Assembly: GCF_020176715.1 (NCBI RefSeq)
Contig: NZ_JAIVMF010000004.1
Coordinates: 248,001-312,000 of the forward strand
DNA: 64,000 nucleotides
Source of the DNA: Stappia stellulata
GTDB taxonomy: Bacteria > Pseudomonadota > Alphaproteobacteria > Rhizobiales > Stappiaceae
Direction: 5' to 3'
The notes under the pieces are model-generated. The model ran no database searches. It was given only the letters and a program-made list of their open reading frames with translations, and was not told where the DNA came from. The translations under genes were made by a program, and so were the position numbers. Of the stretch, positions 1 to 64,000 are shown one piece after another. Every line of letters starts with the position of its first letter. Position 1 is the stretch's first letter.

Positions 1-67
1 GGGGGCTCCGGGCCCGCCGCGTTGACGGTCAGGCGGACCCCGGCGCCGGCCGGCGTCGCCCGCGCCT

Positions 68-766
68 TCAGTTGTCGGCGCGCTTGAACACCATCATGGT
101 GAAGAGCCCGAAGGGCGCGATGCGCTCCTCGTGCACCAGCGTCATGCCGGTGTTGTCGAGCACAGTCTCGCGCTCGAACAGCGGATCCCAGCCGAGCTTG
201 CCGGCGAAGCGCGCCAGTCCGCGCTCGATCCAGGCAAAGAGCCCTGAGCGCGACGCGAAGTGGTTGACGACGATGACCGTACCGCCAGGTCGCACGACGC
301 GTTCGAGCTCGGCCAGCACCGTTTCGGGGTCGGGAACGACGGTCATGACATACATCACCGTGGCGACATCGAAGCGGGCTTCGGGAAAGTCAAGGTCGGC
401 GGCGTCCATCGCGCGCAGCTCGGCGACATTGCCCAGATGCTTGCGCGCCACCCGTTCGCGGGCGCGCTCCAGCATCGGTTCCGACAGGTCGATGCCGGTG
501 ACGGTCAGGTTGCGGCTGTAGAGCGGCAGCGACAACCCGGTGCCGACGCCCACCTCCAGCAGGTCGCCGGACAGACGGTTGGCGGCGCGGGCGGCGGCGC
601 GCTGGCCGAACACCAGCGGCGCGGTGAACACCCAGTCGTAGACCGGCGCCCAGCGGGCATAGGCACTTTCGACATCGCTTCGCGTGCCGGTGCCGCGCGT
701 CGCGGAGGAAAACACCCGGTCGAGCCAGCGCCCGAACCGCGAAGCGCGGAGAAAATCTTCGACCAT
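68..766 (-). CDS. pmtA: PmtA-type phospholipid N-methyltransferase
   Basis: Class I SAM-dependent methyltransferase of 232 aa. SAM-binding motif I is visible as LLEVGVGTGLSLPLY, followed by the acidic motif VTGIDLSEPM and the post-motif VVPDPETVLAELERVVRPGG. The N-terminal YARWAPVYDWVF block and the GLFTMMVFKR end match what I recall of Rhodobacter-type phosphatidylethanolamine N-methyltransferases, which make phosphatidylcholine at the inner membrane; substrate assignment is by family resemblance only. I chose the ATG at 766 because it overlaps the mnmA stop as TAATG, implying translational coupling; a longer form from 841 would overlap mnmA by about 75 nt. It could be another small-molecule methyltransferase. 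Confidence 0.75.
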   Translation of the reverse strand: MVEDFLRASRFGRWLDRVFSSATRGTGTRSDVESAYARWAPVYDWVFTAPLVFGQRAAARAANRLSGDLLEVGVGTGLSLPLYSRNLTVTGIDLSEPMLERARERVARKHLGNVAELRAMDAADLDFPEARFDVATVMYVMTVVPDPETVLAELERVVRPGGTVIVVNHFASRSGLFAWIERGLARFAGKLGWDPLFERETVLDNTGMTLVHEERIAPFGLFTMMVFKRADN

Positions 767-1947
767 TATGCCGTTGCCGTTGCTTGTGTTGTCTTTTCCG
801 GGTTGCCGATCGCATGGCCGGGAACCGTTCGTTCGATCCACCCGCCGCCGAGAACGCGCGCGCCGTCGCCGTCGTCGTCGAAGAAGACGCAGGCCTGCCC
901 TGGTGCGACGCCGGTTTCCCCGTCGAGCAGCTCGACGACGGCTTCGCCGTCGCGCAGCCTGAGGATCGCGGGCCTCGGAGGACGGGTGGAGCGCACCTTG
1001 GCGTGCAGCTCGAGCCCGTCGGCGGGGATGTTTTCCAGCAGGCCGGGGCCGATCCAGTTGACGTCGCGCAGCACGATCTCGCGCGTGCCGAGCGCCTCGC
1101 GCGGGCCGACGATCACCCGCCGGTTGGCGGCGTCGAGACGCACGACATAGAGCGGCTCGCCGGTGGCGACGCCGATGCCGCGCCGCTGCCCGATGGTGAA
1201 ATGGATGATGCCCTGATGGCGCCCGAGCACGCGTCCGTCGAGGTGGACGATGTCGCCGGGTTCGGCGGCGTCGGGCTTCAGCCGCTCGATCACGTCGGCG
1301 TATTTGCCCTGGGGCACGAAGCAGATGTCCTGGCTGTCCTGCTTCTCGGCGACGGACAGGCCGAACTCGCGGGCGAGCTCGCGGGTTTCCGCCTTGGTCA
1401 TGCCGCCGAGCGGAAAGCGCAGGAAGTCGAGCTGGTCCTGGGTGGTGGCGAAGAGGAAATAGCTCTGGTCGCGGTCGAGATCGACCGGGCGGTGTAACGC
1501 ACGATGGTTGCCAACCATGCCGGTGCGCACATAGTGGCCGGTCGCCAGCACGTCGGCGCCGAGCGTCTTCGCCGTCTCCAGCAGGTCGGAGAACTTGACG
1601 GTCTGGTTGCAGGCGACGCAGGGGATCGGGGTTTCGCCGGCGATGTAGCTTTCGGCAAACCGTTCGATCACCGCCTCGCGGAAGCGGTCTTCATAGTCGA
1701 GCACGTAATGGGGAATGCCGAGGCTCTCGGCGACCCGGCGCGCGTCCTGGATGTCCTGGCCCGCGCAACAAGCGCCCGCCCGGTGCACCGCCTCGCCGTG
1801 GTCATAGAGCTGAAGCGTCACGCCGACGACGTCATAGCCCTCGCGCTTCATCAGTCCGGCGACGACGGAGGAATCGACGCCGCCCGACATGGCGACGACG
1901 ACCCGTGTGTCCTGCGGTCTCTTCGGCAGATCGAGACTGTTGAGCAT
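766..1947 (-). CDS. mnmA: tRNA-specific 2-thiouridylase MnmA
   Basis: 393 aa. Installs the 2-thio group on wobble U34 of Lys, Glu and Gln tRNAs using ATP and persulfide sulfur. The N-terminal PP-loop SGGVDSSV is present at about residue 20. The catalytic cysteines are in GACCAGQD and [10 protein letters not shown], and the tRNA-contact region [11 protein letters not shown] follows. Length is normal for the family. The start at 1947 is preceded by AAGGTGAG; an open extension to 2079 has no ribosome site. It is the first gene of a probable two-gene operon with pmtA. Confidence 0.95.
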
Positions 1948-2102
1948 TGTTCTCACCTTGCGGTCTGAGCCGGCCTGCCCGGCGATCCCGCCCGGCCCGT
2001 GCCGCCCGATCAAATCTGGTTGCCCGGCCGGTCGACGCCATGGCGGCCGTGTCCGGGTCTCTGGCTGGGCGCCGGCCATGCGCCGCGCCTTGCGTTGGCG
2101 CG

Positions 2103-2132
2103 ACTATAACGGAAGCGACCGGCCGAGGCCAA
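2103..2132 (-). promoter_or_regulatory. Candidate sigma-70 promoter of mnmA
   Basis: Read on the minus strand, TTGGCC and TATAGT are separated by 18 bp, about 155 bp upstream of the mnmA start. The -10 matches TATAAT at five of six positions and the -35 matches TTGACA at four of six. This is a visual match only. Confidence 0.35.
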
Positions 2133-2280
2133 GCGCCCCGGCTGGCTGGCCGTTGATGCGCCGCGCACCCGGCAATCCTTTCCCCGTGCGGCAAAGCTTT
2201 CCGGGTATGTGAGGCCATTGTGTGGTTCAGGCAAGGAGGAAATCCTCCCGTTTCGGCCGGAAACGACGATTTTGCGGAGT

Positions 2281-2296
2281 TGGCCCGGCATTTGCT
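2281..2296 (+). promoter_or_regulatory. Sigma-54-type promoter for fliK-flgD
   Basis: TGGCCCGGCATTTGCT fits the sigma-54 consensus TGGCAC-N5-TTGCW with one mismatch and has the exact GG-N10-GC spacing. It lies about 70 bp upstream of the GTG start of fliK. The sigma-54 activator FlbD is encoded 8 kb downstream, and late flagellar genes are sigma-54/FlbD targets in Caulobacter. It also supports starting fliK at 2367 rather than 2220. Confidence 0.75.
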
Positions 2297-2366
2297 GACA
2301 GGTTTGGCAGATGATTGCGCGCGGTTGCCGCTACGGTGGACGGCGCGGTTCCCAGTGGAGAGATGC

Positions 2367-4889
2367 GTGACGCTCGCCAGTTCCATTTCCGCACCTGCGA
2401 TCGCCGCCAGCGCGGCCGTGTCGGGGCAGGGTGCCAAGGCACCGGCTGCAGGCGCCGCGACCGGTGTGCCGTCGATGTTCGCGCAACACCTCGGCTCCCT
2501 GGGCGGCGATGTCTCCGCCCGCGCGCTGTCCGCAGTCCAGGGCGCGGCGACCGGCGTGCCGGTTGGCGCCCCGGTTGCCGGTGGCGCAATGGCGTCGGCG
2601 ACTGTGACGGGACCTCTCTCCGGATTTGGGCCGGGATCTGTGACTGCAACGGGTCCCCTGCCTGCCGGGGCGCCCGCCGCTCAAACGACGGACACGCCCT
2701 CCGTGATCCCCGCAGTCGGACTTGGCATGTTCGGAACAGCCGGACCGGGCGGTGTATCCGTGCTGCCGGCGACCCCGGCCGTGTCCGATGGCACTGCATC
2801 GGTTGCTCCGGTCGCAGCAGCGACGGGCGCTGCGGCCTTGGCAGGCGATACCGCCACCGAAACGGAAGCGGCGACACCACCCGGCGCGGGTGCTCCTCTC
2901 ACTCTGGAGAGCATGGCACCGGCGTCGATGTCCGCGCCTTTCGCTCCGGTTCCGTCGCTTGTGGCGGGCGCAGCTCCGGGTGTCGTTTCCCCCGAAAGCA
3001 TTCTGACGACGGCGCAGGCTGTCTCCGAGACTGGTCTGGCGGCACGTGCCGCCGCCGCGGGCGGCAAAGCGACCGATGTGACGGGCAAGGCGCCGGGCGC
3101 TGCGGCCGCCGGAACTGATGACGGCACGGCCGCATCGGGTATGGCCGCGCAGGGCAAGGCCGGATCGCCTCCCGGTCTCGCCGCCGGGACCACGGCGGCA
3201 CTTTCCGGCGGGGGCCCGGCACAAGTCGGAGCACCGGCGGTCGGCGCCGCCCTTGCCGCAAACAACCCTGTCAGTGCCATGCGCTCGGCAACGGTAGCGA
3301 ATGCTGCCACCGCGTCCGGGTCCGAGCAGACCGGCGGCGCGCCGCTTCCGGCTGGTCTTGCCGGCGCTCAGACGTCGGCCGGCTCCGTCGCCGGGACACC
3401 GTCGGGGGCGTCCGCCACCGCGACGCAGACCGTCGGCGCGGCGGGCACCGCGCCGCAGACAGCCGGCGTGGCGGGCACTGCGGGCGCTGCCGCGTCAGCG
3501 CCGCAGGCCGGGTCGGTCGCCGACACACCGGGGCAGGTCGCGTCTGTCGCCGCACCGGTTTCGGTCGATGCTGAGGCTGGCGTCGGGTCTCCGTCCGGGT
3601 CTGCAACGGCTTCGCAGTCTGTTTCCGCAGACGCCGGGGATGAAGGCTCCCGGCCCGTGGCAGGCACCGCGCCTCCGCGACCGGCCATGACGCCAGCCGC
3701 TGCTGCGACCGTCGACGTCTCGGTCGCGCAAGAGACGCCGGCGGCCTCCGCGGGCGCGAGCGACGCGCCGCAGGCGGATGCGGCCAAGACAGGTGCTACA
3801 GGGACAGGTGCCACAGGGATGGGCGTCACAGGGACAGGCGCCACAGGGAAAGACGGCACGCAGAGCGCACCGCAGATGACGGCCGCCGGGTCGCCCGCGA
3901 CCGGGTCGACCCCGCGTACCGCCGCCCCGGTGATTGATGCGCCGGCACAGTCAGATGCGGCGGCACAACCCGACGCGACGGTCGGCGCGGGCGACGGCGA
4001 GGCTGCCGCGCGGGCGGATCAGGTGCCGCGCAACGGACACGATCCGGCGGCGCTTCGCGCAACGACGCAAATGGCGATGAACGCACCGGCCCGCGATCTT
4101 GGCCAACCGGTCGCCAGCGGCAATGCCGATGCCGTCGATGGAGAACCCACATCCACGCTCGCGAAAGCCATGGCAGGCGATGGAGCAACGGGCGAAGACA
4201 CGGCCTCCGAGACCAAGCCGCCGGCCGTAACGCCGGCCGCCACGCAAGTGGCCCAGCCGCAGCCGGTGCGCGCCGGCGTTAGCGCCGCGGCGCTCGCCTT
4301 CGCCGCCGCCCTGTCGGACGGGCAGGCAAGTGCCGGCGACGGCGGGTTCGACATTGACGGCTTCGGCGACTTCGGCCAGCGCGGCGATGCGGCCCAGCAG
4401 GCGGCGGCCTCTGTCGCCCGCACCGCCGCGACGGCGTCGCTTCCGCAACAGGCGGCTGCCGCGACCGCTCATCTTGCGGCCGAGATCGCCCGCTTCGCGT
4501 CCAAGGGATCGACCCGCTTCCAGATCCGCATGGATCCGCCGGAAATGGGCCGGATCGACGTGGACCTCAAGGTCGGCAAGGACGGCACCGTGCGGGCGCA
4601 TCTTGCGGTGGAACGCAGCGAGACGCTGGACATGTTCCTGCGCGACCAGCGCAGCCTGGAGCGCGCCCTCGATGCGGCCGGCCTGAAACTGGAAAACGGA
4701 TCCGTGCAGCTCAGTCTGAAGGATCAGGGCGGCTTTGCCGGGTTCCAGCGCCAGGATGGCCAGGATGACGCCCCGGGCGCAGGCCGGGGCGGCGACGGTC
4801 CGGCTGCCGAGGGCGAGGTCGAGGACCTGGTGAGCGTCTCGCGCGTTCAGGTGCGCGGCGCCAGCGGCGCGCTCGACATACAGATTTGA
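2367..4889 (+). CDS. fliK: Flagellar hook-length control protein FliK
   Basis: 840 aa, a large FliK. Residues 1 to about 700 are low-complexity Ala/Gly/Thr/Pro-rich sequence as expected for the secreted molecular ruler. The conserved C-terminal hook-length domain spans about residues 710-800 (RFQIRMDPPEMGRIDVDL, then LDMFLRDQRSLERAL and LENGSVQLSL) and should switch export specificity at FlhB. I chose the GTG at 2367, which has GTGGAGAG just upstream and lies downstream of a sigma-54 promoter. flgD follows after 49 bp. Four 15-bp tandem repeats lie inside the gene at 3789-3848. Confidence 0.88.
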   Translation: MTLASSISAPAIAASAAVSGQGAKAPAAGAATGVPSMFAQHLGSLGGDVSARALSAVQGAATGVPVGAPVAGGAMASATVTGPLSGFGPGSVTATGPLPAGAPAAQTTDTPSVIPAVGLGMFGTAGPGGVSVLPATPAVSDGTASVAPVAAATGAAALAGDTATETEAATPPGAGAPLTLESMAPASMSAPFAPVPSLVAGAAPGVVSPESILTTAQAVSETGLAARAAAAGGKATDVTGKAPGAAAAGTDDGTAASGMAAQGKAGSPPGLAAGTTAALSGGGPAQVGAPAVGAALAANNPVSAMRSATVANAATASGSEQTGGAPLPAGLAGAQTSAGSVAGTPSGASATATQTVGAAGTAPQTAGVAGTAGAAASAPQAGSVADTPGQVASVAAPVSVDAEAGVGSPSGSATASQSVSADAGDEGSRPVAGTAPPRPAMTPAAAATVDVSVAQETPAASAGASDAPQADAAKTGATGTGATGMGVTGTGATGKDGTQSAPQMTAAGSPATGSTPRTAAPVIDAPAQSDAAAQPDATVGAGDGEAAARADQVPRNGHDPAALRATTQMAMNAPARDLGQPVASGNADAVDGEPTSTLAKAMAGDGATGEDTASETKPPAVTPAATQVAQPQPVRAGVSAAALAFAAALSDGQASAGDGGFDIDGFGDFGQRGDAAQQAAASVARTAATASLPQQAAAATAHLAAEIARFASKGSTRFQIRMDPPEMGRIDVDLKVGKDGTVRAHLAVERSETLDMFLRDQRSLERALDAAGLKLENGSVQLSLKDQGGFAGFQRQDGQDDAPGAGRGGDGPAAEGEVEDLVSVSRVQVRGASGALDIQI
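3789..3848 (+). repeat. Four 15-bp tandem repeats inside fliK
   Basis: Four imperfect copies of ACAGGTGCTACAGGG in frame encode a Thr-Gly-Ala-rich, collagen-like segment around residues 475-494. Because the unit is a multiple of three, slippage would lengthen or shorten the ruler region without a frameshift. Confidence 0.85.
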
Positions 4890-4938
4890 CCGCTGACGCG
4901 GTGGCCGGGAACGGCATGAGGGATCAGGAGAGAAACGG

Positions 4939-5613
4939 ATGACCGGAATCACCGGAATTAGCGAACAGAGCAGTGCCGCTGCAGCGGCGGCGAAGTCGAC
5001 CTCCTCGGCGAAGTCCGCGCTCGACAGCAACTACGAGCTGTTCCTGTCGATGCTGACGACGCAGATCCAGAACCAGGACCCGCTCGACCCGACGGATTCG
5101 TCGAAATACACCGAGCAACTCGTCCAGTATTCCTCGGTGGAACAGCAGATCAAGACCAACGACCAGTTGGGCAATCTGCTGCAGGTGATGGCCTCCTCCA
5201 CCGCCTCGAGCTACGTCAGCTATCTCGGCACCAACGTCGTGGCATCCGGCAGCACCACCGAGCTGAAGAGCGGCGAGGCGGCCTGGACCTATGATGCGGG
5301 CGAGGGCGGCAAGGCGCGCGTCGAGGTGCGCAACAGCCTCGGGGCGGTGGTCTATTCCGGCGACACGACCCTGTCGCAGGGACGCGACACCTTCGAATGG
5401 GACGGGCGCACGTCCGCCGGGTCGCAGGCTCCGGATGGCGACTATTCGATCACGATCGGGCGCTACGACGCCAATGGCGCGCCGAGCATCCGGGTCCCGA
5501 CGGAAGTGTCCGGCACGGTCGAGGGGATCGAGTTCACCGAGGGCGGCGCGGTACTGACCGTCGGCGGCGCGCGCATCCCCGCCAATGCGGTGATTTCCGT
5601 CAACCGGAGCTGA
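4939..5613 (+). CDS. flgD: Flagellar hook capping protein FlgD
   Basis: 224 aa. The N-terminal FlgD signature is clear: NYELFLSMLTTQIQNQDPLD, then SSKYTEQLVQYSSVEQQIKTN. The FlgD Ig-like/tudor part follows, including DTFEWDGRTSAGSQAPDGDY. FlgD is secreted and caps the growing hook so that FlgE subunits can assemble. A GGAGAG ribosome site precedes the ATG. It is co-transcribed with fliK and followed by a strong intrinsic terminator. flgE, which often follows flgD, is not here. Confidence 0.95.
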   Translation: MTGITGISEQSSAAAAAAKSTSSAKSALDSNYELFLSMLTTQIQNQDPLDPTDSSKYTEQLVQYSSVEQQIKTNDQLGNLLQVMASSTASSYVSYLGTNVVASGSTTELKSGEAAWTYDAGEGGKARVEVRNSLGAVVYSGDTTLSQGRDTFEWDGRTSAGSQAPDGDYSITIGRYDANGAPSIRVPTEVSGTVEGIEFTEGGAVLTVGGARIPANAVISVNRS

Positions 5614-5682
5614 CCCTGCGCCATTAAACCGTCGAGCCGCATCTTTGCAGGCGCCGGCTGCGCCTTGCCGCCTCTCGCCTCC

Positions 5683-5717
5683 ACGTCCGCAAGATCCGTC
5701 TTGCGGACGTTTTCGTT
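5683..5717 (+). terminator. Intrinsic terminator after flgD
   Basis: A perfect 12-bp stem (ACGTCCGCAAGA / TCTTGCGGACGT) with the 4-nt loop TCCG is followed by TTTCGTTT. It lies about 70 bp after the flgD stop and closes the fliK-flgD unit. Confidence 0.85.
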
Positions 5718-6033
5718 TGGCCGTGCCGCGCCAGGCCAGCTCGCCTCAAGGCCTTGTTGCCGGCCTGCCTGCCTGGCGAGGGGCCGGTGACGGCGGAAAT
5801 ACCGGGCCGTCCGGCAAACTTCTTTCGGCTTTTTTTGCGCGGCCGTTTTCGCCTCCCATTTTGCGAGAGGTCCGAAACGGTGTTTTCCTGAAGGTTTGCC
5901 TTGTATCGCGGCTCCAAAGGACGCGCCTGAGTCGTTTCAATTCTTACCGAATTGTTGCTTCAGCCTTAGGCAAATTTTAAAGCCGGATAGCTACTGTCAT
6001 AGTCAACGTGGTCATGTTGAGTGTGAGAGTACA
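5718..6033 (+). other. sciP upstream region
   Basis: Non-coding. It holds a GAGTC site at 5929-5933 (GANTC, the CcrM methylation motif), an inverted repeat CAATTC-N5-GAATTG at 5938-5954, the CtrA-like box at 5966-5980, and a second inverted repeat TCAAC-N8-GTTGA at 6003-6020 just before the start. The latter two could be SciP or other regulator sites. GANTC is short enough to occur by chance. Confidence 0.5.
5966..5980 (+). promoter_or_regulatory. CtrA-like box upstream of sciP
   Basis: TTAG-GCAAATT-TTAA matches the CtrA consensus TTAA-N7-TTAA at seven of eight positions with correct spacing, about 55 bp before the sciP ATG. In Caulobacter sciP is itself a CtrA target, which agrees. Confidence 0.65.
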
Positions 6034-6309
6034 ATGACCGACCGAGCAAGTGTACGAGTCAAATATGTTATTGGCCCAGACGGGTCGCCGCTTACGATCG
6101 CCGACCTTCCGCCGGTGACAACGCGTCGATGGGTCATTCGCCGCAAGGCGGAGGTCGTCGCCGCCGTTCGCGGTGGATTGTTGTCGCTGGACGAAGCATG
6201 CAAGCGCTATACGCTGACGGTTGAGGAGTTCCTCTCCTGGCAGAGTTCCATTGATCGGCACGGACTTGCCGGCCTCAGGGCGACCCGCGTGCAACAATAC
6301 CGGAATTGA
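6034..6309 (+). CDS. sciP: SciP-type CtrA inhibitor (DUF1153)
   Basis: 91 aa, the family size. Family features are VKYVIGPDGSPLTIADLPP, then TTRRWVIRRKAEVVAAVRGG and a helix-turn-helix-like part with LSLDEACKRYTLTVEEFLSW. In Caulobacter SciP binds CtrA and blocks its recruitment of RNA polymerase, limiting CtrA-activated genes (including flagellar ones) in G1. I start at the ATG at 6034, which gives the conserved MTDR N-terminus; an open extension to 5896 would run across the CtrA box. The gene sits alone between terminators, between the fliK and fliF units, an arrangement I recall from Caulobacter. Confidence 0.92.
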   Translation: MTDRASVRVKYVIGPDGSPLTIADLPPVTTRRWVIRRKAEVVAAVRGGLLSLDEACKRYTLTVEEFLSWQSSIDRHGLAGLRATRVQQYRN

Positions 6310-6352
6310 GACGATCGGGCGACACCGCCCCTTCGCAAGGATCGTGACAAAC

Positions 6353-6383
6353 GGGCTGGCAATTTGCCGGCCCTTTTGTTTTT
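6353..6383 (+). terminator. Intrinsic terminator after sciP
   Basis: GGGCTGGCAA / TTGCCGGCCC forms a 10-bp stem (one G-T pair) followed by TTTTGTTTTT, about 45 bp after the sciP stop. It isolates sciP from the fliF operon. Confidence 0.85.
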
Positions 6384-6758
6384 GCGGGGTCTGCGGCCGT
6401 CGGGCCGTCCCGGGCCCCGGCAGGCTCGGCGCGCGTCACGCCCTGGCCAACCTTCCGCTGCGTCTTGCGGTTCCCCCCCGAACCTCCGGCGGGGCGGTGA
6501 CTCGTTTTGCTTTTTCAAATTCGTTAATCCGACCGGCGGATATTGCCGGGTGGTTTTCGCATTTCGCCAAGCACGAAGCCCGGATTTCCGCCGTCTTCAC
6601 CAAATCCTAACGTTCGTTAACACCTTGTTTACCATCTGGCGGGCAAATTTTGCCTACCGGCCATCCGGGGGCGCTTTTTCACCATCCCCTCATCCCCAGG
6701 CGCCTCTGGATGGCCCGGTCTCCTGAAGGCTCTACCAAGCGTATCGGATGGGTGGCAC
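6384..6758 (+). other. fliF operon promoter region
   Basis: Non-coding. The CtrA-like box at 6617-6631 lies about 130 bp before fliF. Next to it, CCTAACGTTCGTTAAC at 6606-6621 recurs with one mismatch at 22454-22469. No clear sigma-54 element with correct spacing was seen, in line with an early (class II, CtrA-driven) operon. Confidence 0.5.
6617..6631 (+). promoter_or_regulatory. CtrA-like box upstream of fliF
   Basis: TTAA-CACCTTG-TTTA differs from TTAA-N7-TTAA at one of eight positions. With its flanks (TTCGTTAA...GTTTACC) it closely matches the box at 22555-22569. CtrA control of the fliF operon is established in Caulobacter; here it is inferred from the site. Confidence 0.6.
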
Positions 6759-8390
6759 GTGAACGGACTTGCGGAACTCGTAAAAACACTCGGCCCGACC
6801 CGCATTGCGGCCATGGGTGCGGTCGCCGCCATTCTTGTCGGCGTGTTCGCCTTCATCATGCTGCGCATCTCGACGCCGACGATGACGCCGCTCTACACGG
6901 ACCTGACCTTCGAGGATTCCTCCGCGATCGTGTCGCAGCTGGAAAGCCTCGCGGTGCCGCATGAGCTGCTCAACGACGGGTCGACCATCCTGGTGCCGCA
7001 GGACGACGTTTTCCGCACGCGGATGCGGCTTGCCGAACAGGGGCTGCCGCTTGGCGGCTCCGTCGGCTACGAGATCTTCGACAAGGCCGACACGCTGGGC
7101 TCCACCAGTTTCGTGCAGAACATCAACCGGACGCGGGCGCTGGAAGGCGAGCTTACCCGCACGATCCGCTCCATCGGCCGCATCAAGTCGGCCCGCGTGC
7201 ATCTGGTGATCCCGGAGCGCAAGCTGTTCCAGCGCGACCACCAGCCGCCGACGGCATCGATCGCGCTCAGCGTGCGCGGTTCGCTCGATCCGGGCCAGAT
7301 CCGCGCGATCCAGCATCTCGTCGCCACGGCGGTCGAGGGGCTGCAGCCCAACTATGTGTCGATCGTCGACGAGACCGGCCGCCTGCTGGCAAGCGGTGCC
7401 GGCGAGGAGGGCGAGGGCTTCATCGCCTCGTCGCTGCAGGAGCGCCGCCAGTCGATGGAAGCGCGGGCCCGCACGCAGATCGAGGAAATCGTCAACTCCG
7501 TGGTCGGCGTCGGCCGGTCGCGGGTGCGCGTTGCCATGGAGCTCGATCACAACCGCATCACCGAGACCCAGGAGACTTACGATCCGGACGGTCAGGTGGT
7601 GCGTTCCACCCAGACGCGGGAAGAGAATTCCTCGACAATCGGACGCCGCGGCGCGGTGACCGCCGCCAACCAGTTGCCCGAGGCCGACCAGCAGGACGGC
7701 GACAGCGCCGACCGCGACATCGCCAACCAGGCCGAGGAAATCGTCAACTTCGAGATTTCCAAGTCCGTGAAGACCGAGGTCGTCGAAGCCGGGGGCGTGC
7801 GCCGCCTGTCGGTCGCCGTGCTGGTTGACGGTGTCTATACCCCGGATGAAAACGGCGACCTGGTCTACGCGCCGCGCTCTGCCGACGAACTGGAGCGCAT
7901 CGCTCTGCTGGTTCGCTCCGCCGTCGGCTACGACGAGACCCGCGGCGACACGGTCGAGGTCGTCAACCTGCGCTTCGCCCAGGCGCCGAACAGCGTCCTT
8001 GCCGAGGACGAGGCCGGCCTGTTCGAATTCACCCGCGCCGACATCATGCGCTTCATCGAACTCGGCGTGCTGTTCCTGATCGCCCTGCTTCTCACCCTCT
8101 TCGCGGTGCGTCCGCTGATCAAGCGGATCCTGAGCGTGGAGGAGAAGGAGCAGCCGGCACTCCTCACCGCCGACGGCCAGCCGATCGAGAGCGCCATGAT
8201 CGCCGCCCAGTCGGCGGAGGCCGGCGGCGAGGTCGACGAGGACGGCGAGCCGCGCATCGAATGGCTCGAGGAAGCCCAGGCGCAGGGCGCCGTGCAGGTC
8301 GCAACCATCGCCAAGGTCGGCGGACTGATCGAGGAATACCCCAACGAAGCAGTCGGGATCATCCGCAGCTGGATGAATGAAGCAGCATGA
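6759..8390 (+). CDS. fliF: Flagellar MS-ring protein FliF
   Basis: 543 aa. It forms the inner-membrane MS ring that houses the export gate. Transmembrane segments lie at about residues 18-36 ([15 protein letters not shown]) and 424-446. The periplasmic ring-building motifs include [20 protein letters not shown] and the [13 protein letters not shown] region. The cytoplasmic C-terminus ends in [19 protein letters not shown], the FliG-binding tail. The start is GTG after GGGTGG. It is the first gene of the six-gene operon and overlaps fliG by ATGA. Confidence 0.96.
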
Positions 8391-9451
8391 GCATCGCAAA
8401 CAGCATTCAGACGACCGGCAACTCCCAGCTGACCGTCAGCGAATCTGGCAAGGAGCGCGAGCTCAAGGGGCCGGAGCGGGTGGCTGTCCTGTTGCTCGCG
8501 CTCGGCGAGAAGCACGGTCGCAAGATCTGGGAGAAGCTCGACGAGATGGAGGTCCGCGAGATCTCCGCCGCCATGTCGCGGCTCGGCCCGGTCACCCCGA
8601 AGATGCTTGAGGAGCTTTTCGTCGACTTCGTCAAGAAGATCTCGTCGAATGGCGCGCTCAACGGCAACGTCGACGTCACGGAGCGGCTGCTGTCCAGCTT
8701 CCTGCCGGGTGACCGCGTCAATGTGATCATGGAGGAAATCCGCGGACCGGCCGGCCGCAACATGTGGGAGAAGCTTTCCAACGTGCAGGAGAACGTTCTC
8801 GCCAACTACTTGAAGAACGAATACCCGCAGACGGTTGCCGTCGTGCTGTCGAAGATCGATCCCGACCATGCCGCCAAGGTCCTGGGCATCCTGCCGGAGG
8901 AGCTGGCGCTGGAGGTGATCTCGCGCATGCTGAAGATGGAAGCGATCCAGAAGGAGGTTCTGGAAAAGGTCGAACAGACGCTTCGCGTCGAGTTCATGTC
9001 CAATCTGACCAACACCTCGCGCCGCGACAGCCACGAGATGATGGCCGACATCTTCAACAATTTCGACCGGCAGACCGAGGCGCGCTTCCTGGCCGCGCTG
9101 GAAGAGGAAAACCGCGAATCCGCCGAGCGGATCAAGACGCTGATGTTCACCTTCGACGACCTGATGAAGCTCGATGCCGGCAGCTGTCAGACCCTGCTGC
9201 GCAGCGTCGAGAAGGACCGGCTGGCGATTGCGCTGAAGGGCGCGTCGGAAACCGTTCGCGACTTCTTCTTCGGCAACATGTCGTCGCGCGCGGCAAAGAT
9301 GATGCAGGACGACATGGAGGCGCTCGGCCCGATCCGGCTGCGCGATGTCGACGAAGCGCAGTCCGGAATGGTCGCAACCGCCAAGGATCTCGCCGCCAAG
9401 GGCGAGCTCATGCTCTCCAAGAGCAAGGGCGACGACGAAATCATCTACTGA
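8387..9451 (+). CDS. fliG: Flagellar motor switch protein FliG
   Basis: 354 aa, typical length. FliG joins the MS ring to the C ring and takes torque from MotA. Landmarks are [20 protein letters not shown] near the N-terminus, the middle-domain [19 protein letters not shown] (the EHPQ-like motif) and the C-terminal charged torque helix around [20 protein letters not shown]. It starts inside the fliF stop (ATGA overlap), indicating coupled translation. Confidence 0.96.
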
Positions 9452-9466
9452 GTGGCCTGAAACCCG

Positions 9467-10201
9467 ATGATGACACGATTTGCGAGCACAGAAATGAAGG
9501 CCAACCGGTTCCTTTTCGACCGCAACTTCGCGGCGATCGACGTGACGCCCGAACGCGAGGCCGTCGAGGAGCCGGCTGTGCCGGAGGTTCCGATGATGTC
9601 CGTGGCGGACCACGAGGCGTTGCTTGCGGCCGCCGAGCAGGCGGCCTACGAGCGCGGCCGTGCGTCGCTGGCGCTGGAGCAGCAGCAGACCGACGAAGGT
9701 CGCCTCGCCGAGGAGACGCGGCGGCTGTCGGACGACATCTGCGCACTGATCGGCCAGTTGGACACCGATCAGGCGCGGCAGGAAAAGGACGCCGTCGCGC
9801 TGTCGTTTCTCGTCGCGCGCCGGATCTGCGCGCATCTGATCGCCCGCGAGCCGCTGGGCGAGATCATCGCGCTGATCTCGGAGTGCCTGGGGCCGCTGCG
9901 CCGGGCGCCGCATCTGGTGATCCGGGTCCGCGAGGGCGATCTGGAAGCGCTGAAGGCGAAGGTCGATCCGCTCGTGTCCGAAAAGGGCTTTGAGGGACGG
10001 GTCGTGTTTCTCGGCGAGCCGGACCTCGGCGCCGGCGACTGCCGCATCGAATGGGCCGACGGCGGCATCGTGCGCGACCGCCGCGCCATCGAGAAGCAGG
10101 TCGACCAGGCGGCGCGCCGCTATTTCGAGGGCCGGCGCTCGCCCGCCAGGCCCGGCAGTTCCGAAACCCAAGAAACCGCCGGGGAGCGGAGTGACCAATG
10201 A
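9467..10201 (+). CDS. fliH: FliH/FlbE-type flagellar assembly protein
   Basis: 244 aa. The position between fliG and fliN is that of flbE (fliH-like) in Caulobacter. The sequence is weakly conserved, as usual: an Ala/Glu-rich, probably coiled-coil N-terminal half (LLAAAEQAAYERGRASLAL), then an ATP-synthase-delta-like C-terminal half with CLGPLRRAPHLVIRVREGDL and GDCRIEWADGGIVRD, the latter typical of FliH. FliH anchors and regulates the export ATPase FliI. The start could instead be the ATG at 9494. It overlaps fliN by ATGA. Confidence 0.85.
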   Translation: MMTRFASTEMKANRFLFDRNFAAIDVTPEREAVEEPAVPEVPMMSVADHEALLAAAEQAAYERGRASLALEQQQTDEGRLAEETRRLSDDICALIGQLDTDQARQEKDAVALSFLVARRICAHLIAREPLGEIIALISECLGPLRRAPHLVIRVREGDLEALKAKVDPLVSEKGFEGRVVFLGEPDLGAGDCRIEWADGGIVRDRRAIEKQVDQAARRYFEGRRSPARPGSSETQETAGERSDQ

Positions 10202-10548
10202 GTGATACGGACGAAAACGTGCAGGAAAACGGATTGCCGCTCGCGGAGATGGGAAGCAAGGCCGGCGGGCGCGAGGAAGAGCGGGACTTCAGCCAAGCGC
10301 GCGGCGCGGCCGATCTGGAGGCCGTGTTCGACGTTCCGGTGCAGATTTCCGCAGTGCTCGGCCACTCCCGGATGCATGTGTCGGAGCTCTTGAAGCTTGC
10401 GCCCGGCACCTTGCTCAAGCTCGACCGCAAGGTCGGCGAAGCCATCGATATCTACGTCAACGACCGGCTGGTGGCCCGCGGCGAGGTTGTCCTCGTGGAG
10501 GACAAGCTCGGCGTCACCATGACGGAAATCATCAAGTCCGATCGCTGA
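10198..10548 (+). CDS. fliN: Flagellar motor switch protein FliN
   Basis: 116 aa. The SpoA (surface presentation) domain occupies residues 40-116: VFDVPVQISAVLGHSRM, LLKLAPGTLLKLDRKVGEAI, VNDRLVARGEVVLVEDKLGV. The N-terminal 40 residues are polar and variable. FliN builds the lower C ring, docking FliH/FliI and CheY-P. Its ATG overlaps the fliH stop and has GGAG upstream. Confidence 0.95.
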   Translation: MSDTDENVQENGLPLAEMGSKAGGREEERDFSQARGAADLEAVFDVPVQISAVLGHSRMHVSELLKLAPGTLLKLDRKVGEAIDIYVNDRLVARGEVVLVEDKLGVTMTEIIKSDR

Positions 10549-10567
10549 TCGGAACAGGAGAAGACCC

Positions 10568-11941
<1,374 letters not shown>

Positions 11942-11990
11942 GGCGGCGCGGCGGACGGACAGGAAACAGCGGTGTGAGTGAGGGCGGTCG

Positions 11991-14174
11991 ATGAGCGATG
12001 TGACGGCACGCGAGGGCGGTGATGCGGGTGTGCCCGCGCAGGTGCCCGGCGCCGCGCCCGCGCCTGGCCGTGCCAGCGCGGGTTTTGCCGCCTTCGGGCT
12101 GAACGTCTCTTCCATCTGGGATGCCATCCGCCGCGGCGAGATCGCGCTGGCGCTTGGCGTCATGGTCATTCTGGTCGTGCTGATCCTGCCGATGCCGGCG
12201 TTCATGCTCGACCTGTTCCTCGCCATCTCGATCATCTTTTCCGTGCTGATCCTGATGACCGGCCTGTTCATTCAAAAGCCGCTGGAATTTTCCTCCTTCC
12301 CGACGGTGCTGCTGATCGCCACCATGTTGCGGCTGGCGCTGAACCTGGCGTCCACGCGGCTGATCCTTGCCAACGGGCACGAGGGCACCGACGCCGCCGG
12401 CCAGGTCATCCAGGCCTTCGGCCATTTCGTGATGGGCGGCAATTTCATCATCGGCATCATCGTGTTCTCGATCCTGGTGATCGTGAACTTCGTGGTGATC
12501 ACCAAGGGTTCGGGGCGTATCGCGGAAGTCGCGGCACGCTTCACCCTCGATGCCATGCCCGGCAAGCAGATGGCGATCGACGCGGACCTGAGCGCGGGCC
12601 TCATCGACGAGACGACGGCGCGCACCCGCCGCCGCGAGCTGGAGGACGAAAGCACCTTCTTCGGCGCCATGGACGGCGCCTCGAAGTTCGTGCGTGGCGA
12701 CGCCATCGCCGGCCTGCTGATCACCTTCATCAACATCGTCGGCGGCATCATCATCGGCGTCGCGCAGATGGACCTCTCCTTCGGCGACGCGGCGACGACC
12801 TACACGCTGCTGACCATCGGCGACGGTCTGGTGTCGCAGATCCCGGCGCTGATCGTCTCCACGGCGGCCGGCCTTCTGGTGTCCAAGGCGGGCGTCTCCG
12901 GGTCCGCCGACAAGGCGCTCGCCAGGCAGCTCTCCGGCTACCCCAAGGCGCTTGGCATGTCGTCCTTCGTCATGGTGACGCTCGCCATGCTGCCGGGCAT
13001 TCCGATGCTGCCGTTCCTGAGCCTTGCCGGACTGTCGGGCTATCTGGCCTTCCGGGCCGGAAAATCGCACAAGGAGGTGGCCGACCAGGCCCAGGCGGCA
13101 GAGGTGGCGGCCGCCGCGCCGCCGCCGCCGGCGGAAGCGCCGATCACGGATTCGCTGAAGATGGACGAGCTGCGCATCGAGCTCGGCTATGCGCTGTTGT
13201 CGCTGATCAACGGGACGGGCGCGGAAAGCGACCAGCTGACCGAGCAGATCAAGGCGCTGCGCCGCCAGCTTGCCGCCGATCTCGGCATTCTCATGCCGCC
13301 GGTGCGCATCCTCGACAACATCCAGCTCGGCGCCAACGACTACGTCATCAAGGTCAAGGAAGTGGCCGCCGGCGAGGGTCAGCTCTATCCCGGCCATTTC
13401 ATGGTCATGGATCCGCATGGCGGGCAGGTCAAGCTGCCCGGACAGCACACGACCGAGCCGACCTTCGGCCTGCCGGCGACCTGGGTGGAGGCGCAATATC
13501 GCGAGGACGCGGCGCTGCGCGGCTATACGGTCGTCGATCCCGCGACCGTGCTTGCCACCCATCTCACCGAGACGATCCGTGGCAATGTCGCCGAACTGCT
13601 CACCTATGCCGACGTGCAGAAGCTGCTCAAGGAGATCACCGGCGAACAGGCGAAGCTGGTGGAGGATATCGTTCCGGGCCAGATCACAGTGTCCGGCATC
13701 CAGCGCGTGCTGCAGACGCTTCTGTCCGAGCGCATCTCGGTGCGCGACTTGGGCACGATCCTGGAAGGCATCGCCGAGGCGACCGGCTTCACCCGCAATC
13801 CGGCGACGATCGCGGAACATGTGCGCACCCGGCTGGCGCGGCAGATTTCCGCCGCCAACCAGGCGCCAGGCGGCTATCTGCCGCTGATCGCCATGTCGCC
13901 GCAGTGGGAGCAGGCCTTCATCGAGGCCATCGTCGGCGAGGGCGACGAGCGCTCGCTCGCCATGGCGCCGTCCAAGCTGCAGGAGTTCGTGCGGCTGGTG
14001 CGCGATGCGTTCGAGCAGGCGGCGCAGGCGGGCGAGGTTCCCGTCCTCCTGACCTCGCCGCAGACGCGGCCCTTCGTGCGCTCCATCGTCGAGCGCTTCC
14101 GCGCCCACACCACGGTGATGAGCCAGAACGAGGTGCATTCGCGCACCAGGCTGAAGACGGTCGGAACGGTTTAG
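11991..14174 (+). CDS. flhA: Flagellar export gate protein FlhA
   Basis: 727 aa, full length for an alphaproteobacterial FlhA. An N-terminal membrane domain of about eight segments (to about residue 360) includes the conserved loop with ATMLRLALNLASTRLIL and the cytoplasmic FHIPEP-region stretch AARFTLDAMPGKQMAIDADL. A soluble nonameric C-terminal domain follows, binding export chaperones. It is the last gene of the operon. The last ~47 codons are repeated, diverged, at 17381-17522. fliR or flhB, often nearby, are absent. Confidence 0.96.
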   Translation: MSDVTAREGGDAGVPAQVPGAAPAPGRASAGFAAFGLNVSSIWDAIRRGEIALALGVMVILVVLILPMPAFMLDLFLAISIIFSVLILMTGLFIQKPLEFSSFPTVLLIATMLRLALNLASTRLILANGHEGTDAAGQVIQAFGHFVMGGNFIIGIIVFSILVIVNFVVITKGSGRIAEVAARFTLDAMPGKQMAIDADLSAGLIDETTARTRRRELEDESTFFGAMDGASKFVRGDAIAGLLITFINIVGGIIIGVAQMDLSFGDAATTYTLLTIGDGLVSQIPALIVSTAAGLLVSKAGVSGSADKALARQLSGYPKALGMSSFVMVTLAMLPGIPMLPFLSLAGLSGYLAFRAGKSHKEVADQAQAAEVAAAAPPPPAEAPITDSLKMDELRIELGYALLSLINGTGAESDQLTEQIKALRRQLAADLGILMPPVRILDNIQLGANDYVIKVKEVAAGEGQLYPGHFMVMDPHGGQVKLPGQHTTEPTFGLPATWVEAQYREDAALRGYTVVDPATVLATHLTETIRGNVAELLTYADVQKLLKEITGEQAKLVEDIVPGQITVSGIQRVLQTLLSERISVRDLGTILEGIAEATGFTRNPATIAEHVRTRLARQISAANQAPGGYLPLIAMSPQWEQAFIEAIVGEGDERSLAMAPSKLQEFVRLVRDAFEQAAQAGEVPVLLTSPQTRPFVRSIVERFRAHTTVMSQNEVHSRTRLKTVGTV

Positions 14175-14328
14175 GGAGCGGTCGTCCTAGCCTCAGGGCC
14201 TTGCGCTGCGGCTTGCGGATGACCGGTGAGCCGATCCCGTCGCTCGCGGCGGGTTCGACAGGGCCGACACCGGCAATCTGGCGGAGGAATGCGTTGATCG
14301 TCGCGGCTTTTGGAGTTTGCGAGGATTG

Positions 14329-14361
14329 CCGCGAGATCGAGGCTTTCGCATGATCTCGCGG
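14329..14361. repeat. 10-bp perfect inverted repeat after flhA
   Basis: CCGCGAGATC and GATCTCGCGG are separated by 13 bp, in the 249-bp gap between the convergent flhA and chemoreceptor genes. There is no T-run on either strand, so it is at best a weak bidirectional terminator or a regulator site. Confidence 0.5.
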
Positions 14362-14423
14362 CCCACCGTTGGCCCGCCGATGGACGTGGCCCACTCCGCG
14401 CAGTCAGGTCGCGGTCACTGCCG

Positions 14424-16103
14424 TCAGGCAGCTTTTACGCCTGCCAGGAACCGGTCGACGATTTCGGACAGTCTTTCGGCTTCTGTCGCCACATCCTTCG
14501 AGTATCCCATGACGCTTTGCGATGTTTCCAGGGTCGACCTGACATCGTCGGACACCTGACCCGCCGCTTCGGATACTTCCTGTGTTTTTCCGGAGACACT
14601 GGTGACATTGCGATTTATTTCTTGTGTCGACGCGCTTTGTTCTTCGATCGAAGCGACGATCCCGACCGTAAATTCATTGACCTTCGCGATTGTCCCGGAA
14701 ATCACCTTGATCGCTGAAACGGCGTCGGATGTCTGCGTTTGAATCCCTTCGACCTGGCTTCTGATTTCATCGGTTGCCTTTGCCGTCTGCTCTGCCAGTT
14801 CCTTGACTTCCGCAGCGACGACGGCAAATCCGCGACCGGCTTCGCCAGCCCGGGCAGCTTCGATCGTTGCATTCAGCGCAAGGAGGTTGGTTTGTTCGGC
14901 AATCGCCTGGATCAGGCTGACCACGTCGCCGATCTTGCCGGCAGCTTCGGACAGACCGGAAATCTTCTGATCCGTTTCCCGTGTTTCCGAATCGGCGTTT
15001 TGAACCAGGTCTTTGACATTGGATATCTGCTGTTCGATTTCGGCGATGGAGGCGGACATTTGTTCGCTGGCAGCAGCCAGCGCTTCGACGTTGTCTGCCG
15101 CGGAGGAGGACCTCTCGGCCGCCAGAATCGTGCGTTCGGCTGTCTTGCCAGACACATCGCACATGGTCGTCGCGGCAGACTGCAGTTGTCCGGAGTTCGT
15201 GCTGAAGACATCGAGACACTGACCCGAAACAACCCGGAATTCTTCGATCAGGTCTTCAACCCGCTTCTGCCGTTCCGCCTCGCTGACACGCGCGGTTTCG
15301 CGTTCGGACGACAAGCGGTTGCGCTCGATCAGGTTGTCCTTGAACACGATCAGAGCGTTCAGCAAATCGCCGACTTCATCCTTGCGGCCGTCGTTGGAGA
15401 GGTCCACCGAAGTATTTCCCTTGGCAAGACTGGCGGTGGATCTGGCCAGCAGTTTGATCGGCCTTGCCACAAGCGCGAAGTTGATCCATCCGAAAATGGC
15501 AGCGAACGTCAGAAACACGGCGCCGCCAAAAACGGCGACGTTTTTCATCAAGGCAAGTTTTTCGGCTTGTTCGCTCGCCAGTGTCTTGAGCTCTTCGGCC
15601 AGCAGTCCGCGAACACGCGCATGCGTATCGTAGACGACTTGCAGAGACCGGTCGCCCTCGCCGGTGGCCTCAATCGCCTTGGCCAGTTCGACTGTGCGGG
15701 AGTTGCGCATGTAGTCGATCTGCTGAAGGGCATACTCCCTGTACCAAGCATCCCACTCCCCTCGCAGCTGTGACAGGGATGCTGTCTGGCTCGCCCCTCC
15801 GGCCTGCAGTTGTTGGTTCAACGTTTCAAAGGTCGCGTTGATCACGTCCGCAGCCTTGTCGACCTCGCCAACCCATTTCCGGTCGCCCGACAACATGAAG
15901 TTCTTCAAGGATGTTGCCTGATATGAGATCTCCGCCTTGAGAACCTGGTTGGCAACGACCGAGGCGTTTACCTTTTCGTAGCGTTTGACCGAGTCGTTCG
16001 CTCCATCTGCGGAAAGGAACATGAACAAGCAGACGACAACGCCGGTCGCTGCCATGAGACTGTAGGACAAGAGTCCCTTAGACGAGATCGACAAGTTCTT
16101 CAT
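14424..16103 (-). CDS. Methyl-accepting chemotaxis protein (4-helix/CHASE3-like sensor)
   Basis: 559 aa. A transmembrane segment lies at about residues 12-30, a helical periplasmic domain at 31-188 (CHASE3 or 4-helix-bundle type, with no Cache fold visible), a second segment at about 190-210, then HAMP (IKLLARSTASLAKG...GRKDEVGDL) and the signalling coiled coil. The hairpin tip [20 protein letters not shown] is intact. There is no C-terminal CheR/CheB pentapeptide. It lies 17 bp downstream of the exported sensor gene, so the two form an operon. Its G+C is visibly lower than that of the flanking genes, and the pair lies between flhA and a copy of the flhA 3' end, suggesting acquisition. Confidence 0.93.
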   Translation of the reverse strand: MKNLSISSKGLLSYSLMAATGVVVCLFMFLSADGANDSVKRYEKVNASVVANQVLKAEISYQATSLKNFMLSGDRKWVGEVDKAADVINATFETLNQQLQAGGASQTASLSQLRGEWDAWYREYALQQIDYMRNSRTVELAKAIEATGEGDRSLQVVYDTHARVRGLLAEELKTLASEQAEKLALMKNVAVFGGAVFLTFAAIFGWINFALVARPIKLLARSTASLAKGNTSVDLSNDGRKDEVGDLLNALIVFKDNLIERNRLSSERETARVSEAERQKRVEDLIEEFRVVSGQCLDVFSTNSGQLQSAATTMCDVSGKTAERTILAAERSSSAADNVEALAAASEQMSASIAEIEQQISNVKDLVQNADSETRETDQKISGLSEAAGKIGDVVSLIQAIAEQTNLLALNATIEAARAGEAGRGFAVVAAEVKELAEQTAKATDEIRSQVEGIQTQTSDAVSAIKVISGTIAKVNEFTVGIVASIEEQSASTQEINRNVTSVSGKTQEVSEAAGQVSDDVRSTLETSQSVMGYSKDVATEAERLSEIVDRFLAGVKAA

Positions 16104-16120
16104 GTGTCTGGCCCTGAACG

Positions 16121-16738
16121 TTATTGCGCGAACTGCTGACGCCGGGTCAGCTCGGTCAAATTCACTTCGATGGTCGCAGCTCCGATCGGCTGCCCCGTCT
16201 CAGGATGGCTTAGGGTGAAGTTGAGCTGGGTGTGCCAGATGCCGTATTCGCTGTTCCACTCAGCCTCATCGACAAAGACTGCATCCGTTCCGACAAGAAA
16301 CGTCTTTTGGAATTTTGCCTCGTCGCCTTGCCAGTAATCACTGGTGATCTGCGACTGGCCGACGTTCAGGCCGTATCTGTCCATGACGATTATCTCGAGG
16401 ATCGCGCCGCGCGATTCAGCCTGTATCCTCGTGAGATACGCCGACAACGGATTGGACAGTGTCGCCGCGACAAGCGGCTGATCTGTCCTTGCCCGTTCCT
16501 GGACCCATTGCTCGTCAAGGAGTTTGATTTCATCCTCCTGAAGGCTCTCGTACTTTCGATTCTGGTTTGAAACCATGAGTTGCACGACATCGTGACCAAC
16601 CAGGTCGATCATCTTCCCCATTGTGATTGGGTCGAGCAAACCGGAGGCATCAGGTGCCGTGCCAGCGCCGAGGGCATCGGCTTCGCCTGAAAAAACGAGA
16701 CAAAACAACAATCCGAATGAAGCGCTCCTCATGAGCAT
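16121..16738 (-). CDS. Exported Cache/PDC-like sensor protein, chemoreceptor partner
   Basis: 205 aa. An N-terminal signal peptide is visible (FGLLFCLVFSGEADALG). The rest looks like one PDC/Cache-like domain with the blocks MDRYGLNVGQSQITSDYWQG and VGTDAVFVDEAEWNSEYG; no other domain or anchor is seen. It is clearly related to the 58205-58777 protein, which has the same GLNVGQS...TSDYWQGDE block and also precedes a chemoreceptor gene. I infer a detached periplasmic ligand-sensing subunit for the co-transcribed receptor. Ligand unknown. AAGAGGTGC precedes the ATG. Confidence 0.85.
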   Translation of the reverse strand: MLMRSASFGLLFCLVFSGEADALGAGTAPDASGLLDPITMGKMIDLVGHDVVQLMVSNQNRKYESLQEDEIKLLDEQWVQERARTDQPLVAATLSNPLSAYLTRIQAESRGAILEIIVMDRYGLNVGQSQITSDYWQGDEAKFQKTFLVGTDAVFVDEAEWNSEYGIWHTQLNFTLSHPETGQPIGAATIEVNLTELTRRQQFAQ

Positions 16739-17380
16739 GCACCTCTTGAAACTACCCTCATAAATTGCATTTTGAATAAAAAAGTCCTAACTGTTTCTTA
16801 ATGTGGAGTCTTAATTCAATATAGTTTTATATATTATTACAAATGACAATATTGTATTTGAGTGTTATTATTTTGAGTATGTAAAATTCACGATAACCTT
16901 ACGGCATGATTCGGCTGTGGCAGCTTTGTGGATTGTTCGCCCGGGCAAGGTCGGGAGGTCGGGGTTGCAATACGCCGTCTTTCCGCCCGCAGCGCCGGGG
17001 ACAGACATTCACAAGCCTGCGCGCGTTGCGCCGTCGGCTCGAGCGGTGAGGATTGGAAGAATTGAAGAGGACGACTGGTCGGTCCGCCGGGCAGCGACAT
17101 CGTCCGGAGTGTCTCGACGCACGACCGATCGCAGGTACGCCCACGACCCCCGGGGGCGGGCAAGGCGGGGCTGTCGGACCGATCCTCGCGACCCTATTCC
17201 TGTTCGCAGGGCATGCAGACCCTTGCGGTTGAGTGCATCGAATGCCTGCGCCATCACCCGGTCCGACGCTTGCGTGAATGGCCGGACACAATGGCCGGAC
17301 ACAATGGCCGCAGGGCGCCAAGCTACCCGGCTTCAACAGCTAGGACGAAGACCATCCCCGAATACATGCGTTGCGGCCGG
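16739..17380. other. AT-rich leader and unassigned DNA of the inserted segment
   Basis: 16739-16910 is strikingly AT-rich for this genome and should hold the promoter of the sensor-chemoreceptor operon. From 16910 to 17380 composition returns to high G+C, but no frame looks coding on either strand. A 13-bp unit AATGGCCGGACAC is repeated head-to-tail from 17277, with a partial third copy. This looks like decayed or junction sequence. Confidence 0.5.
16787..16801 (-). promoter_or_regulatory. CtrA-like box upstream of the sensor-MCP operon
   Basis: In the gene direction the site reads TTAA-GAAACAG-TTAG, seven of eight matches to TTAA-N7-TTAA, about 50 bp before the sensor start. The surrounding DNA is AT-rich, so a chance match is more likely than at the other boxes. 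Confidence 0.45.
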
Positions 17381-17522
17381 CAAGGTTCCGGTGCTCTTGA
17401 CCTCGCCGCAGACCCGGCCCTTCATGCGCTCCATCGTCGAGCGCTTCCGCGCCCATACCACGGTGATGAGCCGGAACGAGGTGCATGCCCGCACCAGGCT
17501 GAAGACGGCCGGAACGGCTAGG
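17381..17522 (+). pseudogene. Diverged duplicate of the flhA 3' end
   Basis: About 140 bp align without gaps until the last codons with flhA 14031-14174, with roughly a dozen substitutions (about 91% identity by eye). The encoded fragment VPVLLTSPQTRPFMRSIVER matches the FlhA C-terminus, followed by RFRAHTTVMSRNEVHARTRL. Relative to flhA one base is lost at the stop, so the frame reads through. No upstream flhA sequence is present. It is non-functional alone and marks the right end of the inserted segment, like the repeats left by integration or recombination at a gene 3' end. Confidence 0.85.
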
Positions 17523-17570
17523 CCAGTTGCTGCCGCGTCATCGACGGTCTTCCGCGGGAGGCCGCAATGA

Positions 17571-18602
17571 TCATATCTGCGCCGGCGCGTTGACCGCGAC
17601 CTCGCCGACCGGACGCCAGATGTGGCGTTTCTTCAGGTATTTTTCCTTTGCATCCGACAGCGCCATGAACAGCTCCAGCTCGCGGCCGCGCAGGCCCGGC
17701 AGGGATTTGGGGTCCAGGCCGGTCCAGGGGAGAAACGGGTTGCGGCGCATGTGCCAGTGCAATTCGCAGCGCAGGGTCGGCCGGTCGGAGGGCGCGCGTC
17801 CGTGAAAGGCGAAAGTGTCGGCGACGATCAGCGTATTGGCCGGCACCGTCATGCGGACCGGCGCGGGCAGACCCAGGGCCGACAGATCCTCCGGGCGCAC
17901 CCGGAACGAGCCGCTCGCATGGTGGCTGTCGCGATCCGCGGCCGCCGACAGGGAACACGCATGCTGCCAGTCGAGCCGCTCCGGCGTCAGCCGATGCGAC
18001 CCCGGCACGAAGCAGAACGGCCCGTCATCCTCGCCGACGTCCTGGAGAAAAAGCCAGGCTTTCGAGGTGGCGTGAAACGTGTCGGAATGGACATTCGTCT
18101 GCGGGTCCACGGCCTTTGAGGGAGCGGCGATGACCGTCTGGAAAAAGCCCAGCGGCTCCCCGCCCTGCGAGGCGGCGTAGCGGATCTGGGCAAGGGCACG
18201 CGGGTCGCGCAGCGTGCGTGCGATCGCGGGATGACGCGCCAGCACGGCGGGCGGCAAGGGCACCATGCGGGTGACCGTGGGCCCCTGACGCATTTCGCGC
18301 GCCTCGAACCGCCTTTCGAAGGCGGCCTTGCGCAAGGCTTCGAAATCGTCCCTTGGCAGAAAATCCTTTGTGAGGAAGTAGCCGTTGTCGTCGAACGCGC
18401 GGCGGTCTGCGTCCGACAGGCCGGCGGCGAGGCGCGCGCGCCGGGCCGCCGCCATTCTCGCCGCCAGTTTCACGCGGGCGCGGTGGAGGCCCAGCCGGTT
18501 GAGATACGGGCTGCCAAGAACCGGGTTCTTGCGCAGCGACTTCTGCGTGCCGGCGATGCCGAAAAGCCAGAACGGCAGTTTCAGATACTCTTGAGGTTTC
18601 AT
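17571..18602 (-). CDS. Phytanoyl-CoA dioxygenase family protein
   Basis: 343 aa. Fe(II)/2-oxoglutarate oxygenase of the PhyH fold. The iron-binding H-x-D is seen in TNVHSDTFHATSKAW, with the distal His in TFAFHGRAPSDRPTLR followed by the probable 2-oxoglutarate-binding Arg. GPFCFVPGSHRL is a typical PhyH strand. The substrate cannot be told; the family hydroxylates diverse lipids and small molecules. It is a single gene with no clear operon partner. Confidence 0.85.
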   Translation of the reverse strand: MKPQEYLKLPFWLFGIAGTQKSLRKNPVLGSPYLNRLGLHRARVKLAARMAAARRARLAAGLSDADRRAFDDNGYFLTKDFLPRDDFEALRKAAFERRFEAREMRQGPTVTRMVPLPPAVLARHPAIARTLRDPRALAQIRYAASQGGEPLGFFQTVIAAPSKAVDPQTNVHSDTFHATSKAWLFLQDVGEDDGPFCFVPGSHRLTPERLDWQHACSLSAAADRDSHHASGSFRVRPEDLSALGLPAPVRMTVPANTLIVADTFAFHGRAPSDRPTLRCELHWHMRRNPFLPWTGLDPKSLPGLRGRELELFMALSDAKEKYLKKRHIWRPVGEVAVNAPAQI

Positions 18603-18789
18603 CCGCCGGTGGTCCTCACCTGGTGCCCCTTGCTGGCATGGCTGCCGGTCCGCGCGGCATTATTGGCGCGCGCGCATCGCCCGGTCCAGCCGGAAGTGCG
18701 GAAAGCGCGCCCCCAGCAATCGGCGTTGCGCTTCCCCGACAGCCGGATTGCTGTCGCCGGAAAGGTTCGAAAGGCCTGAGCGGGATGGA

Positions 18790-19071
18790 CTAGATGGTGA
18801 CGTCGAGGCTTTCGATGGCGGAATCGATGGCGTCGTTCTGCTCGCCGATCTTCGACTGCGCTTCGTTTTGCACCCGCTGCACCACCTTCTGGAACAGGAG
18901 CTCGGTGGCCGCCTGGGTCGCGCCGACATTGACGCCGAAGACGTTGGAGGCGACCGCCTGCTGGTTCAGGAACTTTTCGTTGTGGTCCCGCTGCTTGGCA
19001 CGCCACGCCTTGTTCCGTTCGTAGAACGAAAACTTCTGCGCCTTGCCAAAAGAAGAACCGATGCCGGCCAT
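18790..19071 (-). CDS. Conserved-looking small protein behind a CtrA box
   Basis: 93 aa, not recognised. It begins MAGIGSSFGKAQKFSFYERN and is rich in Gln, Asn and Ala, with a predicted helical middle (HNEKFLNQQAVASNVFGVNV) and a C-terminal half with possible heptads (TELLFQKVVQRVQNEAQSKI). There is no signal peptide or membrane segment. I start at the ATG at 19071; the open extension to 19155 would run through the CtrA-like box at 19122. The perfect CtrA box and the genomic setting suggest a motility or cell-cycle role, which is inference only. Confidence 0.75.
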   Translation of the reverse strand: MAGIGSSFGKAQKFSFYERNKAWRAKQRDHNEKFLNQQAVASNVFGVNVGATQAATELLFQKVVQRVQNEAQSKIGEQNDAIDSAIESLDVTI

Positions 19072-19121
19072 GGGGGTTGATGCATTCCTGTTGTTCGGTC
19101 GCAATCCTCGCCCGCTTATGG

Positions 19122-19136
19122 TTAACGCCGGTTTAA
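19122..19136 (-). promoter_or_regulatory. Perfect CtrA box TTAA-N7-TTAA
   Basis: TTAACGCCGGTTTAA is an exact match to the CtrA consensus, about 50 bp upstream of the 93-aa gene at 19071 and just downstream of the convergently oriented end of nothing else; the next gene leftward in transcription order is aguA, which ends at 19168. In this G+C-rich DNA an exact match is rare by chance. Confidence 0.75.
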
Positions 19137-19167
19137 CGTTTTGCGCGTTTTGCAAGCGCGCCGCGCG

Positions 19168-20286
19168 TCAGGCGGGTGCCGGGGTGGCCGGCACCTGCTG
19201 GGTGATGCAGTGGATGTTGCCGCCGCCGAGCAGGATCTCGCGGCCCGGAACGCCGATGATCTCCCGCGTCGGGAAGAGGTCTTGCAGGATATGCCGCGCC
19301 GCGCCGTCGGTCGCTGGATCGAGCAGGGGAAACACCACGCGGCCGGTGCCGATGTAGAAATTGGCATAGCTCGCCGCCAGCCGCTGGCCGCCGCCACGTG
19401 CCATGCCGGTCGTCGCCGCAGCGATTCCGGCCGCCTCGCTCGCGCTCATGTAGAGCGGCCCCGGTGCCGGCAGCTTCACGATCTCGAGCCTGCGCCCCCT
19501 TGCATCGCGCACTGTCTCCAGCAATGCGAGCGCCTCGGCCGAGCGCTCGGCTTGCGGATCGTCGCGGTCCTCGGTCCAAGTCAGCGCCACGAGGCCGGGC
19601 GCACAGACATGCAGCAGATTGTCGACGTGACCGGTGGTCTCGTCCTCATGCACGCCGCGCGGGATCCAGATCACCGTCTCGACGCCGAGGTAGTCCTTCA
19701 AAAGGTCCTCGATCTCTGCTTTCGAAAGTCCGGGATTGCGGCCGGGGCTGAGCAGGCATTCCTCGGTGGTGAAGGCGGTTCCCTCGCCGTCGACATGGAT
19801 CGCGCCGCCTTCCAGCACGAAGGGCGCGCGGTAGTGCTCGACGCCCTCAAGCTCGGCGACGCGCGCCGCCACGGCGTCATCCCGGTCCCAGGGCGTGTAG
19901 AGGCCGTTGAAATCGCCGCCCCAGGCGTTGAAGCGCCAGTCGACGGCCCGGCGGCGCCCCTTGGCGTCGATGACGAAGGTCGGGCCGATGTCGCGCATCC
20001 AGGCATCGTCGCTCGCGATCTCGACAACGCGAATGCCGGGCGACAGTCGCGCGCGGGCGTTGGAAAACTGTGCGCGCGAGACCGCCATCGTTACCGGATC
20101 GGAGGGGTGGATCGCCTCGGCGACGGCCGCGAAGGCCTCTTGCGCCGGTCCTGCATCCAGCCGCCAGTTGTCGGGCCGCTCCGGCCACATCATCCAGCAG
20201 CCCGAATGCGGCTCGAACTCGCCGGGCATGCGGAAGCCGTCGGCGTGCGGGGTGGAGGAGAGCGGGTGCGTCATCGTGGGTGTCAT
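19168..20286 (-). CDS. aguA: Agmatine deiminase
   Basis: 372 aa. Converts agmatine to N-carbamoylputrescine plus ammonia. Guanidino-modifying enzyme (pentein) landmarks are present: MPGEFEPHSGCWMMWPERPD, the WMRDIGPTF catalytic Asp region, the His region HVDNLLHVCAPG, and the C-terminal nucleophile Cys in LLGGGNIHCITQQ. Its ATG overlaps the aguB stop by ATGA, so the two are translated together and encode consecutive steps to putrescine. Confidence 0.95.
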   Translation of the reverse strand: MTPTMTHPLSSTPHADGFRMPGEFEPHSGCWMMWPERPDNWRLDAGPAQEAFAAVAEAIHPSDPVTMAVSRAQFSNARARLSPGIRVVEIASDDAWMRDIGPTFVIDAKGRRRAVDWRFNAWGGDFNGLYTPWDRDDAVAARVAELEGVEHYRAPFVLEGGAIHVDGEGTAFTTEECLLSPGRNPGLSKAEIEDLLKDYLGVETVIWIPRGVHEDETTGHVDNLLHVCAPGLVALTWTEDRDDPQAERSAEALALLETVRDARGRRLEIVKLPAPGPLYMSASEAAGIAAATTGMARGGGQRLAASYANFYIGTGRVVFPLLDPATDGAARHILQDLFPTREIIGVPGREILLGGGNIHCITQQVPATPAPA

Positions 20287-21164
20287 GTCCGGCGCGTGGT
20301 CCCGTCGAGGGTCGTCAGGGGGGTGTAGAGCTCCGGCCGGCGGTCACGGAAGACGCCCCATGCGGCGCGAAGGGCAGCGACCTCGTCGAGGTCGAAACGG
20401 GCGGTGAGCACCGTCTCGCTCGTGCGGTCGGCCTCCGCCAGTTTGGCACCGGTGGCATCGGTGATGAAGGACGAGCCGTAGAAGGTCAGTTCCGTGCCGG
20501 CCCGGCCCGGCTCGGTGCCGATGCGGTTGGCGGCGACCAGCGGCATCAGGTTGGCACCGGCGTGACCCTGCATCACGCGCTGCCAGTGCGCGGCGGAATC
20601 CCAGTCGGGGTCGAGCAGTTCCGAGCCGATGGCGGTCGGGAAGAACAGCATTTCCGCGCCCATCAGCGCCATGGCGCGCGCGGTTTCGGGAAACCACTGG
20701 TCCCAGCAGATCCCGACGCCGATGCGGCCGAAGCGGGTGTCGAAGGCGCGAAAGCCGGTGTCGCCGGGCGAGAAATAGTATTTCTCCTGGTAGCCCGAGC
20801 CTTGCGGGATGTGGCTCTTGCGGTAGATCCCGAGATTGCGCCCGTCGGCGTCGATGATCGCGATGGAGTTGAACCGCGCCTGGCCCGCGCGCTCGTAGAA
20901 GCTGACGGGGATGACCACGCCGAGCTCTTTCGCCAGCGCCTGCATCCGGGCGATCGCGACATGTCCCTCTGCGGGCTGGGCGCGCAGCAGAAGGTCCGGC
21001 GCCTCGTCCTGGCAGAAGTAGGGATATTCGAACAGCTCCTGCGGCAGGATGATGTTCGCGCCCTTTCGCGCAGCCTCGCGGATCAGCCGTTCGGCGCGGT
21101 CGAGATTGGCGTCGCGGTCTGGCGAACACGCCATCTGCAGGGCGGCGAGGACGACGGGGCGCAT
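20283..21164 (-). CDS. aguB: N-carbamoylputrescine amidase
   Basis: 293 aa, nitrilase superfamily. The Glu-Lys-Cys triad sits in LPQELFEYPYF, YRKSHIPQGSGY and GVGICWDQWFPE. It hydrolyses N-carbamoylputrescine to putrescine, CO2 and ammonia. The start at 21164 has GGAG upstream; the reading frame open to 21287 has no better start. First gene of the aguB-aguA operon. Confidence 0.95.
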   Translation of the reverse strand: MRPVVLAALQMACSPDRDANLDRAERLIREAARKGANIILPQELFEYPYFCQDEAPDLLLRAQPAEGHVAIARMQALAKELGVVIPVSFYERAGQARFNSIAIIDADGRNLGIYRKSHIPQGSGYQEKYYFSPGDTGFRAFDTRFGRIGVGICWDQWFPETARAMALMGAEMLFFPTAIGSELLDPDWDSAAHWQRVMQGHAGANLMPLVAANRIGTEPGRAGTELTFYGSSFITDATGAKLAEADRTSETVLTARFDLDEVAALRAAWGVFRDRRPELYTPLTTLDGTTRRT

Positions 21165-21338
21165 GAAAACTCCGCGAGAAGTTGCGTTGCCGGTAGGCGG
21201 GACGGGCCGGTTAACCGCAAAGACTATCGGATGTGGACGCTTGCGCCAATTGCCCGGATTGCCGGTGCGGCCGCTTGATCCGCGCAAGCCGCAGGGCTAG
21301 GTGAGGGGACCCTAGATACCTCTTTTCGTGTGAGATCT

Positions 21339-21953
21339 ATGCCCAGCCTGTCCGTCGACCTCTCCGGCTACACCGATCTGCCCGCCGGCAAGATCGCCAA
21401 CATCGTCACCTTTCTGGAGATGCGCGCGCGTCCTGAAACTCGCGAGGTGGCGCGGCCCGACCTGCGGCTGGAGCGGATCGAGACGCCCGATCCGGCGGAC
21501 TACCGCCGGCTGTTTCGCCGCATCGGCGACCCGTGGCTGTGGTTCGGCCGGCTCGGTCTCGACGATGCGGCCCTCGTCAAGACCCTGACCTCACCCGGCC
21601 ACGAGGTCTACTATTGCCGAACGGAAGACGGCGATGCGGCCGGTCTTCTGGAGCTTGATTTTTCCCACCCCGCCGATGTCGAGCTGGCCTATTTCGGGCT
21701 GGTTCCGGAGGCGATTGGCGGCGGCGCCGGGCGCTGGCTGATGAACCAGGCCATCGACAAGGCCTGGGCGCGGGCCGGCACCACGCGCTTCTGGGTGCAC
21801 ACCTGCACGGCCGACAGCCCGCAGGCGCTCGGCTTCTACATGTCGAGCGGCTTCATGCCCTACAAGCGGGCGATCGAGATCGAGGACGATCCGCGCCTGA
21901 CCGGCGTCTTGCCCCGGGACGTCGCGCCGCGCATCCCGCTGATCGCCGACTGA
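21339..21953 (+). CDS. GNAT family N-acetyltransferase
   Basis: 204 aa. The acetyl-CoA core is visible: GLLELDFSHPADVELAYFGL, then GGGAGRWLMNQAIDKAW (the Q/R-x-x-G-x-G/A loop in variant form) and PQALGFYMSSGFMPYKRAIE. An N-terminal extension of about 70 residues precedes it. The substrate is unknown. The start could be the GTG at 21330. It converges with the ybaK-like gene. Confidence 0.85.
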   Translation: MPSLSVDLSGYTDLPAGKIANIVTFLEMRARPETREVARPDLRLERIETPDPADYRRLFRRIGDPWLWFGRLGLDDAALVKTLTSPGHEVYYCRTEDGDAAGLLELDFSHPADVELAYFGLVPEAIGGGAGRWLMNQAIDKAWARAGTTRFWVHTCTADSPQALGFYMSSGFMPYKRAIEIEDDPRLTGVLPRDVAPRIPLIAD

Positions 21954-21968
21954 GGCCCGCCGCGCGGC

Positions 21969-22445
21969 TCAGGCCGTCATCTTCAGCCAGATACCGCCGG
22001 TGGCTGCGCGCAGGTCTTCGACGGTGGTGCGGAAGACGCTGTTCGGCGCGCCGCCCGCCGCCCAGACGGTGGTGAATTGCGCCAGATCCTCGTCGATGAA
22101 GACGCGCAGTTCGCCGATATGGCCGAGCGGCGCGACGCCGCCGATGGCAAACCCGGTGCGCTCGCGCACGGTGCGGCCGTTGGGGCGGGTGAGCGCTTCG
22201 CCGAGATGGCGGCCGACGGCGGCCTCATCCACCCGGTTCACGCCGCTGACGAGCAGCAGCACGACCGTGTCGCTTTCGGCGCCGAGATAGACGAGGGACT
22301 TGACGATTTCCGCAATCGAACAGCCGCAGGCGGCGGCCGCTTCCTCTGCGGTGCGCGTGGAAGCGGGCATCTCGACGATCTCGATGTCGAGGCCGGCACC
22401 GCGCGCGGCGTCCAGAACGCGGTCGGTGCTTGATTGTTTTGCCAT
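21969..22445 (-). CDS. YbaK/EbsC-family aminoacyl-tRNA deacylase
   Basis: 158 aa, the family size. Features are CGCSIAEIVKSLVYL with the conserved Lys, the GVNRVDEAAVGRHLG helix, and TGFAIGGVAPLGH. The family hydrolyses mischarged aminoacyl-tRNAs (YbaK acts on Cys-tRNAPro; others such as ProX act on Ala-tRNAPro); which substrate applies here is not evident. It is divergent from the 22622 gene, sharing the intergenic region with the CtrA-like box. Confidence 0.85.
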   Translation of the reverse strand: MAKQSSTDRVLDAARGAGLDIEIVEMPASTRTAEEAAAACGCSIAEIVKSLVYLGAESDTVVLLLVSGVNRVDEAAVGRHLGEALTRPNGRTVRERTGFAIGGVAPLGHIGELRVFIDEDLAQFTTVWAAGGAPNSVFRTTVEDLRAATGGIWLKMTA

Positions 22446-22453
22446 GAATCAGT

Positions 22454-22569
22454 CCTAATGTTCGTTAACCATAAAAACGACTTTGATCGTGGATGAATCT
22501 TTCACGGGGAGTCGGGCTGCTGCGATTGCAGAATGGGTGTGGTAAGCATTTTCGTTAAGAGTTCGTTTA
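22454..22569 (+). promoter_or_regulatory. CtrA-like promoter region resembling that of fliF
   Basis: TTAA-GAGTTCG-TTTA at 22555-22569 is a one-mismatch CtrA box. With its flanks (TTCGTTAAGAGTTCGTTTACC) it agrees at 17 of 21 positions with the fliF box at 6613-6633. CCTAATGTTCGTTAAC at 22454-22469 also repeats 6606-6621 with one mismatch. The box faces the gene starting at 22622. Confidence 0.6.
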
Positions 22570-22621
22570 CCGGGTGAGCGCGGGAAAGACCCGTCGTCCG
22601 TGGTTGAAAACAGGGTGCCGC

Positions 22622-23224
22622 ATGAGCAGATCGCGCGACAATGTCGTTCCGCACGCCAAGGTGCGCAGTCTTCGCGACGCAATTCGCAAGGTCAAACTTG
22701 CAGAGGTCGAGCGTACCGATGTCGTTGTGGATTTGAAGGAATCCGAGCGGGCCCGTCTGGAACTCTTGGCGGAAGAGCTTCAGGACGTCTTCAAGGAGGT
22801 TCCGGAAGACGACGACCAGTTCTCCTTCCAGATCGTCGCCGGCAACCTGCCGCGGCTGTGGATCGACATCACCAGCCATGTCGCCATGGGGCGCGACAAG
22901 CGCGTGTATCGCTTCATTAAGGACACGCGAATCGGCCGCACGGTGATTCTCGAGACGCCCGAGCTTGAGGACATGGCCGACTGCATCACCGAATATATCG
23001 CCGAGCGGGTGCTGGAGCGCGAGCGCGCGGTGGAGGGCGACTGGCTGACCAAGCGGCTGAAGGAAGCCCCGCGGGCGGAAGATCCCCCGGCCGGTGCGCC
23101 GGTCGAAGCGCCGGTGCCGAGTGTGCGCGGCCTGTGGGCGCCCTTTGCCGCCTTTGCCATCGGCCTGCTGGTCGGGGCTGCCGGTCTTGTCGGCTATGCC
23201 TGGTTCGCCAATCCGCTGAACTGA
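22622..23224 (+). CDS. Uncharacterised protein with C-terminal membrane anchor
   Basis: 200 aa, no domain name recalled. Residues 1-140 are charged and look globular: VDLKESERARLELLAEELQD, then RLWIDITSHVAMGRDKRVYR and YRFIKDTRIGRTVILETPEL. A Pro/Ala linker follows, and a single C-terminal transmembrane segment (about residues 172-195, FAAFAIGLLVGAAGLVGYAW) should tether it to the inner membrane facing the cytoplasm. I start at the ATG at 22622 with AGGG upstream; the frame opens back to 22574. The promoter resembles that of fliF, suggesting cell-cycle control. Confidence 0.85.
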   Translation: MSRSRDNVVPHAKVRSLRDAIRKVKLAEVERTDVVVDLKESERARLELLAEELQDVFKEVPEDDDQFSFQIVAGNLPRLWIDITSHVAMGRDKRVYRFIKDTRIGRTVILETPELEDMADCITEYIAERVLERERAVEGDWLTKRLKEAPRAEDPPAGAPVEAPVPSVRGLWAPFAAFAIGLLVGAAGLVGYAWFANPLN

Positions 23225-23271
23225 TCGCGGCAAGGCGGTCCGGTGCGCGGACAGACCTTTCATCGACGGTC

Positions 23272-24180
23272 CTAGCCCGGAATGACCAGGTGCCGGCTGG
23301 CGAGATGTTCGACCGTCGCCTTGTCGCCCGATGCACTTGCCCGATAGCCGCGTTCTTCCATCTCGCAGTTCCAGTTTCCGGGCGATCCCGAAATCGAGAA
23401 CAGGTTGTAGCGTGCGGCCGGGCGCTTGTGGCCGGGCGCATTCGAGGCCGACGGCACGCCGATCACCGGAACCGGTCCCCTGGGACCGTCGATCTCCACA
23501 CGGGTCGCCAGATGGGTGTGGCCGTGCAGCACCAGTTCGCAGCCGGAGCGCTTGATCGCGGCGCGCACGCGCGAGGCATCCGTCAGCCGCTTGTGCCAGC
23601 CGGTGGCGCCGCGTTGCGGCGGATGGTGGATCATGACGACACGGAACGCGCCCTCGTCGCCGAGCTTTACAAGCGTTTCGCGAAACGCCCTGGCCTGCCG
23701 GCTGCCGACCCGGCCCGTCGCGAACCAGGGGCCGCTGGCGCGGGCGCTGGAAACGCCGACGATGGCGACCGGTCCGCGCCGCCGCACGAAGGGAAAGGCG
23801 GGCTCATGGCAGTCGTCGCCGGTCATATAGGGCGACCAGGCATGCAGCGCGCGGCGCAAGGCGCCCGGCACATAGGCATCGTGGTTGCCCGGAACGAGCG
23901 AGGCGAGATCCGGCGGGGCGAGGGCGTCGAGCCAGTGGCGGGCGGCCGAGATTTCCAGGTCGAGCGCGATGTTGACCAGATCCCCGGTGACGGCGATGTG
24001 ATCGGGCGCGCTTTCGTGAATATCCTCCACGATGCCGTCGAGCCAGGTCGCGGTCATCGAGCGGGCGCGGCTCCTGTGCCAGTTGACGTAGCCGATCACG
24101 CGCTTCGACAGAAGCTCGCGGATGCGGGTGTCGGGCAGCGGGCCAAGGTGGGGATCCGACAGATGGGCGAGACGAAACAT
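23272..24180 (-). CDS. Metallophosphoesterase
   Basis: 302 aa, calcineurin-like fold. Metal ligands are in LAHLSDPHLGP (D-x-H), AVTGDLVN (GD), LVPGNHDAY (GNHD), VMIHHPP and LHGHTHLA (GHxH). The family hydrolyses phosphodiesters such as cyclic nucleotides or lipid pyrophosphates; the substrate is not evident. It is a single gene, downstream of a terminator that closes the 37-codon gene. Confidence 0.88.
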   Translation of the reverse strand: MFRLAHLSDPHLGPLPDTRIRELLSKRVIGYVNWHRSRARSMTATWLDGIVEDIHESAPDHIAVTGDLVNIALDLEISAARHWLDALAPPDLASLVPGNHDAYVPGALRRALHAWSPYMTGDDCHEPAFPFVRRRGPVAIVGVSSARASGPWFATGRVGSRQARAFRETLVKLGDEGAFRVVMIHHPPQRGATGWHKRLTDASRVRAAIKRSGCELVLHGHTHLATRVEIDGPRGPVPVIGVPSASNAPGHKRPAARYNLFSISGSPGNWNCEMEERGYRASASGDKATVEHLASRHLVIPG

Positions 24181-24217
24181 GGTGCCACAACAAGGGGAAG
24201 TGTGGCGCCGGTCAAGC

Positions 24218-24248
24218 AAAAAGCGCCGCGGACGGATCCGGGCGCTTT
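24218..24248 (-). terminator. Intrinsic terminator after the 37-aa gene
   Basis: On the minus strand AAAGCGCC / GGCGCTTT forms an 8-bp stem continuing into five T residues; the 13-nt loop can pair further. It lies 57 bp after the stop of the 24305-24418 gene and before the phosphoesterase gene. Confidence 0.7.
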
Positions 24249-24304
24249 GCGCGTGATTGGTGCGGATCTCGGTCCGCGCGTGCGGAGCCGGGGTCTGCGC
24301 TGGC

Positions 24305-24418
24305 TCAGTTGCCGCTGAAGGTCGTCAACACCGCGGCGATGCGCGGGTTGGTCAGGTCGACAGCCGGACGCCATGCATAACGACGGTTTGCGCGCCGCTG
24401 GAAGAACGCCGAGAACAT
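24305..24418 (-). CDS. Small basic protein, 37 aa
   Basis: Too short for length-filtered gene finding. It encodes MFSAFFQRRANRRYAWRPAV followed by 17 more residues ending LTTFSGN. Support comes from a strong ribosome site (AAGGAGAG, 7 nt before the ATG), an intrinsic terminator downstream, and a 456-bp gap otherwise without genes. The product is basic in its first half and has no signal or membrane segment. I do not recognise it. It could be a small regulatory protein or a leader peptide. Confidence 0.6.
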   Translation of the reverse strand: MFSAFFQRRANRRYAWRPAVDLTNPRIAAVLTTFSGN

Positions 24419-24544
24419 GTCTCTCTCCTTGAGAATGCAGATTGGGGAAAACCATCTCTCCGGTCATCCGGGGGCACCCCTTCGCCTGCAGCGCGAATGT
24501 CGTTGAAACCGCCGTTTGCCACAAGCGCCAGTTTTGCAGTGCAC

Positions 24545-24563
24545 CCATGCAGGGCACGCATGG
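24545..24563. promoter_or_regulatory. Candidate operator, CCATGC-N7-GCATGG
   Basis: A perfect 6-bp inverted repeat with 7-bp spacer lies between the divergent 37-aa gene and the NUDIX gene. Size and position suit a dimeric repressor; the regulator is unknown. Confidence 0.4.
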
Positions 24564-24636
24564 TGAGTTAAGAATGTCTGTATATTTGCAACCCATGGAG
24601 CGCTCCGCCGCGCCGGCCATCCACGGAGGAAGAAAC

Positions 24637-25113
24637 GTGCCGCCACCGACGTCCCTGCCGATGCGCGTGATGCGCCGCATCACCCTCGCCGCCAACCGCC
24701 TGCGCCGGACGATGACCCTCGGGGTGCGCATCGCCGTTCGCAGCGACGACGGCGGTATCCTGCTGGTGCGTCACAGCTACATGCCCGGCTGGTATCTGCC
24801 GGGCGGGGCGGTCGATCCGGGCGAGACGCTGGCAGAGGCCGCCGAACGCGAGCTTCTAGAGGAGACGGGCGCGCGGGCGCTGGCGCCGCCCCGGCTGTTT
24901 TCCATGTATCTCAACGCGCGTCAGTCGCCGCGCGATCACGTCGCGCTATTTTGCCTGGAGGAGGTGCAACTCGGTGACGGGCCGCCGGCTGGGCTGGAGA
25001 TCAGCGAGACCGGGGTGTTTTCGCTGGACGCGCTTCCGCAGGACACGACGCCCGCGACCCGGCGCCGGATCGCGGAAATCAGCGGCGCCGCGCCCGTCGA
25101 CGCCAGGTGGTAG
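24637..25113 (+). CDS. NUDIX hydrolase
   Basis: 158 aa. A complete NUDIX box is present in GGAVDPGETLAEAAERELLE followed by ETGA. The N-terminus (MRVMRRITLAANRLRRTMTL) is basic. NUDIX enzymes cleave nucleoside diphosphates linked to other groups; the substrate is not evident. I chose the GTG at 24637 because GGAGGA lies six bases upstream; the frame is open to 24442 but lacks a comparable site. Confidence 0.85.
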   Translation: MPPPTSLPMRVMRRITLAANRLRRTMTLGVRIAVRSDDGGILLVRHSYMPGWYLPGGAVDPGETLAEAAERELLEETGARALAPPRLFSMYLNARQSPRDHVALFCLEEVQLGDGPPAGLEISETGVFSLDALPQDTTPATRRRIAEISGAAPVDARW

Positions 25114-25123
25114 CTTTCGGGTC

Positions 25124-26104
25124 TCAGGCGGCGGCCTGCAGCCGGCCACGATCATGCGGGGCGGTCAGGTCCAGCGCCGGGCCGACGGGAATGATACCGG
25201 TCGGATTGATGGTGTCATGCGACCCGTAGTAATGCGCCTTGATCGTCTCGAAGTCGCAGGTCTCGGCTATGCCGGGATGCTGATACAGCTCCTTCAGATA
25301 GTTGAAGAGGTTCGGATAGTCGGCGATGCGGCGGATGTTGCACTTGAAATGGCCGACATAGACCGGATCGAAGCGCAGCAGCGTGGTGAACAGCCGCCAG
25401 TCGGCCTCGGTGATCGCGTCGCCGATCAGGTAGCGTTGCCGGTCCAGCTTCTCCTCGAGCCATTCGAGCGTCTCGAACAGCTTCGTCACCGCCTCCTCAT
25501 AGGCGTCCTGGGCGGTGGCGAAACCGGCCTTGTAGACGCCGTTGTTGACCGTGTCGTACACGCGGGCATTGACCGCGTCGATCTCGGCGAGCTGGGTCGA
25601 CGGCGTGACGTCGAGGGCCGCGTTCACCCCCTCCAGACCGTTGAAGGCGGAGTTGAACATCCGCAGGATCTCGGCGGATTCGTTGGAGACGATCGTTTTG
25701 GTCTTCGTGTCCCAGAGAATCGGGACCGTCGCCCGGCCGGTGTAGACCGGATCCGCCTTCACATAGACCTGCCAGGCCGTCTCGGCGCCGGTCACCGGAT
25801 CCGGTTCGGCGAAGGTCCAGCCGTTCTCCAGCATCAGCGGCTCGACCGCATTGAGCGAGATCTTGTCCTCAAGCCCCTTGAGCTTGCGCAGGATCATCGT
25901 GCGATGCGCCCAGGGGCAGGCATAGGAGACGATCAGGTGGTAGCGGCCGGCTTCCGCCTTGAAGCCGCCTTCGCCGCTGGGGCCGGGGCTGCCGTCGGGC
26001 GTGACCCAGTTGCGGAAGGCGGCGCTGTTGCGCACGAACCGTCCGCCCGTCGACTTGGTGTCGTACCAATCGGTGTTCCAAACGCCCTCTACCAGGAGGC
26101 CCAT
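25124..26104 (-). CDS. Glutathionyl-hydroquinone reductase
   Basis: 326 aa, glutathione S-transferase family of the Xi class (YqjG/PcpF type). The catalytic cysteine lies in SYACPWAHRTMILRKLKGL. The C-terminal helical domain carries DRQRYLIGDAITEADWRLFT and RFDPVYVGHFKCNIRRI, typical of this class. These enzymes reduce glutathionyl-hydroquinones in the cytoplasm and protect against quinones. It is a single gene, converging on the NUDIX gene. Confidence 0.92.
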   Translation of the reverse strand: MGLLVEGVWNTDWYDTKSTGGRFVRNSAAFRNWVTPDGSPGPSGEGGFKAEAGRYHLIVSYACPWAHRTMILRKLKGLEDKISLNAVEPLMLENGWTFAEPDPVTGAETAWQVYVKADPVYTGRATVPILWDTKTKTIVSNESAEILRMFNSAFNGLEGVNAALDVTPSTQLAEIDAVNARVYDTVNNGVYKAGFATAQDAYEEAVTKLFETLEWLEEKLDRQRYLIGDAITEADWRLFTTLLRFDPVYVGHFKCNIRRIADYPNLFNYLKELYQHPGIAETCDFETIKAHYYGSHDTINPTGIIPVGPALDLTAPHDRGRLQAAA

Positions 26105-26479
26105 GACACATATCCTTCTCGTTTCGGGGTTTCAGTACTCACAATTGGGGAAAACGCTCCCATCTTCAATGGCCTGAATGGTGCGTTCGCCGAGAGTGAA
26201 CGGTTACGGAGCACCAAGCTTTGGCTTTACGCGGGCGGGCGCGCGTGCTACCCACCCGCCTCGAAAGACGCGCTTTTGGCGCGCGAGCACATGATTGCGG
26301 CAACGGGCAATGATCAGGATCGAACGGCAGCGACGAAGAGACGAGCGACGAGGCACCCCCTCGCGCGTTGTCCTGCGTCCGCGCTGACGATCCCCGTGCT
26401 GCCCTTTTTCTGACCGCAGCTTTCGGATCCGCAGGCCACGCAGTTTCCAAGTCTTTCCTGCGTTTACGGATCCATACCC
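26105..26479. other. Intergenic region without recognised genes
   Basis: 375 bp between the divergent reductase and GNAT genes. The reading frames that cross it look like extensions of neighbours with no ribosome sites. Promoters for both genes are expected here; I could not pick convincing elements. Confidence 0.4.
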
Positions 26480-26989
26480 ATGCTTGCATCGTCCTGGCTC
26501 ATTCGGGCAGAAACCCCCGCCGACCTTCCTGAAATCGAAGCCCTTCAGGCGGAAGCCTTCGGCCCCGGCCGTTTCGCGCGCACCGCGTTCCGGCTGCGCG
26601 AGGGCGTTGCGCATGATCCCAGGCTGAGCTTCGTCGGCATGAGCGGCGATGCCCTGGCAGGCTCCGTCTGGCTCACGCCGATCACCATCGGCACCGCGCC
26701 GTCGCTCCTGCTCGGGCCGCTGACCGTCGCGCCCGCCTTCAAGAACCGGGGGCTGGGGCGTCTGCTCGTTGCGCATGTCATCAAGACGGCGCAGGCGCTG
26801 GGCGAGCGTTCGGTGCTTCTGGTCGGCGATGCGCCCTATTACGGGCCGCTCGGCTTCGCGCCGGTTCCGCCGGGAAGCATCGCGCTGCCCGGTCCCGCCG
26901 ATCCGGCGCGGGTGCTTCTCGCCAATCTCAGGCCAGACGATCCGTTCCCGACCGGCGCGGTGCGCGGCGGACGCGCGCGGCTCGCCTGA
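26480..26989 (+). CDS. GNAT family N-acetyltransferase (YhbS-like)
   Basis: 169 aa. The N-terminal GNAT strand IRAETPADLPEIEALQAEAF is followed by the acetyl-CoA loop PAFKNRGLGRLLVAHVIKTA and the terminal DAPYYGPLGFAPVPPGSIAL, which resembles the YhbS subgroup. The substrate is unknown. The ATG follows a 375-bp gap and has no strong ribosome site. Confidence 0.88.
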   Translation: MLASSWLIRAETPADLPEIEALQAEAFGPGRFARTAFRLREGVAHDPRLSFVGMSGDALAGSVWLTPITIGTAPSLLLGPLTVAPAFKNRGLGRLLVAHVIKTAQALGERSVLLVGDAPYYGPLGFAPVPPGSIALPGPADPARVLLANLRPDDPFPTGAVRGGRARLA

Positions 26990-27002
26990 GCGGCGCGGGG
27001 CG

Positions 27003-29081
27003 TCAGCGGCCCTCGCGGTACCACAACAGCGAGACCGCGCCGAGCAGCAGGGCAAGGCCAAGCAGCCCCTGGAACAGCGGGTAGCGGTCGACACCCTTCA
27101 GGACACTGGCATTCGTCGATTGCAGGCCGATCCATCCGTCGCCGGCAAAGGCGGTGGCGCGGCGCAGCGGCACCACCCGCGGCATCAGCAATTCCCCGCC
27201 GGCATCGGCGATCCGGCGGGTGGCGCCGCCGGTTTCCGCGCTGAGCGAGGCGAGCGTCGCGGTGGTGGACAGCACGTCGGTGAACTCGCGCGGGTTCGGC
27301 GGACCGACATGGACCAGCGCCTTTCGGGTGCCGTCATCCACCGTATAGAGGCCGAGATCGGGGGCGGGCGTGTTCGCGCGCCACAGTCCCGGCGCCACTT
27401 CCGTGGGTGTCAGCGTGCGGGTTTCGCCGCCGGGCAGGGTAAGAACGAGATCGCCGACGCTTTCGCCGATGGTCTGGCGCTCGGCGACGACCTCGGCCCC
27501 GCGCGAGCTCAGCCGCAGCGCCTCTTCCTCCAGGTCCGGTTCCTTCATCAGCCAGTGCGCCAGACGGCGAAGCAGCGCGACATGCGGACCGCCGCCCTCA
27601 TAGCCGCGCGCCCACAGCCAGACGTGGTCCGACAGGAGCACCGCGACGCGGCCCTCGCCCTCGCGGCCGAGCACCAGCAGCGGCTTGTCGTTGGCCCCGT
27701 TCATCAGCGTTTCGGCATTGGCGACATTGGCCTCGACGAGACGGAACCAGCGGCTCCAGTCCGGTGGGGTCGCGTTGCCGCCCGGCAGGTCGCGGGTGAC
27801 CGGATGACGGGTTCCCGTCTCCGAGATCTCGGCGCGGAACGGCTCTTCATAGACGACGCCGGTCGGCTCGGCCGGCAGGACGGGCGAGAGCGGCGTGCGG
27901 TAGATGCTGCCGCCGTCGGCATAGTCCGGGCCGCTTGCGACCAGCACCGCGCCGCCGTCGCGCACATAGCGGGCGATGTTGTCGAAATAGAGCAGCGGCA
28001 GCACGCCGCGCCGCACGTAGCGGTCGAAGATGATCAGGTCGAACTCGTCGATCTTGACCGAGAACAGCTCGCGGGTGGGAAAGGCGATCAGCGACAGCTC
28101 GTTGATCGGCGTGCCGTCCTGCTTGTTCGGCGGGCGCAGGATGGTGAAATGCACCAGATCGACGGAGGCATCGGATTTTAGCAGATTGCGCCAAGTGCGC
28201 TCGCCCGCGTGCGGACTGCCGGAGACCAGCAGCACCCGAAGGTTCTCGCGAATGCCCTCGACGGTGACCACGACCCGGTTGTTGAGCTCGGTCAGCTCGC
28301 CGGCGAGCGGATCTGCGGTGAACTCGAAGATGTTGTCGCCGCCATGGGCGATCTCGATCGGAATGTCGACGGTGGAGCCGGGCAGGGCGCGCTGTTCGGA
28401 GACGATCTCGCCGTCGCGGCGCACGACGATGCGCACGCGGGTCTGGGCCTCCGCCGGCCCGCGATCCTGCAATTGCAGGGTGACGACCTGTTCGGAGCCG
28501 ACAAGCGCGAATTTCGGCGCGCGGGCAATCGCCAGCCGGCGGTCGACCTCGTCCTCGCGGCCCGTGATAAGCGCGTGAAGCGGGGCCTGGAAGCCGAGAT
28601 CGGCCGCCGCCTCCGGGATGTCATGCACCTGCCCGTCGGTGATCATCACCGCGCCGCCGATGCGTTCGGGCGGAACGTCGGACAGACTGTCGGCAAGCGC
28701 GGAGAAAAGCGCGGTTCCGTCCGCGGCCGCCCCTTCGCCGCGCCCGGCGCGGGTCACCCGGATCTCATAGCCTGGCAGCGCGGAGATGCGGTCCTCCAGG
28801 GCCTCAAGGGCTGCCGCCGTCGTCGCGTCGCGCCCGTCGAGGCGCTGGCTCTGGCTTTCGTCGACGACGATGGACACCACGCTGGTCAGCGGTTCGCGAT
28901 CCTCGCGCTCGATCGCCGGGCCGGCCAGGGCGATGACGACGAGCGCCATGGCGAGCCCGCGCAGCGGCCAGGCGGGCAGGCGCATCAGCATGGCGGCGGC
29001 GGCCAGAACGGCGGCGACGGCGCCGGCAAGCGCGAGCGCCCATATCGGCACCAGGGGATCGAAGGACAGGGACCAGATCAA
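27003..29081 (-). CDS. Membrane-anchored protein of the MoxR/Bat-type operon
   Basis: 692 aa. Two transmembrane segments open the protein (about 10-32 and 40-58), a long extracytoplasmic region follows, and one segment closes it (about 668-685, LFQGLLGLALLLGAVSLLWY). The early region VVSIVVDESQSQRLDGRDAT resembles a von Willebrand A strand with a metal-site-like D-x-S-x-S. The middle (VLLVSGSPHAGERTWRNLL) resembles the glutamine-amidotransferase-like fold seen in such proteins. It is the last gene of the four-gene operon; function unknown. Confidence 0.82.
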   Translation of the reverse strand: MIWSLSFDPLVPIWALALAGAVAAVLAAAAMLMRLPAWPLRGLAMALVVIALAGPAIEREDREPLTSVVSIVVDESQSQRLDGRDATTAAALEALEDRISALPGYEIRVTRAGRGEGAAADGTALFSALADSLSDVPPERIGGAVMITDGQVHDIPEAAADLGFQAPLHALITGREDEVDRRLAIARAPKFALVGSEQVVTLQLQDRGPAEAQTRVRIVVRRDGEIVSEQRALPGSTVDIPIEIAHGGDNIFEFTADPLAGELTELNNRVVVTVEGIRENLRVLLVSGSPHAGERTWRNLLKSDASVDLVHFTILRPPNKQDGTPINELSLIAFPTRELFSVKIDEFDLIIFDRYVRRGVLPLLYFDNIARYVRDGGAVLVASGPDYADGGSIYRTPLSPVLPAEPTGVVYEEPFRAEISETGTRHPVTRDLPGGNATPPDWSRWFRLVEANVANAETLMNGANDKPLLVLGREGEGRVAVLLSDHVWLWARGYEGGGPHVALLRRLAHWLMKEPDLEEEALRLSSRGAEVVAERQTIGESVGDLVLTLPGGETRTLTPTEVAPGLWRANTPAPDLGLYTVDDGTRKALVHVGPPNPREFTDVLSTTATLASLSAETGGATRRIADAGGELLMPRVVPLRRATAFAGDGWIGLQSTNASVLKGVDRYPLFQGLLGLALLLGAVSLLWYREGR

Positions 29082-29092
29082 AAGCGGTGCTC

Positions 29093-31927
29093 CTATTGTC
29101 CGAGACGTTCAAGCAGGGCGGGGATATGGACCTGATCGGCCTTGTAGTTGCCGGTCAGCGCATACATCACGATGTTCACGCCTGCGCGAAACGCGAAGTC
29201 GCGCTGCGTCTGGTTGGGCGGGACCGTCGGATAGAGGTAGGTTCCCGCCTCGTCGATCGCCCAGGCCGCGGCGAAGTCGTTGCCGGTGATCAGCACGGGC
29301 GACACGCCGTCGCCGGCCCTCACCGGCCGGCCCGACAGGCCGCCGGCGTCGCGTTCGCTCGCCTCGACCCAGAGCGGACTTCCGGCATAGCGGCCGGGAA
29401 AGCTGTCGAGCAGATAAAACGCCTTGGTCAGCACGTGATCGGCGGGGACGGGCTCGAGCGGGGGAATGTCGAGCCCGTCGAGCACGGCGCGCAGCCGGAG
29501 AACGGCCGGCGAGGCGCCGAGCCCGGAAATGCCCGACGACACCTGGTCGGCGGTGTCGAACAGGATGGTCCCGCCGTTGCGCATATAGGTGTCGATGCGC
29601 GCCAGCGCCTCGGGGGAGGGGCGGGCGCTGTCTTCCGAGATCGGCCAGTACAGCAGGGGAAAGAAGGCCAGTTCGTCGCGCGCGATGTCGACCCCCATCG
29701 GCGCTTCCGGCTCGAGCGCGGTGCGGCGGGCGAGAAAGCGCGTCAGCCCGTAGAGCCCCTGCCGGCTCGCCTCGTCGCGCGCGGCATTCCCCGTCACCAC
29801 ATAGGCAAGCCGCGTGTCGAGCGAGGCGTCCAGCGCCATCAGGTCGGCGGAGGTATCCTGTGCGAGCGCGGGCCTGCCGGGCAGGGCGGTGACAGCGAGC
29901 ACCAGCAGCGCCGCACCGGCCGAGGTGGCGAAGCGGCCGCGCAACGGACGGCGGTCGCCGCGCAGCCAGATCATCGCCAGCGCGTCGGCGAAGAGAAGCA
30001 GCAGGGCGAGGACGAAGAACACGGGCCTGAGATCGCTGGCCGTCTGGGTCGGATAGGCGGCAATCTCGGCCGCGCCGCGCAAGGGTTCGAGGTCGAGCGG
30101 CATGACGTCCTCCGGCGCGCTGAAGAGGTTTATCGCGCGCAGGGCGTCGTCGCGTCCGTAGAAGCCCGGCGGATGGCGACGGCTTGCGGCGATCTCGCCG
30201 GCCGGGTCCACCGGCACGGCGGAGGCCGGCGGCGGCCCGAGGCGGCCGTAGCCGTCGAGAAGGCGCACCGGCGGCAGAACCGACGCCGGGTCGCCGGATG
30301 CGCGCCCCGTCTGCGTCGCCTCGCCGTCCGTGTCGGAGGCGGGCGCGGCGGCTCCCGAGAGCGCCACGATCCGCCGCAGCATTTCCACGAAGGTGCCGGA
30401 TATCGGCAGGTTGGACCAGGCGGTGTCGGCGGAGACATGGAACAGGATGATGCGTCCGCGCCCCTGCTGCGATGCCGTGACCAGCGGTGTGCCGTCGGCA
30501 AGCAGTGCCCAGCTGCGCTCCGACAGGTCCGGCCCCGGTTCGGCAAGCACCTGCCGGTTGACGGTGACATCGCCGGGCACGTCGAGACCGTCGAAGGGCG
30601 AGGCGTCGGAGAAGCCCGACAGCGGCTGCGGATCGTCCCAGGACAGGCTGCCGCCAAGCGTGCGGTCGCCGGCGCGCAAGGGTGTGGGGATGAGGTCGTC
30701 GCTGCCGCCGGCAAGCCGCGGTCCGGCAAAGCGGACCAGAACGCCGCCCTGGTCGACCCAGCGCGCCACCTCGTCGCGCACGGAATCGCGCAGGCGGCCG
30801 ACGTCGGCCATGATCAGGACGGAGACGCCCTCGTCGATCAGGGCCGGCACCGCCTCGTCGAGATTGTCGACGCGCGGACGGCGCAATTCGGTGAAGGGCG
30901 AGAGCGCCCGGTCGAGATAATAGAGCGGCGACAGCAGCGGCTGCGCCTGATCGACCGAGGCGCCGGAGACGAGCCCGACGGTGCGGCGCTGCGACCGGTC
31001 GTCCAGCAGCTGGACGCCGGCTGCACTCGCCTCGCCGGCGATCTCGAGGCGGGCGATGTCGTTACGTAGCTCGACCGGCAGGTCGAAGCGCACGGTCCCG
31101 GTCGTGCCGTCCTCGCCGAAGTCGGCGGGCACTTCGCCGATCACCAGGCCCTTGCGGTCGAGCGCGCGCACGCTGACCGGCGCGGTTGTCCCGGCCGGGC
31201 GCACAAGGATCGCGGTCAGGGCGTCGACGTCGTTTCGCGCCGCCGCAAGCACGGTCGGCTTCTGCAATTGGGTGTAGACGGTAAGCGCTGCCTCGCCGGC
31301 GATGGCGCGCAGGTCTTCCACGAAGCGCGGGTCGGTGCCGCCGGCGCTGTCGGTCGACAGCCAGATCACGGCGCCCGGCGCCTGTGCCGTGGCCGCCTTG
31401 CGCAGGCCGAGGGTGAGTTCGCCGCGCGCCGTCGGCCAGGGCCGCGGATCGAGCGCGCGCAGCCGGTCCAGTGCGATCCGCGCCGATTGCGGGACAAGCG
31501 GCTGGTCCGCTCCCTCGGCCGTGGCGGCGAGGAGCACGGGGCGGGCCTGGTCCGCCGCCGTTTCCAGAAGGCGCTCCGCCGTTCCGCGCTGGGTTTCCCA
31601 GTCGCCGGCCGAGGCCCAGCCGTTGTCGACGACAAGCCACAAGGGGCCGTCGCCGGCGGGCGCATCGGCGCTCGGGCGCCAGACCGGGCCGGCGAGCGCG
31701 ATGATCAGCGCCGCCGCCAGCGCGAGGCGCAGCAGCGTCAGCCAGAGCGGGCTCTTGTCAGGCGTCTCCTCGCGCTTGTCGATGTCGGCGAGAAGCCGCG
31801 CGGGCGGAAAGGCGACCTGGCGCGGGCGCGGCGGGATGAGGCGCAACAGCCACCAGATCGCCGGCAGCAGAAGAAGCGCGGCAAGCGCCAGAGGCGTTGT
31901 AAAGCCGAGCGGCAGGAAGGACATCAT
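29093..31927 (-). CDS. BatA / DUF4159-type membrane protein
   Basis: 944 aa. The N-terminus FLPLGFTTPLALAALLLLPA plus WWLLRLIPPRPR is the BatA-type membrane anchor found in Bat (aerotolerance) proteins. A vWA-like region follows (GPLWLVVDNGWASAGDWETQ), then further membrane segments near residue 650, and a C-terminal DUF4159-like domain (RNGGTILFDTADQV and NIVMYALTGNYKADQVHIPA). I start at the ATG at 31927, which overlaps the upstream stop as ATGA. Probably a scaffold with MoxR in envelope protein maturation; inferred from family context. Confidence 0.85.
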   Translation of the reverse strand: MMSFLPLGFTTPLALAALLLLPAIWWLLRLIPPRPRQVAFPPARLLADIDKREETPDKSPLWLTLLRLALAAALIIALAGPVWRPSADAPAGDGPLWLVVDNGWASAGDWETQRGTAERLLETAADQARPVLLAATAEGADQPLVPQSARIALDRLRALDPRPWPTARGELTLGLRKAATAQAPGAVIWLSTDSAGGTDPRFVEDLRAIAGEAALTVYTQLQKPTVLAAARNDVDALTAILVRPAGTTAPVSVRALDRKGLVIGEVPADFGEDGTTGTVRFDLPVELRNDIARLEIAGEASAAGVQLLDDRSQRRTVGLVSGASVDQAQPLLSPLYYLDRALSPFTELRRPRVDNLDEAVPALIDEGVSVLIMADVGRLRDSVRDEVARWVDQGGVLVRFAGPRLAGGSDDLIPTPLRAGDRTLGGSLSWDDPQPLSGFSDASPFDGLDVPGDVTVNRQVLAEPGPDLSERSWALLADGTPLVTASQQGRGRIILFHVSADTAWSNLPISGTFVEMLRRIVALSGAAAPASDTDGEATQTGRASGDPASVLPPVRLLDGYGRLGPPPASAVPVDPAGEIAASRRHPPGFYGRDDALRAINLFSAPEDVMPLDLEPLRGAAEIAAYPTQTASDLRPVFFVLALLLLFADALAMIWLRGDRRPLRGRFATSAGAALLVLAVTALPGRPALAQDTSADLMALDASLDTRLAYVVTGNAARDEASRQGLYGLTRFLARRTALEPEAPMGVDIARDELAFFPLLYWPISEDSARPSPEALARIDTYMRNGGTILFDTADQVSSGISGLGASPAVLRLRAVLDGLDIPPLEPVPADHVLTKAFYLLDSFPGRYAGSPLWVEASERDAGGLSGRPVRAGDGVSPVLITGNDFAAAWAIDEAGTYLYPTVPPNQTQRDFAFRAGVNIVMYALTGNYKADQVHIPALLERLGQ

Positions 31928-32871
31928 GCGCCGTCTCCCTTGCCGTCCTGCATCAGGTGACCGCTCAAGCGGCTGTGCAGCACCAGCATCGGTTCCGCCG
32001 CCGGGCGGTCGGTATGGTGCACCAGGAAGGTCCATCCGGCCTTGCGCGCGACATCGCGCAGGGTCTCGCGGTGGGCGTTGAGGCGGGCGGTATAGGCGGC
32101 GCGCCAGTCCTCGGCCTTGCCGCTGGTCAGCCGGAAGCCGCTCTCGGGGTCATGAAACTCGGTGCGCCCGGTGAAGGGAAAGGTCTCCTCGATCGGGTCG
32201 AGCAGCATCACGACATGGGCGCGCGCGCCGGTCGCCGCGACCGTTTGCATCCAGACCAGCGTCTCCTCCAGCGGATCGAGCAGGTCGCCGATCAGAACGA
32301 CATCGGAAAACCGCCGGATTTCATGGGCGTCGGGCAGGCTGACCGGATCCCTGACGTGGGCAAGCGCCGAGGCGATGCGCTCGGCCGCGTGCCGGTCGGA
32401 GACCGGACGGCGCAGGCCGGGCAGGCCGACGCGCTCGCCGGTTTCGGCCAGAAGGTCGGCCAGCGCCAGCAACAGCACCAGCGCGCGGTCGCGCTTGGTG
32501 GTCTGCGAAAGATGCGAGCGGAACGCCATGGAGGAGGAAAGATCCGCCCACAGCCACACCGTATGGGCGGCCTCCCATTCGCGCTCGCGCACGTAAAGAT
32601 GATCGTCGCGCGCGGAGCGGCGCCAGTCGATGCGCTTGACCGGCTCGCCGGCGACGAAGGGGCGGAACTGCCAGAAGTTCTCGCCAGCGCCCGCGCGCCG
32701 GCGTCCGTGCCAGCCGGCATTGACCGTCATGGCCACTTGTCGCGCCTCGACCAGAAGGTCTGGCAGGGCGTCGGCGAGCGCGCGGGCGCGCCCGACCACC
32801 TGCGGCCAGGCCTCTCCCTCGGCTTGCTCCGGGGCGGCGCGGGGCGATGCGAAGCGCGAAAGGCCCTCCAT
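31924..32871 (-). CDS. DUF58 domain-containing protein
   Basis: 315 aa. The DUF58 signature is seen in GENFWQFRPFVAGEPVKRID followed by WRRSARDDHLYVREREWE. The rest has a vWA-like fold beginning at VWLWADLSSSMAF (D-x-S-x-S). DUF58 proteins accompany MoxR ATPases almost universally. Cytoplasmic; no membrane segment. Overlaps the following gene by ATGA and lies 6 bp after moxR. Confidence 0.9.
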   Translation of the reverse strand: MEGLSRFASPRAAPEQAEGEAWPQVVGRARALADALPDLLVEARQVAMTVNAGWHGRRRAGAGENFWQFRPFVAGEPVKRIDWRRSARDDHLYVREREWEAAHTVWLWADLSSSMAFRSHLSQTTKRDRALVLLLALADLLAETGERVGLPGLRRPVSDRHAAERIASALAHVRDPVSLPDAHEIRRFSDVVLIGDLLDPLEETLVWMQTVAATGARAHVVMLLDPIEETFPFTGRTEFHDPESGFRLTSGKAEDWRAAYTARLNAHRETLRDVARKAGWTFLVHHTDRPAAEPMLVLHSRLSGHLMQDGKGDGA

Positions 32872-32877
32872 CGGCGG

Positions 32878-33882
<1,005 letters not shown>

Positions 33883-34152
33883 GTCCGCTGCGTCCTTCCT
33901 GATTCTGCGCCTAGTTTTTTGTCGCCAGACTTCTGTCGCAAGTCTTCCGTTGCCAGTATGGGCCGTCCCGCGTCTCCTGTCGCACCCGGAATGCGCCGCC
34001 GGCGAGGTCGTTCGCTCGCCTGGCCTCCGACCGGCCGGTTTGACAGCCTCGCGCCCGCGCCGTAAGCCGATGGGAGGGCATCGCGACGCACCCTCTTGCG
34101 CCGGATCGCCACCGCCCCACCTTTCAGTGGGATTGGCCGGCTCGAGTCATCC

Positions 34153-34827
34153 ATGTCAAAACAGGGTATGGGCCAAATCATGGCGGGGACAACTCGATTG
34201 ACGCAAAAAGCGAAGGACGACATTCGCCGCGACGGGCCGGAGACACTTCCCGCGGGCCTTGCGGATCTCGTTGCACGCGCCGGCAGCGGCCGCACAACCC
34301 CGCCGGTGGAGCGCTGGAACCCGCCGTTTTGCGGCGACATCGACATGCGGATCTCCGCCGACGGGCGCTGGCACTATCTCGGCTCGCCGATCGGGCGGGA
34401 GCGTCTCGTGCGCCTGTTCGCCTCCGTCCTGCGCCGCGACGAGGACGGCCGTCACTATCTCGTGACCCCGGTCGAGCGCATCGGAATCACCGTCGACGAC
34501 GCGCCGTTCCTTGCGGTCGAACTCTTTGCCGAGGGCGGGGGGAGCGACCGGGTGATGACGCTGCGCACCAATGTCGGCGATGTGGTGCGGGTCGATGCCG
34601 ATCATCCGTTGCGCTTTGCCGCCGAGCCCGAGACCGGCGGGCTGAAGCCCTATGTCACCGTGCGCGGCCGCCTGGAGGCGCTGTTCTCGCGCCCGCTGTT
34701 GCATCAGCTTGCGGACATGCTGGAAGAGGATCCCGAAACGCCCGGACGCCTCGGCGTGTGGAGCGGCGGCGTGTTCTTCCCCGTCCCCGCCGAGGTCGCC
34801 GCGCCCGACGGGGAGGAGGCGACGTGA
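34153..34827 (+). CDS. DUF1285 domain-containing protein
   Basis: 224 aa. Family landmarks are WNPPFCGDIDMRISADGRWH, then YLGSPIGRERLVRLFASVLR and HYLVTPVERIGITVDDAPFL. Function is unknown. In this group of bacteria it travels with the CoA pyrophosphatase, DUF6111 and cca genes that follow here, and overlaps the first of them by GTGA. The start is uncertain: ATGs at 34168 and 34180 are alternatives. Confidence 0.88.
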   Translation: MSKQGMGQIMAGTTRLTQKAKDDIRRDGPETLPAGLADLVARAGSGRTTPPVERWNPPFCGDIDMRISADGRWHYLGSPIGRERLVRLFASVLRRDEDGRHYLVTPVERIGITVDDAPFLAVELFAEGGGSDRVMTLRTNVGDVVRVDADHPLRFAAEPETGGLKPYVTVRGRLEALFSRPLLHQLADMLEEDPETPGRLGVWSGGVFFPVPAEVAAPDGEEAT

Positions 34828-35474
34828 GCCTCGCCGCCGACGCCGGCGACCGGGGCTTTTTGGCCTCCGCCGAAGCCTTCACGCATCATGCCAGCACCCG
34901 CATCGAGCGCGTCGCGCGCGGCGAGGTCGGCGATCATATCCTCAATCCGGACCTTGGACCCTTTGCCTTCGCCAAGCGTCCGCCCCGCGATGCGGCGGTG
35001 CTGATCGCCGTCGTCGAACGGGCCGAGGGCGCGAGCGTCATCCTGACCCAGCGCACGGATCACCTGCCGTCCCACGCCGGGCAGATTTCGCTTCCGGGAG
35101 GCAAGATCGAACCGCATGACGACGGTCCGCTCGGCGCGGCCCTGCGCGAGGCGGACGAGGAAATCGGCCTGTCGCCCGGTCTCGTGCGGCCCGCCGGCAT
35201 TCTTCCCACCTATCTGACCGGTTCCGGGTATAGGGTGGCCCCGGTGGTGGCGCTGGTTGATCCGGCGGCCCGTCTGACGCCCGATCCCGGCGAGGTGGCC
35301 GAGGTCTTCGAGGTTCCGCTCAGCTTCCTGATGGACGAGGCCAATCACCTGCGGCAAAGCCGGATGCTCGCCGGCAAGCCGCGCTATTTCTACGCCATGC
35401 CCTACAGGGAGCGCTACATCTGGGGCGTGACTGCCGGGATCCTGAGGCTCTTGTACGAAACGGTTTGCCGCTGA
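34824..35474 (+). CDS. CoA pyrophosphatase (NUDIX, NudL type)
   Basis: 216 aa. The NUDIX box is GGKIEPHDDGPLGAALREAD followed by EEIGL. It is preceded by the CoA-pyrophosphatase signature region RTDHLPSHAGQISLPGGK. Cleaves CoA or oxidised CoA to phosphopantetheine and 3',5'-ADP. The GTG start overlaps the DUF1285 stop and has GGGAGGAG upstream; it also overlaps the next gene as TGATG. Confidence 0.9.
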   Translation: MSLAADAGDRGFLASAEAFTHHASTRIERVARGEVGDHILNPDLGPFAFAKRPPRDAAVLIAVVERAEGASVILTQRTDHLPSHAGQISLPGGKIEPHDDGPLGAALREADEEIGLSPGLVRPAGILPTYLTGSGYRVAPVVALVDPAARLTPDPGEVAEVFEVPLSFLMDEANHLRQSRMLAGKPRYFYAMPYRERYIWGVTAGILRLLYETVCR

Positions 35475-35734
35475 TGCTGCGTATTGTTCTTACCCAACTG
35501 TTCCTGTTCGCGCTGCCCTTCATCGGGTATGCGGTCTGGCTCTTCGTCAACAAGAAGGCGCAAACCTCCGAAAACTGGCGCAAGGGACCGATTATCTGGA
35601 TGGTCATCGGCGGCTGCGCTCTGGCGATTGCCGGCATGGTGTGGCTCGCCACCTTCGAGGGGCTGCCGGAAGGAAAGGTCTACAAGCCGGCGGAACTGCG
35701 TGACGGGGTGTTCATTCCCGGCCGCTACGAATAG
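35474..35734 (+). CDS. DUF6111-type small membrane protein
   Basis: 86 aa with two transmembrane segments, about 4-24 (VLTQLFLFALPFIGYAVWLF) and 40-60 (IIWMVIGGCALAIAGMVWLA), and a short soluble tail ending VFIPGRYE. The ATG overlaps the upstream stop (TGATG). Function unknown; the position between nudL and cca is conserved in related bacteria as I recall. Confidence 0.88.
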   Translation: MLRIVLTQLFLFALPFIGYAVWLFVNKKAQTSENWRKGPIIWMVIGGCALAIAGMVWLATFEGLPEGKVYKPAELRDGVFIPGRYE

Positions 35735-35749
35735 GGCGTGGTGCTATCT

Positions 35750-36991
35750 ATGACCGCGCGGATCACCGCGGACTGGCTGCATGAGCCGGCGCTTCAGGCC
35801 GTCTTCGACGCGCTCGAGACCGATGGCGACACCGCGCGCGTGGTCGGCGGCGCCGTGCGCAACACGCTGCTTGGCCTGCCCGCCACCGATATCGACATCT
35901 CGACCACGGCGGAACCGTCCGCGGTGATGGAAAAGGCGGCTGCCCACGGGCTCAAGGCCGTTCCGACCGGCTTCGACCACGGTACCGTCACGCTGGTTAC
36001 GCGGGGCACCCCCTATGAGGTGACCTCCCTGCGCGAGGACGTGAAGACCCACGGCCGGTCCGCAACCGTGCGCTTCGGCCGCAGCTGGCAGCATGATGCC
36101 GAGCGGCGCGACTTCACCATGAACGCGCTCTACTGCGACCGTCACGGCACCGTCTACGATCCGGTCGGCGGGCTGCCCGACCTTCGGGCCCGGCATGTGC
36201 GCTTCATCGGCGATCCGCGTCTCAGGATCGCGGAGGACTATCTGCGCATCCTGCGGTTCTTCCGCTTTCACGCCCAATATGGCGCCGGCGATCTGGATGC
36301 AGCCGGTATCGCGGCGGTCACAGAGCTTCGCGACGGGCTTGCCGGGCTGTCGGCGGAGCGCATCGGCATGGAAATGCGCAAGCTCGTCTCGGCGCCGCGA
36401 GCCGCCGAGACGATACAGGCGATGCGCGATGCCGGCATCGTGTCGCGGGTGCTGGCGACCCATGGCGGGCTGCGGCCGTTCCAGGATCTGCGCGCGCTCG
36501 ATCCGCTGGCGCCGGAGGCGTGCTCGCCGGCGCTGGCGCTTGCCGTCCTCAGCGACGGCGGCGAGGCGGATCTTGACGACATGGCCGACCACTTGCGGCT
36601 GTCCAATGCGGAGCGCAAGCGCATGAAGGCCGCGCGCAGCGCCTCCGACATTCCGCGCGGCTGGGGCGAGGCGCGGCCCGCCCCCGTGAGCGACACGGAG
36701 ATCCGGCGCCTGTTGTTTCTCGCCGGCCGCGAGGCCGCCATCGACGGCCTGCTGCATGCCTGGGCAAATGCCGGCACGGGGCCTGAGGATCCGGTGTTCC
36801 TGCCGGCGCTTGAGCGCCTGCGCGAGGCCGAGATCCCGGTGTTTCCGCTGACCGGCAAGGATCTTCTCGCCGCAGGAGTACCGGCAGGCCCCCATGTCGG
36901 AGAGGCGCTGGCACGGGCGCAGGCCGCCTGGATCGACAGCGATTTCTCGCTCGATCGCGACGCTCTGCTGGCCGTCGCGACGGGGGCTTGA
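35750..36991 (+). CDS. cca: CCA tRNA nucleotidyltransferase
   Basis: 413 aa, class II polymerase-beta superfamily. Landmarks are RVVGGAVRNTLLGLPATDID with the catalytic DIDIST Asp pair, the template region FERDFT-like RRDFTMNALY, and RIAEDYLRILRFFRFHAQYG. No C-terminal HD domain is visible. It adds or repairs the 3' CCA of tRNAs. An upstream GTG at 35738 is a possible alternative start. Last gene of the DUF1285 operon. Confidence 0.92.
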   Translation: MTARITADWLHEPALQAVFDALETDGDTARVVGGAVRNTLLGLPATDIDISTTAEPSAVMEKAAAHGLKAVPTGFDHGTVTLVTRGTPYEVTSLREDVKTHGRSATVRFGRSWQHDAERRDFTMNALYCDRHGTVYDPVGGLPDLRARHVRFIGDPRLRIAEDYLRILRFFRFHAQYGAGDLDAAGIAAVTELRDGLAGLSAERIGMEMRKLVSAPRAAETIQAMRDAGIVSRVLATHGGLRPFQDLRALDPLAPEACSPALALAVLSDGGEADLDDMADHLRLSNAERKRMKAARSASDIPRGWGEARPAPVSDTEIRRLLFLAGREAAIDGLLHAWANAGTGPEDPVFLPALERLREAEIPVFPLTGKDLLAAGVPAGPHVGEALARAQAAWIDSDFSLDRDALLAVATGA

Positions 36992-37068
36992 GTTTTCGCT
37001 CCAACAGCAAGATTTCGCTATCTCGCCGTGTTTTCCCCGGCGCCGCACCCGGTGCGCCGACCGTTGGC

Positions 37069-37082
37069 TTGACCGAGGTCAA
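37069..37082 (+). promoter_or_regulatory. FNR/FixK-like box upstream of usp
   Basis: TTGACCGAGGTCAA is a perfect palindrome matching TTGAY-N4-RTCAA, the site form of FNR/FixK/FnrL proteins. It lies about 120 bp before the universal stress protein gene, a gene class often induced by low oxygen through such regulators. Confidence 0.6.
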
Positions 37083-37202
37083 CGTAGCGGAAGCCGTTTT
37101 GGGGTTTGCTGAAGGCCGATGGTCGCCGCCGGGGCGCAGAGACGGACCGGCCGGCCGCGTTCGCACCGCAGGCGAAACCCAAAAAATGTGGAGGGAACCG
37201 AG

Positions 37203-37730
37203 ATGACCGAACATGTTCTCGTGGCAACCGACGGGTCCGACATGTCGCGCAAGGCCGTGGAGATGGCGGCGCGGATCGCCGCCGCCTTCGGCGCGCGCAT
37301 GACGGTGCTGCACGTCCTGTTGCACGGAGATCGCGCGGAGGAGGCGAGCCGCCTTGCCGAGGTGGAGCACCTCGTGCGCGATGTCTCGAAACGTGTGATG
37401 CCCGATTTCGGCAATATGCCGGCGACGATGCAGGACCTGCTCGGGCAGGCGCACAGCAGCGAGGAAACCGCGCGAATGGTCTCCGCGCTTGGCGATGCCA
37501 TCGCAGAGCAGGCCGCCAGCCGGGCGCGCGAGCTCGGCGCACCCGACGTGACGATCCGGGTGATGCCGGGCGACTATGCGAAGAGCATTCTCGAAACCGC
37601 CGAGGAGGTCGGCGCGGACCTGATCGTGATGGGCAGCCGGGGCCTCGGCGGTCTCAAGGGACTGCTTCTCGGCAGCGTGTCCAACAAGGTCGTCCAGCAT
37701 GCCTCCTGCAGTGTGATCGCCGTCAGGTAG
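37203..37730 (+). CDS. Universal stress protein (UspA family)
   Basis: 175 aa, single Usp domain. It begins HVLVATDGSDMSRKAVEMAA and ends with the ATP-binding motif G-x2-G-x9-G in MGSRGLGGLKGLLLGSVSNK. The central insert (residues 55-90) is longer than in minimal Usp proteins. GGAGGG precedes the ATG at 37203. It is a single gene whose upstream palindrome suggests oxygen-responsive control. Confidence 0.93.
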   Translation: MTEHVLVATDGSDMSRKAVEMAARIAAAFGARMTVLHVLLHGDRAEEASRLAEVEHLVRDVSKRVMPDFGNMPATMQDLLGQAHSSEETARMVSALGDAIAEQAASRARELGAPDVTIRVMPGDYAKSILETAEEVGADLIVMGSRGLGGLKGLLLGSVSNKVVQHASCSVIAVR

Positions 37731-37754
37731 CGCGGTAGCGCCGCCGGAGGCGGC

Positions 37755-38873
37755 TCAGTCCTGCGCGAAGACACCGGTCGCGGTCAGACCCTCGATCCGG
37801 GTTTCGCCGTCTTCCTTCAGGATCCGGCGCGGCACCGCGCCGGCCTCGCGGGCGAGCGCATCCGCAAAGGCTTGCGAATGGGTGACGATCCAAAGCTGTG
37901 TCCGCTCGCAGGCCCGCGCAACGACGCGGGCCAGAGGGGCAAGCAGGTCGGGGTGGAGGCTTGCCTCCGGTTCGTTGAGGGCGACGAAGGCCGGCAGGCG
38001 GTAGGAGAGAAGCGCGCCCATCAGCGCCAGATAGTTGAGCGTGCCGTCGGACAGTTCATGGGCTGAAAAGGCGCGCGGCAGGTCGGGAAAGCGCATCGCG
38101 AAACGGGCCGTCGCACCGTCGACGCCGATTTCGAGCCGCGCGCCGGGAAAGGCGTCGGCAACCGCCTCGTCGAGCGCATGGGTGTCGACGCGCACCTCGC
38201 TCAGCGTGGCGAAGACGGCGGCGAGGTCGGACCCGTCGGGCGCGAGCGTCGGGGTGGTGAGCGCCAGCGCGGGCTTGCGCAGCGCCGCGTCCCGGTCGGT
38301 GCGAAACCCGTGGTGAAAGCGCCAGTCGGCGAACGCGCGTCTCACGATGTCGAGTTCGGGAAATCGTGCCCCGTCGCGAAAGGCGAAGAGGGCGGTCTCG
38401 GAGCCGAGAAGCTCGTTGGCGAAGGTCGCCCGCGTGCCGTCCGCCGCGCGCATGGTCGCGGTCGGTCCGGCGCGCTCCATCAGCACGATCGAACGGCGGC
38501 CGGCGGCGAGCGTCAGCTTTTCCGACTTCACCAGCGGTTCCAGCGGAAGGGCCGCGTCGGAACCGAGCTTGGGCAGGCCGATGGCGATGGAATAGGCCAT
38601 GTCTCCCAGCCACGCGCAAAGCTCCAGGCGCACCGGCTGGCCCTTGCGCCGCGTGCCCGCCCACAGCACGCTTTCCACGCCGCCCTCTTCCGCAATCGCC
38701 CGGGTGATCCGCCCGAAGGCGGCTTCGCGAAGCAGCGAGAGCGCGCGGTAGAGGTTGGTCTTGCCGGTGCCGTTGCGCCCGACGAAGACGTTGAGCGCGC
38801 CGACCGGCAGATGCATCCGGCGGATCGAGCGGTAGTTCTCGATCCCCGCGGCGGTCAGCGGCGGCAGGCTCAC
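37755..38873 (-). CDS. AAA family ATPase (RecF/SMC-like)
   Basis: 372 aa. The N-terminal NYRSIRRMHLPVGALNVFVG leads into Walker A GRNGTGKTN. The signature-like ELSDGTLNYLALMGAL and Walker B FVALNEPEASLHPDLLAPLA follow, with the H-loop in LWIVTHSQAFADAL. This is the stand-alone AAA_15/AAA_21 type (ABC-like ATPase head without coiled coil or TOPRIM). Role unknown: some relatives serve DNA repair, others phage defence, but no partner gene is adjacent (hemF is upstream). The two genes are separated by 10 bp. Confidence 0.85.
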   Translation of the reverse strand: MSLPPLTAAGIENYRSIRRMHLPVGALNVFVGRNGTGKTNLYRALSLLREAAFGRITRAIAEEGGVESVLWAGTRRKGQPVRLELCAWLGDMAYSIAIGLPKLGSDAALPLEPLVKSEKLTLAAGRRSIVLMERAGPTATMRAADGTRATFANELLGSETALFAFRDGARFPELDIVRRAFADWRFHHGFRTDRDAALRKPALALTTPTLAPDGSDLAAVFATLSEVRVDTHALDEAVADAFPGARLEIGVDGATARFAMRFPDLPRAFSAHELSDGTLNYLALMGALLSYRLPAFVALNEPEASLHPDLLAPLARVVARACERTQLWIVTHSQAFADALAREAGAVPRRILKEDGETRIEGLTATGVFAQD

Positions 38874-38883
38874 GCGGACCGGC

Positions 38884-39828
38884 TCACGGCCATTTCACCA
38901 CCGGAGGCATGGAGGAGAGGATCGAGGCGACATTGCCGCCGGTCTTGAGACCGAAGATCGTGCCGCGGTCGTAGAGCAGGTTGTACTCCACGTAGCGGCC
39001 GCGGCGCACGAGCTGTTCCTCGCGCTCCGCCTCGCTCCAGGGCTTGTGGTAGTTGGCGCGCACCAGCTTCGGGTAGACGTCGAGAAAGGCGAGACCGACG
39101 TCCTTGGTGAAGGCGAGGTCCGCATCCCAGTCACCGGAGTGCAGGTAGTCGTAGAAGATGCCGCCGATGCCGCGCGCCTCGTTGCGGTGCTTGAGGAAGA
39201 AATACTCGTCGCACCACGCCTTGTAGCGATCGTAGTCGGCGACCTCATGGGCGTTGCAGGCGGCCTCCATCGCGGCGTGGAAGGCGACCGTGTCGGGGTC
39301 GTCCTGGGTGCGGCGTGCATCGAGCACGGGGGTCAGGTCGGCGCCGCCGCCGAACCACTGGCGGGTGGTGACCACCATGCGGGTGTTCATGTGCACGGCC
39401 GGCACATGCGGATTGTGCAGATGCGCGATCAGCGAGATGCCCGACGCCCAGAAGCGCGGGTCCTCGGCGGCACCGGGGATCTGGCCGCGAAACTCCGGCG
39501 AGAACTCGCCGTGCACGGTGGAGATATGGACGCCGACCTTTTCGAACACCCGGCCCTTCATGATCGACATCACGCCGCCGCCGCCCTTGGCGCCGGAGGA
39601 ATCGGTACGCTCCCAGGGCGAGCGTTCGAAGCGCCCCGGGTCGGTATCGGCAAGCGCGCCGGGCAGGGCCGCATGTTCGCCGGCGTCGTCCTCGATCGCC
39701 TCGAAGGCGGCGCAGATGCGGTCGCGCAGGCTGCGGAACCAGATCGCCGCCTCTTCCTTCTTGGCTTCGATGTCCGACGGAACCGGTCCGCCCTTCACGT
39801 CCTGTGTCGCTGCTTGTGCGCCGCTCAT
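38884..39828 (-). CDS. hemF: Oxygen-dependent coproporphyrinogen III oxidase
   Basis: 314 aa. Signature blocks are [41 protein letters not shown], and [20 protein letters not shown] near the end. Converts coproporphyrinogen III to protoporphyrinogen IX in haem synthesis using O2. Length is normal. It lies upstream of the AAA ATPase in the same direction. Confidence 0.96.
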
Positions 39829-39873
39829 GGTGCCGTGTGTCCTCGCTGTCGTTCTTGGGTCCGTCCGGCGCGA

Positions 39874-40938
39874 TCAGCGCCGGTAGATCAGGGGGTATTG
39901 CTCCGGTTCCACCGCATTGCCGTCGCAGTCCGGTTTCGCGCGATATTCGATCATCTCGAAGGCCGCGTCGACGACCCGGTGCCGCTCGAAGGTTCCGCAA
40001 TCGCCAAGCCCGCGGTCGACGGTGAAGCTGGAGACCGTGCGGGTCGCGAGGTCCCAGACCGGATTGAACAGGACGTTGGCCGACATGCGCGGGTGCCCCT
40101 TCACGTTTTGGAAGGTCAGAAAGCCGAAGTCGCCCGGTGCGTAGATATTGACATGGGCATAGACATAGGCGGCATTGTGCATGCCGGCACTGCAGCCCAG
40201 TTCCCAGATCGCGCCTTCCTCGCTCGTCTGATAGCCGGTCACGCCGATGCGCTCCAGCGAGGCGCGCCAGTCGCACTCGTATGTGCTGTTCAGCGCCGAG
40301 ATCAACGTGTCGGGCACATCGGCGATCCGCACGTCGTATTTCTCGAAGAGATTGCTGAAGTCGGTCCCGCCGTCGTTGCCGCCGTCGGTGGCGGAGGCGT
40401 TTGCCGGCGACGTCATGCAGCCCGCGCCGCCCTTCACGCTCATGCGGAAGGGAACATATCCCTGCCGGATCACCGTCAGCTTGCCCGCTTCCACCTCGAT
40501 GGCCTCGCCTTCCTCGGGCGCGAAGGTCAGGTCGAGAATGACGCGGGTATCGCCGTCGTCGCTCCTGTAGAGCTGGACGGGGTAGAGATCGTAGCCGGTC
40601 GGCTCGCCGCCAACCGCGATGCGCCGCAGCCGGGGCACCTCCTCGCCGATGCGGATGCGAGCGGTGGAACGGGCGAAATCGAAGCCGAAATCCTCCAGGA
40701 AGACATGGGCGAAACGGTCCTCGTACGGATCGCGATTGGCCTGCCACAGCCGCAGCGAACAGGCGCTTGGCGGGGCGATGTCGGAGGTCTGGAACAGGCG
40801 CACGTCGAGGTCGGGTCCGTCTTCGGCGGCGACGGCGGGCGGGACGGGCGCGACCAGCGCGGATGCGACCAGCGCCGATGCCAGCCATCGTGCGGCCGGG
40901 GCAGTTCGCCTGCCACGGGTGTCCCTTGCCGATGTCAT
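39874..40938 (-). CDS. Exported protein, possibly DUF1176-like
   Basis: 354 aa. It has an N-terminal signal peptide after a basic start (RWLASALVASALVAPVPPAV, cleavage after AVAA). The mature part has cysteines in PPSACSLRLW, GGAGCMTSP, TYECDWRASL, WELGCSAG, LGDCGTFERH and KPDCDGN, suggesting disulphides in the periplasm. The C-terminal EYRAKPDCDGN...YPLIYRR resembles DUF1176 proteins, but I am not sure. A strong GGAGGGG precedes the ATG at 40938. Confidence 0.8.
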   Translation of the reverse strand: MTSARDTRGRRTAPAARWLASALVASALVAPVPPAVAAEDGPDLDVRLFQTSDIAPPSACSLRLWQANRDPYEDRFAHVFLEDFGFDFARSTARIRIGEEVPRLRRIAVGGEPTGYDLYPVQLYRSDDGDTRVILDLTFAPEEGEAIEVEAGKLTVIRQGYVPFRMSVKGGAGCMTSPANASATDGGNDGGTDFSNLFEKYDVRIADVPDTLISALNSTYECDWRASLERIGVTGYQTSEEGAIWELGCSAGMHNAAYVYAHVNIYAPGDFGFLTFQNVKGHPRMSANVLFNPVWDLATRTVSSFTVDRGLGDCGTFERHRVVDAAFEMIEYRAKPDCDGNAVEPEQYPLIYRR

Positions 40939-41012
40939 ATGCCCCTCCGTTCGAACCCAGATCCTTGCCGCAACACTAGCTTGCACAAGGCGTTGCGCAA
41001 GCCCGCCGGCGA

Positions 41013-41486
41013 TCATTCGACCTGGCCTGCGGGAAAGCCGCGCGTCTGGCGCAGGCCTTCGCCCAGCACCATGGCGGCCGAAACGGCGACATTGAGCGAA
41101 CGCAGGCCCGGCGCCATGGGAATGATCAGGCGCGCGTCGGCACGCTCATGCACCGCCTGCGGCACGCCGGCGCTCTCGCGTCCGAGCATCAGCACGTCCG
41201 TTTCGGCAAAGTCGAAGTCGCAATAGGCTATCGCCGCCGCCGTGCTCATCAGCACCAGCCGCCGCGCGTTTTCCGCCCGCCATGTCTCGAAAGCGTCGAA
41301 GGACAGGTGGCGAACCAGCGGTGCGCGCTCCAGATAATCCATACCGGCCCGTCTGAGCGCGTGGTCGGACAAGGGAAAGCCCGCCGGCTCGATCAGGTGG
41401 ACCTTGACGTCCATGCAGGCCGCCAGTCGCAGGATCGTGCCGGTGTTCTGCGGAATGTCGGGCTGGTAGAGCGCAAGGTCTGGCAT
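41013..41486 (-). CDS. trmL: tRNA (cytidine(34)-2'-O)-methyltransferase TrmL
   Basis: 157 aa, SPOUT-fold methyltransferase. Landmarks are LALYQPDIPQNTGTILRLAA, the motif LMLGRESAGVPQ, and the knot region IIPMAPGLRSLNVAVSAAMV. Methylates the wobble ribose of Leu tRNAs. Length is typical. I start at the ATG at 41486 (MPDLALYQ); neither it nor the ATG at 41498 has a clear ribosome site. Divergent from the ABC exporter gene. Confidence 0.92.
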   Translation of the reverse strand: MPDLALYQPDIPQNTGTILRLAACMDVKVHLIEPAGFPLSDHALRRAGMDYLERAPLVRHLSFDAFETWRAENARRLVLMSTAAAIAYCDFDFAETDVLMLGRESAGVPQAVHERADARLIIPMAPGLRSLNVAVSAAMVLGEGLRQTRGFPAGQVE

Positions 41487-41660
41487 GGCGGGACACATGG
41501 TTTGCGGTGCGGCCGGTCGGAGCGCGGGGGGCACCGCAGCCGGCGGGCGCCGCAATCGGCGCCTGCCGGGGTGATAGACTGGCGGGCCCGCACTGTCATT
41601 CCGATTCGTGCCGCGAAACGACCGGCGTGGCGGATCGGTCCCTGAAACCCGAAGCCCGGG

Positions 41661-43526
<1,866 letters not shown>

Positions 43527-43539
43527 CGACTGCCTGAAT

Positions 43540-43555
43540 GTTGCGTTCGCGCAAC
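43540..43555 (+). other. Hairpin GTTGCG-TTCG-CGCAAC after ABC exporter 1
   Basis: A perfect 6-bp stem with a TTCG tetraloop 14 bp after the stop. There is no T-run, so RNA processing or stability is more likely than termination. A second inverted repeat GATGC-N6-GCATC follows at 43561-43576. Confidence 0.45.
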
Positions 43556-43984
43556 AGGGTGATGCCTATATGCATCGTTGTGTCTGAGCCCGCTTTGCAA
43601 TCGCCCGCGATCGTGTAAGGTTCGGATCGTGATCCCTGCGGTTTTTGCAGCGATCCGCCGCCGAGCCAATCGTCCACCAGCCCCAGACGCAGTAGAGGAG
43701 GGGTCGCATGATCGAAGTCGATATGCCCGATACCCGCATCGCCGCTGCCGGGGGTCTCATGTCGCCCTGTCGACAGGACACCGCCTCCGCTTCGTGACGG
43801 TCTGAGGCCCGGCGCCCGTCGCCGCGTTTTCTCGCCCGCGTTTTCCCATGATCTGCCGGATCCCGTCCGGCCCTCTTCTTCCTCGTCGCCGCACGCAATT
43901 CGCCTCCATTCGGCGAATGCGCGGATGTTTTTGGTCCGTGTCGGCCGTGCGGCGTAGTCCCTTTGACGTTCCGGGAGCTTTCCC
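43556..43984 (+). other. Gap between ABC exporter 1 and the small membrane protein gene
   Basis: It holds the GATGC-N6-GCATC repeat, a hairpin GATC-C-CTGC-loop-GCAG-C-GATC at 43631-43655, and the 29-codon frame at 43708-43797. The rest shows no recognised feature. Confidence 0.4.
43708..43797 (+). CDS. Candidate 29-aa peptide with strong ribosome site
   Basis: MIEVDMPDTRIAAAGGLMSP followed by nine residues to a TGA. AGAGGAGGGG lies just upstream of the ATG, stronger than most sites in the window, and two hairpins precede it. It may be a leader peptide for the downstream membrane protein and exporter genes or a free small protein; similarity is unknown. Supported only by the ribosome site and location. 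Confidence 0.4.
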   Translation: MIEVDMPDTRIAAAGGLMSPCRQDTASAS

Positions 43985-44413
43985 ATGTCTGGTTCTATCC
44001 CTCGGGATGCCGGCGCCGACCGCCTGTCGGTCGATGCCGCCGTCCCTTACCCGCAACGGATGCGGGCGCGCGATGTCTTGCGCGGCGCGCTCATTGCGGT
44101 GCCCGCGATTGTGCTGATTGCCGTCTTGCTGTTCCTGCCGGTCGCGGCAGGCGAGATCGCGCGTCTCGACGCCGTGGTCCTGCGCGGCGTTTCGCAACCC
44201 GCCGCAGCCCTGCTTGACCGGTTGACCACATTGTTTCTCGGCTTGCTTGTTGTCTCGGGCGCGCTGGTCGCCTTCGCGGCGGCGGTCCTGATGACGCCGC
44301 CGGCCCCCGGTCCGGTGTTTCCCGCCTCCCGGCGCTGGCGGCGCCGGGCGGAGCGCAACGTGCAACAGCCCGACCCGATGCTGTCCGGAGGTCAGAATGT
44401 TCGCCTGGTTTGA
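43985..44413 (+). CDS. Small membrane protein between two ABC exporters
   Basis: 142 aa. Two transmembrane segments at about residues 34-54 (LIAVPAIVLIAVLLFLPVAA) and 80-103 (TTLFLGLLVVSGALVAFAAA), with a basic C-terminus (SRRWRRRAER). GGGAG precedes the ATG. It overlaps the start of the second exporter gene by 17 bp, so the two are likely co-translated. Not recognised; an accessory subunit is possible. Confidence 0.7.
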   Translation: MSGSIPRDAGADRLSVDAAVPYPQRMRARDVLRGALIAVPAIVLIAVLLFLPVAAGEIARLDAVVLRGVSQPAAALLDRLTTLFLGLLVVSGALVAFAAAVLMTPPAPGPVFPASRRWRRRAERNVQQPDPMLSGGQNVRLV

Positions 44414-46238
44414 AAAACTGATCGACCCGTTCCGGTCGGGGCCGATCGAGGCCCCGCCCGCGACGCTTTTCAGGTTCTGCTGGCATTACACCCGGCCGGT
44501 CTGGCCGATCCTCGCCATCGTATCCGGGCTCGGCGCGGTGCTTGCGATGTTCGAGGTGATGATCTTTTCCTTTCTTGGAGATCTGGTGAACTGGCTGGAA
44601 AGCGCGGATCGGGAGACCTTCTTTTCCGAGAACGCGTCCCAGTTGATCTGGATGAGCGCGGTCTTGCTCATCGTTCTTCCGATACTGGCGCTCTTGTGGG
44701 AGCTATTCTTCCATCAGGCGCTGATCGGGAATTATCCCATGGTCATCCGCTGGCAGGTGCATCGCTATCTGCTGCGCCAGAGCGTCGGGTTCTATCAGGA
44801 CGATTTCGCCGGGCGTATCGCCACCAAGGTGATGCAGACCTCGCTTGCGGTTCGCGAGGTGGTGACCCGTATTCTCGATGTGCTGGTCTATGTCGTGGTC
44901 TATTTCATCTCCGCCGTGGTTTTGACCGGCCTGTCGGACTGGCGGCTGGCGCTGCCGCTCGTTGTCTGGCTCGGGGCTTATCTGGCGGTGCTGTTCTATT
45001 TCGTGCCGCGTCTCAAGACGGTCTCCAAGGAGCAGGCGGACGCCCGCTCGTTGATGACGGGGCGCGTCGTCGACGCCTATACGAATATCGCCACGGTGAA
45101 GCTCTTCTCCCACACCAATCGCGAGGAAGCCTACGCCAGGACGTCCATGTGGGATTTCCTGAAGACCGTCTACCGGCAGATGCGTCTCGTGACGCTTTTG
45201 AACATCTCGCTGCACTCGATCAATCTCCTGCTGATCTTCGCAAGCGGGCTTGCTTCGATCCTGCTGTGGCAGGCGGAAGCGGTCTCGACCGGGGATATCG
45301 CGGTGGCGATCAGCCTGGTGCTGCGGCTGCAAGGCATGTCGCAGTGGATCCTGTGGGAGGTGTCTGGGCTGTTCGAGAACATCGGCACGGTGCAGGACGG
45401 CATCACCACCATCTCGCAGGAGCGGGACGTGCGCGACCGTCCGGATGCGCGGCCGCTTGAGGTGCGCGAGGGCGCGATCCGCTTCGAGGACGTGCGCTTC
45501 CACTACGGCAAGAAGGCCGGGGTCATCGACCGCATGTCGCTCGACATCAAGCCGGGCGAGAAGGTCGGGCTCGTCGGGCGGTCGGGTGCCGGCAAGTCGA
45601 CGCTCGTCAACCTGCTGCTGCGCTTCTACGACCTGGAGGGCGGGCGCATCCTGATCGACGGGCAGGACATCGCCGGCGTCACCCAGGCGAGCCTGCGCGC
45701 CAACATCGGCATGGTCACGCAGGACACCTCGCTGCTGCATCGCTCGGTCTATGACAATATCGTCTACGGCCGCCCGGATGCGGGGCCGGAGGATGCAATG
45801 CAGGCGGCGGCGCGCGCCCATGCGGACGGGTTCATTCCGGATCTGGAGGACAAGGCCGGCCGGCGCGGGCTCGACGCCCATGTCGGCGAGCGCGGGGTGA
45901 AGCTCTCCGGCGGACAGCGCCAGCGCATCGCGGTTGCCCGCGTGCTTTTGAAGAACGCGCCGATCCTCGTGCTCGACGAGGCGACGTCTGCGCTCGATTC
46001 GGAGGTCGAGGCCGCGATCCAGGAAAGCCTCGAAGACCTGATGCAGGGCAAGACGGTGATCGCGATCGCGCACCGGCTGTCGACCATCGCGGCGATGGAC
46101 CGGCTGATCGTCATGGATCAGGGCCGGATCGTGGAGGACGGTACCCATGACGCGCTGCTGGCGCGGGGCGGGATCTATGCCGATCTCTGGCGGCGGCAGT
46201 CGGGCGGATTTATCGACAGCGCGGCAACCGCGTCGTGA
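44397..46238 (+). CDS. ABC exporter, fused membrane and ATPase domains (copy 2)
   Basis: 613 aa, ABCB-type half-transporter. Six membrane segments lie within residues 30-330. ATPase motifs are GRSGAGKSTLVNLLLRFYDL, LSGGQRQRIAVARVLLKNAP, ILVLDEATSALDSE and IAHRLSTIAAMDRL. Paralogue of the 41661 gene with the same IFSWFE/FAWFEKLIDPF-like N-terminus, likely a heterodimer partner; alternatively each forms a homodimer. Start overlaps the small membrane gene. Confidence 0.93.
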   Translation: MFAWFEKLIDPFRSGPIEAPPATLFRFCWHYTRPVWPILAIVSGLGAVLAMFEVMIFSFLGDLVNWLESADRETFFSENASQLIWMSAVLLIVLPILALLWELFFHQALIGNYPMVIRWQVHRYLLRQSVGFYQDDFAGRIATKVMQTSLAVREVVTRILDVLVYVVVYFISAVVLTGLSDWRLALPLVVWLGAYLAVLFYFVPRLKTVSKEQADARSLMTGRVVDAYTNIATVKLFSHTNREEAYARTSMWDFLKTVYRQMRLVTLLNISLHSINLLLIFASGLASILLWQAEAVSTGDIAVAISLVLRLQGMSQWILWEVSGLFENIGTVQDGITTISQERDVRDRPDARPLEVREGAIRFEDVRFHYGKKAGVIDRMSLDIKPGEKVGLVGRSGAGKSTLVNLLLRFYDLEGGRILIDGQDIAGVTQASLRANIGMVTQDTSLLHRSVYDNIVYGRPDAGPEDAMQAAARAHADGFIPDLEDKAGRRGLDAHVGERGVKLSGGQRQRIAVARVLLKNAPILVLDEATSALDSEVEAAIQESLEDLMQGKTVIAIAHRLSTIAAMDRLIVMDQGRIVEDGTHDALLARGGIYADLWRRQSGGFIDSAATAS

Positions 46239-46518
46239 CGCCGCCAATCATCGGGCGCGCATTTTTTCCCTATGGGATCAAGTGCCCGCCCTGTGAAGGC
46301 CCGAATGCGAAAAAAACCGCGACAAACCGTCATCGCCGGCACGGGAGATCTGGACAAGCGCTGGCAACGGTGCCAATAACGCCCGTGCTTGGAAAGGTGC
46401 GACAGCCGCACCTGCCGCCCTGACAGCACGTCCCGCCGACCTCCGGGGTTCTTACCCGCAGGGGTTTGGCTGTCGAACGTCGTTGTCGCCGGGCCCGAAG
46501 ATCAAAGAGGACGCGACC

Positions 46519-47079
46519 TTGGCACAGCAGGATACGGTCGAACCCACCCGCCGCGATTTCCTCTATATCGCGACCGGCGCGATGGGTGCGGTCGGCGCGG
46601 GCGCGCTGGCTTGGCCTTTCATTCACCAGATGAACCCGGATGCGTCGGCGCTCGCGCTGGCCTCCATCGAGGTCGATGTGTCGGCCGTCGAGGAAGGGCA
46701 GTCCATCAGCGTGATGTGGCGCGGCAAGCCCGTGTTCATCCGCAACCGCACCGAAAAGGAAGTGGTTGAAGCGAACGCGGTGCCGGTCGACGACCTTCCC
46801 GACCCGATGGCACGCAACGCGAACCTCGGCGCCGACGCCGTCGCGACCGACGAGAACCGCGGCGTTGAAGGCAATGAGGCGCTGATCGTCATGGTTGGCG
46901 TCTGCACCCACCTCGGCTGCATTCCGCTCGGCCAGGCAGGTGAGTTCGGCGGGTGGTTCTGCCCCTGCCACGGCTCGCACTACGACACGGCCGGGCGTAT
47001 TCGCCGGGGTCCCGCGCCTGAAAATCTCCTGATCCCGCCGTTCGAGTTCATCTCGGACGATGTGATCCGGATCGGTTGA
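46519..47079 (+). CDS. petA: Cytochrome bc1 Rieske iron-sulfur subunit
   Basis: 186 aa. The Tat-type N-terminal anchor is [20 protein letters not shown] followed by LAWPF. The 2Fe-2S ligands are in [10 protein letters not shown] and CPCHGSHYD. It carries electrons from ubiquinol to cytochrome c1 at the periplasmic face. I chose the TTG at 46519 (AGAGGA seven bases upstream), giving the usual short lead before the twin-arginine; a TTG at 46483 is an alternative. First gene of petABC. Confidence 0.95.
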
Positions 47080-47105
47080 TTAGCGGCAGTTTCGAGGAGG
47101 CAGCC

Positions 47106-48374
47106 ATGGCTGGACATTCCAACTACGTGCCGCAGAGCGCGGCGGCTAAGTGGCTTGAGAGCCGCTTGCCGGTTATTTCGCTCGTTCGCGGCTCTTTCGT
47201 CGACTTTCCGACCCCGAAGAACCTGAACTACTGGTGGACCTTCGGCGGCATCCTGTTCTTCGTGCTGATTGCGCAGATCCTCACCGGCATCGTGCTGGTG
47301 ATGCACTACACCGCCAGCACCGACGCGGCCTTCGCCTCCGTCGAGCACATCATGCGCGATGTGAACTTCGGCTGGCTGCTGCGCTACCTGCACGCCAACG
47401 GCGCGTCGATGTTCTTCATCGCCGTCTTCATCCACATGTTCCGCGGCATGTACTACGGCTCCTACAAGGCGCCGCGCGAGATTTCGTGGATCCTCGGGGT
47501 CATCATCTTCCTGATCATGATGGCCACCGCCTTCATGGGCTACGTGCTTCCCTGGGGCCAGATGTCCTTCTGGGGCGCCACCGTGATCACCAACCTGTTC
47601 TCGGCGCTGCCGCTGGTCGGCGAGCCGATCGTGCAGTGGCTGTGGGGTGGCTTCGCCGTCGACAATCCGACGCTGAACCGCTTCTTCTCGCTGCACTACC
47701 TGCTGCCGTTCATGATCTTCGGCGTGGTTCTGCTGCACGTGTGGGCGTTCCACACCACGGGCAACAACAACCCGACGGGCATTCAGCCGAAGACGAAGCA
47801 GGACACGCTGCCGTTCCACCCGTATTACACGATGAAGGATGCGTTCGCGATTGTCGTGTTCATGATCTTCTTCGCCTATTTCGTGTTCTACATCCCGAAC
47901 TACCTTGGGCACGCCGACAACTACATCGAGGCCGACCCGCTGGTCACGCCGGCGCATATCGTTCCGGAATGGTACTTCCTGCCGTTCTACGCGATCCTGC
48001 GCGCCGTTCCGGACAAGCTTGGCGGCGTCATCCTGATGTTCGGCTCGATCGCGGTGCTGTTCGTGCTGCCGTGGCTCGACACCTCCAAGGTGCGCTCCGG
48101 GGCCTACCGCCCGCTGTTCAAGCAGTTCTTCTGGATCTTCGCCGCTGTCTGCGTCGGTCTGGGATATCTGGGCGCCATGCCGGCCGAGGGCATCTACGTT
48201 GTCCTGGCCCGTATCCTGACGGCCTATTATTTCGCCCACTTCCTGATCATTCTGCCGCTGCTCGGGTTCCTCGAGAAGCCGAATGCGACGCCGAATTCGA
48301 TTTCGGAATCGGTGCTGGGCGGATCTGGAAGCGGTCAGCCAGCCGGTGCGGTCGCCGCTCCGGAAACGAAGTGA
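47106..48374 (+). CDS. petB: Cytochrome b of the bc1 complex
   Basis: 422 aa, full-length eight-helix cytochrome b. Haem-ligand regions are [20 protein letters not shown] and [20 protein letters not shown]. The quinone-site motif PEWY is in [27 protein letters not shown] precedes the ATG at 47106; the frame is open to 47076. Starts 27 bp after petA. Confidence 0.97.
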
Positions 48375-48403
48375 ACCACGGACGAGATTGGGAGTTCTCC
48401 TGA

Positions 48404-49246
48404 ATGAACACGATGATCAAATCCGTGCGCGGCGCCATGCTGGCCCTGGCGGCGATCGCCGTCGCCGCGCCGGCCATGGCCGCCGGCGAAGGCCCGCATA
48501 TCGAACGCCAGCAATGGTCGTTCTCCGGACCCTTCGGCACCTACGACCGGGCGCAGCTTCAGCGCGGCTTCAAGGTGTACAAGGAAGTTTGCGCCTCCTG
48601 TCATGGGGCAAAGTTCCTTTCCTTCCGCAACCTCGCGCAGCCGGGCGGTCCCGGCTTCACCGAGGATCAGGCGAAGGTGATCGCGGCCGAGTACATTGTG
48701 CCTAAGGGCGTGGACGAATATGGCGATCCGGTCGAAGGGCCGGCCGTGCTGTCCGATCGCTGGCCGTCGCCGTTTCCGAACGAGACGGCCGCGCGCGCGG
48801 CCAATGGTGGCGCCTACCCGCCGGACTTCTCGACGCTCGCCAAGGCGCGCGCCGTGGCCAGCGGGTTCCCCGGCTTTGTCTTCGATATCTTCACGCAATA
48901 TCAGGAGCAGGGACCGGACTACATCTACAACCTGCTGACAGGCTACGAGGAGCCGCCAGAGGATGTCGAGCTGCTCGCGGGCACCTACTACAATCCGAAG
49001 TATATTGCCGGCAATGCGCTTGCGATGGCGCCGCCGCTTTATGCCGACAGCGTCGAATATACCGACGGCACGCCGACCACGGTCGAGCAATATGCCAAGG
49101 ACGTGTCCGCCTTCATGATGTGGGTGGCGGAACCGAAGCTCGAGGAGCGCAAGAACCTCGGCTTCCGGGTGATGATCTTCCTGATCGTCTTTGCCTCGCT
49201 GTTGTATTTCACCAAGAATGCGATCTGGCGCAACGTCGATCATTGA
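48404..49246 (+). CDS. petC: Cytochrome c1 of the bc1 complex
   Basis: 280 aa. A signal peptide (MLALAAIAVAAPAMA) is followed by the haem-binding CASCH in VCASCHGAKFLSFRNLAQPG, the axial Met near GNALAMAPPL, and a single C-terminal anchor RVMIFLIVFASLLYFTKNAI. Passes electrons to soluble cytochrome c. The last gene of petABC before a terminator. Confidence 0.96.
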   Translation: MNTMIKSVRGAMLALAAIAVAAPAMAAGEGPHIERQQWSFSGPFGTYDRAQLQRGFKVYKEVCASCHGAKFLSFRNLAQPGGPGFTEDQAKVIAAEYIVPKGVDEYGDPVEGPAVLSDRWPSPFPNETAARAANGGAYPPDFSTLAKARAVASGFPGFVFDIFTQYQEQGPDYIYNLLTGYEEPPEDVELLAGTYYNPKYIAGNALAMAPPLYADSVEYTDGTPTTVEQYAKDVSAFMMWVAEPKLEERKNLGFRVMIFLIVFASLLYFTKNAIWRNVDH

Positions 49247-49274
49247 TCGGACCGTCTGCATCTCGCAGGATCAG

Positions 49275-49302
49275 GGCCGCCGGATCATCCGGCGGCCTTT
49301 TT
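49275..49302 (+). terminator. Intrinsic terminator after petC
   Basis: GGCCGCCGGAT / ATCCGGCGGCC forms a long G+C stem (the innermost pairs open to a loop) followed by TTTTT, about 30 bp after the petC stop. Confidence 0.88.
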
Positions 49303-49374
49303 CATGTTCGCAACCGCGGCGAAACTCGCTTAGGTTGCGTATTGTGATTTTGCAATCTAATTGGAGTCGAGTGA

Positions 49375-50256
<882 letters not shown>

Positions 50257-50257
50257 G

Positions 50258-50464
50258 TTAAAGCGCGCGGCCGCCGTGCATCCATGGTCCCATCATGCCG
50301 AGGCCCCCGAAGACCCCGGCAAAGAGGGTCATGATCAGGCCGAGCACGAGGGACACCGCGATCGCCGCGGGAATTGCGGCCAGGGAAACCTTGATGATGA
50401 TCATCATCAGACGGACAAACGGGATGTCGATATCGGTGATTGTCACGGATTGTTTTTCGCTCAT
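50258..50464 (-). CDS. Small membrane protein
   Basis: 68 aa. A short charged N-terminus (MSEKQSVTITDID) is followed by a long hydrophobic stretch (residues 20-56, MMIIIKVSLAAIPAAIAVSL then VLGLIMTLFAGVFGGLG), enough for one long or two short membrane segments. GGGAG precedes the ATG. Converges on mtnP. Not recognised. Confidence 0.72.
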   Translation of the reverse strand: MSEKQSVTITDIDIPFVRLMMIIIKVSLAAIPAAIAVSLVLGLIMTLFAGVFGGLGMMGPWMHGGRAL

Positions 50465-50557
50465 GGTAGGGCTCCCGATCTTTCTTGAAATTGCAGGTCA
50501 ATCAACGCCGCCGATGATGCGCCGATGGCGCGCGGCAGACAACAGCGAGGCTGGGTG

Positions 50558-51106
50558 ATGGCAGACAGCACTGTATCGGACGAACTTCTGGCGGCGATCC
50601 GCACGATTCCCGACTATCCGAAGGAAGGGATCATTTTCCGCGACATCACGACGCTCCTGGGCAATGCGCGCGCCTTCCGCCGGGCGGTGGATGCGCTGGT
50701 GCAGCCCTGGGCCGGGTCCAAGGTCGACAAGGTCGCCGGCATCGAGGCGCGCGGCTTCATCCTCGGCGGCGCGGTGGCGCATCAGCTTTCCGCCGGCTTC
50801 GTGCCGATCCGCAAGAAGGGCAAGCTGCCCTATGACACCGTGCGGATTGCCTATTCGCTGGAATACGGTCTGGACGAGATGGAGATGCACAAGGACGCCA
50901 TCGAACCGGGCGAGAAGGTCATTCTCGTTGACGACCTGATTGCCACCGGCGGGACGGCGGAAGCCGCCACGCGGCTCCTGCAGCAGATCGGCGCGGAGGT
51001 CATCGCCGCCTGTTTCATCGTCGACCTGCCCGATCTCGGCGGACGGCAGAAGATCGAGGCGCTCGGTGTGCCGGTGCGCACGCTGGTGGCGTTTCCCGGG
51101 CATTGA
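50558..51106 (+). CDS. apt: Adenine phosphoribosyltransferase
   Basis: 182 aa. Landmarks are [36 protein letters not shown] and the PRPP motif [20 protein letters not shown]. Converts adenine and PRPP to AMP. The ATG at 50558 follows GAGG; the frame is open to 50525. Its stop overlaps the TTG start of bluB. Complements mtnP in adenine salvage. Confidence 0.96.
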
Positions 51107-51777
51107 CAGAGGGATCGCATCCCGTCCCGCCCGCACAAGGCTCTGGCGGGGTCTTCGACGCGGCCTTCGCGGCGCGCTTCGAGGAGTTGCTCGCGTGGCG
51201 GCGGGACGTGCGGCGGTTTCGCACCGATCCGCTTCCCGACGGGCTGCTCGAGCGGCTCCTGCAGGCCGCGCATCTGGCGCCATCGGTCGGCAACAGCCAG
51301 CCGTGGCGTTTCGTGACGGTGGAGGATGCCGCGCGCCGGGAAGCCGTGCGGGTAAGTTTTCGCCGGGCGAATCAGGAGGCGCTTGCCTCCTATTCGGGTG
51401 AATCGGCGCGGCTTTATGCGACACTCAAGCTGGAAGGCCTGACGGACGCGCCGGTCCAGCTGGCCGTTTTCTGCGACGAGGAGACCGGGCAGGGGGCCGG
51501 CCTTGGCCGGCGCAGCATGCCGGAAATGCTGGCCTATTCCTGCGTTTGCGCGGTCAACACGCTCTGGCTTGCCGCGCGGGCGCAGGGCGTGGGGCTTGGC
51601 TGGGTCTCGATCCTGGAGCCGGAGCGGGTCACATCCGCACTGGACGTGCCGGCTTCATGGCGCTTGATTGCCTATCTGTGCCTGGGCTATCCGGCGGAGG
51701 AGCATCTCGATCCGGAGTTGGAGCGGGCAGGCTGGCAGCGCGGATCCGGCCTCGACGTGCGATGGTTGCACCGATGA
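51103..51777 (+). CDS. bluB: 5,6-dimethylbenzimidazole synthase BluB
   Basis: 224 aa, nitroreductase fold. The start region [20 protein letters not shown] is followed by [13 protein letters not shown] and the BluB-typical [20 protein letters not shown] plus [11 protein letters not shown]. It cleaves reduced FMN with O2 to make the lower ligand of vitamin B12. The TTG start overlaps the apt stop as TTGA, so the two are coupled. No cobalamin riboswitch was seen. A plain nitroreductase is less likely because of the MPEM motif. Confidence 0.9.
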
Positions 51778-51805
51778 CGATTGCTGCACAGATGAATGTG
51801 CGTTT

Positions 51806-51823
51806 GCCGTCCGCACGGACGGC
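51806..51823 (+). other. Hairpin GCCGTCCG-CA-CGGACGGC after bluB
   Basis: A perfect 8-bp inverted repeat 28 bp after the bluB stop with no T-run; it could damp transcription or protect mRNA before the next gene. Confidence 0.4.
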
Positions 51824-51852
51824 GGATTGCCGAAACCGACAGGGGAAGTGAA

Positions 51853-52332
51853 ATGGCGGTGAGCATCCGAGCCACCACGGACGACGATCGCGCGGCGGTC
51901 GTCGACCTGCTGACGCGTCGCTGGACCAGCCCTGAAATCCTGATCGAGGGCGAGATGATCGACGCCTCGGGCCTTCCGGGCTTTCTGGCCGAGGACGACG
52001 GGGAGATCGCCGGTCTGGTCACGCTGATCAAGCGCGACGCGGAGTGGGAAATCCTCACGCTGGATTCGCTGAGCCGCTGGAGCGGCGTCGGCACGCTGCT
52101 GCTCAATGCGGTCGTCGGCTCGGCCGTGGAGAGCGGTATACGGCGGCTCTTGGTGCGCACCTCCAACGACAATCTGGACGCTTTCCGCTTCTACCAGCGT
52201 CGCGGCTTCCGGCTGGAAAAACTGGTGCCCGGCGCCATCGACGAGGAGCGCAAGCTCAAGCCGGAAATCCCGATGACCGGCGAATACGGCATCCCGATCC
52301 ACGACGAGGTCGTCTTCGCCCGCAAGATCTGA
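51853..52332 (+). CDS. GNAT family N-acetyltransferase
   Basis: 159 aa. The order is SIRATTDDDRAAVVDLLTRR, the acetyl-CoA loop region SRWSGVGTLLLNAVVGSAVE, and LVRTSNDNLDAFRFYQRRGF followed by RLEKLVPGA. This is a compact GNAT domain acting on an unknown small molecule or protein. The ATG at 51853 follows AGGGGAAGTG. It converges with the MaoC genes. Confidence 0.88.
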   Translation: MAVSIRATTDDDRAAVVDLLTRRWTSPEILIEGEMIDASGLPGFLAEDDGEIAGLVTLIKRDAEWEILTLDSLSRWSGVGTLLLNAVVGSAVESGIRRLLVRTSNDNLDAFRFYQRRGFRLEKLVPGAIDEERKLKPEIPMTGEYGIPIHDEVVFARKI

Positions 52333-52345
52333 GGCAGCAGGTGCC

Positions 52346-52819
52346 TCAGCCTTCGGCCTCGGGGCGGCGGGCGACGAGCACCTTGCCGGTGAAGGAAAAC
52401 ACCGTCACGCCGTCCTGGTTGATGCCCTCGTTCTCGTGAACGGCGAGCCCCCAGGTCGGGCGGGTCTTCAGCGGTGTCCTGTCGACCAGCCGCGACGTGT
52501 AGCGAATGGTGTCGCCGGCAAAGACCGGCCGGATCCACTTCAGGTCGGAAAAACCCGGCGAGGGGCCGAAGCGCGGCGGCTCTCCGGTGCGCTCCGCCTC
52601 GGCCTTGACGCTTGCCACCAGCAGCTTCATCCACACGGCGGCTGTATGCCAGCCGGAGGCGCAGAGCGCGCCGAAATGGGTCTCGCGCGCCGCCGCGTCG
52701 GACAGGTGAAACGGCTGCGGGTCAAAGCTCCTGGCGAAGCGCGTGATGTTTTCTTCCGTAAAGGTGTAGGTGCCCAGATCGCGGGTCTCGCCGATCTTCA
52801 GGTCCTCGAACCAGCTCAT
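52346..52819 (-). CDS. MaoC-type hydratase (copy 2)
   Basis: 157 aa, single hotdog domain. MSWFEDLKIGETRDLGTYTF is followed by ITRFARSFDPQPFHLSDAAA with the catalytic D-x-x-x-x-H pattern and the ASGWHTAAVWMKLLV loop. Probably an enoyl-CoA hydratase. It overlaps the upstream MaoC gene by ATGA; they are related and may form a heterodimer. Confidence 0.88.
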   Translation of the reverse strand: MSWFEDLKIGETRDLGTYTFTEENITRFARSFDPQPFHLSDAAARETHFGALCASGWHTAAVWMKLLVASVKAEAERTGEPPRFGPSPGFSDLKWIRPVFAGDTIRYTSRLVDRTPLKTRPTWGLAVHENEGINQDGVTVFSFTGKVLVARRPEAEG

Positions 52820-53274
52820 TGGCCAGCCTCCCGCCGTTCGAACAGGATCGCGCTCTTCTCGCTCATCACCGGGATGTTGTCCTGGTTGGTCAGCGTGAAG
52901 ACGAACTGCACGATGCCGAGGTCGGGGCGCGACGTCAGGGCGCGCGCCGACACCACGTCCGCGCTTGCCGTCAGCCGGTCGCCCGGATGGACGGGCCGCA
53001 TCCAGCGCAGGTCCTCAACGCCGGGCGAGCCCTTGCAGGAGGAGGCAAGCAGGAGGTTGTCGCACAGCAGGCGCATCAGCATCGATGCGGTGTGCCAGCC
53101 GGAGGCGGCCAGGCCGTCGAGCAGGGACGCCGCGCCCGCCTCCTCGTCGAGATGGAAGGGCTGCGGATCGAACTCGGCGGCGAAGGCGACGATCTCGTCG
53201 CGGCTGACGGTCTTCGATCCGAGCGACAGCGTCTCGCCCGGATGGAAGTCCTCGAAATAGCGGAACTCACTCAT
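52816..53274 (-). CDS. MaoC-type hydratase (copy 1)
   Basis: 152 aa. The blocks YFEDFHPGETLSLGSKTVSR, IVAFAAEFDPQPFHLDEEAG and LAASGWHTASMLMRLLCDNL parallel those of the next gene. It is the upstream member of the two-gene overlap. Such paired hotdog hydratases act on CoA thioesters; the substrate is unknown. Confidence 0.88.
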   Translation of the reverse strand: MSEFRYFEDFHPGETLSLGSKTVSRDEIVAFAAEFDPQPFHLDEEAGAASLLDGLAASGWHTASMLMRLLCDNLLLASSCKGSPGVEDLRWMRPVHPGDRLTASADVVSARALTSRPDLGIVQFVFTLTNQDNIPVMSEKSAILFERREAGQ

Positions 53275-53325
53275 GACGTTGGACTATACGCAGCCCCGGC
53301 ATGGTGTCGAGTGGATCCGGCCTCG

Positions 53326-53691
53326 TCAGTCGAAATAGATTTCGTTGTCGTCGAGATAGATGTTGCTCGCCGCGCAAATGTCGATCGAGATCGGCTCGTC
53401 GAGTACCTCGGAGCCGTCCTCGCCGAGCCAGCCGACCCGAAGCGTCTGGTCGCAATTGCCGGTGTCCGCGGTAAACTCGGCGCGGGCGCTGCCTTCCGGC
53501 TCGATGATGTCGCCGAGCCAGTTCTGGCTCCAGCCCGACCCGTCGTTGGTGTAGAAACCGACGACCGTGTTGATCTCGGTGTTGTTGTGGATCTCGAAAT
53601 ACCCTTCGGATCCCGTACCCTGAGCCAGGGCGGAACCAACGAGAAGCGGAGCGGCGACGGCCGCGACAAGAGCCAGATGATGCAGACGCAT
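53326..53691 (-). CDS. Small exported protein
   Basis: 121 aa. The signal peptide is LHHLALVAAVAAPLLVGSALA. The mature part is short, acidic and beta-rich by appearance (FEIHNNTEINTVVGFYTNDG, LGDIIEPEGSARAEFTADTG) with two cysteines (GNCDQTLRV, DICAASN). Not recognised with certainty; it has no transmembrane segment. I start at 53691, immediately before the signal sequence. It lies 50 bp from the MaoC gene start but may be separate. Confidence 0.75.
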   Translation of the reverse strand: MRLHHLALVAAVAAPLLVGSALAQGTGSEGYFEIHNNTEINTVVGFYTNDGSGWSQNWLGDIIEPEGSARAEFTADTGNCDQTLRVGWLGEDGSEVLDEPISIDICAASNIYLDDNEIYFD

Positions 53692-53879
53692 GTGCAAGGT
53701 CCCCCGGGGGCGAAACGCCGACCGAAATGGCACGGCGCGTCAGTCTAGCGGGGGCTGCGCCAATCCAGAAGCAAACATTTTGTGCGGCCTCATTGCCGGA
53801 TTGAAAAGAGCGGGGGAAATCCTCCCCCGCCCGTCCCGGTTCTTGCTCCCGCCGCATGTTCGGGAGACAGGGGGTCCGC

Positions 53880-54974
53880 TTAGTTTTGACCTTCGGCCGA
53901 CATGAACGCGAAGGGCGTCGCCGCCTCGAAGTGTTCGGCCGCATTGCCGGAATAATAGTGACCACCGGCGATGGGCAGCTTCTTCGGCTCTGCGCCTTCC
54001 GAGAAGTCCAGTTCGGCGAAGTCGACCCAAAATGTGTTCGGCGTCGTGGCGCTGTCGAAGAAGTAGACCAGATTGGTCTGGTCGGCAGCGGTGCGCCACA
54101 GGGTCGAGGCGATGTTCGGCTCGCCGGGCGTCGAGATGCCAAGCGGCACGCTCACGCCGCGCATGATGGAAATCGACTGGGCGACGGCCTGGTTGGCAAA
54201 GGTCTTGCCCGGCACTGCGTCGATGAAGCTCTCGTCGGTCTTCTTGTTGGCCGCATCCAGCAGGAAGGAGGCGCGCACGAACCGGTCGGCCGCGCTGACG
54301 GTTCCGGGCAGGAAGGCGTTGCCGCCGATCTTGTTCCAATAGGAGGTGAGCGCCAGCTGCTGTTCGTACACCGGCGAATTGGTCATCACCTTGTAGTCCT
54401 TGCTGTGATGGATGACGAGTTCACCCTTCACATACTCGAAGATCGCGCTGTCGCCGCTTGGGTCGGAAATCGACAGATGCAGGGTTGCGGCCGAGCCGTT
54501 GGGAAGCTTCGGCGCGACGATCCGGAAATTGGCCGCCTTCAGGCCTTCGACCGTTTCGGCGACCGTGGCGAAATTGTCGAGCACATATTGCGCCCAGAGA
54601 CCGATCACCAGCGGCGTGCGGCTGGTATCGTTGCCATAGTCGGATTCCGCCAGATAGAGCAGATTGGCGACAAGGCCCTTCTCGTTCATGCCGTCTGCGC
54701 TCGCCGTGTTGTAGCCCGACGCGATCACGCTGCCGTATTTGGCGGTCCATTCCGGCGAGCCGGGGCCGGCGTTGCCGGACCGCGTCATGCCGCGCGGGAA
54801 CACCCACAGGTCGGTCTGCATGTCCTCCATCCAGTCCATGTTGCGACCGGTGATCACCGTGTTGTCGTCGCCGACATAGACGGTGCGGGTGCAGGCGAGG
54901 GCGGTCTGCGGCAGGACGCTGACCCCGAACATCAGGGCGGCGGCGAGAGCGGGCAGGATCTTGGACTTGGACAT
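53880..54974 (-). CDS. Exported linear amide C-N hydrolase (choloylglycine hydrolase family)
   Basis: 364 aa. The signal peptide ends ALA, and the mature protein begins CTRTVYVGDD, exposing the N-terminal nucleophile cysteine required by this Ntn-hydrolase family. Further family blocks are VITGRNMDWMEDMQTDLWVF and GYNTASADGMNEKGLVANLL. Relatives include penicillin V acylases, bile-salt hydrolases and acyl-homoserine lactone acylases; the substrate here is open. It should act in the periplasm. Confidence 0.9.
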   Translation of the reverse strand: MSKSKILPALAAALMFGVSVLPQTALACTRTVYVGDDNTVITGRNMDWMEDMQTDLWVFPRGMTRSGNAGPGSPEWTAKYGSVIASGYNTASADGMNEKGLVANLLYLAESDYGNDTSRTPLVIGLWAQYVLDNFATVAETVEGLKAANFRIVAPKLPNGSAATLHLSISDPSGDSAIFEYVKGELVIHHSKDYKVMTNSPVYEQQLALTSYWNKIGGNAFLPGTVSAADRFVRASFLLDAANKKTDESFIDAVPGKTFANQAVAQSISIMRGVSVPLGISTPGEPNIASTLWRTAADQTNLVYFFDSATTPNTFWVDFAELDFSEGAEPKKLPIAGGHYYSGNAAEHFEAATPFAFMSAEGQN

Positions 54975-55130
54975 GCGAGCGGTTCCTGTCGTGCGTCATT
55001 GATTGAAAAACGATGTGACCCGCTTTAGCGCCCAGCCTTTAACAGCCGGAAAACAAGCAATGAAAATAAAAGCTTAATCGAAAACTGACGTTGCGGTTTC
55101 TGCTGTTTGTCGCGCGAATTCCTGCCGGTG

Positions 55131-55166
55131 AAAACGCATCCGGCCGGCGTGGATACCGCCGGCCGG
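55131..55166 (-). terminator. Intrinsic terminator after ychF
   Basis: On the minus strand CCGGCCGGCG / CGCCGGCCGG (10-bp stem, 7-nt loop) is followed after a few bases by TTTT, about 40 bp after the ychF stop. It closes the rplY-pth-ychF unit. Confidence 0.65.
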
Positions 55167-55204
55167 GTCGTGAAACCATGCAATGAAAGCGGAAGACGCC
55201 GCCT

Positions 55205-56305
<1,101 letters not shown>

Positions 56306-56311
56306 TTCGAT

Positions 56312-57040
56312 CTAGTCCTTCTTGCCGAACATCCGGGCGAGCCCTTCGGCGAGCGCGCTGCGTGGCTGCGTGTCCTTGCGGGCCGGAGGGGGCGTCCAGC
56401 GCGCTTGCGCATCGGGGCGCGTGGCGGCCGGCGCTTGCGGGCCGGATGGTTCGGTCGGTTTGTTTTTCGGAGCAGGAAGCGCCCGGTGAATGCGATTGCA
56501 GAATTCCGACGTGCGCTCGCCGAGAAGGAGGGCAGCCTCGCGGCCGGTCTCCTCCAGCAGCGGCGCCAGCCAGTCCTGCTCGGCCTTGGAGAAATCGCCG
56601 AGCACATGCGCCGTCACCCGGTCCTTGTGACCGGGATGGCCGATGCCCATGCGCACCCGGACATAATCCTTGCCGAGATGGGCGTCGATCGACTTGATGC
56701 CGTTGTGGCCGCCGCTGCCGCCGCCGGTCTTCACCCGCACCTTGCCGGGGGCGAGGTCGAGCTCGTCATAGAGGACGACGACATCTGCAGGAGACAGCTT
56801 GAAGAAGCGCGCGGCTTCGCCGACGGCACGGCCGGATTCATTCATGAAGGTCTGCGGCTTCATCAGGAGAACCTTCTCCCCGTCCAGCGTGCCTTCTGCT
56901 ACCTCGGCCTTGAAGCGGGAGCGCCAGGGGGCGAAGGTGGACTGGCGCTCGTGGATCGCGTCCACGGCCATGAAGCCGATGTTGTGCCGGTTGCGGGCGT
57001 ATTTGGCCCCGGGGTTGCCGAGCCCGACGATGAGCCGCAT
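56312..57040 (-). CDS. pth: Peptidyl-tRNA hydrolase
   Basis: 242 aa. [20 protein letters not shown] carries the catalytic His; [20 protein letters not shown] and [20 protein letters not shown] hold the tRNA and catalytic Asp sites. It releases peptidyl-tRNA stalled after drop-off. Odd: residues from about 190 form a Pro/Arg/Lys-rich tail ([20 protein letters not shown]) beyond the usual ~190-aa core. Starts 70 bp after rplY. Confidence 0.95.
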
Positions 57041-57068
57041 GGGTTCTCTCCGTCATCCGCCGCCGCGT

Positions 57069-57100
57069 GACGGTCCGGCCCCTTGCAAGGCCGGACCGTC
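57069..57100 (-). other. Intercistronic hairpin between rplY and pth
   Basis: GACGGTCCGGCC / GGCCGGACCGTC is a perfect 12-bp stem with an 8-nt loop between the rplY stop (57110) and pth start (57040). There is no T-run in transcription direction, so a partial terminator, RNA processing site or attenuator is possible. Confidence 0.6.
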
Positions 57101-57109
57101 GGGTCGGTA

Positions 57110-57754
57110 TCAGTCTTTCGAAGCTTCGTCTTTTGCTTCGTCTTCGGTCTCGTCTTCCGCCTCTTCCTCTTCATCGGAAGATGCGCCGCCACCCGGTGCG
57201 GCGATCGTGGCGATCGTGAAGTCGCGATCGGTGATCGTCGGGGTGCAGCCGGCCGGAACGTCGACCGCCGAAATGTGGATCGAGTCGCCGACATTGGCCT
57301 TGGCCAGGTCGATGATCAGCGCTTCCGGGATGCTTTCCGCCGGAACCGTCATTTCGACGGTGTGGCGCACCACGTTGAGCATGCCGCCGGCCTTGATGCC
57401 CGGGCACTTCTCTTCGTTGATGAAATGCACCGGAATGTCGACCGTCAGCTCCGATCCCTTCGCAACGCGCAGGAAGTCGACGTGAATGAGGTCGTCGCGC
57501 ACCGGATCGAGCTGGTAGTCCTTGGCGATGACGCGATGCGTCTTGCCGTCGACCTCGATGGTGCCGAGATTGGTCATGAACCCGCCGCGGTGGAGCGCGA
57601 TGGTCGATTCCTTCATCGGGATTGCGATGGGAAGCGCGGGTTTCTTGTCGCCGTAGATCACGGCGGGGACGAGGCCCTGACGACGGAGTGCGCGAGCGGC
57701 CCCCTTGCCGACCCGATCCCTCGCCGAAGCCTTCAGCACATAGCCTTCAGCCAT
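57110..57754 (-). CDS. rplY: 50S ribosomal protein L25/general stress protein Ctc
   Basis: 214 aa, the long (Ctc, TL5-like) form. The L25 part ([20 protein letters not shown], then [16 protein letters not shown]) binds 5S rRNA; the C-terminal beta domain runs from about residue 95 to 190. It ends in a very acidic tail ([19 protein letters not shown]). GGAG precedes the ATG at 57754. First gene of the rplY-pth-ychF unit. Confidence 0.95.
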
Positions 57755-58204
57755 GGCAGTTCTCCTTGAGTTGTGTTGAAAAACGGGCTGTCGACCGCCT
57801 GCCGGTGTCGAAAGGGACGTGCGACGGTCGGTTTTGGCCCGAATGCGCCGCCTCCAGGGGTGCAGGTGCGCGCCGGTGCTATAGCCGAAGTCCTGCAAAA
57901 GGGCAAGCTGCGCGCGCCCTTCGCCCGCCGTCCGCCCGAGGGGCGGCAGCGCGCGCCGGCACGGGACGCCGTGTCGGGGCGGCGAGTGCAATCAAGGGTA
58001 GCTTGTTTTGAGTCGCATATACCAAAGATATTGCAATTATTGCGGATATTTATTCTAAATTTGCAACCTGTAACATAGGAAAAATGCGGCTCTAAATCCT
58101 AACATTGATATTAATACTACTATATCCACTTCCCGTTAACCGGGGTTGGGCATTGTCTCTACGTAAGTTTGGGTGGGGAAACAATGTCTCGGAAGGGGAT
58201 CTAT
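57755..58204. other. Divergent intergenic region rplY / sensor-MCP 2
   Basis: 450 bp. The rplY side is G+C-rich and holds a candidate promoter. The 58000-58180 side becomes AT-rich, like the leader of the other sensor-chemoreceptor pair (16739-16910). A CTAA-N8-TTAA sequence at 58099-58114 is one base too long for a CtrA box. Confidence 0.5.
57878..57906 (-). promoter_or_regulatory. Candidate sigma-70 promoter of rplY
   Basis: On the minus strand TTGCCC and TATAGC are separated by 17 bp, about 125 bp before the rplY start. Each hexamer matches four of six consensus positions. Confidence 0.35.
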
Positions 58205-58777
58205 ATGAAAAAATATGTACTTGCATCCGCAATCGGGTTTCTGGCCATGACCGGTGTTGCCAGCGCCAACCAGTTCGAAGCCGAACTCAGCACGCTTGCG
58301 AAGGGGAAGATCGCGGAAATCGCATCTGCTCCCGAGGTCATCAGCGCGGTGAAGGCCCAGAACGAAACCACCGCCGCCTACGACCAGGCCAAGATCGACG
58401 AACTCGACACGGCATGGCGCGCGCAGGCGGATGCGGCCGAGCAGCCGATGATCGATGCCGCGCTCGACAGCGAGGTGTCCGGCTACCTGATGGATGTGCA
58501 GGATGGCAGCGACGGCCTGTTCACCGAGATCTTCGTGATGGATGCCAAGGGTCTGAACGTCGGCCAGAGCGATGTGACCTCCGACTATTGGCAGGGCGAC
58601 GAGGACAAGTGGCAGCAGACCTATTCCGTCGGTCCGGACGCCGTCCACATCAGCGAGCTGGAAGAAGACGAGTCGACCCAGACGGTGCAGAGCCAGGTCA
58701 GCGTGTCGGTTGTCGATCCCGACAGCGGCGCGGTGATCGGCGCGGTCACCTTCGGTGTGAACGTCGACAAGCTCTGA
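58205..58777 (+). CDS. Exported Cache/PDC-like sensor protein 2, chemoreceptor partner
   Basis: 190 aa. Signal peptide MKKYVLASAIGFLAMTGVAS followed by A-N cleavage. The remaining ~165 residues look like one PDC/Cache-like domain with MDAKGLNVGQSDVTSDYWQG and VGPDAVHISELEEDESTQTV. Homologous to the 16121-16738 protein. A ribosome site (GGAAGGGG) precedes the ATG at 58205; a GTG at 58169 is unlikely because it would precede the signal peptide. Transcribed with the chemoreceptor gene 66 bp downstream. Confidence 0.88.
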   Translation: MKKYVLASAIGFLAMTGVASANQFEAELSTLAKGKIAEIASAPEVISAVKAQNETTAAYDQAKIDELDTAWRAQADAAEQPMIDAALDSEVSGYLMDVQDGSDGLFTEIFVMDAKGLNVGQSDVTSDYWQGDEDKWQQTYSVGPDAVHISELEEDESTQTVQSQVSVSVVDPDSGAVIGAVTFGVNVDKL

Positions 58778-58843
58778 CAACCCTTGGCGGGCGGGGCGGT
58801 GCGCCGCCTCGCCGCTGGCCCTGTTCCGTCGGGAGATCGTGTC

Positions 58844-60970
58844 TTGAAAATTTCCGTGAAGCTGCCGGCCATCATCGTCGGTCTTTCGCTGATGTGTTCC
58901 GCGGTGGTCGGGATCGCCAGCTATGCGACAGGCGCCTCCACCGTCCAGTCGCTTTCGGAGGAACGCCTTACGGCGCTTGCCGAAAACCGCAAGAGCGCGC
59001 TTGAGGACTATCTGGCCGGGCTTCAGTCGGGACTTGTGTCCTTTGCGGACAGCAAGACCGTGCTCGGCGCGCTGGCAGGGCTTTCGGGCGGCTGGAGCAA
59101 GGCGGGCGACCAGCCCGCGCAGGCGCTGATCCAGGCCTATGTCACCGAGAATCCGAATGAACCCGACAAGCGCGACGAGCTGGACCGGGCCGGGCGCAAG
59201 CCCTACGACCGCGAGCACCGCAAGATCCATCCGATCATGCGCCGCCATGTCGCCGACACCGGTCTCGGCGACCTGATGCTCGTCGACCCGGACGGCAACG
59301 TGATTTATTCGGTCAAGAAGCGTGACGATTTCGCCGCAAACCTGCGCGACCCGGCCTGGCGCGACACCACGCTGGCCAAGGTGTTCGAGGCGGCCGCGGC
59401 GAGCGAGGGCGGCACCGCGCATCTGGAAGACCTGGGCGCCTATGCGCCGAAGGGCGGGCTGCCTGCCGGGCATATCGCATCGCCGATCACGCTCGGGAGC
59501 AAGACGCTCGGCGTCATCGTCTATGAAGTGCCGACCGCCGGCATCGGCGCGGTCTTGGCGAATTACGCGGGTCTGGGCGAGACCGGCGATATCAATCTGG
59601 TGAATGAGGCCGGCCTGCTGCAAAACGACAGCCTGCGCACGTCCGAGGTCAACGAGCTTCTGTCCGCCGATCTTGACCGCCCCGAGGTGCGCGCGGCGAT
59701 CGGGTCCGGACCCCGTTATGTCACGATGGCGGACTTCAAGGGCACGGACGTGGAGGCTGCGATCGCCCCGCTCAGCTTCCTGGGCAAGTCCTATGCGCTG
59801 GTGGTGAGCCAGACGACCGACGAGCTCTTCGCGCCGCTGGCGTCGCTGCGCAACTGGATCCTGATCATCACGCTGGCGGCGGTCGGCGTCGCGCTTGCGG
59901 TCGGGATCCACTTCTCGCGGGCCCTGACGGTGCGGATCAGCCGGCTTTCGGGCGCGATGGAAGGGCTTGCCGGCGGCAACACCGAGGTCGATCTTCCCGA
60001 GGACAAGCAGGCCGACGAGATCGACGCCATGACCCGCTCCGTGGTCGTCTTCCGCGACAATGCCATCGAGCGCCAGGCGCTGGCGGAGGAGCAGAACGCC
60101 GGCCGGCGCGAGACGGAAGAGCGCGCGCGGCGGGTGTCGCAACTGATCGAGCGCTTCCGCGGCGAGGTCGGCGAGATGCTCGATGCCGTGACCGCCAACG
60201 CCGGGCAGATGCAGGGCACCGCCCGGGCGCTCACTGCAGTGGCCGAACAGGCCTCCGGCGGCGCCAATACGGCTGCGGCCGCGGCCGAACAGACCTCCGG
60301 CAATGTGCAGACCGTCGCCTCGGCGGCGGAGGAACTGGCCGCGTCGATCCAGGAGATCGGCCGTCAGGTGTCCAATGCGACCGAGATCGTCGGCGGCGCG
60401 GTCACCAGTGCGGAAAGCACCAACGCCAAGATCGGCGGCCTGGCCGAGGCGGCACAGCGCATCGGCGACGTGGTGAAACTCATTACCGACATCGCCGAAC
60501 AGACCAATCTCCTGGCGCTGAACGCGACCATCGAGGCGGCGCGCGCCGGCGATGCCGGCAAGGGCTTTGCGGTCGTCGCCGCGGAGGTGAAGGAGCTCGC
60601 CACCCAGACCTCCAAGGCGACGGAGGAGATCAGCGCCCAGATTTCGGCAATCCAGGGCGCCACCCAGGAAGCCGTCGGTGCGATCGGCGAGATCAGCTCC
60701 ACGATGGGCAGCGTCAGCGAATACACCAATTCGATTGCGGCTGCCGTCGAGCAGCAGGGCGCGGCCACCGGCGAGATCTCCGGCAGCGTGCAGGAAGCCG
60801 CGCGCGGCACCCGCGAGGTCACCGAGGCGATGACCAACATCACCCAGCAGGTGCAGGAGACGAGCCAGTCCGCAACCGAGGTGCTGACCGCCTCCGGCGA
60901 CGTCAGCGAACGGGCGGGGGCGCTGCGTCAGACCGTCGACCGTTTCTTGAGCGAGGTGTCGGCAGCCTGA
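58844..60970 (+). CDS. Methyl-accepting chemotaxis protein with double Cache domain
   Basis: 708 aa. Transmembrane segment 1 at about residues 8-28 ([20 protein letters not shown]), a dCache-type periplasmic region to about 335 ([40 protein letters not shown]), segment 2 at about 340-360, HAMP, then the signalling coiled coil with [20 protein letters not shown]. No C-terminal CheR/CheB pentapeptide. I chose TTG at 58844 because GGGAG lies eight bases upstream; the frame is open to 58784. It has its own Cache domain as well as the adjacent soluble sensor. Confidence 0.94.
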
Positions 60971-60995
60971 TCGATCGTGCCCGTCACCGTGACGC

Positions 60996-61028
60996 ACAAG
61001 GCCGGCCCTGCGCCGGCCTTGTCTTTTT
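60996..61028 (+). terminator. Intrinsic terminator after chemoreceptor 2
   Basis: ACAAGGCCGGC / GCCGGCCTTGT is a perfect 11-bp stem with a 5-nt loop and C-TTTTT after it, 25 bp past the gene. It separates the chemosensory operon from the ABC uptake operon. Confidence 0.9.
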
Positions 61029-61193
61029 CGGGCGTGCGGGGATCTGTGGGCAGAGGGGCTTGCGGATTGACATTCCCGGTCCGCTGGGATCACCTTCCCG
61101 TCCGCCGAAAACGCCATTTCTCGGCCAATCTCGAATAACCTGCGGATGCGGTGGTCACTGGCCCCTGCTTGAACCGTGCTCCGGGAGGACACC

Positions 61194-62228
61194 ATGACGA
61201 AGCTCTCCAAACGTTCCATGCTGAAGACCCTGGCCGCGACCGCGCTTGCCACGGCCTGTGCGCTGGCGCCCGTCGCGCCCGCTGCCGCCGCCGACAAGGT
61301 GACTGTCGGCGCGCTGCGTTTCACCTCGCATGCGGCAAGCTTCGTCGCCTTCGAGCGCGGTTATTTCGCGGACGAAGGGCTCGACGTGGAGTTCACCTTC
61401 TTCCAGGCGGCCCAGCCGATGGCCGTGGCAATTGCCTCCGGCGACGTTGATTTCGGCGTCACCGCGATTTCCGGCGGGCTGATCAACCTGGCGGAGAAGG
61501 GCGCGATCAAGGTGGTCGGCGGGGCGTTGCAGGAAGAGCCCGGCATCGACGGCCAGATGATCCTGGCGTCCAAGGCCGCTTATGACGCCGGGCTGACCAG
61601 CCCGGCCGCGCTTGCCGGCAAGAGCTTCGGCATCACCCAGACCGGGTCGTCCTTCCACTACATGGTGCACAAGATCGCCGACAAGGAAGGCATTCCCCGT
61701 TCCGAGATCACCCTGCGTCCGCTGCAGAAAGTCGGCGCGGTGATCGGCGCGCTGAAGACCGGCCAGATCGACGCCTGGACCATCGTTCCCCATATCGCCA
61801 AGGCCATCGCCGCCGGACCGGAAATCGAGCCGATCGGCATGATCGCCGATTACATCCCGGACTATCAGGTCACCACAGTCTTCACCTCGACCGCGAACAC
61901 CACCGACAAGCCGGATCTGGTCAAGCGCTTCCTCGCAGCCTTTGCCAAGGGTGCTGCCGACTTCAACGCGGCGCTGGTCGACAAGACGGCGAGCGAGCAG
62001 GAAGCCGAGGACATGGTTCGCCTGATCCACAAGTATGTCTATGCCGACCGTCCGTTCGACAAGGCCGCCCCCTCCATCCGCAACGGCGCGATGCGCATCA
62101 ACGAAGGGGCGCGGCTGAACCTTGCCTCCGTTTCCGACCAGCTGGAGTGGTTCAAGTCGGAAAACCTGGTGCCGTCCTCGGTGACGCTCGAGATGCTGGT
62201 CGACAGCAGCTTCGTCGAGACGGACTGA
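61194..62228 (+). CDS. ABC transporter substrate-binding protein (SsuA/TauA/NMT1-like)
   Basis: 344 aa. Signal peptide LKTLAATALATACALAPVAP ending AAAA. The mature protein follows the NMT1/SsuA pattern: VTVGALRFTSHAASFVAFER, GYFADEGLDVEFTFFQAAQP, and AIASGDVDFGVTAISGGL. Periplasmic binding protein for an unidentified ligand; relatives bind sulfonates, taurine, nitrate or thiamine precursors. GGGAGG precedes the ATG at 61194. First gene of the operon. Confidence 0.92.
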   Translation: MTKLSKRSMLKTLAATALATACALAPVAPAAAADKVTVGALRFTSHAASFVAFERGYFADEGLDVEFTFFQAAQPMAVAIASGDVDFGVTAISGGLINLAEKGAIKVVGGALQEEPGIDGQMILASKAAYDAGLTSPAALAGKSFGITQTGSSFHYMVHKIADKEGIPRSEITLRPLQKVGAVIGALKTGQIDAWTIVPHIAKAIAAGPEIEPIGMIADYIPDYQVTTVFTSTANTTDKPDLVKRFLAAFAKGAADFNAALVDKTASEQEAEDMVRLIHKYVYADRPFDKAAPSIRNGAMRINEGARLNLASVSDQLEWFKSENLVPSSVTLEMLVDSSFVETD

Positions 62229-62258
62229 CGACACGCCGACAAAGGTCTGGACCGTTTC

Positions 62259-63032
62259 ATGGATTTGCTGCTGCGCGGGGTGTCGCACATGTATGGCGAC
62301 ACCCAGGTTCTCCGCGACATCGATCTCGCCGTCGGCGAGGGCGAGATCGTGTGCATCATCGGGCCATCGGGCTGCGGCAAGTCGACCCTGCTGCGCTTCA
62401 TCGGCGGGCTGGAACGTCCCGACGCCGGAGAGGTGCTGCTCGCCGGCGCGCCGCCGGCCGGATCGCTCAATCCGCTGACCTATGTCTTCCAGGATTTCGC
62501 GCTGCTGCCCTGGCGCACGGTCGAGGGCAACGTCTCGCTGGTGCTGGAGGACCACGGGCTGTCGGCGGCCGAGCGGCGCGGGATCATCGACGACGTGCTG
62601 GCGCGCACGAGCCTGAGCGATTTCAAGACCGCGCTGCCGCGCCAGCTTTCCGGCGGCATGAAGCAGCGCGTGGCGATTGCCCGCGCGCTCAGCGTGCGCC
62701 CGGCGGTGATGCTGATGGACGAGCCGCTGTCGGCGCTCGACAGCCAGACGCGCGAACTCCTGATGGACGATCTCGTGGGCCTGTGGCAGCGCGAACGCTT
62801 CACCGCCTGCTATGTCACCCACAATCTGGCCGAGGCCGTGCGGCTCGGCCACAAGATCGTGGTGCTGTCGCGCCGACCCGGGCGGATCCGCGAGATCGTC
62901 GAGATCGACCGCGATCTCGCCGACCGCCAGCAGGCGGATGCGAAGCTCGACGCGATCCAGCGCGATCTGTGGCAGCTGCTGCGCGACGAGGCGCGGGCCG
63001 CCGACCGGGAGCTTGCCGATGACACTGTCTGA
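62259..63032 (+). CDS. ABC transporter ATP-binding protein (SsuB/TauB-like)
   Basis: 257 aa. Walker A GPSGCGKSTLLRFIGGLERP, Q-loop VFQDFALLPWRTVEGNV (the LLPW form common in this subfamily), signature LSGGMKQRVAIARALSVRPA, Walker B VMLMDEPLSALDSQ, and H-loop CYVTHNLAEA. It starts 30 bp after the binding protein and overlaps the permease gene by 14 bp. Confidence 0.94.
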   Translation: MDLLLRGVSHMYGDTQVLRDIDLAVGEGEIVCIIGPSGCGKSTLLRFIGGLERPDAGEVLLAGAPPAGSLNPLTYVFQDFALLPWRTVEGNVSLVLEDHGLSAAERRGIIDDVLARTSLSDFKTALPRQLSGGMKQRVAIARALSVRPAVMLMDEPLSALDSQTRELLMDDLVGLWQRERFTACYVTHNLAEAVRLGHKIVVLSRRPGRIREIVEIDRDLADRQQADAKLDAIQRDLWQLLRDEARAADRELADDTV

Positions 63033-63888
63033 CACATCCGCCAAGGCGTCGGCGCACGGCGAACCCGCAGGCGGAGAAGCGTCGCCGGGGGCGGCAGACA
63101 CCCGGCTGCAGCCCGTGCCCTTTCGCGGCGGCGGGTTCCGTCCGGTGCGGGTGCGCTTCGTCGGGCTGCTGGTGTTCGCGGTGATCCTTGTGCTGTGGGA
63201 GGCCGGGTCGCAAAGCGGCGTGATCTCCAACCTCGTGCTGCCGGCGCCGAGCGAGGCTTTCGAGGCCTTCCGCCAACTGGTCGAGACGGGCCAGCTCTGG
63301 CGCCACCTCGGCGCGTCGCTGCAGCGCCTGATTGTCGGCTGGACCCTCGGCATGTCGCTGGGCGTTGCGGTCGGGCTGATGATCGGCCTGTTCTCGCTCG
63401 CCCGCGCCGGCCTGATGCCGCTGGTCTCGGCGTTGTTTCCGATCCCGAAGATCGCGCTGTTGCCGCTTTTCGTCATCTGGTTCGGGATCGGCGAGGGATC
63501 GAAGGTCGCGACGATCCTGTTCGGCTCGTTCTTTCCAACGGTGATCGCCACCTCCGGCGGCGTCGACAATGTCGACCGCTCGCTGGTGCGCATGGGACAA
63601 TCCTTCGGGCTGTCCTGGTGGTCGATCGTGCGCAAGATCATCCTTCCCGGCGCCATGCCGGCGATCCTGTCGGGCGCGCGCATTTCCGCCTCGATCGCGA
63701 TCATCCTGCTGGTCGCGGCGGAGATGATCGGCGCGGAATACGGCGTCGGCGCCTTCATCCTGATGGCGGGAAGCCTGTTCGCCACCGATCAGCTTCTGGC
63801 CGGCGTCGCGATCCTTTCCGCGATGGGGCTGATCGTGGGGTGGCTGATCGGGCGCGCCGAACGGTGGCTTCTGCGCTGGCGCAGCTGA
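63019..63888 (+). CDS. ABC transporter permease (SsuC/TauC-like)
   Basis: 289 aa. After a 45-residue polar N-terminus come about six membrane segments. The ABC-coupling loop (EAA) region is QSFGLSWWSIVRKIILPGAM followed by PAILSGARISASIAIILLVA. GGGAG precedes the ATG at 63019, inside the ATPase gene end. Completes the three-gene uptake system. Confidence 0.93.
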   Translation: MTLSDTSAKASAHGEPAGGEASPGAADTRLQPVPFRGGGFRPVRVRFVGLLVFAVILVLWEAGSQSGVISNLVLPAPSEAFEAFRQLVETGQLWRHLGASLQRLIVGWTLGMSLGVAVGLMIGLFSLARAGLMPLVSALFPIPKIALLPLFVIWFGIGEGSKVATILFGSFFPTVIATSGGVDNVDRSLVRMGQSFGLSWWSIVRKIILPGAMPAILSGARISASIAIILLVAAEMIGAEYGVGAFILMAGSLFATDQLLAGVAILSAMGLIVGWLIGRAERWLLRWRS

Positions 63889-63988
63889 TTTCCTTCCTTG
63901 CGGGGACGACCCGCCGTCGAGCGGACCGGAGCGGCACCAACGGCCGACGCGGACCGGCTCGCATCTTCAGTTTTGGAGCAAGGCTGCA

Positions 63989-64000
63989 ATGCCACAGCTT
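63989..64000 (+). CDS. Possible start of a further gene (partial)
   Basis: An ATG at 63989 with GGAG and AGG upstream opens MPQL before the window ends, about 100 bp after the permease gene. Four codons cannot identify it; it may continue the operon. Confidence 0.25.

Follow-up and report, generated by a model that had tools for sequence, protein, structure and literature searches.

Within the analysed stretch of DNA, a 64-kb window of the Stappia stellulata genome (hereafter the window), two genes for small, apparently exported proteins are each followed by a chemoreceptor (MCP) gene. We call these pairs A and B, and their genes and surroundings are as follows:

14027..14169, plus strand: 3' end of a gene that we take to be FlhA-like, holding one copy (the reference) of a 143-nt direct repeat that flanks pair A
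14424..16103, minus strand: MCP-A, a CHASE3/four-helix-bundle chemoreceptor of 559 aa and the partner of PDC-A (Pfam, AF2, Foldseek)
16121..16738, minus strand: PDC-A, an exported, detached Cache/PDC-fold protein of 205 aa (BLASTP, AF2, Foldseek, hydropathy)
17375..17517, plus strand: second copy of the repeat (92%), on the far side of pair A
58205..58777, plus strand: PDC-B, an exported, detached Cache/PDC-family protein of 190 aa (BLASTP)
58844..60970, plus strand: MCP-B, a double-Cache chemoreceptor of 708 aa from its likely TTG start (reading frame, Pfam)
61176..62228, plus strand: gene for an NMT1/THI5-like solute-binding protein, 3' of pair B (Pfam NMT1 match on the homologue L194)

Frames that resemble ABC transporter genes, by look alone, also follow MCP-B along with the NMT1/THI5-like gene (61176-63888).

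According to the original prediction, the two small proteins share a sequence block and each is encoded just upstream of a chemoreceptor gene in the same direction. Both statements held: BLASTP aligns PDC-A and PDC-B with 62 of 163 residues identical (38%, E 2e-34), the alignment taking in the block GLNVGQS..TSDYWQGDE, and the intergenic gaps are 17 bp in pair A, with both genes on the minus strand, and 66 bp in pair B. The latter value is counted from the PDC-B stop to the TTG at 58844, which is a likelier start for MCP-B than 58784, where its longest frame opens. The two receptors also differ in their sensor domains, as had been proposed, with CHASE3, HAMP and MCPsignal all above the Pfam cut-off in the helical-bundle receptor MCP-A, and MCPsignal above but dCache_1 and HAMP below the cut-off in the double-Cache receptor MCP-B. 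The pairs do occupy two separate loci, but calling these "unlinked" was loose wording, because both sit on one contig, with about 42 kb between them. A third PDC copy in the genome (L004:5405-6007) has its MCP gene, of the helical-bundle class, 14 bp further on (6022-7707), and all three copies thus lie directly upstream of a co-directional MCP gene. Since the whole 4.55-Mb genome holds only 17 MCPsignal matches, this 3/3 adjacency is very unlikely to have arisen by chance.

Export, fold and relatives of the Cache-like protein

Judging from hydropathy only, a hydrophobic N-terminal segment is present in 185/185 paired PDC proteins (the 185 pairs being those with non-identical PDC sequences), and a TM-like segment occurs in the remainder of the protein in just one of them; a lipobox-like pattern was seen in six. 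This agrees with the predicted signal peptide and missing membrane anchor, and as regards the counter-case of a cytoplasmic location, checked on the same 185 proteins by the same means, the PDC proteins look exported.

The AlphaFold (AF2) model of PDC-A, built with 35 diverse members, is confident (pLDDT 92.5): the N-terminal part is helical, and an antiparallel sheet comes after it. Its 50 Foldseek matches at E ≤ 0.001 are mostly Cache/PDC-like sensor domains, and the top matches include Tlp3, DctB, PctC, WalK and Mlp24, all partial and with a low query TM of 0.29-0.42. The Cache-like nature originally assigned to the protein is supported by this model and these matches. Profile searches were less telling: no Pfam or NCBIfam family lies above cut-off for PDC-A or PDC-B, no Pfam Cache model matches either at E ≤ 1, and no Pfam SBP family matches them; nor was the two-lobed binding-protein fold found, the fold being Cache-like. 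Among the 35 members, dCache_1 is listed at E ≤ 0.5 in seven (best E 0.0038) and MCP-like_PDC_1 in six (best E 0.0015), with no Pfam Cache model reaching its curated cut-off in any of them. A search for solved structures related by sequence gave no significant match for PDC-B (best E 0.98) or for the 35-member profile (best E 0.25).

The block shared by the two window proteins is a likely place for a binding pocket:

16319..16372, minus strand: PDC-A residues 123-140, the near-invariant GLNVGQS..TSDYWQGDE block, a likely pocket region

G123, L124, D134, Q137, G138, D139 and E140 are invariant across the 35 diverse members, and the block as a whole, our putative pocket region, is nearly invariant across PDC proteins with different types of partner. 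In the membrane histidine kinases L309-L313 the dCache region begins with a related domain, and the PDC-family domain also sits at the C-terminus of longer proteins:

L307:232-2019 and L308:1465-3246: binding proteins of the Peripla_BP_5 type (E <1e-140) that end in a domain of the PDC Cache family
L087, L134, L136, L305, L315, L318 and L326: proteins of 404-475 aa with the Cache domain C-terminal and an N-terminal part that is at most weakly SBP_bac_3-like

In the second group, L087 and L326 adjoin an MCP gene, and SBP_bac_3 likeness, always sub-threshold, was seen in 3/6 other long forms scanned.

Conservation, partner types and probable mobility of the gene pair

The PDC gene is present in 62/87 genomes of the family, at 92 places, three of them in the S. 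stellulata genome. The other 89 comprise 88 short frames and one long frame; long frames (>360 aa) were excluded from the adjacency counts (one in the family set, five in the class set). For 79/88 short-frame copies a receptor gene on the same strand follows within 350 bp, seemingly interrupted at two of these 79 loci (L174 and L184), and for the other 9/88 none does. In a sample of the class, 44/385 genomes carry the gene; an MCP gene is next downstream of 42 of the 54 short frames, adjacent on the other strand in four cases, upstream in one and missing in seven, one of the seven (L106) being a PDC gene followed in tandem by a second one and then by an MCP gene. Among the best 80 of at least 547 confirmed GTDB matches, 75 have an MCP gene downstream; of the other five, four reach the sequence end within about 1.2 kb and one has the MCP gene upstream. 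A recount of the same 80 under other rules gave 75 downstream, two at a contig edge, one upstream and two excluded as long frames. By record title these 80 are alphaproteobacterial, except for one Mesoflavibacter and one plain Proteobacteria. Further loci with 1.5 kb of flanking sequence, which partly repeat earlier species (the sampled sets overlap in species), have an MCP gene downstream in 78/93 cases and not downstream in 15/93, and a phylum-level search found matches in 37/398 genomes. Homologues are thus mostly neighbours of chemoreceptor genes in the family, the class sample, the best GTDB matches and the further loci alike, as one would expect of the proposed module; the copies for which no such neighbour was found (9/88, 7/54 and 15/93) count against it. 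Two arrangements depart from the usual order:

L106:4578-5936: two tandem PDC genes before a single MCP gene
L093, L114, L116 and L117: a PDC gene and a gene for an MCP of 790-845 aa transcribed divergently, 30-176 bp apart

At the latter four loci the pairing survives a change of orientation.

The partner of the 185 PDC proteins is a helical-bundle (CHASE3) MCP in 128 cases (type A), a double-Cache MCP in 36 (type B) and some other MCP in 21, with no Pfam sensor domain above cut-off in the nine of these 21 that were scanned. In the class sample, one further locus departs from this:

L126:4622-6905: PDC gene with a histidine kinase gene, in place of an MCP gene, immediately downstream

By eye, the periplasmic segment of the L126 kinase resembles that of some of the other MCP partners. 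For 181/185 PDC proteins the nearest PDC neighbour has the same type of partner. A C-terminal extension is found in 128/128 type A, 0/36 type B and 4/21 other PDC proteins, and position 104 is R, Q, Y or K in type A versus mostly D, E or A in type B. In its sequence, then, the PDC subfamily tracks the type of partner.

Pair A has a GC content of 0.55-0.57 against 0.66 for the window and lies between the two copies of the 143-nt repeat. Elsewhere the GC content of the PDC-MCP cassette equals that of its flanks (median difference -0.004 at 91 type-A loci). A search of the 64-kb window for tRNA genes found none. The window's copy of pair A is probably a recent two-gene acquisition, as if inserted between the repeats.

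Covariation and a candidate docking patch

Such mobility could mean that the two genes merely travel together as a cassette and that their products never touch. The low GC content of pair A and its position between direct repeats would suit this explanation, as would the correlation of PDC distances with those of the cytoplasmic part of the MCP (0.70). We nevertheless regard it as highly improbable, because of the pattern of covariation within the same proteins and the residues that are lost from unpaired receptors, both of which concern the following regions:

16409..16483, minus strand: PDC-A residues 86-110, a candidate receptor-contact face (D86, Q87, R104, R110) drawn from covariation
15669..15746, minus strand: MCP-A residues 120-145, with the helix-3 motif W120/Q128/M132/R133/T137/V138/E139/E145, a candidate docking patch together with R75

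The covariation analysis covers type A (128 pairs); the 36 pairs of type B lie outside it. PDC distances follow those of the sensor when the cytoplasmic part is given (partial r 0.58) more closely than those of the cytoplasmic part when the sensor is given (0.32). Ranked by excess mutual information (MI), the top two of the 151x449 PDC-MCP column pairs are R104-E139 and D86-R133, both between the PDC protein and the sensor; the top normalised MI is 0.386, whereas 40 shuffles, in which phylogeny is not preserved, reached at most 0.278. With a tree built from the MCP cytoplasmic part, changes at positions 86 and 133 coincide on 15 branches (of 19 and 22 changes), and on a concatenated tree they coincide on 14 (of 18 and 22). 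With either tree D86/R133 takes the first rank among 37,488 PDC-sensor pairs, and not one of the 50,864 PDC-cytoplasmic pairs scores as high, which argues against co-inheritance as the whole explanation. The D86-R133 combination occurs in 101/128 type-A pairs, the rest include K-D and K-E swaps, and like-charged residues at these positions occur in 0/128.

At positions 104 and 139, R or K goes with D or E in 91/128 pairs and Q or Y with N, T or G in 35, with two pairs that do not fit. Here the trees disagree: six branches share a change of charge class on the tree of the cytoplasmic part (rank 9, with two PDC-cytoplasmic pairs above), versus one on the concatenated tree (rank 188, with 224 PDC-cytoplasmic pairs above). 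As this one shared change represents one large clade, we keep the R104/E139 contact as probable only. The combinations recurred among new type-A pairs, of which we counted 18 of 44, namely those with <90% identity to any earlier PDC: R-D in 12, Q-N in four and Y-N in two at 104/139, and D-R in 17 and R-T in one at 86/133.

An enrichment of sensor columns in a bulk DCA (84 of the top 100, against 46.5 expected) was dropped as evidence, because an MI control with shuffling failed to confirm it (0.49 versus a null mean of 0.40 and a null maximum of 0.60).

Modelling the two proteins as a single chain, fused by read-through, was rejected: in-frame candidates exist, but by a rough estimate their linkers would not extend as far as the bundle tip.

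Among 24 diverse type-A sensor regions, identity to the first sequence is only 17-33%, yet they have a common helix motif (W119, Q127, M131, T136, V137, A140, R141 and E144 in alignment numbering; MCP-A numbering is one higher). With this we compared 20 unpaired receptors of the same sensor class, which have no PDC gene next to them; they score more than 85 bits and were selected by eye by comparing their positions with those of the PDC genes, and at least one more of this kind (G357:C14:458627) was left out. With columns chosen on the same data that were counted, Q128 together with V/I138 occurs in 119/128 paired versus 0/20 unpaired receptors, Q128 alone in 125/128 versus 7/20, R75 in 97/128 versus 0/20 and R133 in 106/128 versus 3/20. 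Part of this contrast may be phylogeny, because the unpaired receptors come partly from other lineages; in three unpaired receptors from the same family as S. stellulata (L359-L361), Q128 is retained, while positions 138 and 133 are H and A. The combined mark of Q128 and V/I138 is present in 16/18 new pairs and in 0/19 further unpaired sensors, the latter a weak test because these are distant matches (30-72 bits) with a poorly aligned motif.

In the AlphaFold model of the MCP-A sensor (pLDDT 92.9), helices span residues 6-72, 75-99, 104-133, 135-147 and 149-213 in MCP numbering. Residue 75 opens helix 2, and helix 3 ends at about 133, with the short helix 135-147 next. Assuming that the bundle alternates up-down-up-down, starting with the first membrane helix, the patch residues would lie at its membrane-distal end. 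For the helical-bundle class, the original suggestion that the soluble protein docks on its receptor is thus backed at the level of residues, by the first-ranked covariation of D86 with R133 and by the loss of the patch in unpaired MCPs, and we take this as evidence for a predicted direct contact between the Cache protein and the helical-bundle MCP. For the double-Cache class (pair B) that part of the proposal draws on adjacency, on the matching of subfamilies and, as described below, on what appears to be looser selection where the MCP is missing.

The best Foldseek match of the MCP-A sensor is the HK9 sensor 3va9 (E 3.6e-3, TM to target 0.85), no fold match being found at E ≤ 0.001; weaker matches are 5xsj_L of XylFII-LytS (rank 4, E 0.067) and a 9m08 chain of QseG-QseE (E 0.17), and there is a weak likeness to the ligand-binding bundle of PcaY_PP. 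A contact between the two proteins would also be compatible with a constitutive subunit, a structural or tuning clamp for activity or stability, with the receptor bundle itself sensing the ligand. Cache domains are mainly ligand sensors, and the occurrence of a related domain inside sensor histidine kinases and of PDC domains fused to Peripla_BP_5 binding proteins likewise speaks for a sensory role; for these reasons we think such a clamp unlikely on balance. It does draw some support from the likeness of the MCP-A bundle to HK9 and PcaY_PP, and from the Cache block, whose near-invariance across partner types is unlike a diversifying pocket. Moreover, accessory proteins that bind and tune sensors are known, as is reported for QseG-QseE (PMC12691602), the complex to which 9m08 belongs.

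Loci without the receptor gene

Within the genus Stappia, four genomes have the PDC gene, MCP-B and the NMT1-like gene in this order, and at seven congeneric loci the PDC gene is directly followed by the NMT1-like gene, with the MCP gene missing. In eight congeners (those seven and G081), matches to the MCP-B sensor are only 30-34% identical, or absent in two; the four genomes with MCP-B also have a similarly distant match. The unpaired PDC proteins keep most of the conserved block, and their dN/dS is 0.15-0.79 (21 comparisons, some near saturation and mostly between more divergent sequences than the paired ones) versus 0.08-0.13 for paired PDC proteins (6 comparisons). This suggests that the MCP is the main constraint on the PDC protein, which would not at once become useless without it. 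Since seven congeners keep the PDC gene without the MCP, and still under some constraint, the protein may have another role.

Such a role would be the rule if the PDC protein were a general periplasmic binding-like protein, with a transporter or another periplasmic protein as its main partner and the adjacency to MCP genes secondary. Besides the seven loci with the NMT1-like gene, the Peripla_BP_5 fusions (L307, L308), the sub-threshold SBP_bac_3 likeness in three of six other long forms and the position of L119 near an SBP_bac_5 gene point in this direction. Yet adjacency to MCP genes dominates in every sample, and at loci of ≥8 kb an NMT1-like gene is near only 4/32 type-B copies and 1/87 type-A copies, and in this single type-A case it is the distant gene in the window. 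Together with the covariation with the MCP sensor and the looser constraint where the MCP is missing, this makes a mainly transport-related role decidedly unlikely.

A probable two-gene chemoreceptor and its relation to known systems

In our judgement, the two genes of a pair likely encode a two-protein chemoreceptor, with the exported Cache protein as its dedicated sensing subunit. The computation supports this reading, and with it the two-gene chemosensory module of the original prediction, by a pairing conserved in every sample, an export-like N-terminus, a Cache-like fold, covariation, patch loss in unpaired receptors and looser selection in unpaired PDC proteins. What we infer beyond this is that the two proteins form a complex, that a ligand binds and a signal is passed on, and that the mode of action is the same for double-Cache partners. 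The first gene would provide an exported, anchorless Cache (PDC) protein as a detached periplasmic sensory subunit, and the second a membrane chemoreceptor that reads it. In type A, the PDC face 86-110 would dock on the four-helix bundle of the receptor at its membrane-distal tip, a site made of the start of helix 2 and the end of helix 3 (residues 75 and 128-143), aided by a D86-R133 ion pair and probably by an R104-D/E139 ion pair too. A ligand in the conserved Cache pocket might then change the bundle, and the change would pass through HAMP to the kinase-control domain.

A broader reading, which we consider evenly balanced, is that of a portable periplasmic sensor plug: one Cache family with a nearly invariant pocket, whose subfamilies have different docking faces and serve several receptor architectures, namely helical-bundle, double-Cache and further MCPs, and possibly a histidine kinase (L126). 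Sensing and signalling would therefore be separately evolving, exchangeable subunits across Alphaproteobacteria. The findings also suggest a way in which a sensor domain may become separated from its receptor yet persist as an exchangeable part. Many chemoreceptors have no known ligand, and if the two-protein reading is true, a receptor domain screened for ligands in isolation would fail to reveal the signal. The analysis names the gene to include in such screens and a specific candidate interface, D86-R133, and Q128 with V/I138 provides a sequence mark that separates paired from unpaired receptors in the sets examined.

In the open literature we found no account of the PDC family or of the PDC-MCP pairing, most subscription papers and bioRxiv preprints being outside the scope of the search. 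The classical binding-protein-dependent chemoreceptors are MalE-Tar and the ribose/galactose protein-Trg systems, in which a soluble periplasmic protein docks on a four-helix-bundle receptor and passes on a signal; the PDC-MCP pair appears to work in like manner, as far as docking and signalling can be inferred for it. It differs in that the PDC protein is Cache-like rather than two-lobed, is encoded directly beside its receptor and has no evident transporter function, and because its partner has a Cache fold it is not a binding-protein-dependent receptor as usually defined. The double-Cache domains of Tlp3, PctC, DctB and Mlp24 have a PDC-like fold, but they are covalent parts of membrane receptors, whereas the PDC protein is free and exported.

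Stimulation of chemoreceptors by SBPs is known in general (PMC9602780). XylFII-LytS (PDB 5xsj) joins a periplasmic sensor protein to a four-helix-bundle sensor, with helices H3 and H4 as the binding site (PMC9769921); that system differs in being a histidine kinase with a protein of sugar-binding fold from Clostridium, in place of a Cache protein with a chemoreceptor. QseG-QseE has an accessory protein that activates a membrane signalling protein by binding it directly (PMC12691602), but QseG is an outer-membrane lipoprotein acting on a kinase, and the comparison is by description and a weak fold match only. In systems of the VtrA/VtrC co-component type, two adjacent genes are reported to form one heterodimeric periplasmic sensor (PMC9214523). 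The nearest precedent that we found is in Rhodopseudomonas, where a Cache gene that stands alone neighbours the gene of a ligand-gated channel (PMC549065); it differs in concerning one genome and an ion channel and is likened to the PDC family by description only, but as an idea it is the same, a free Cache protein cooperating with a neighbouring receptor.
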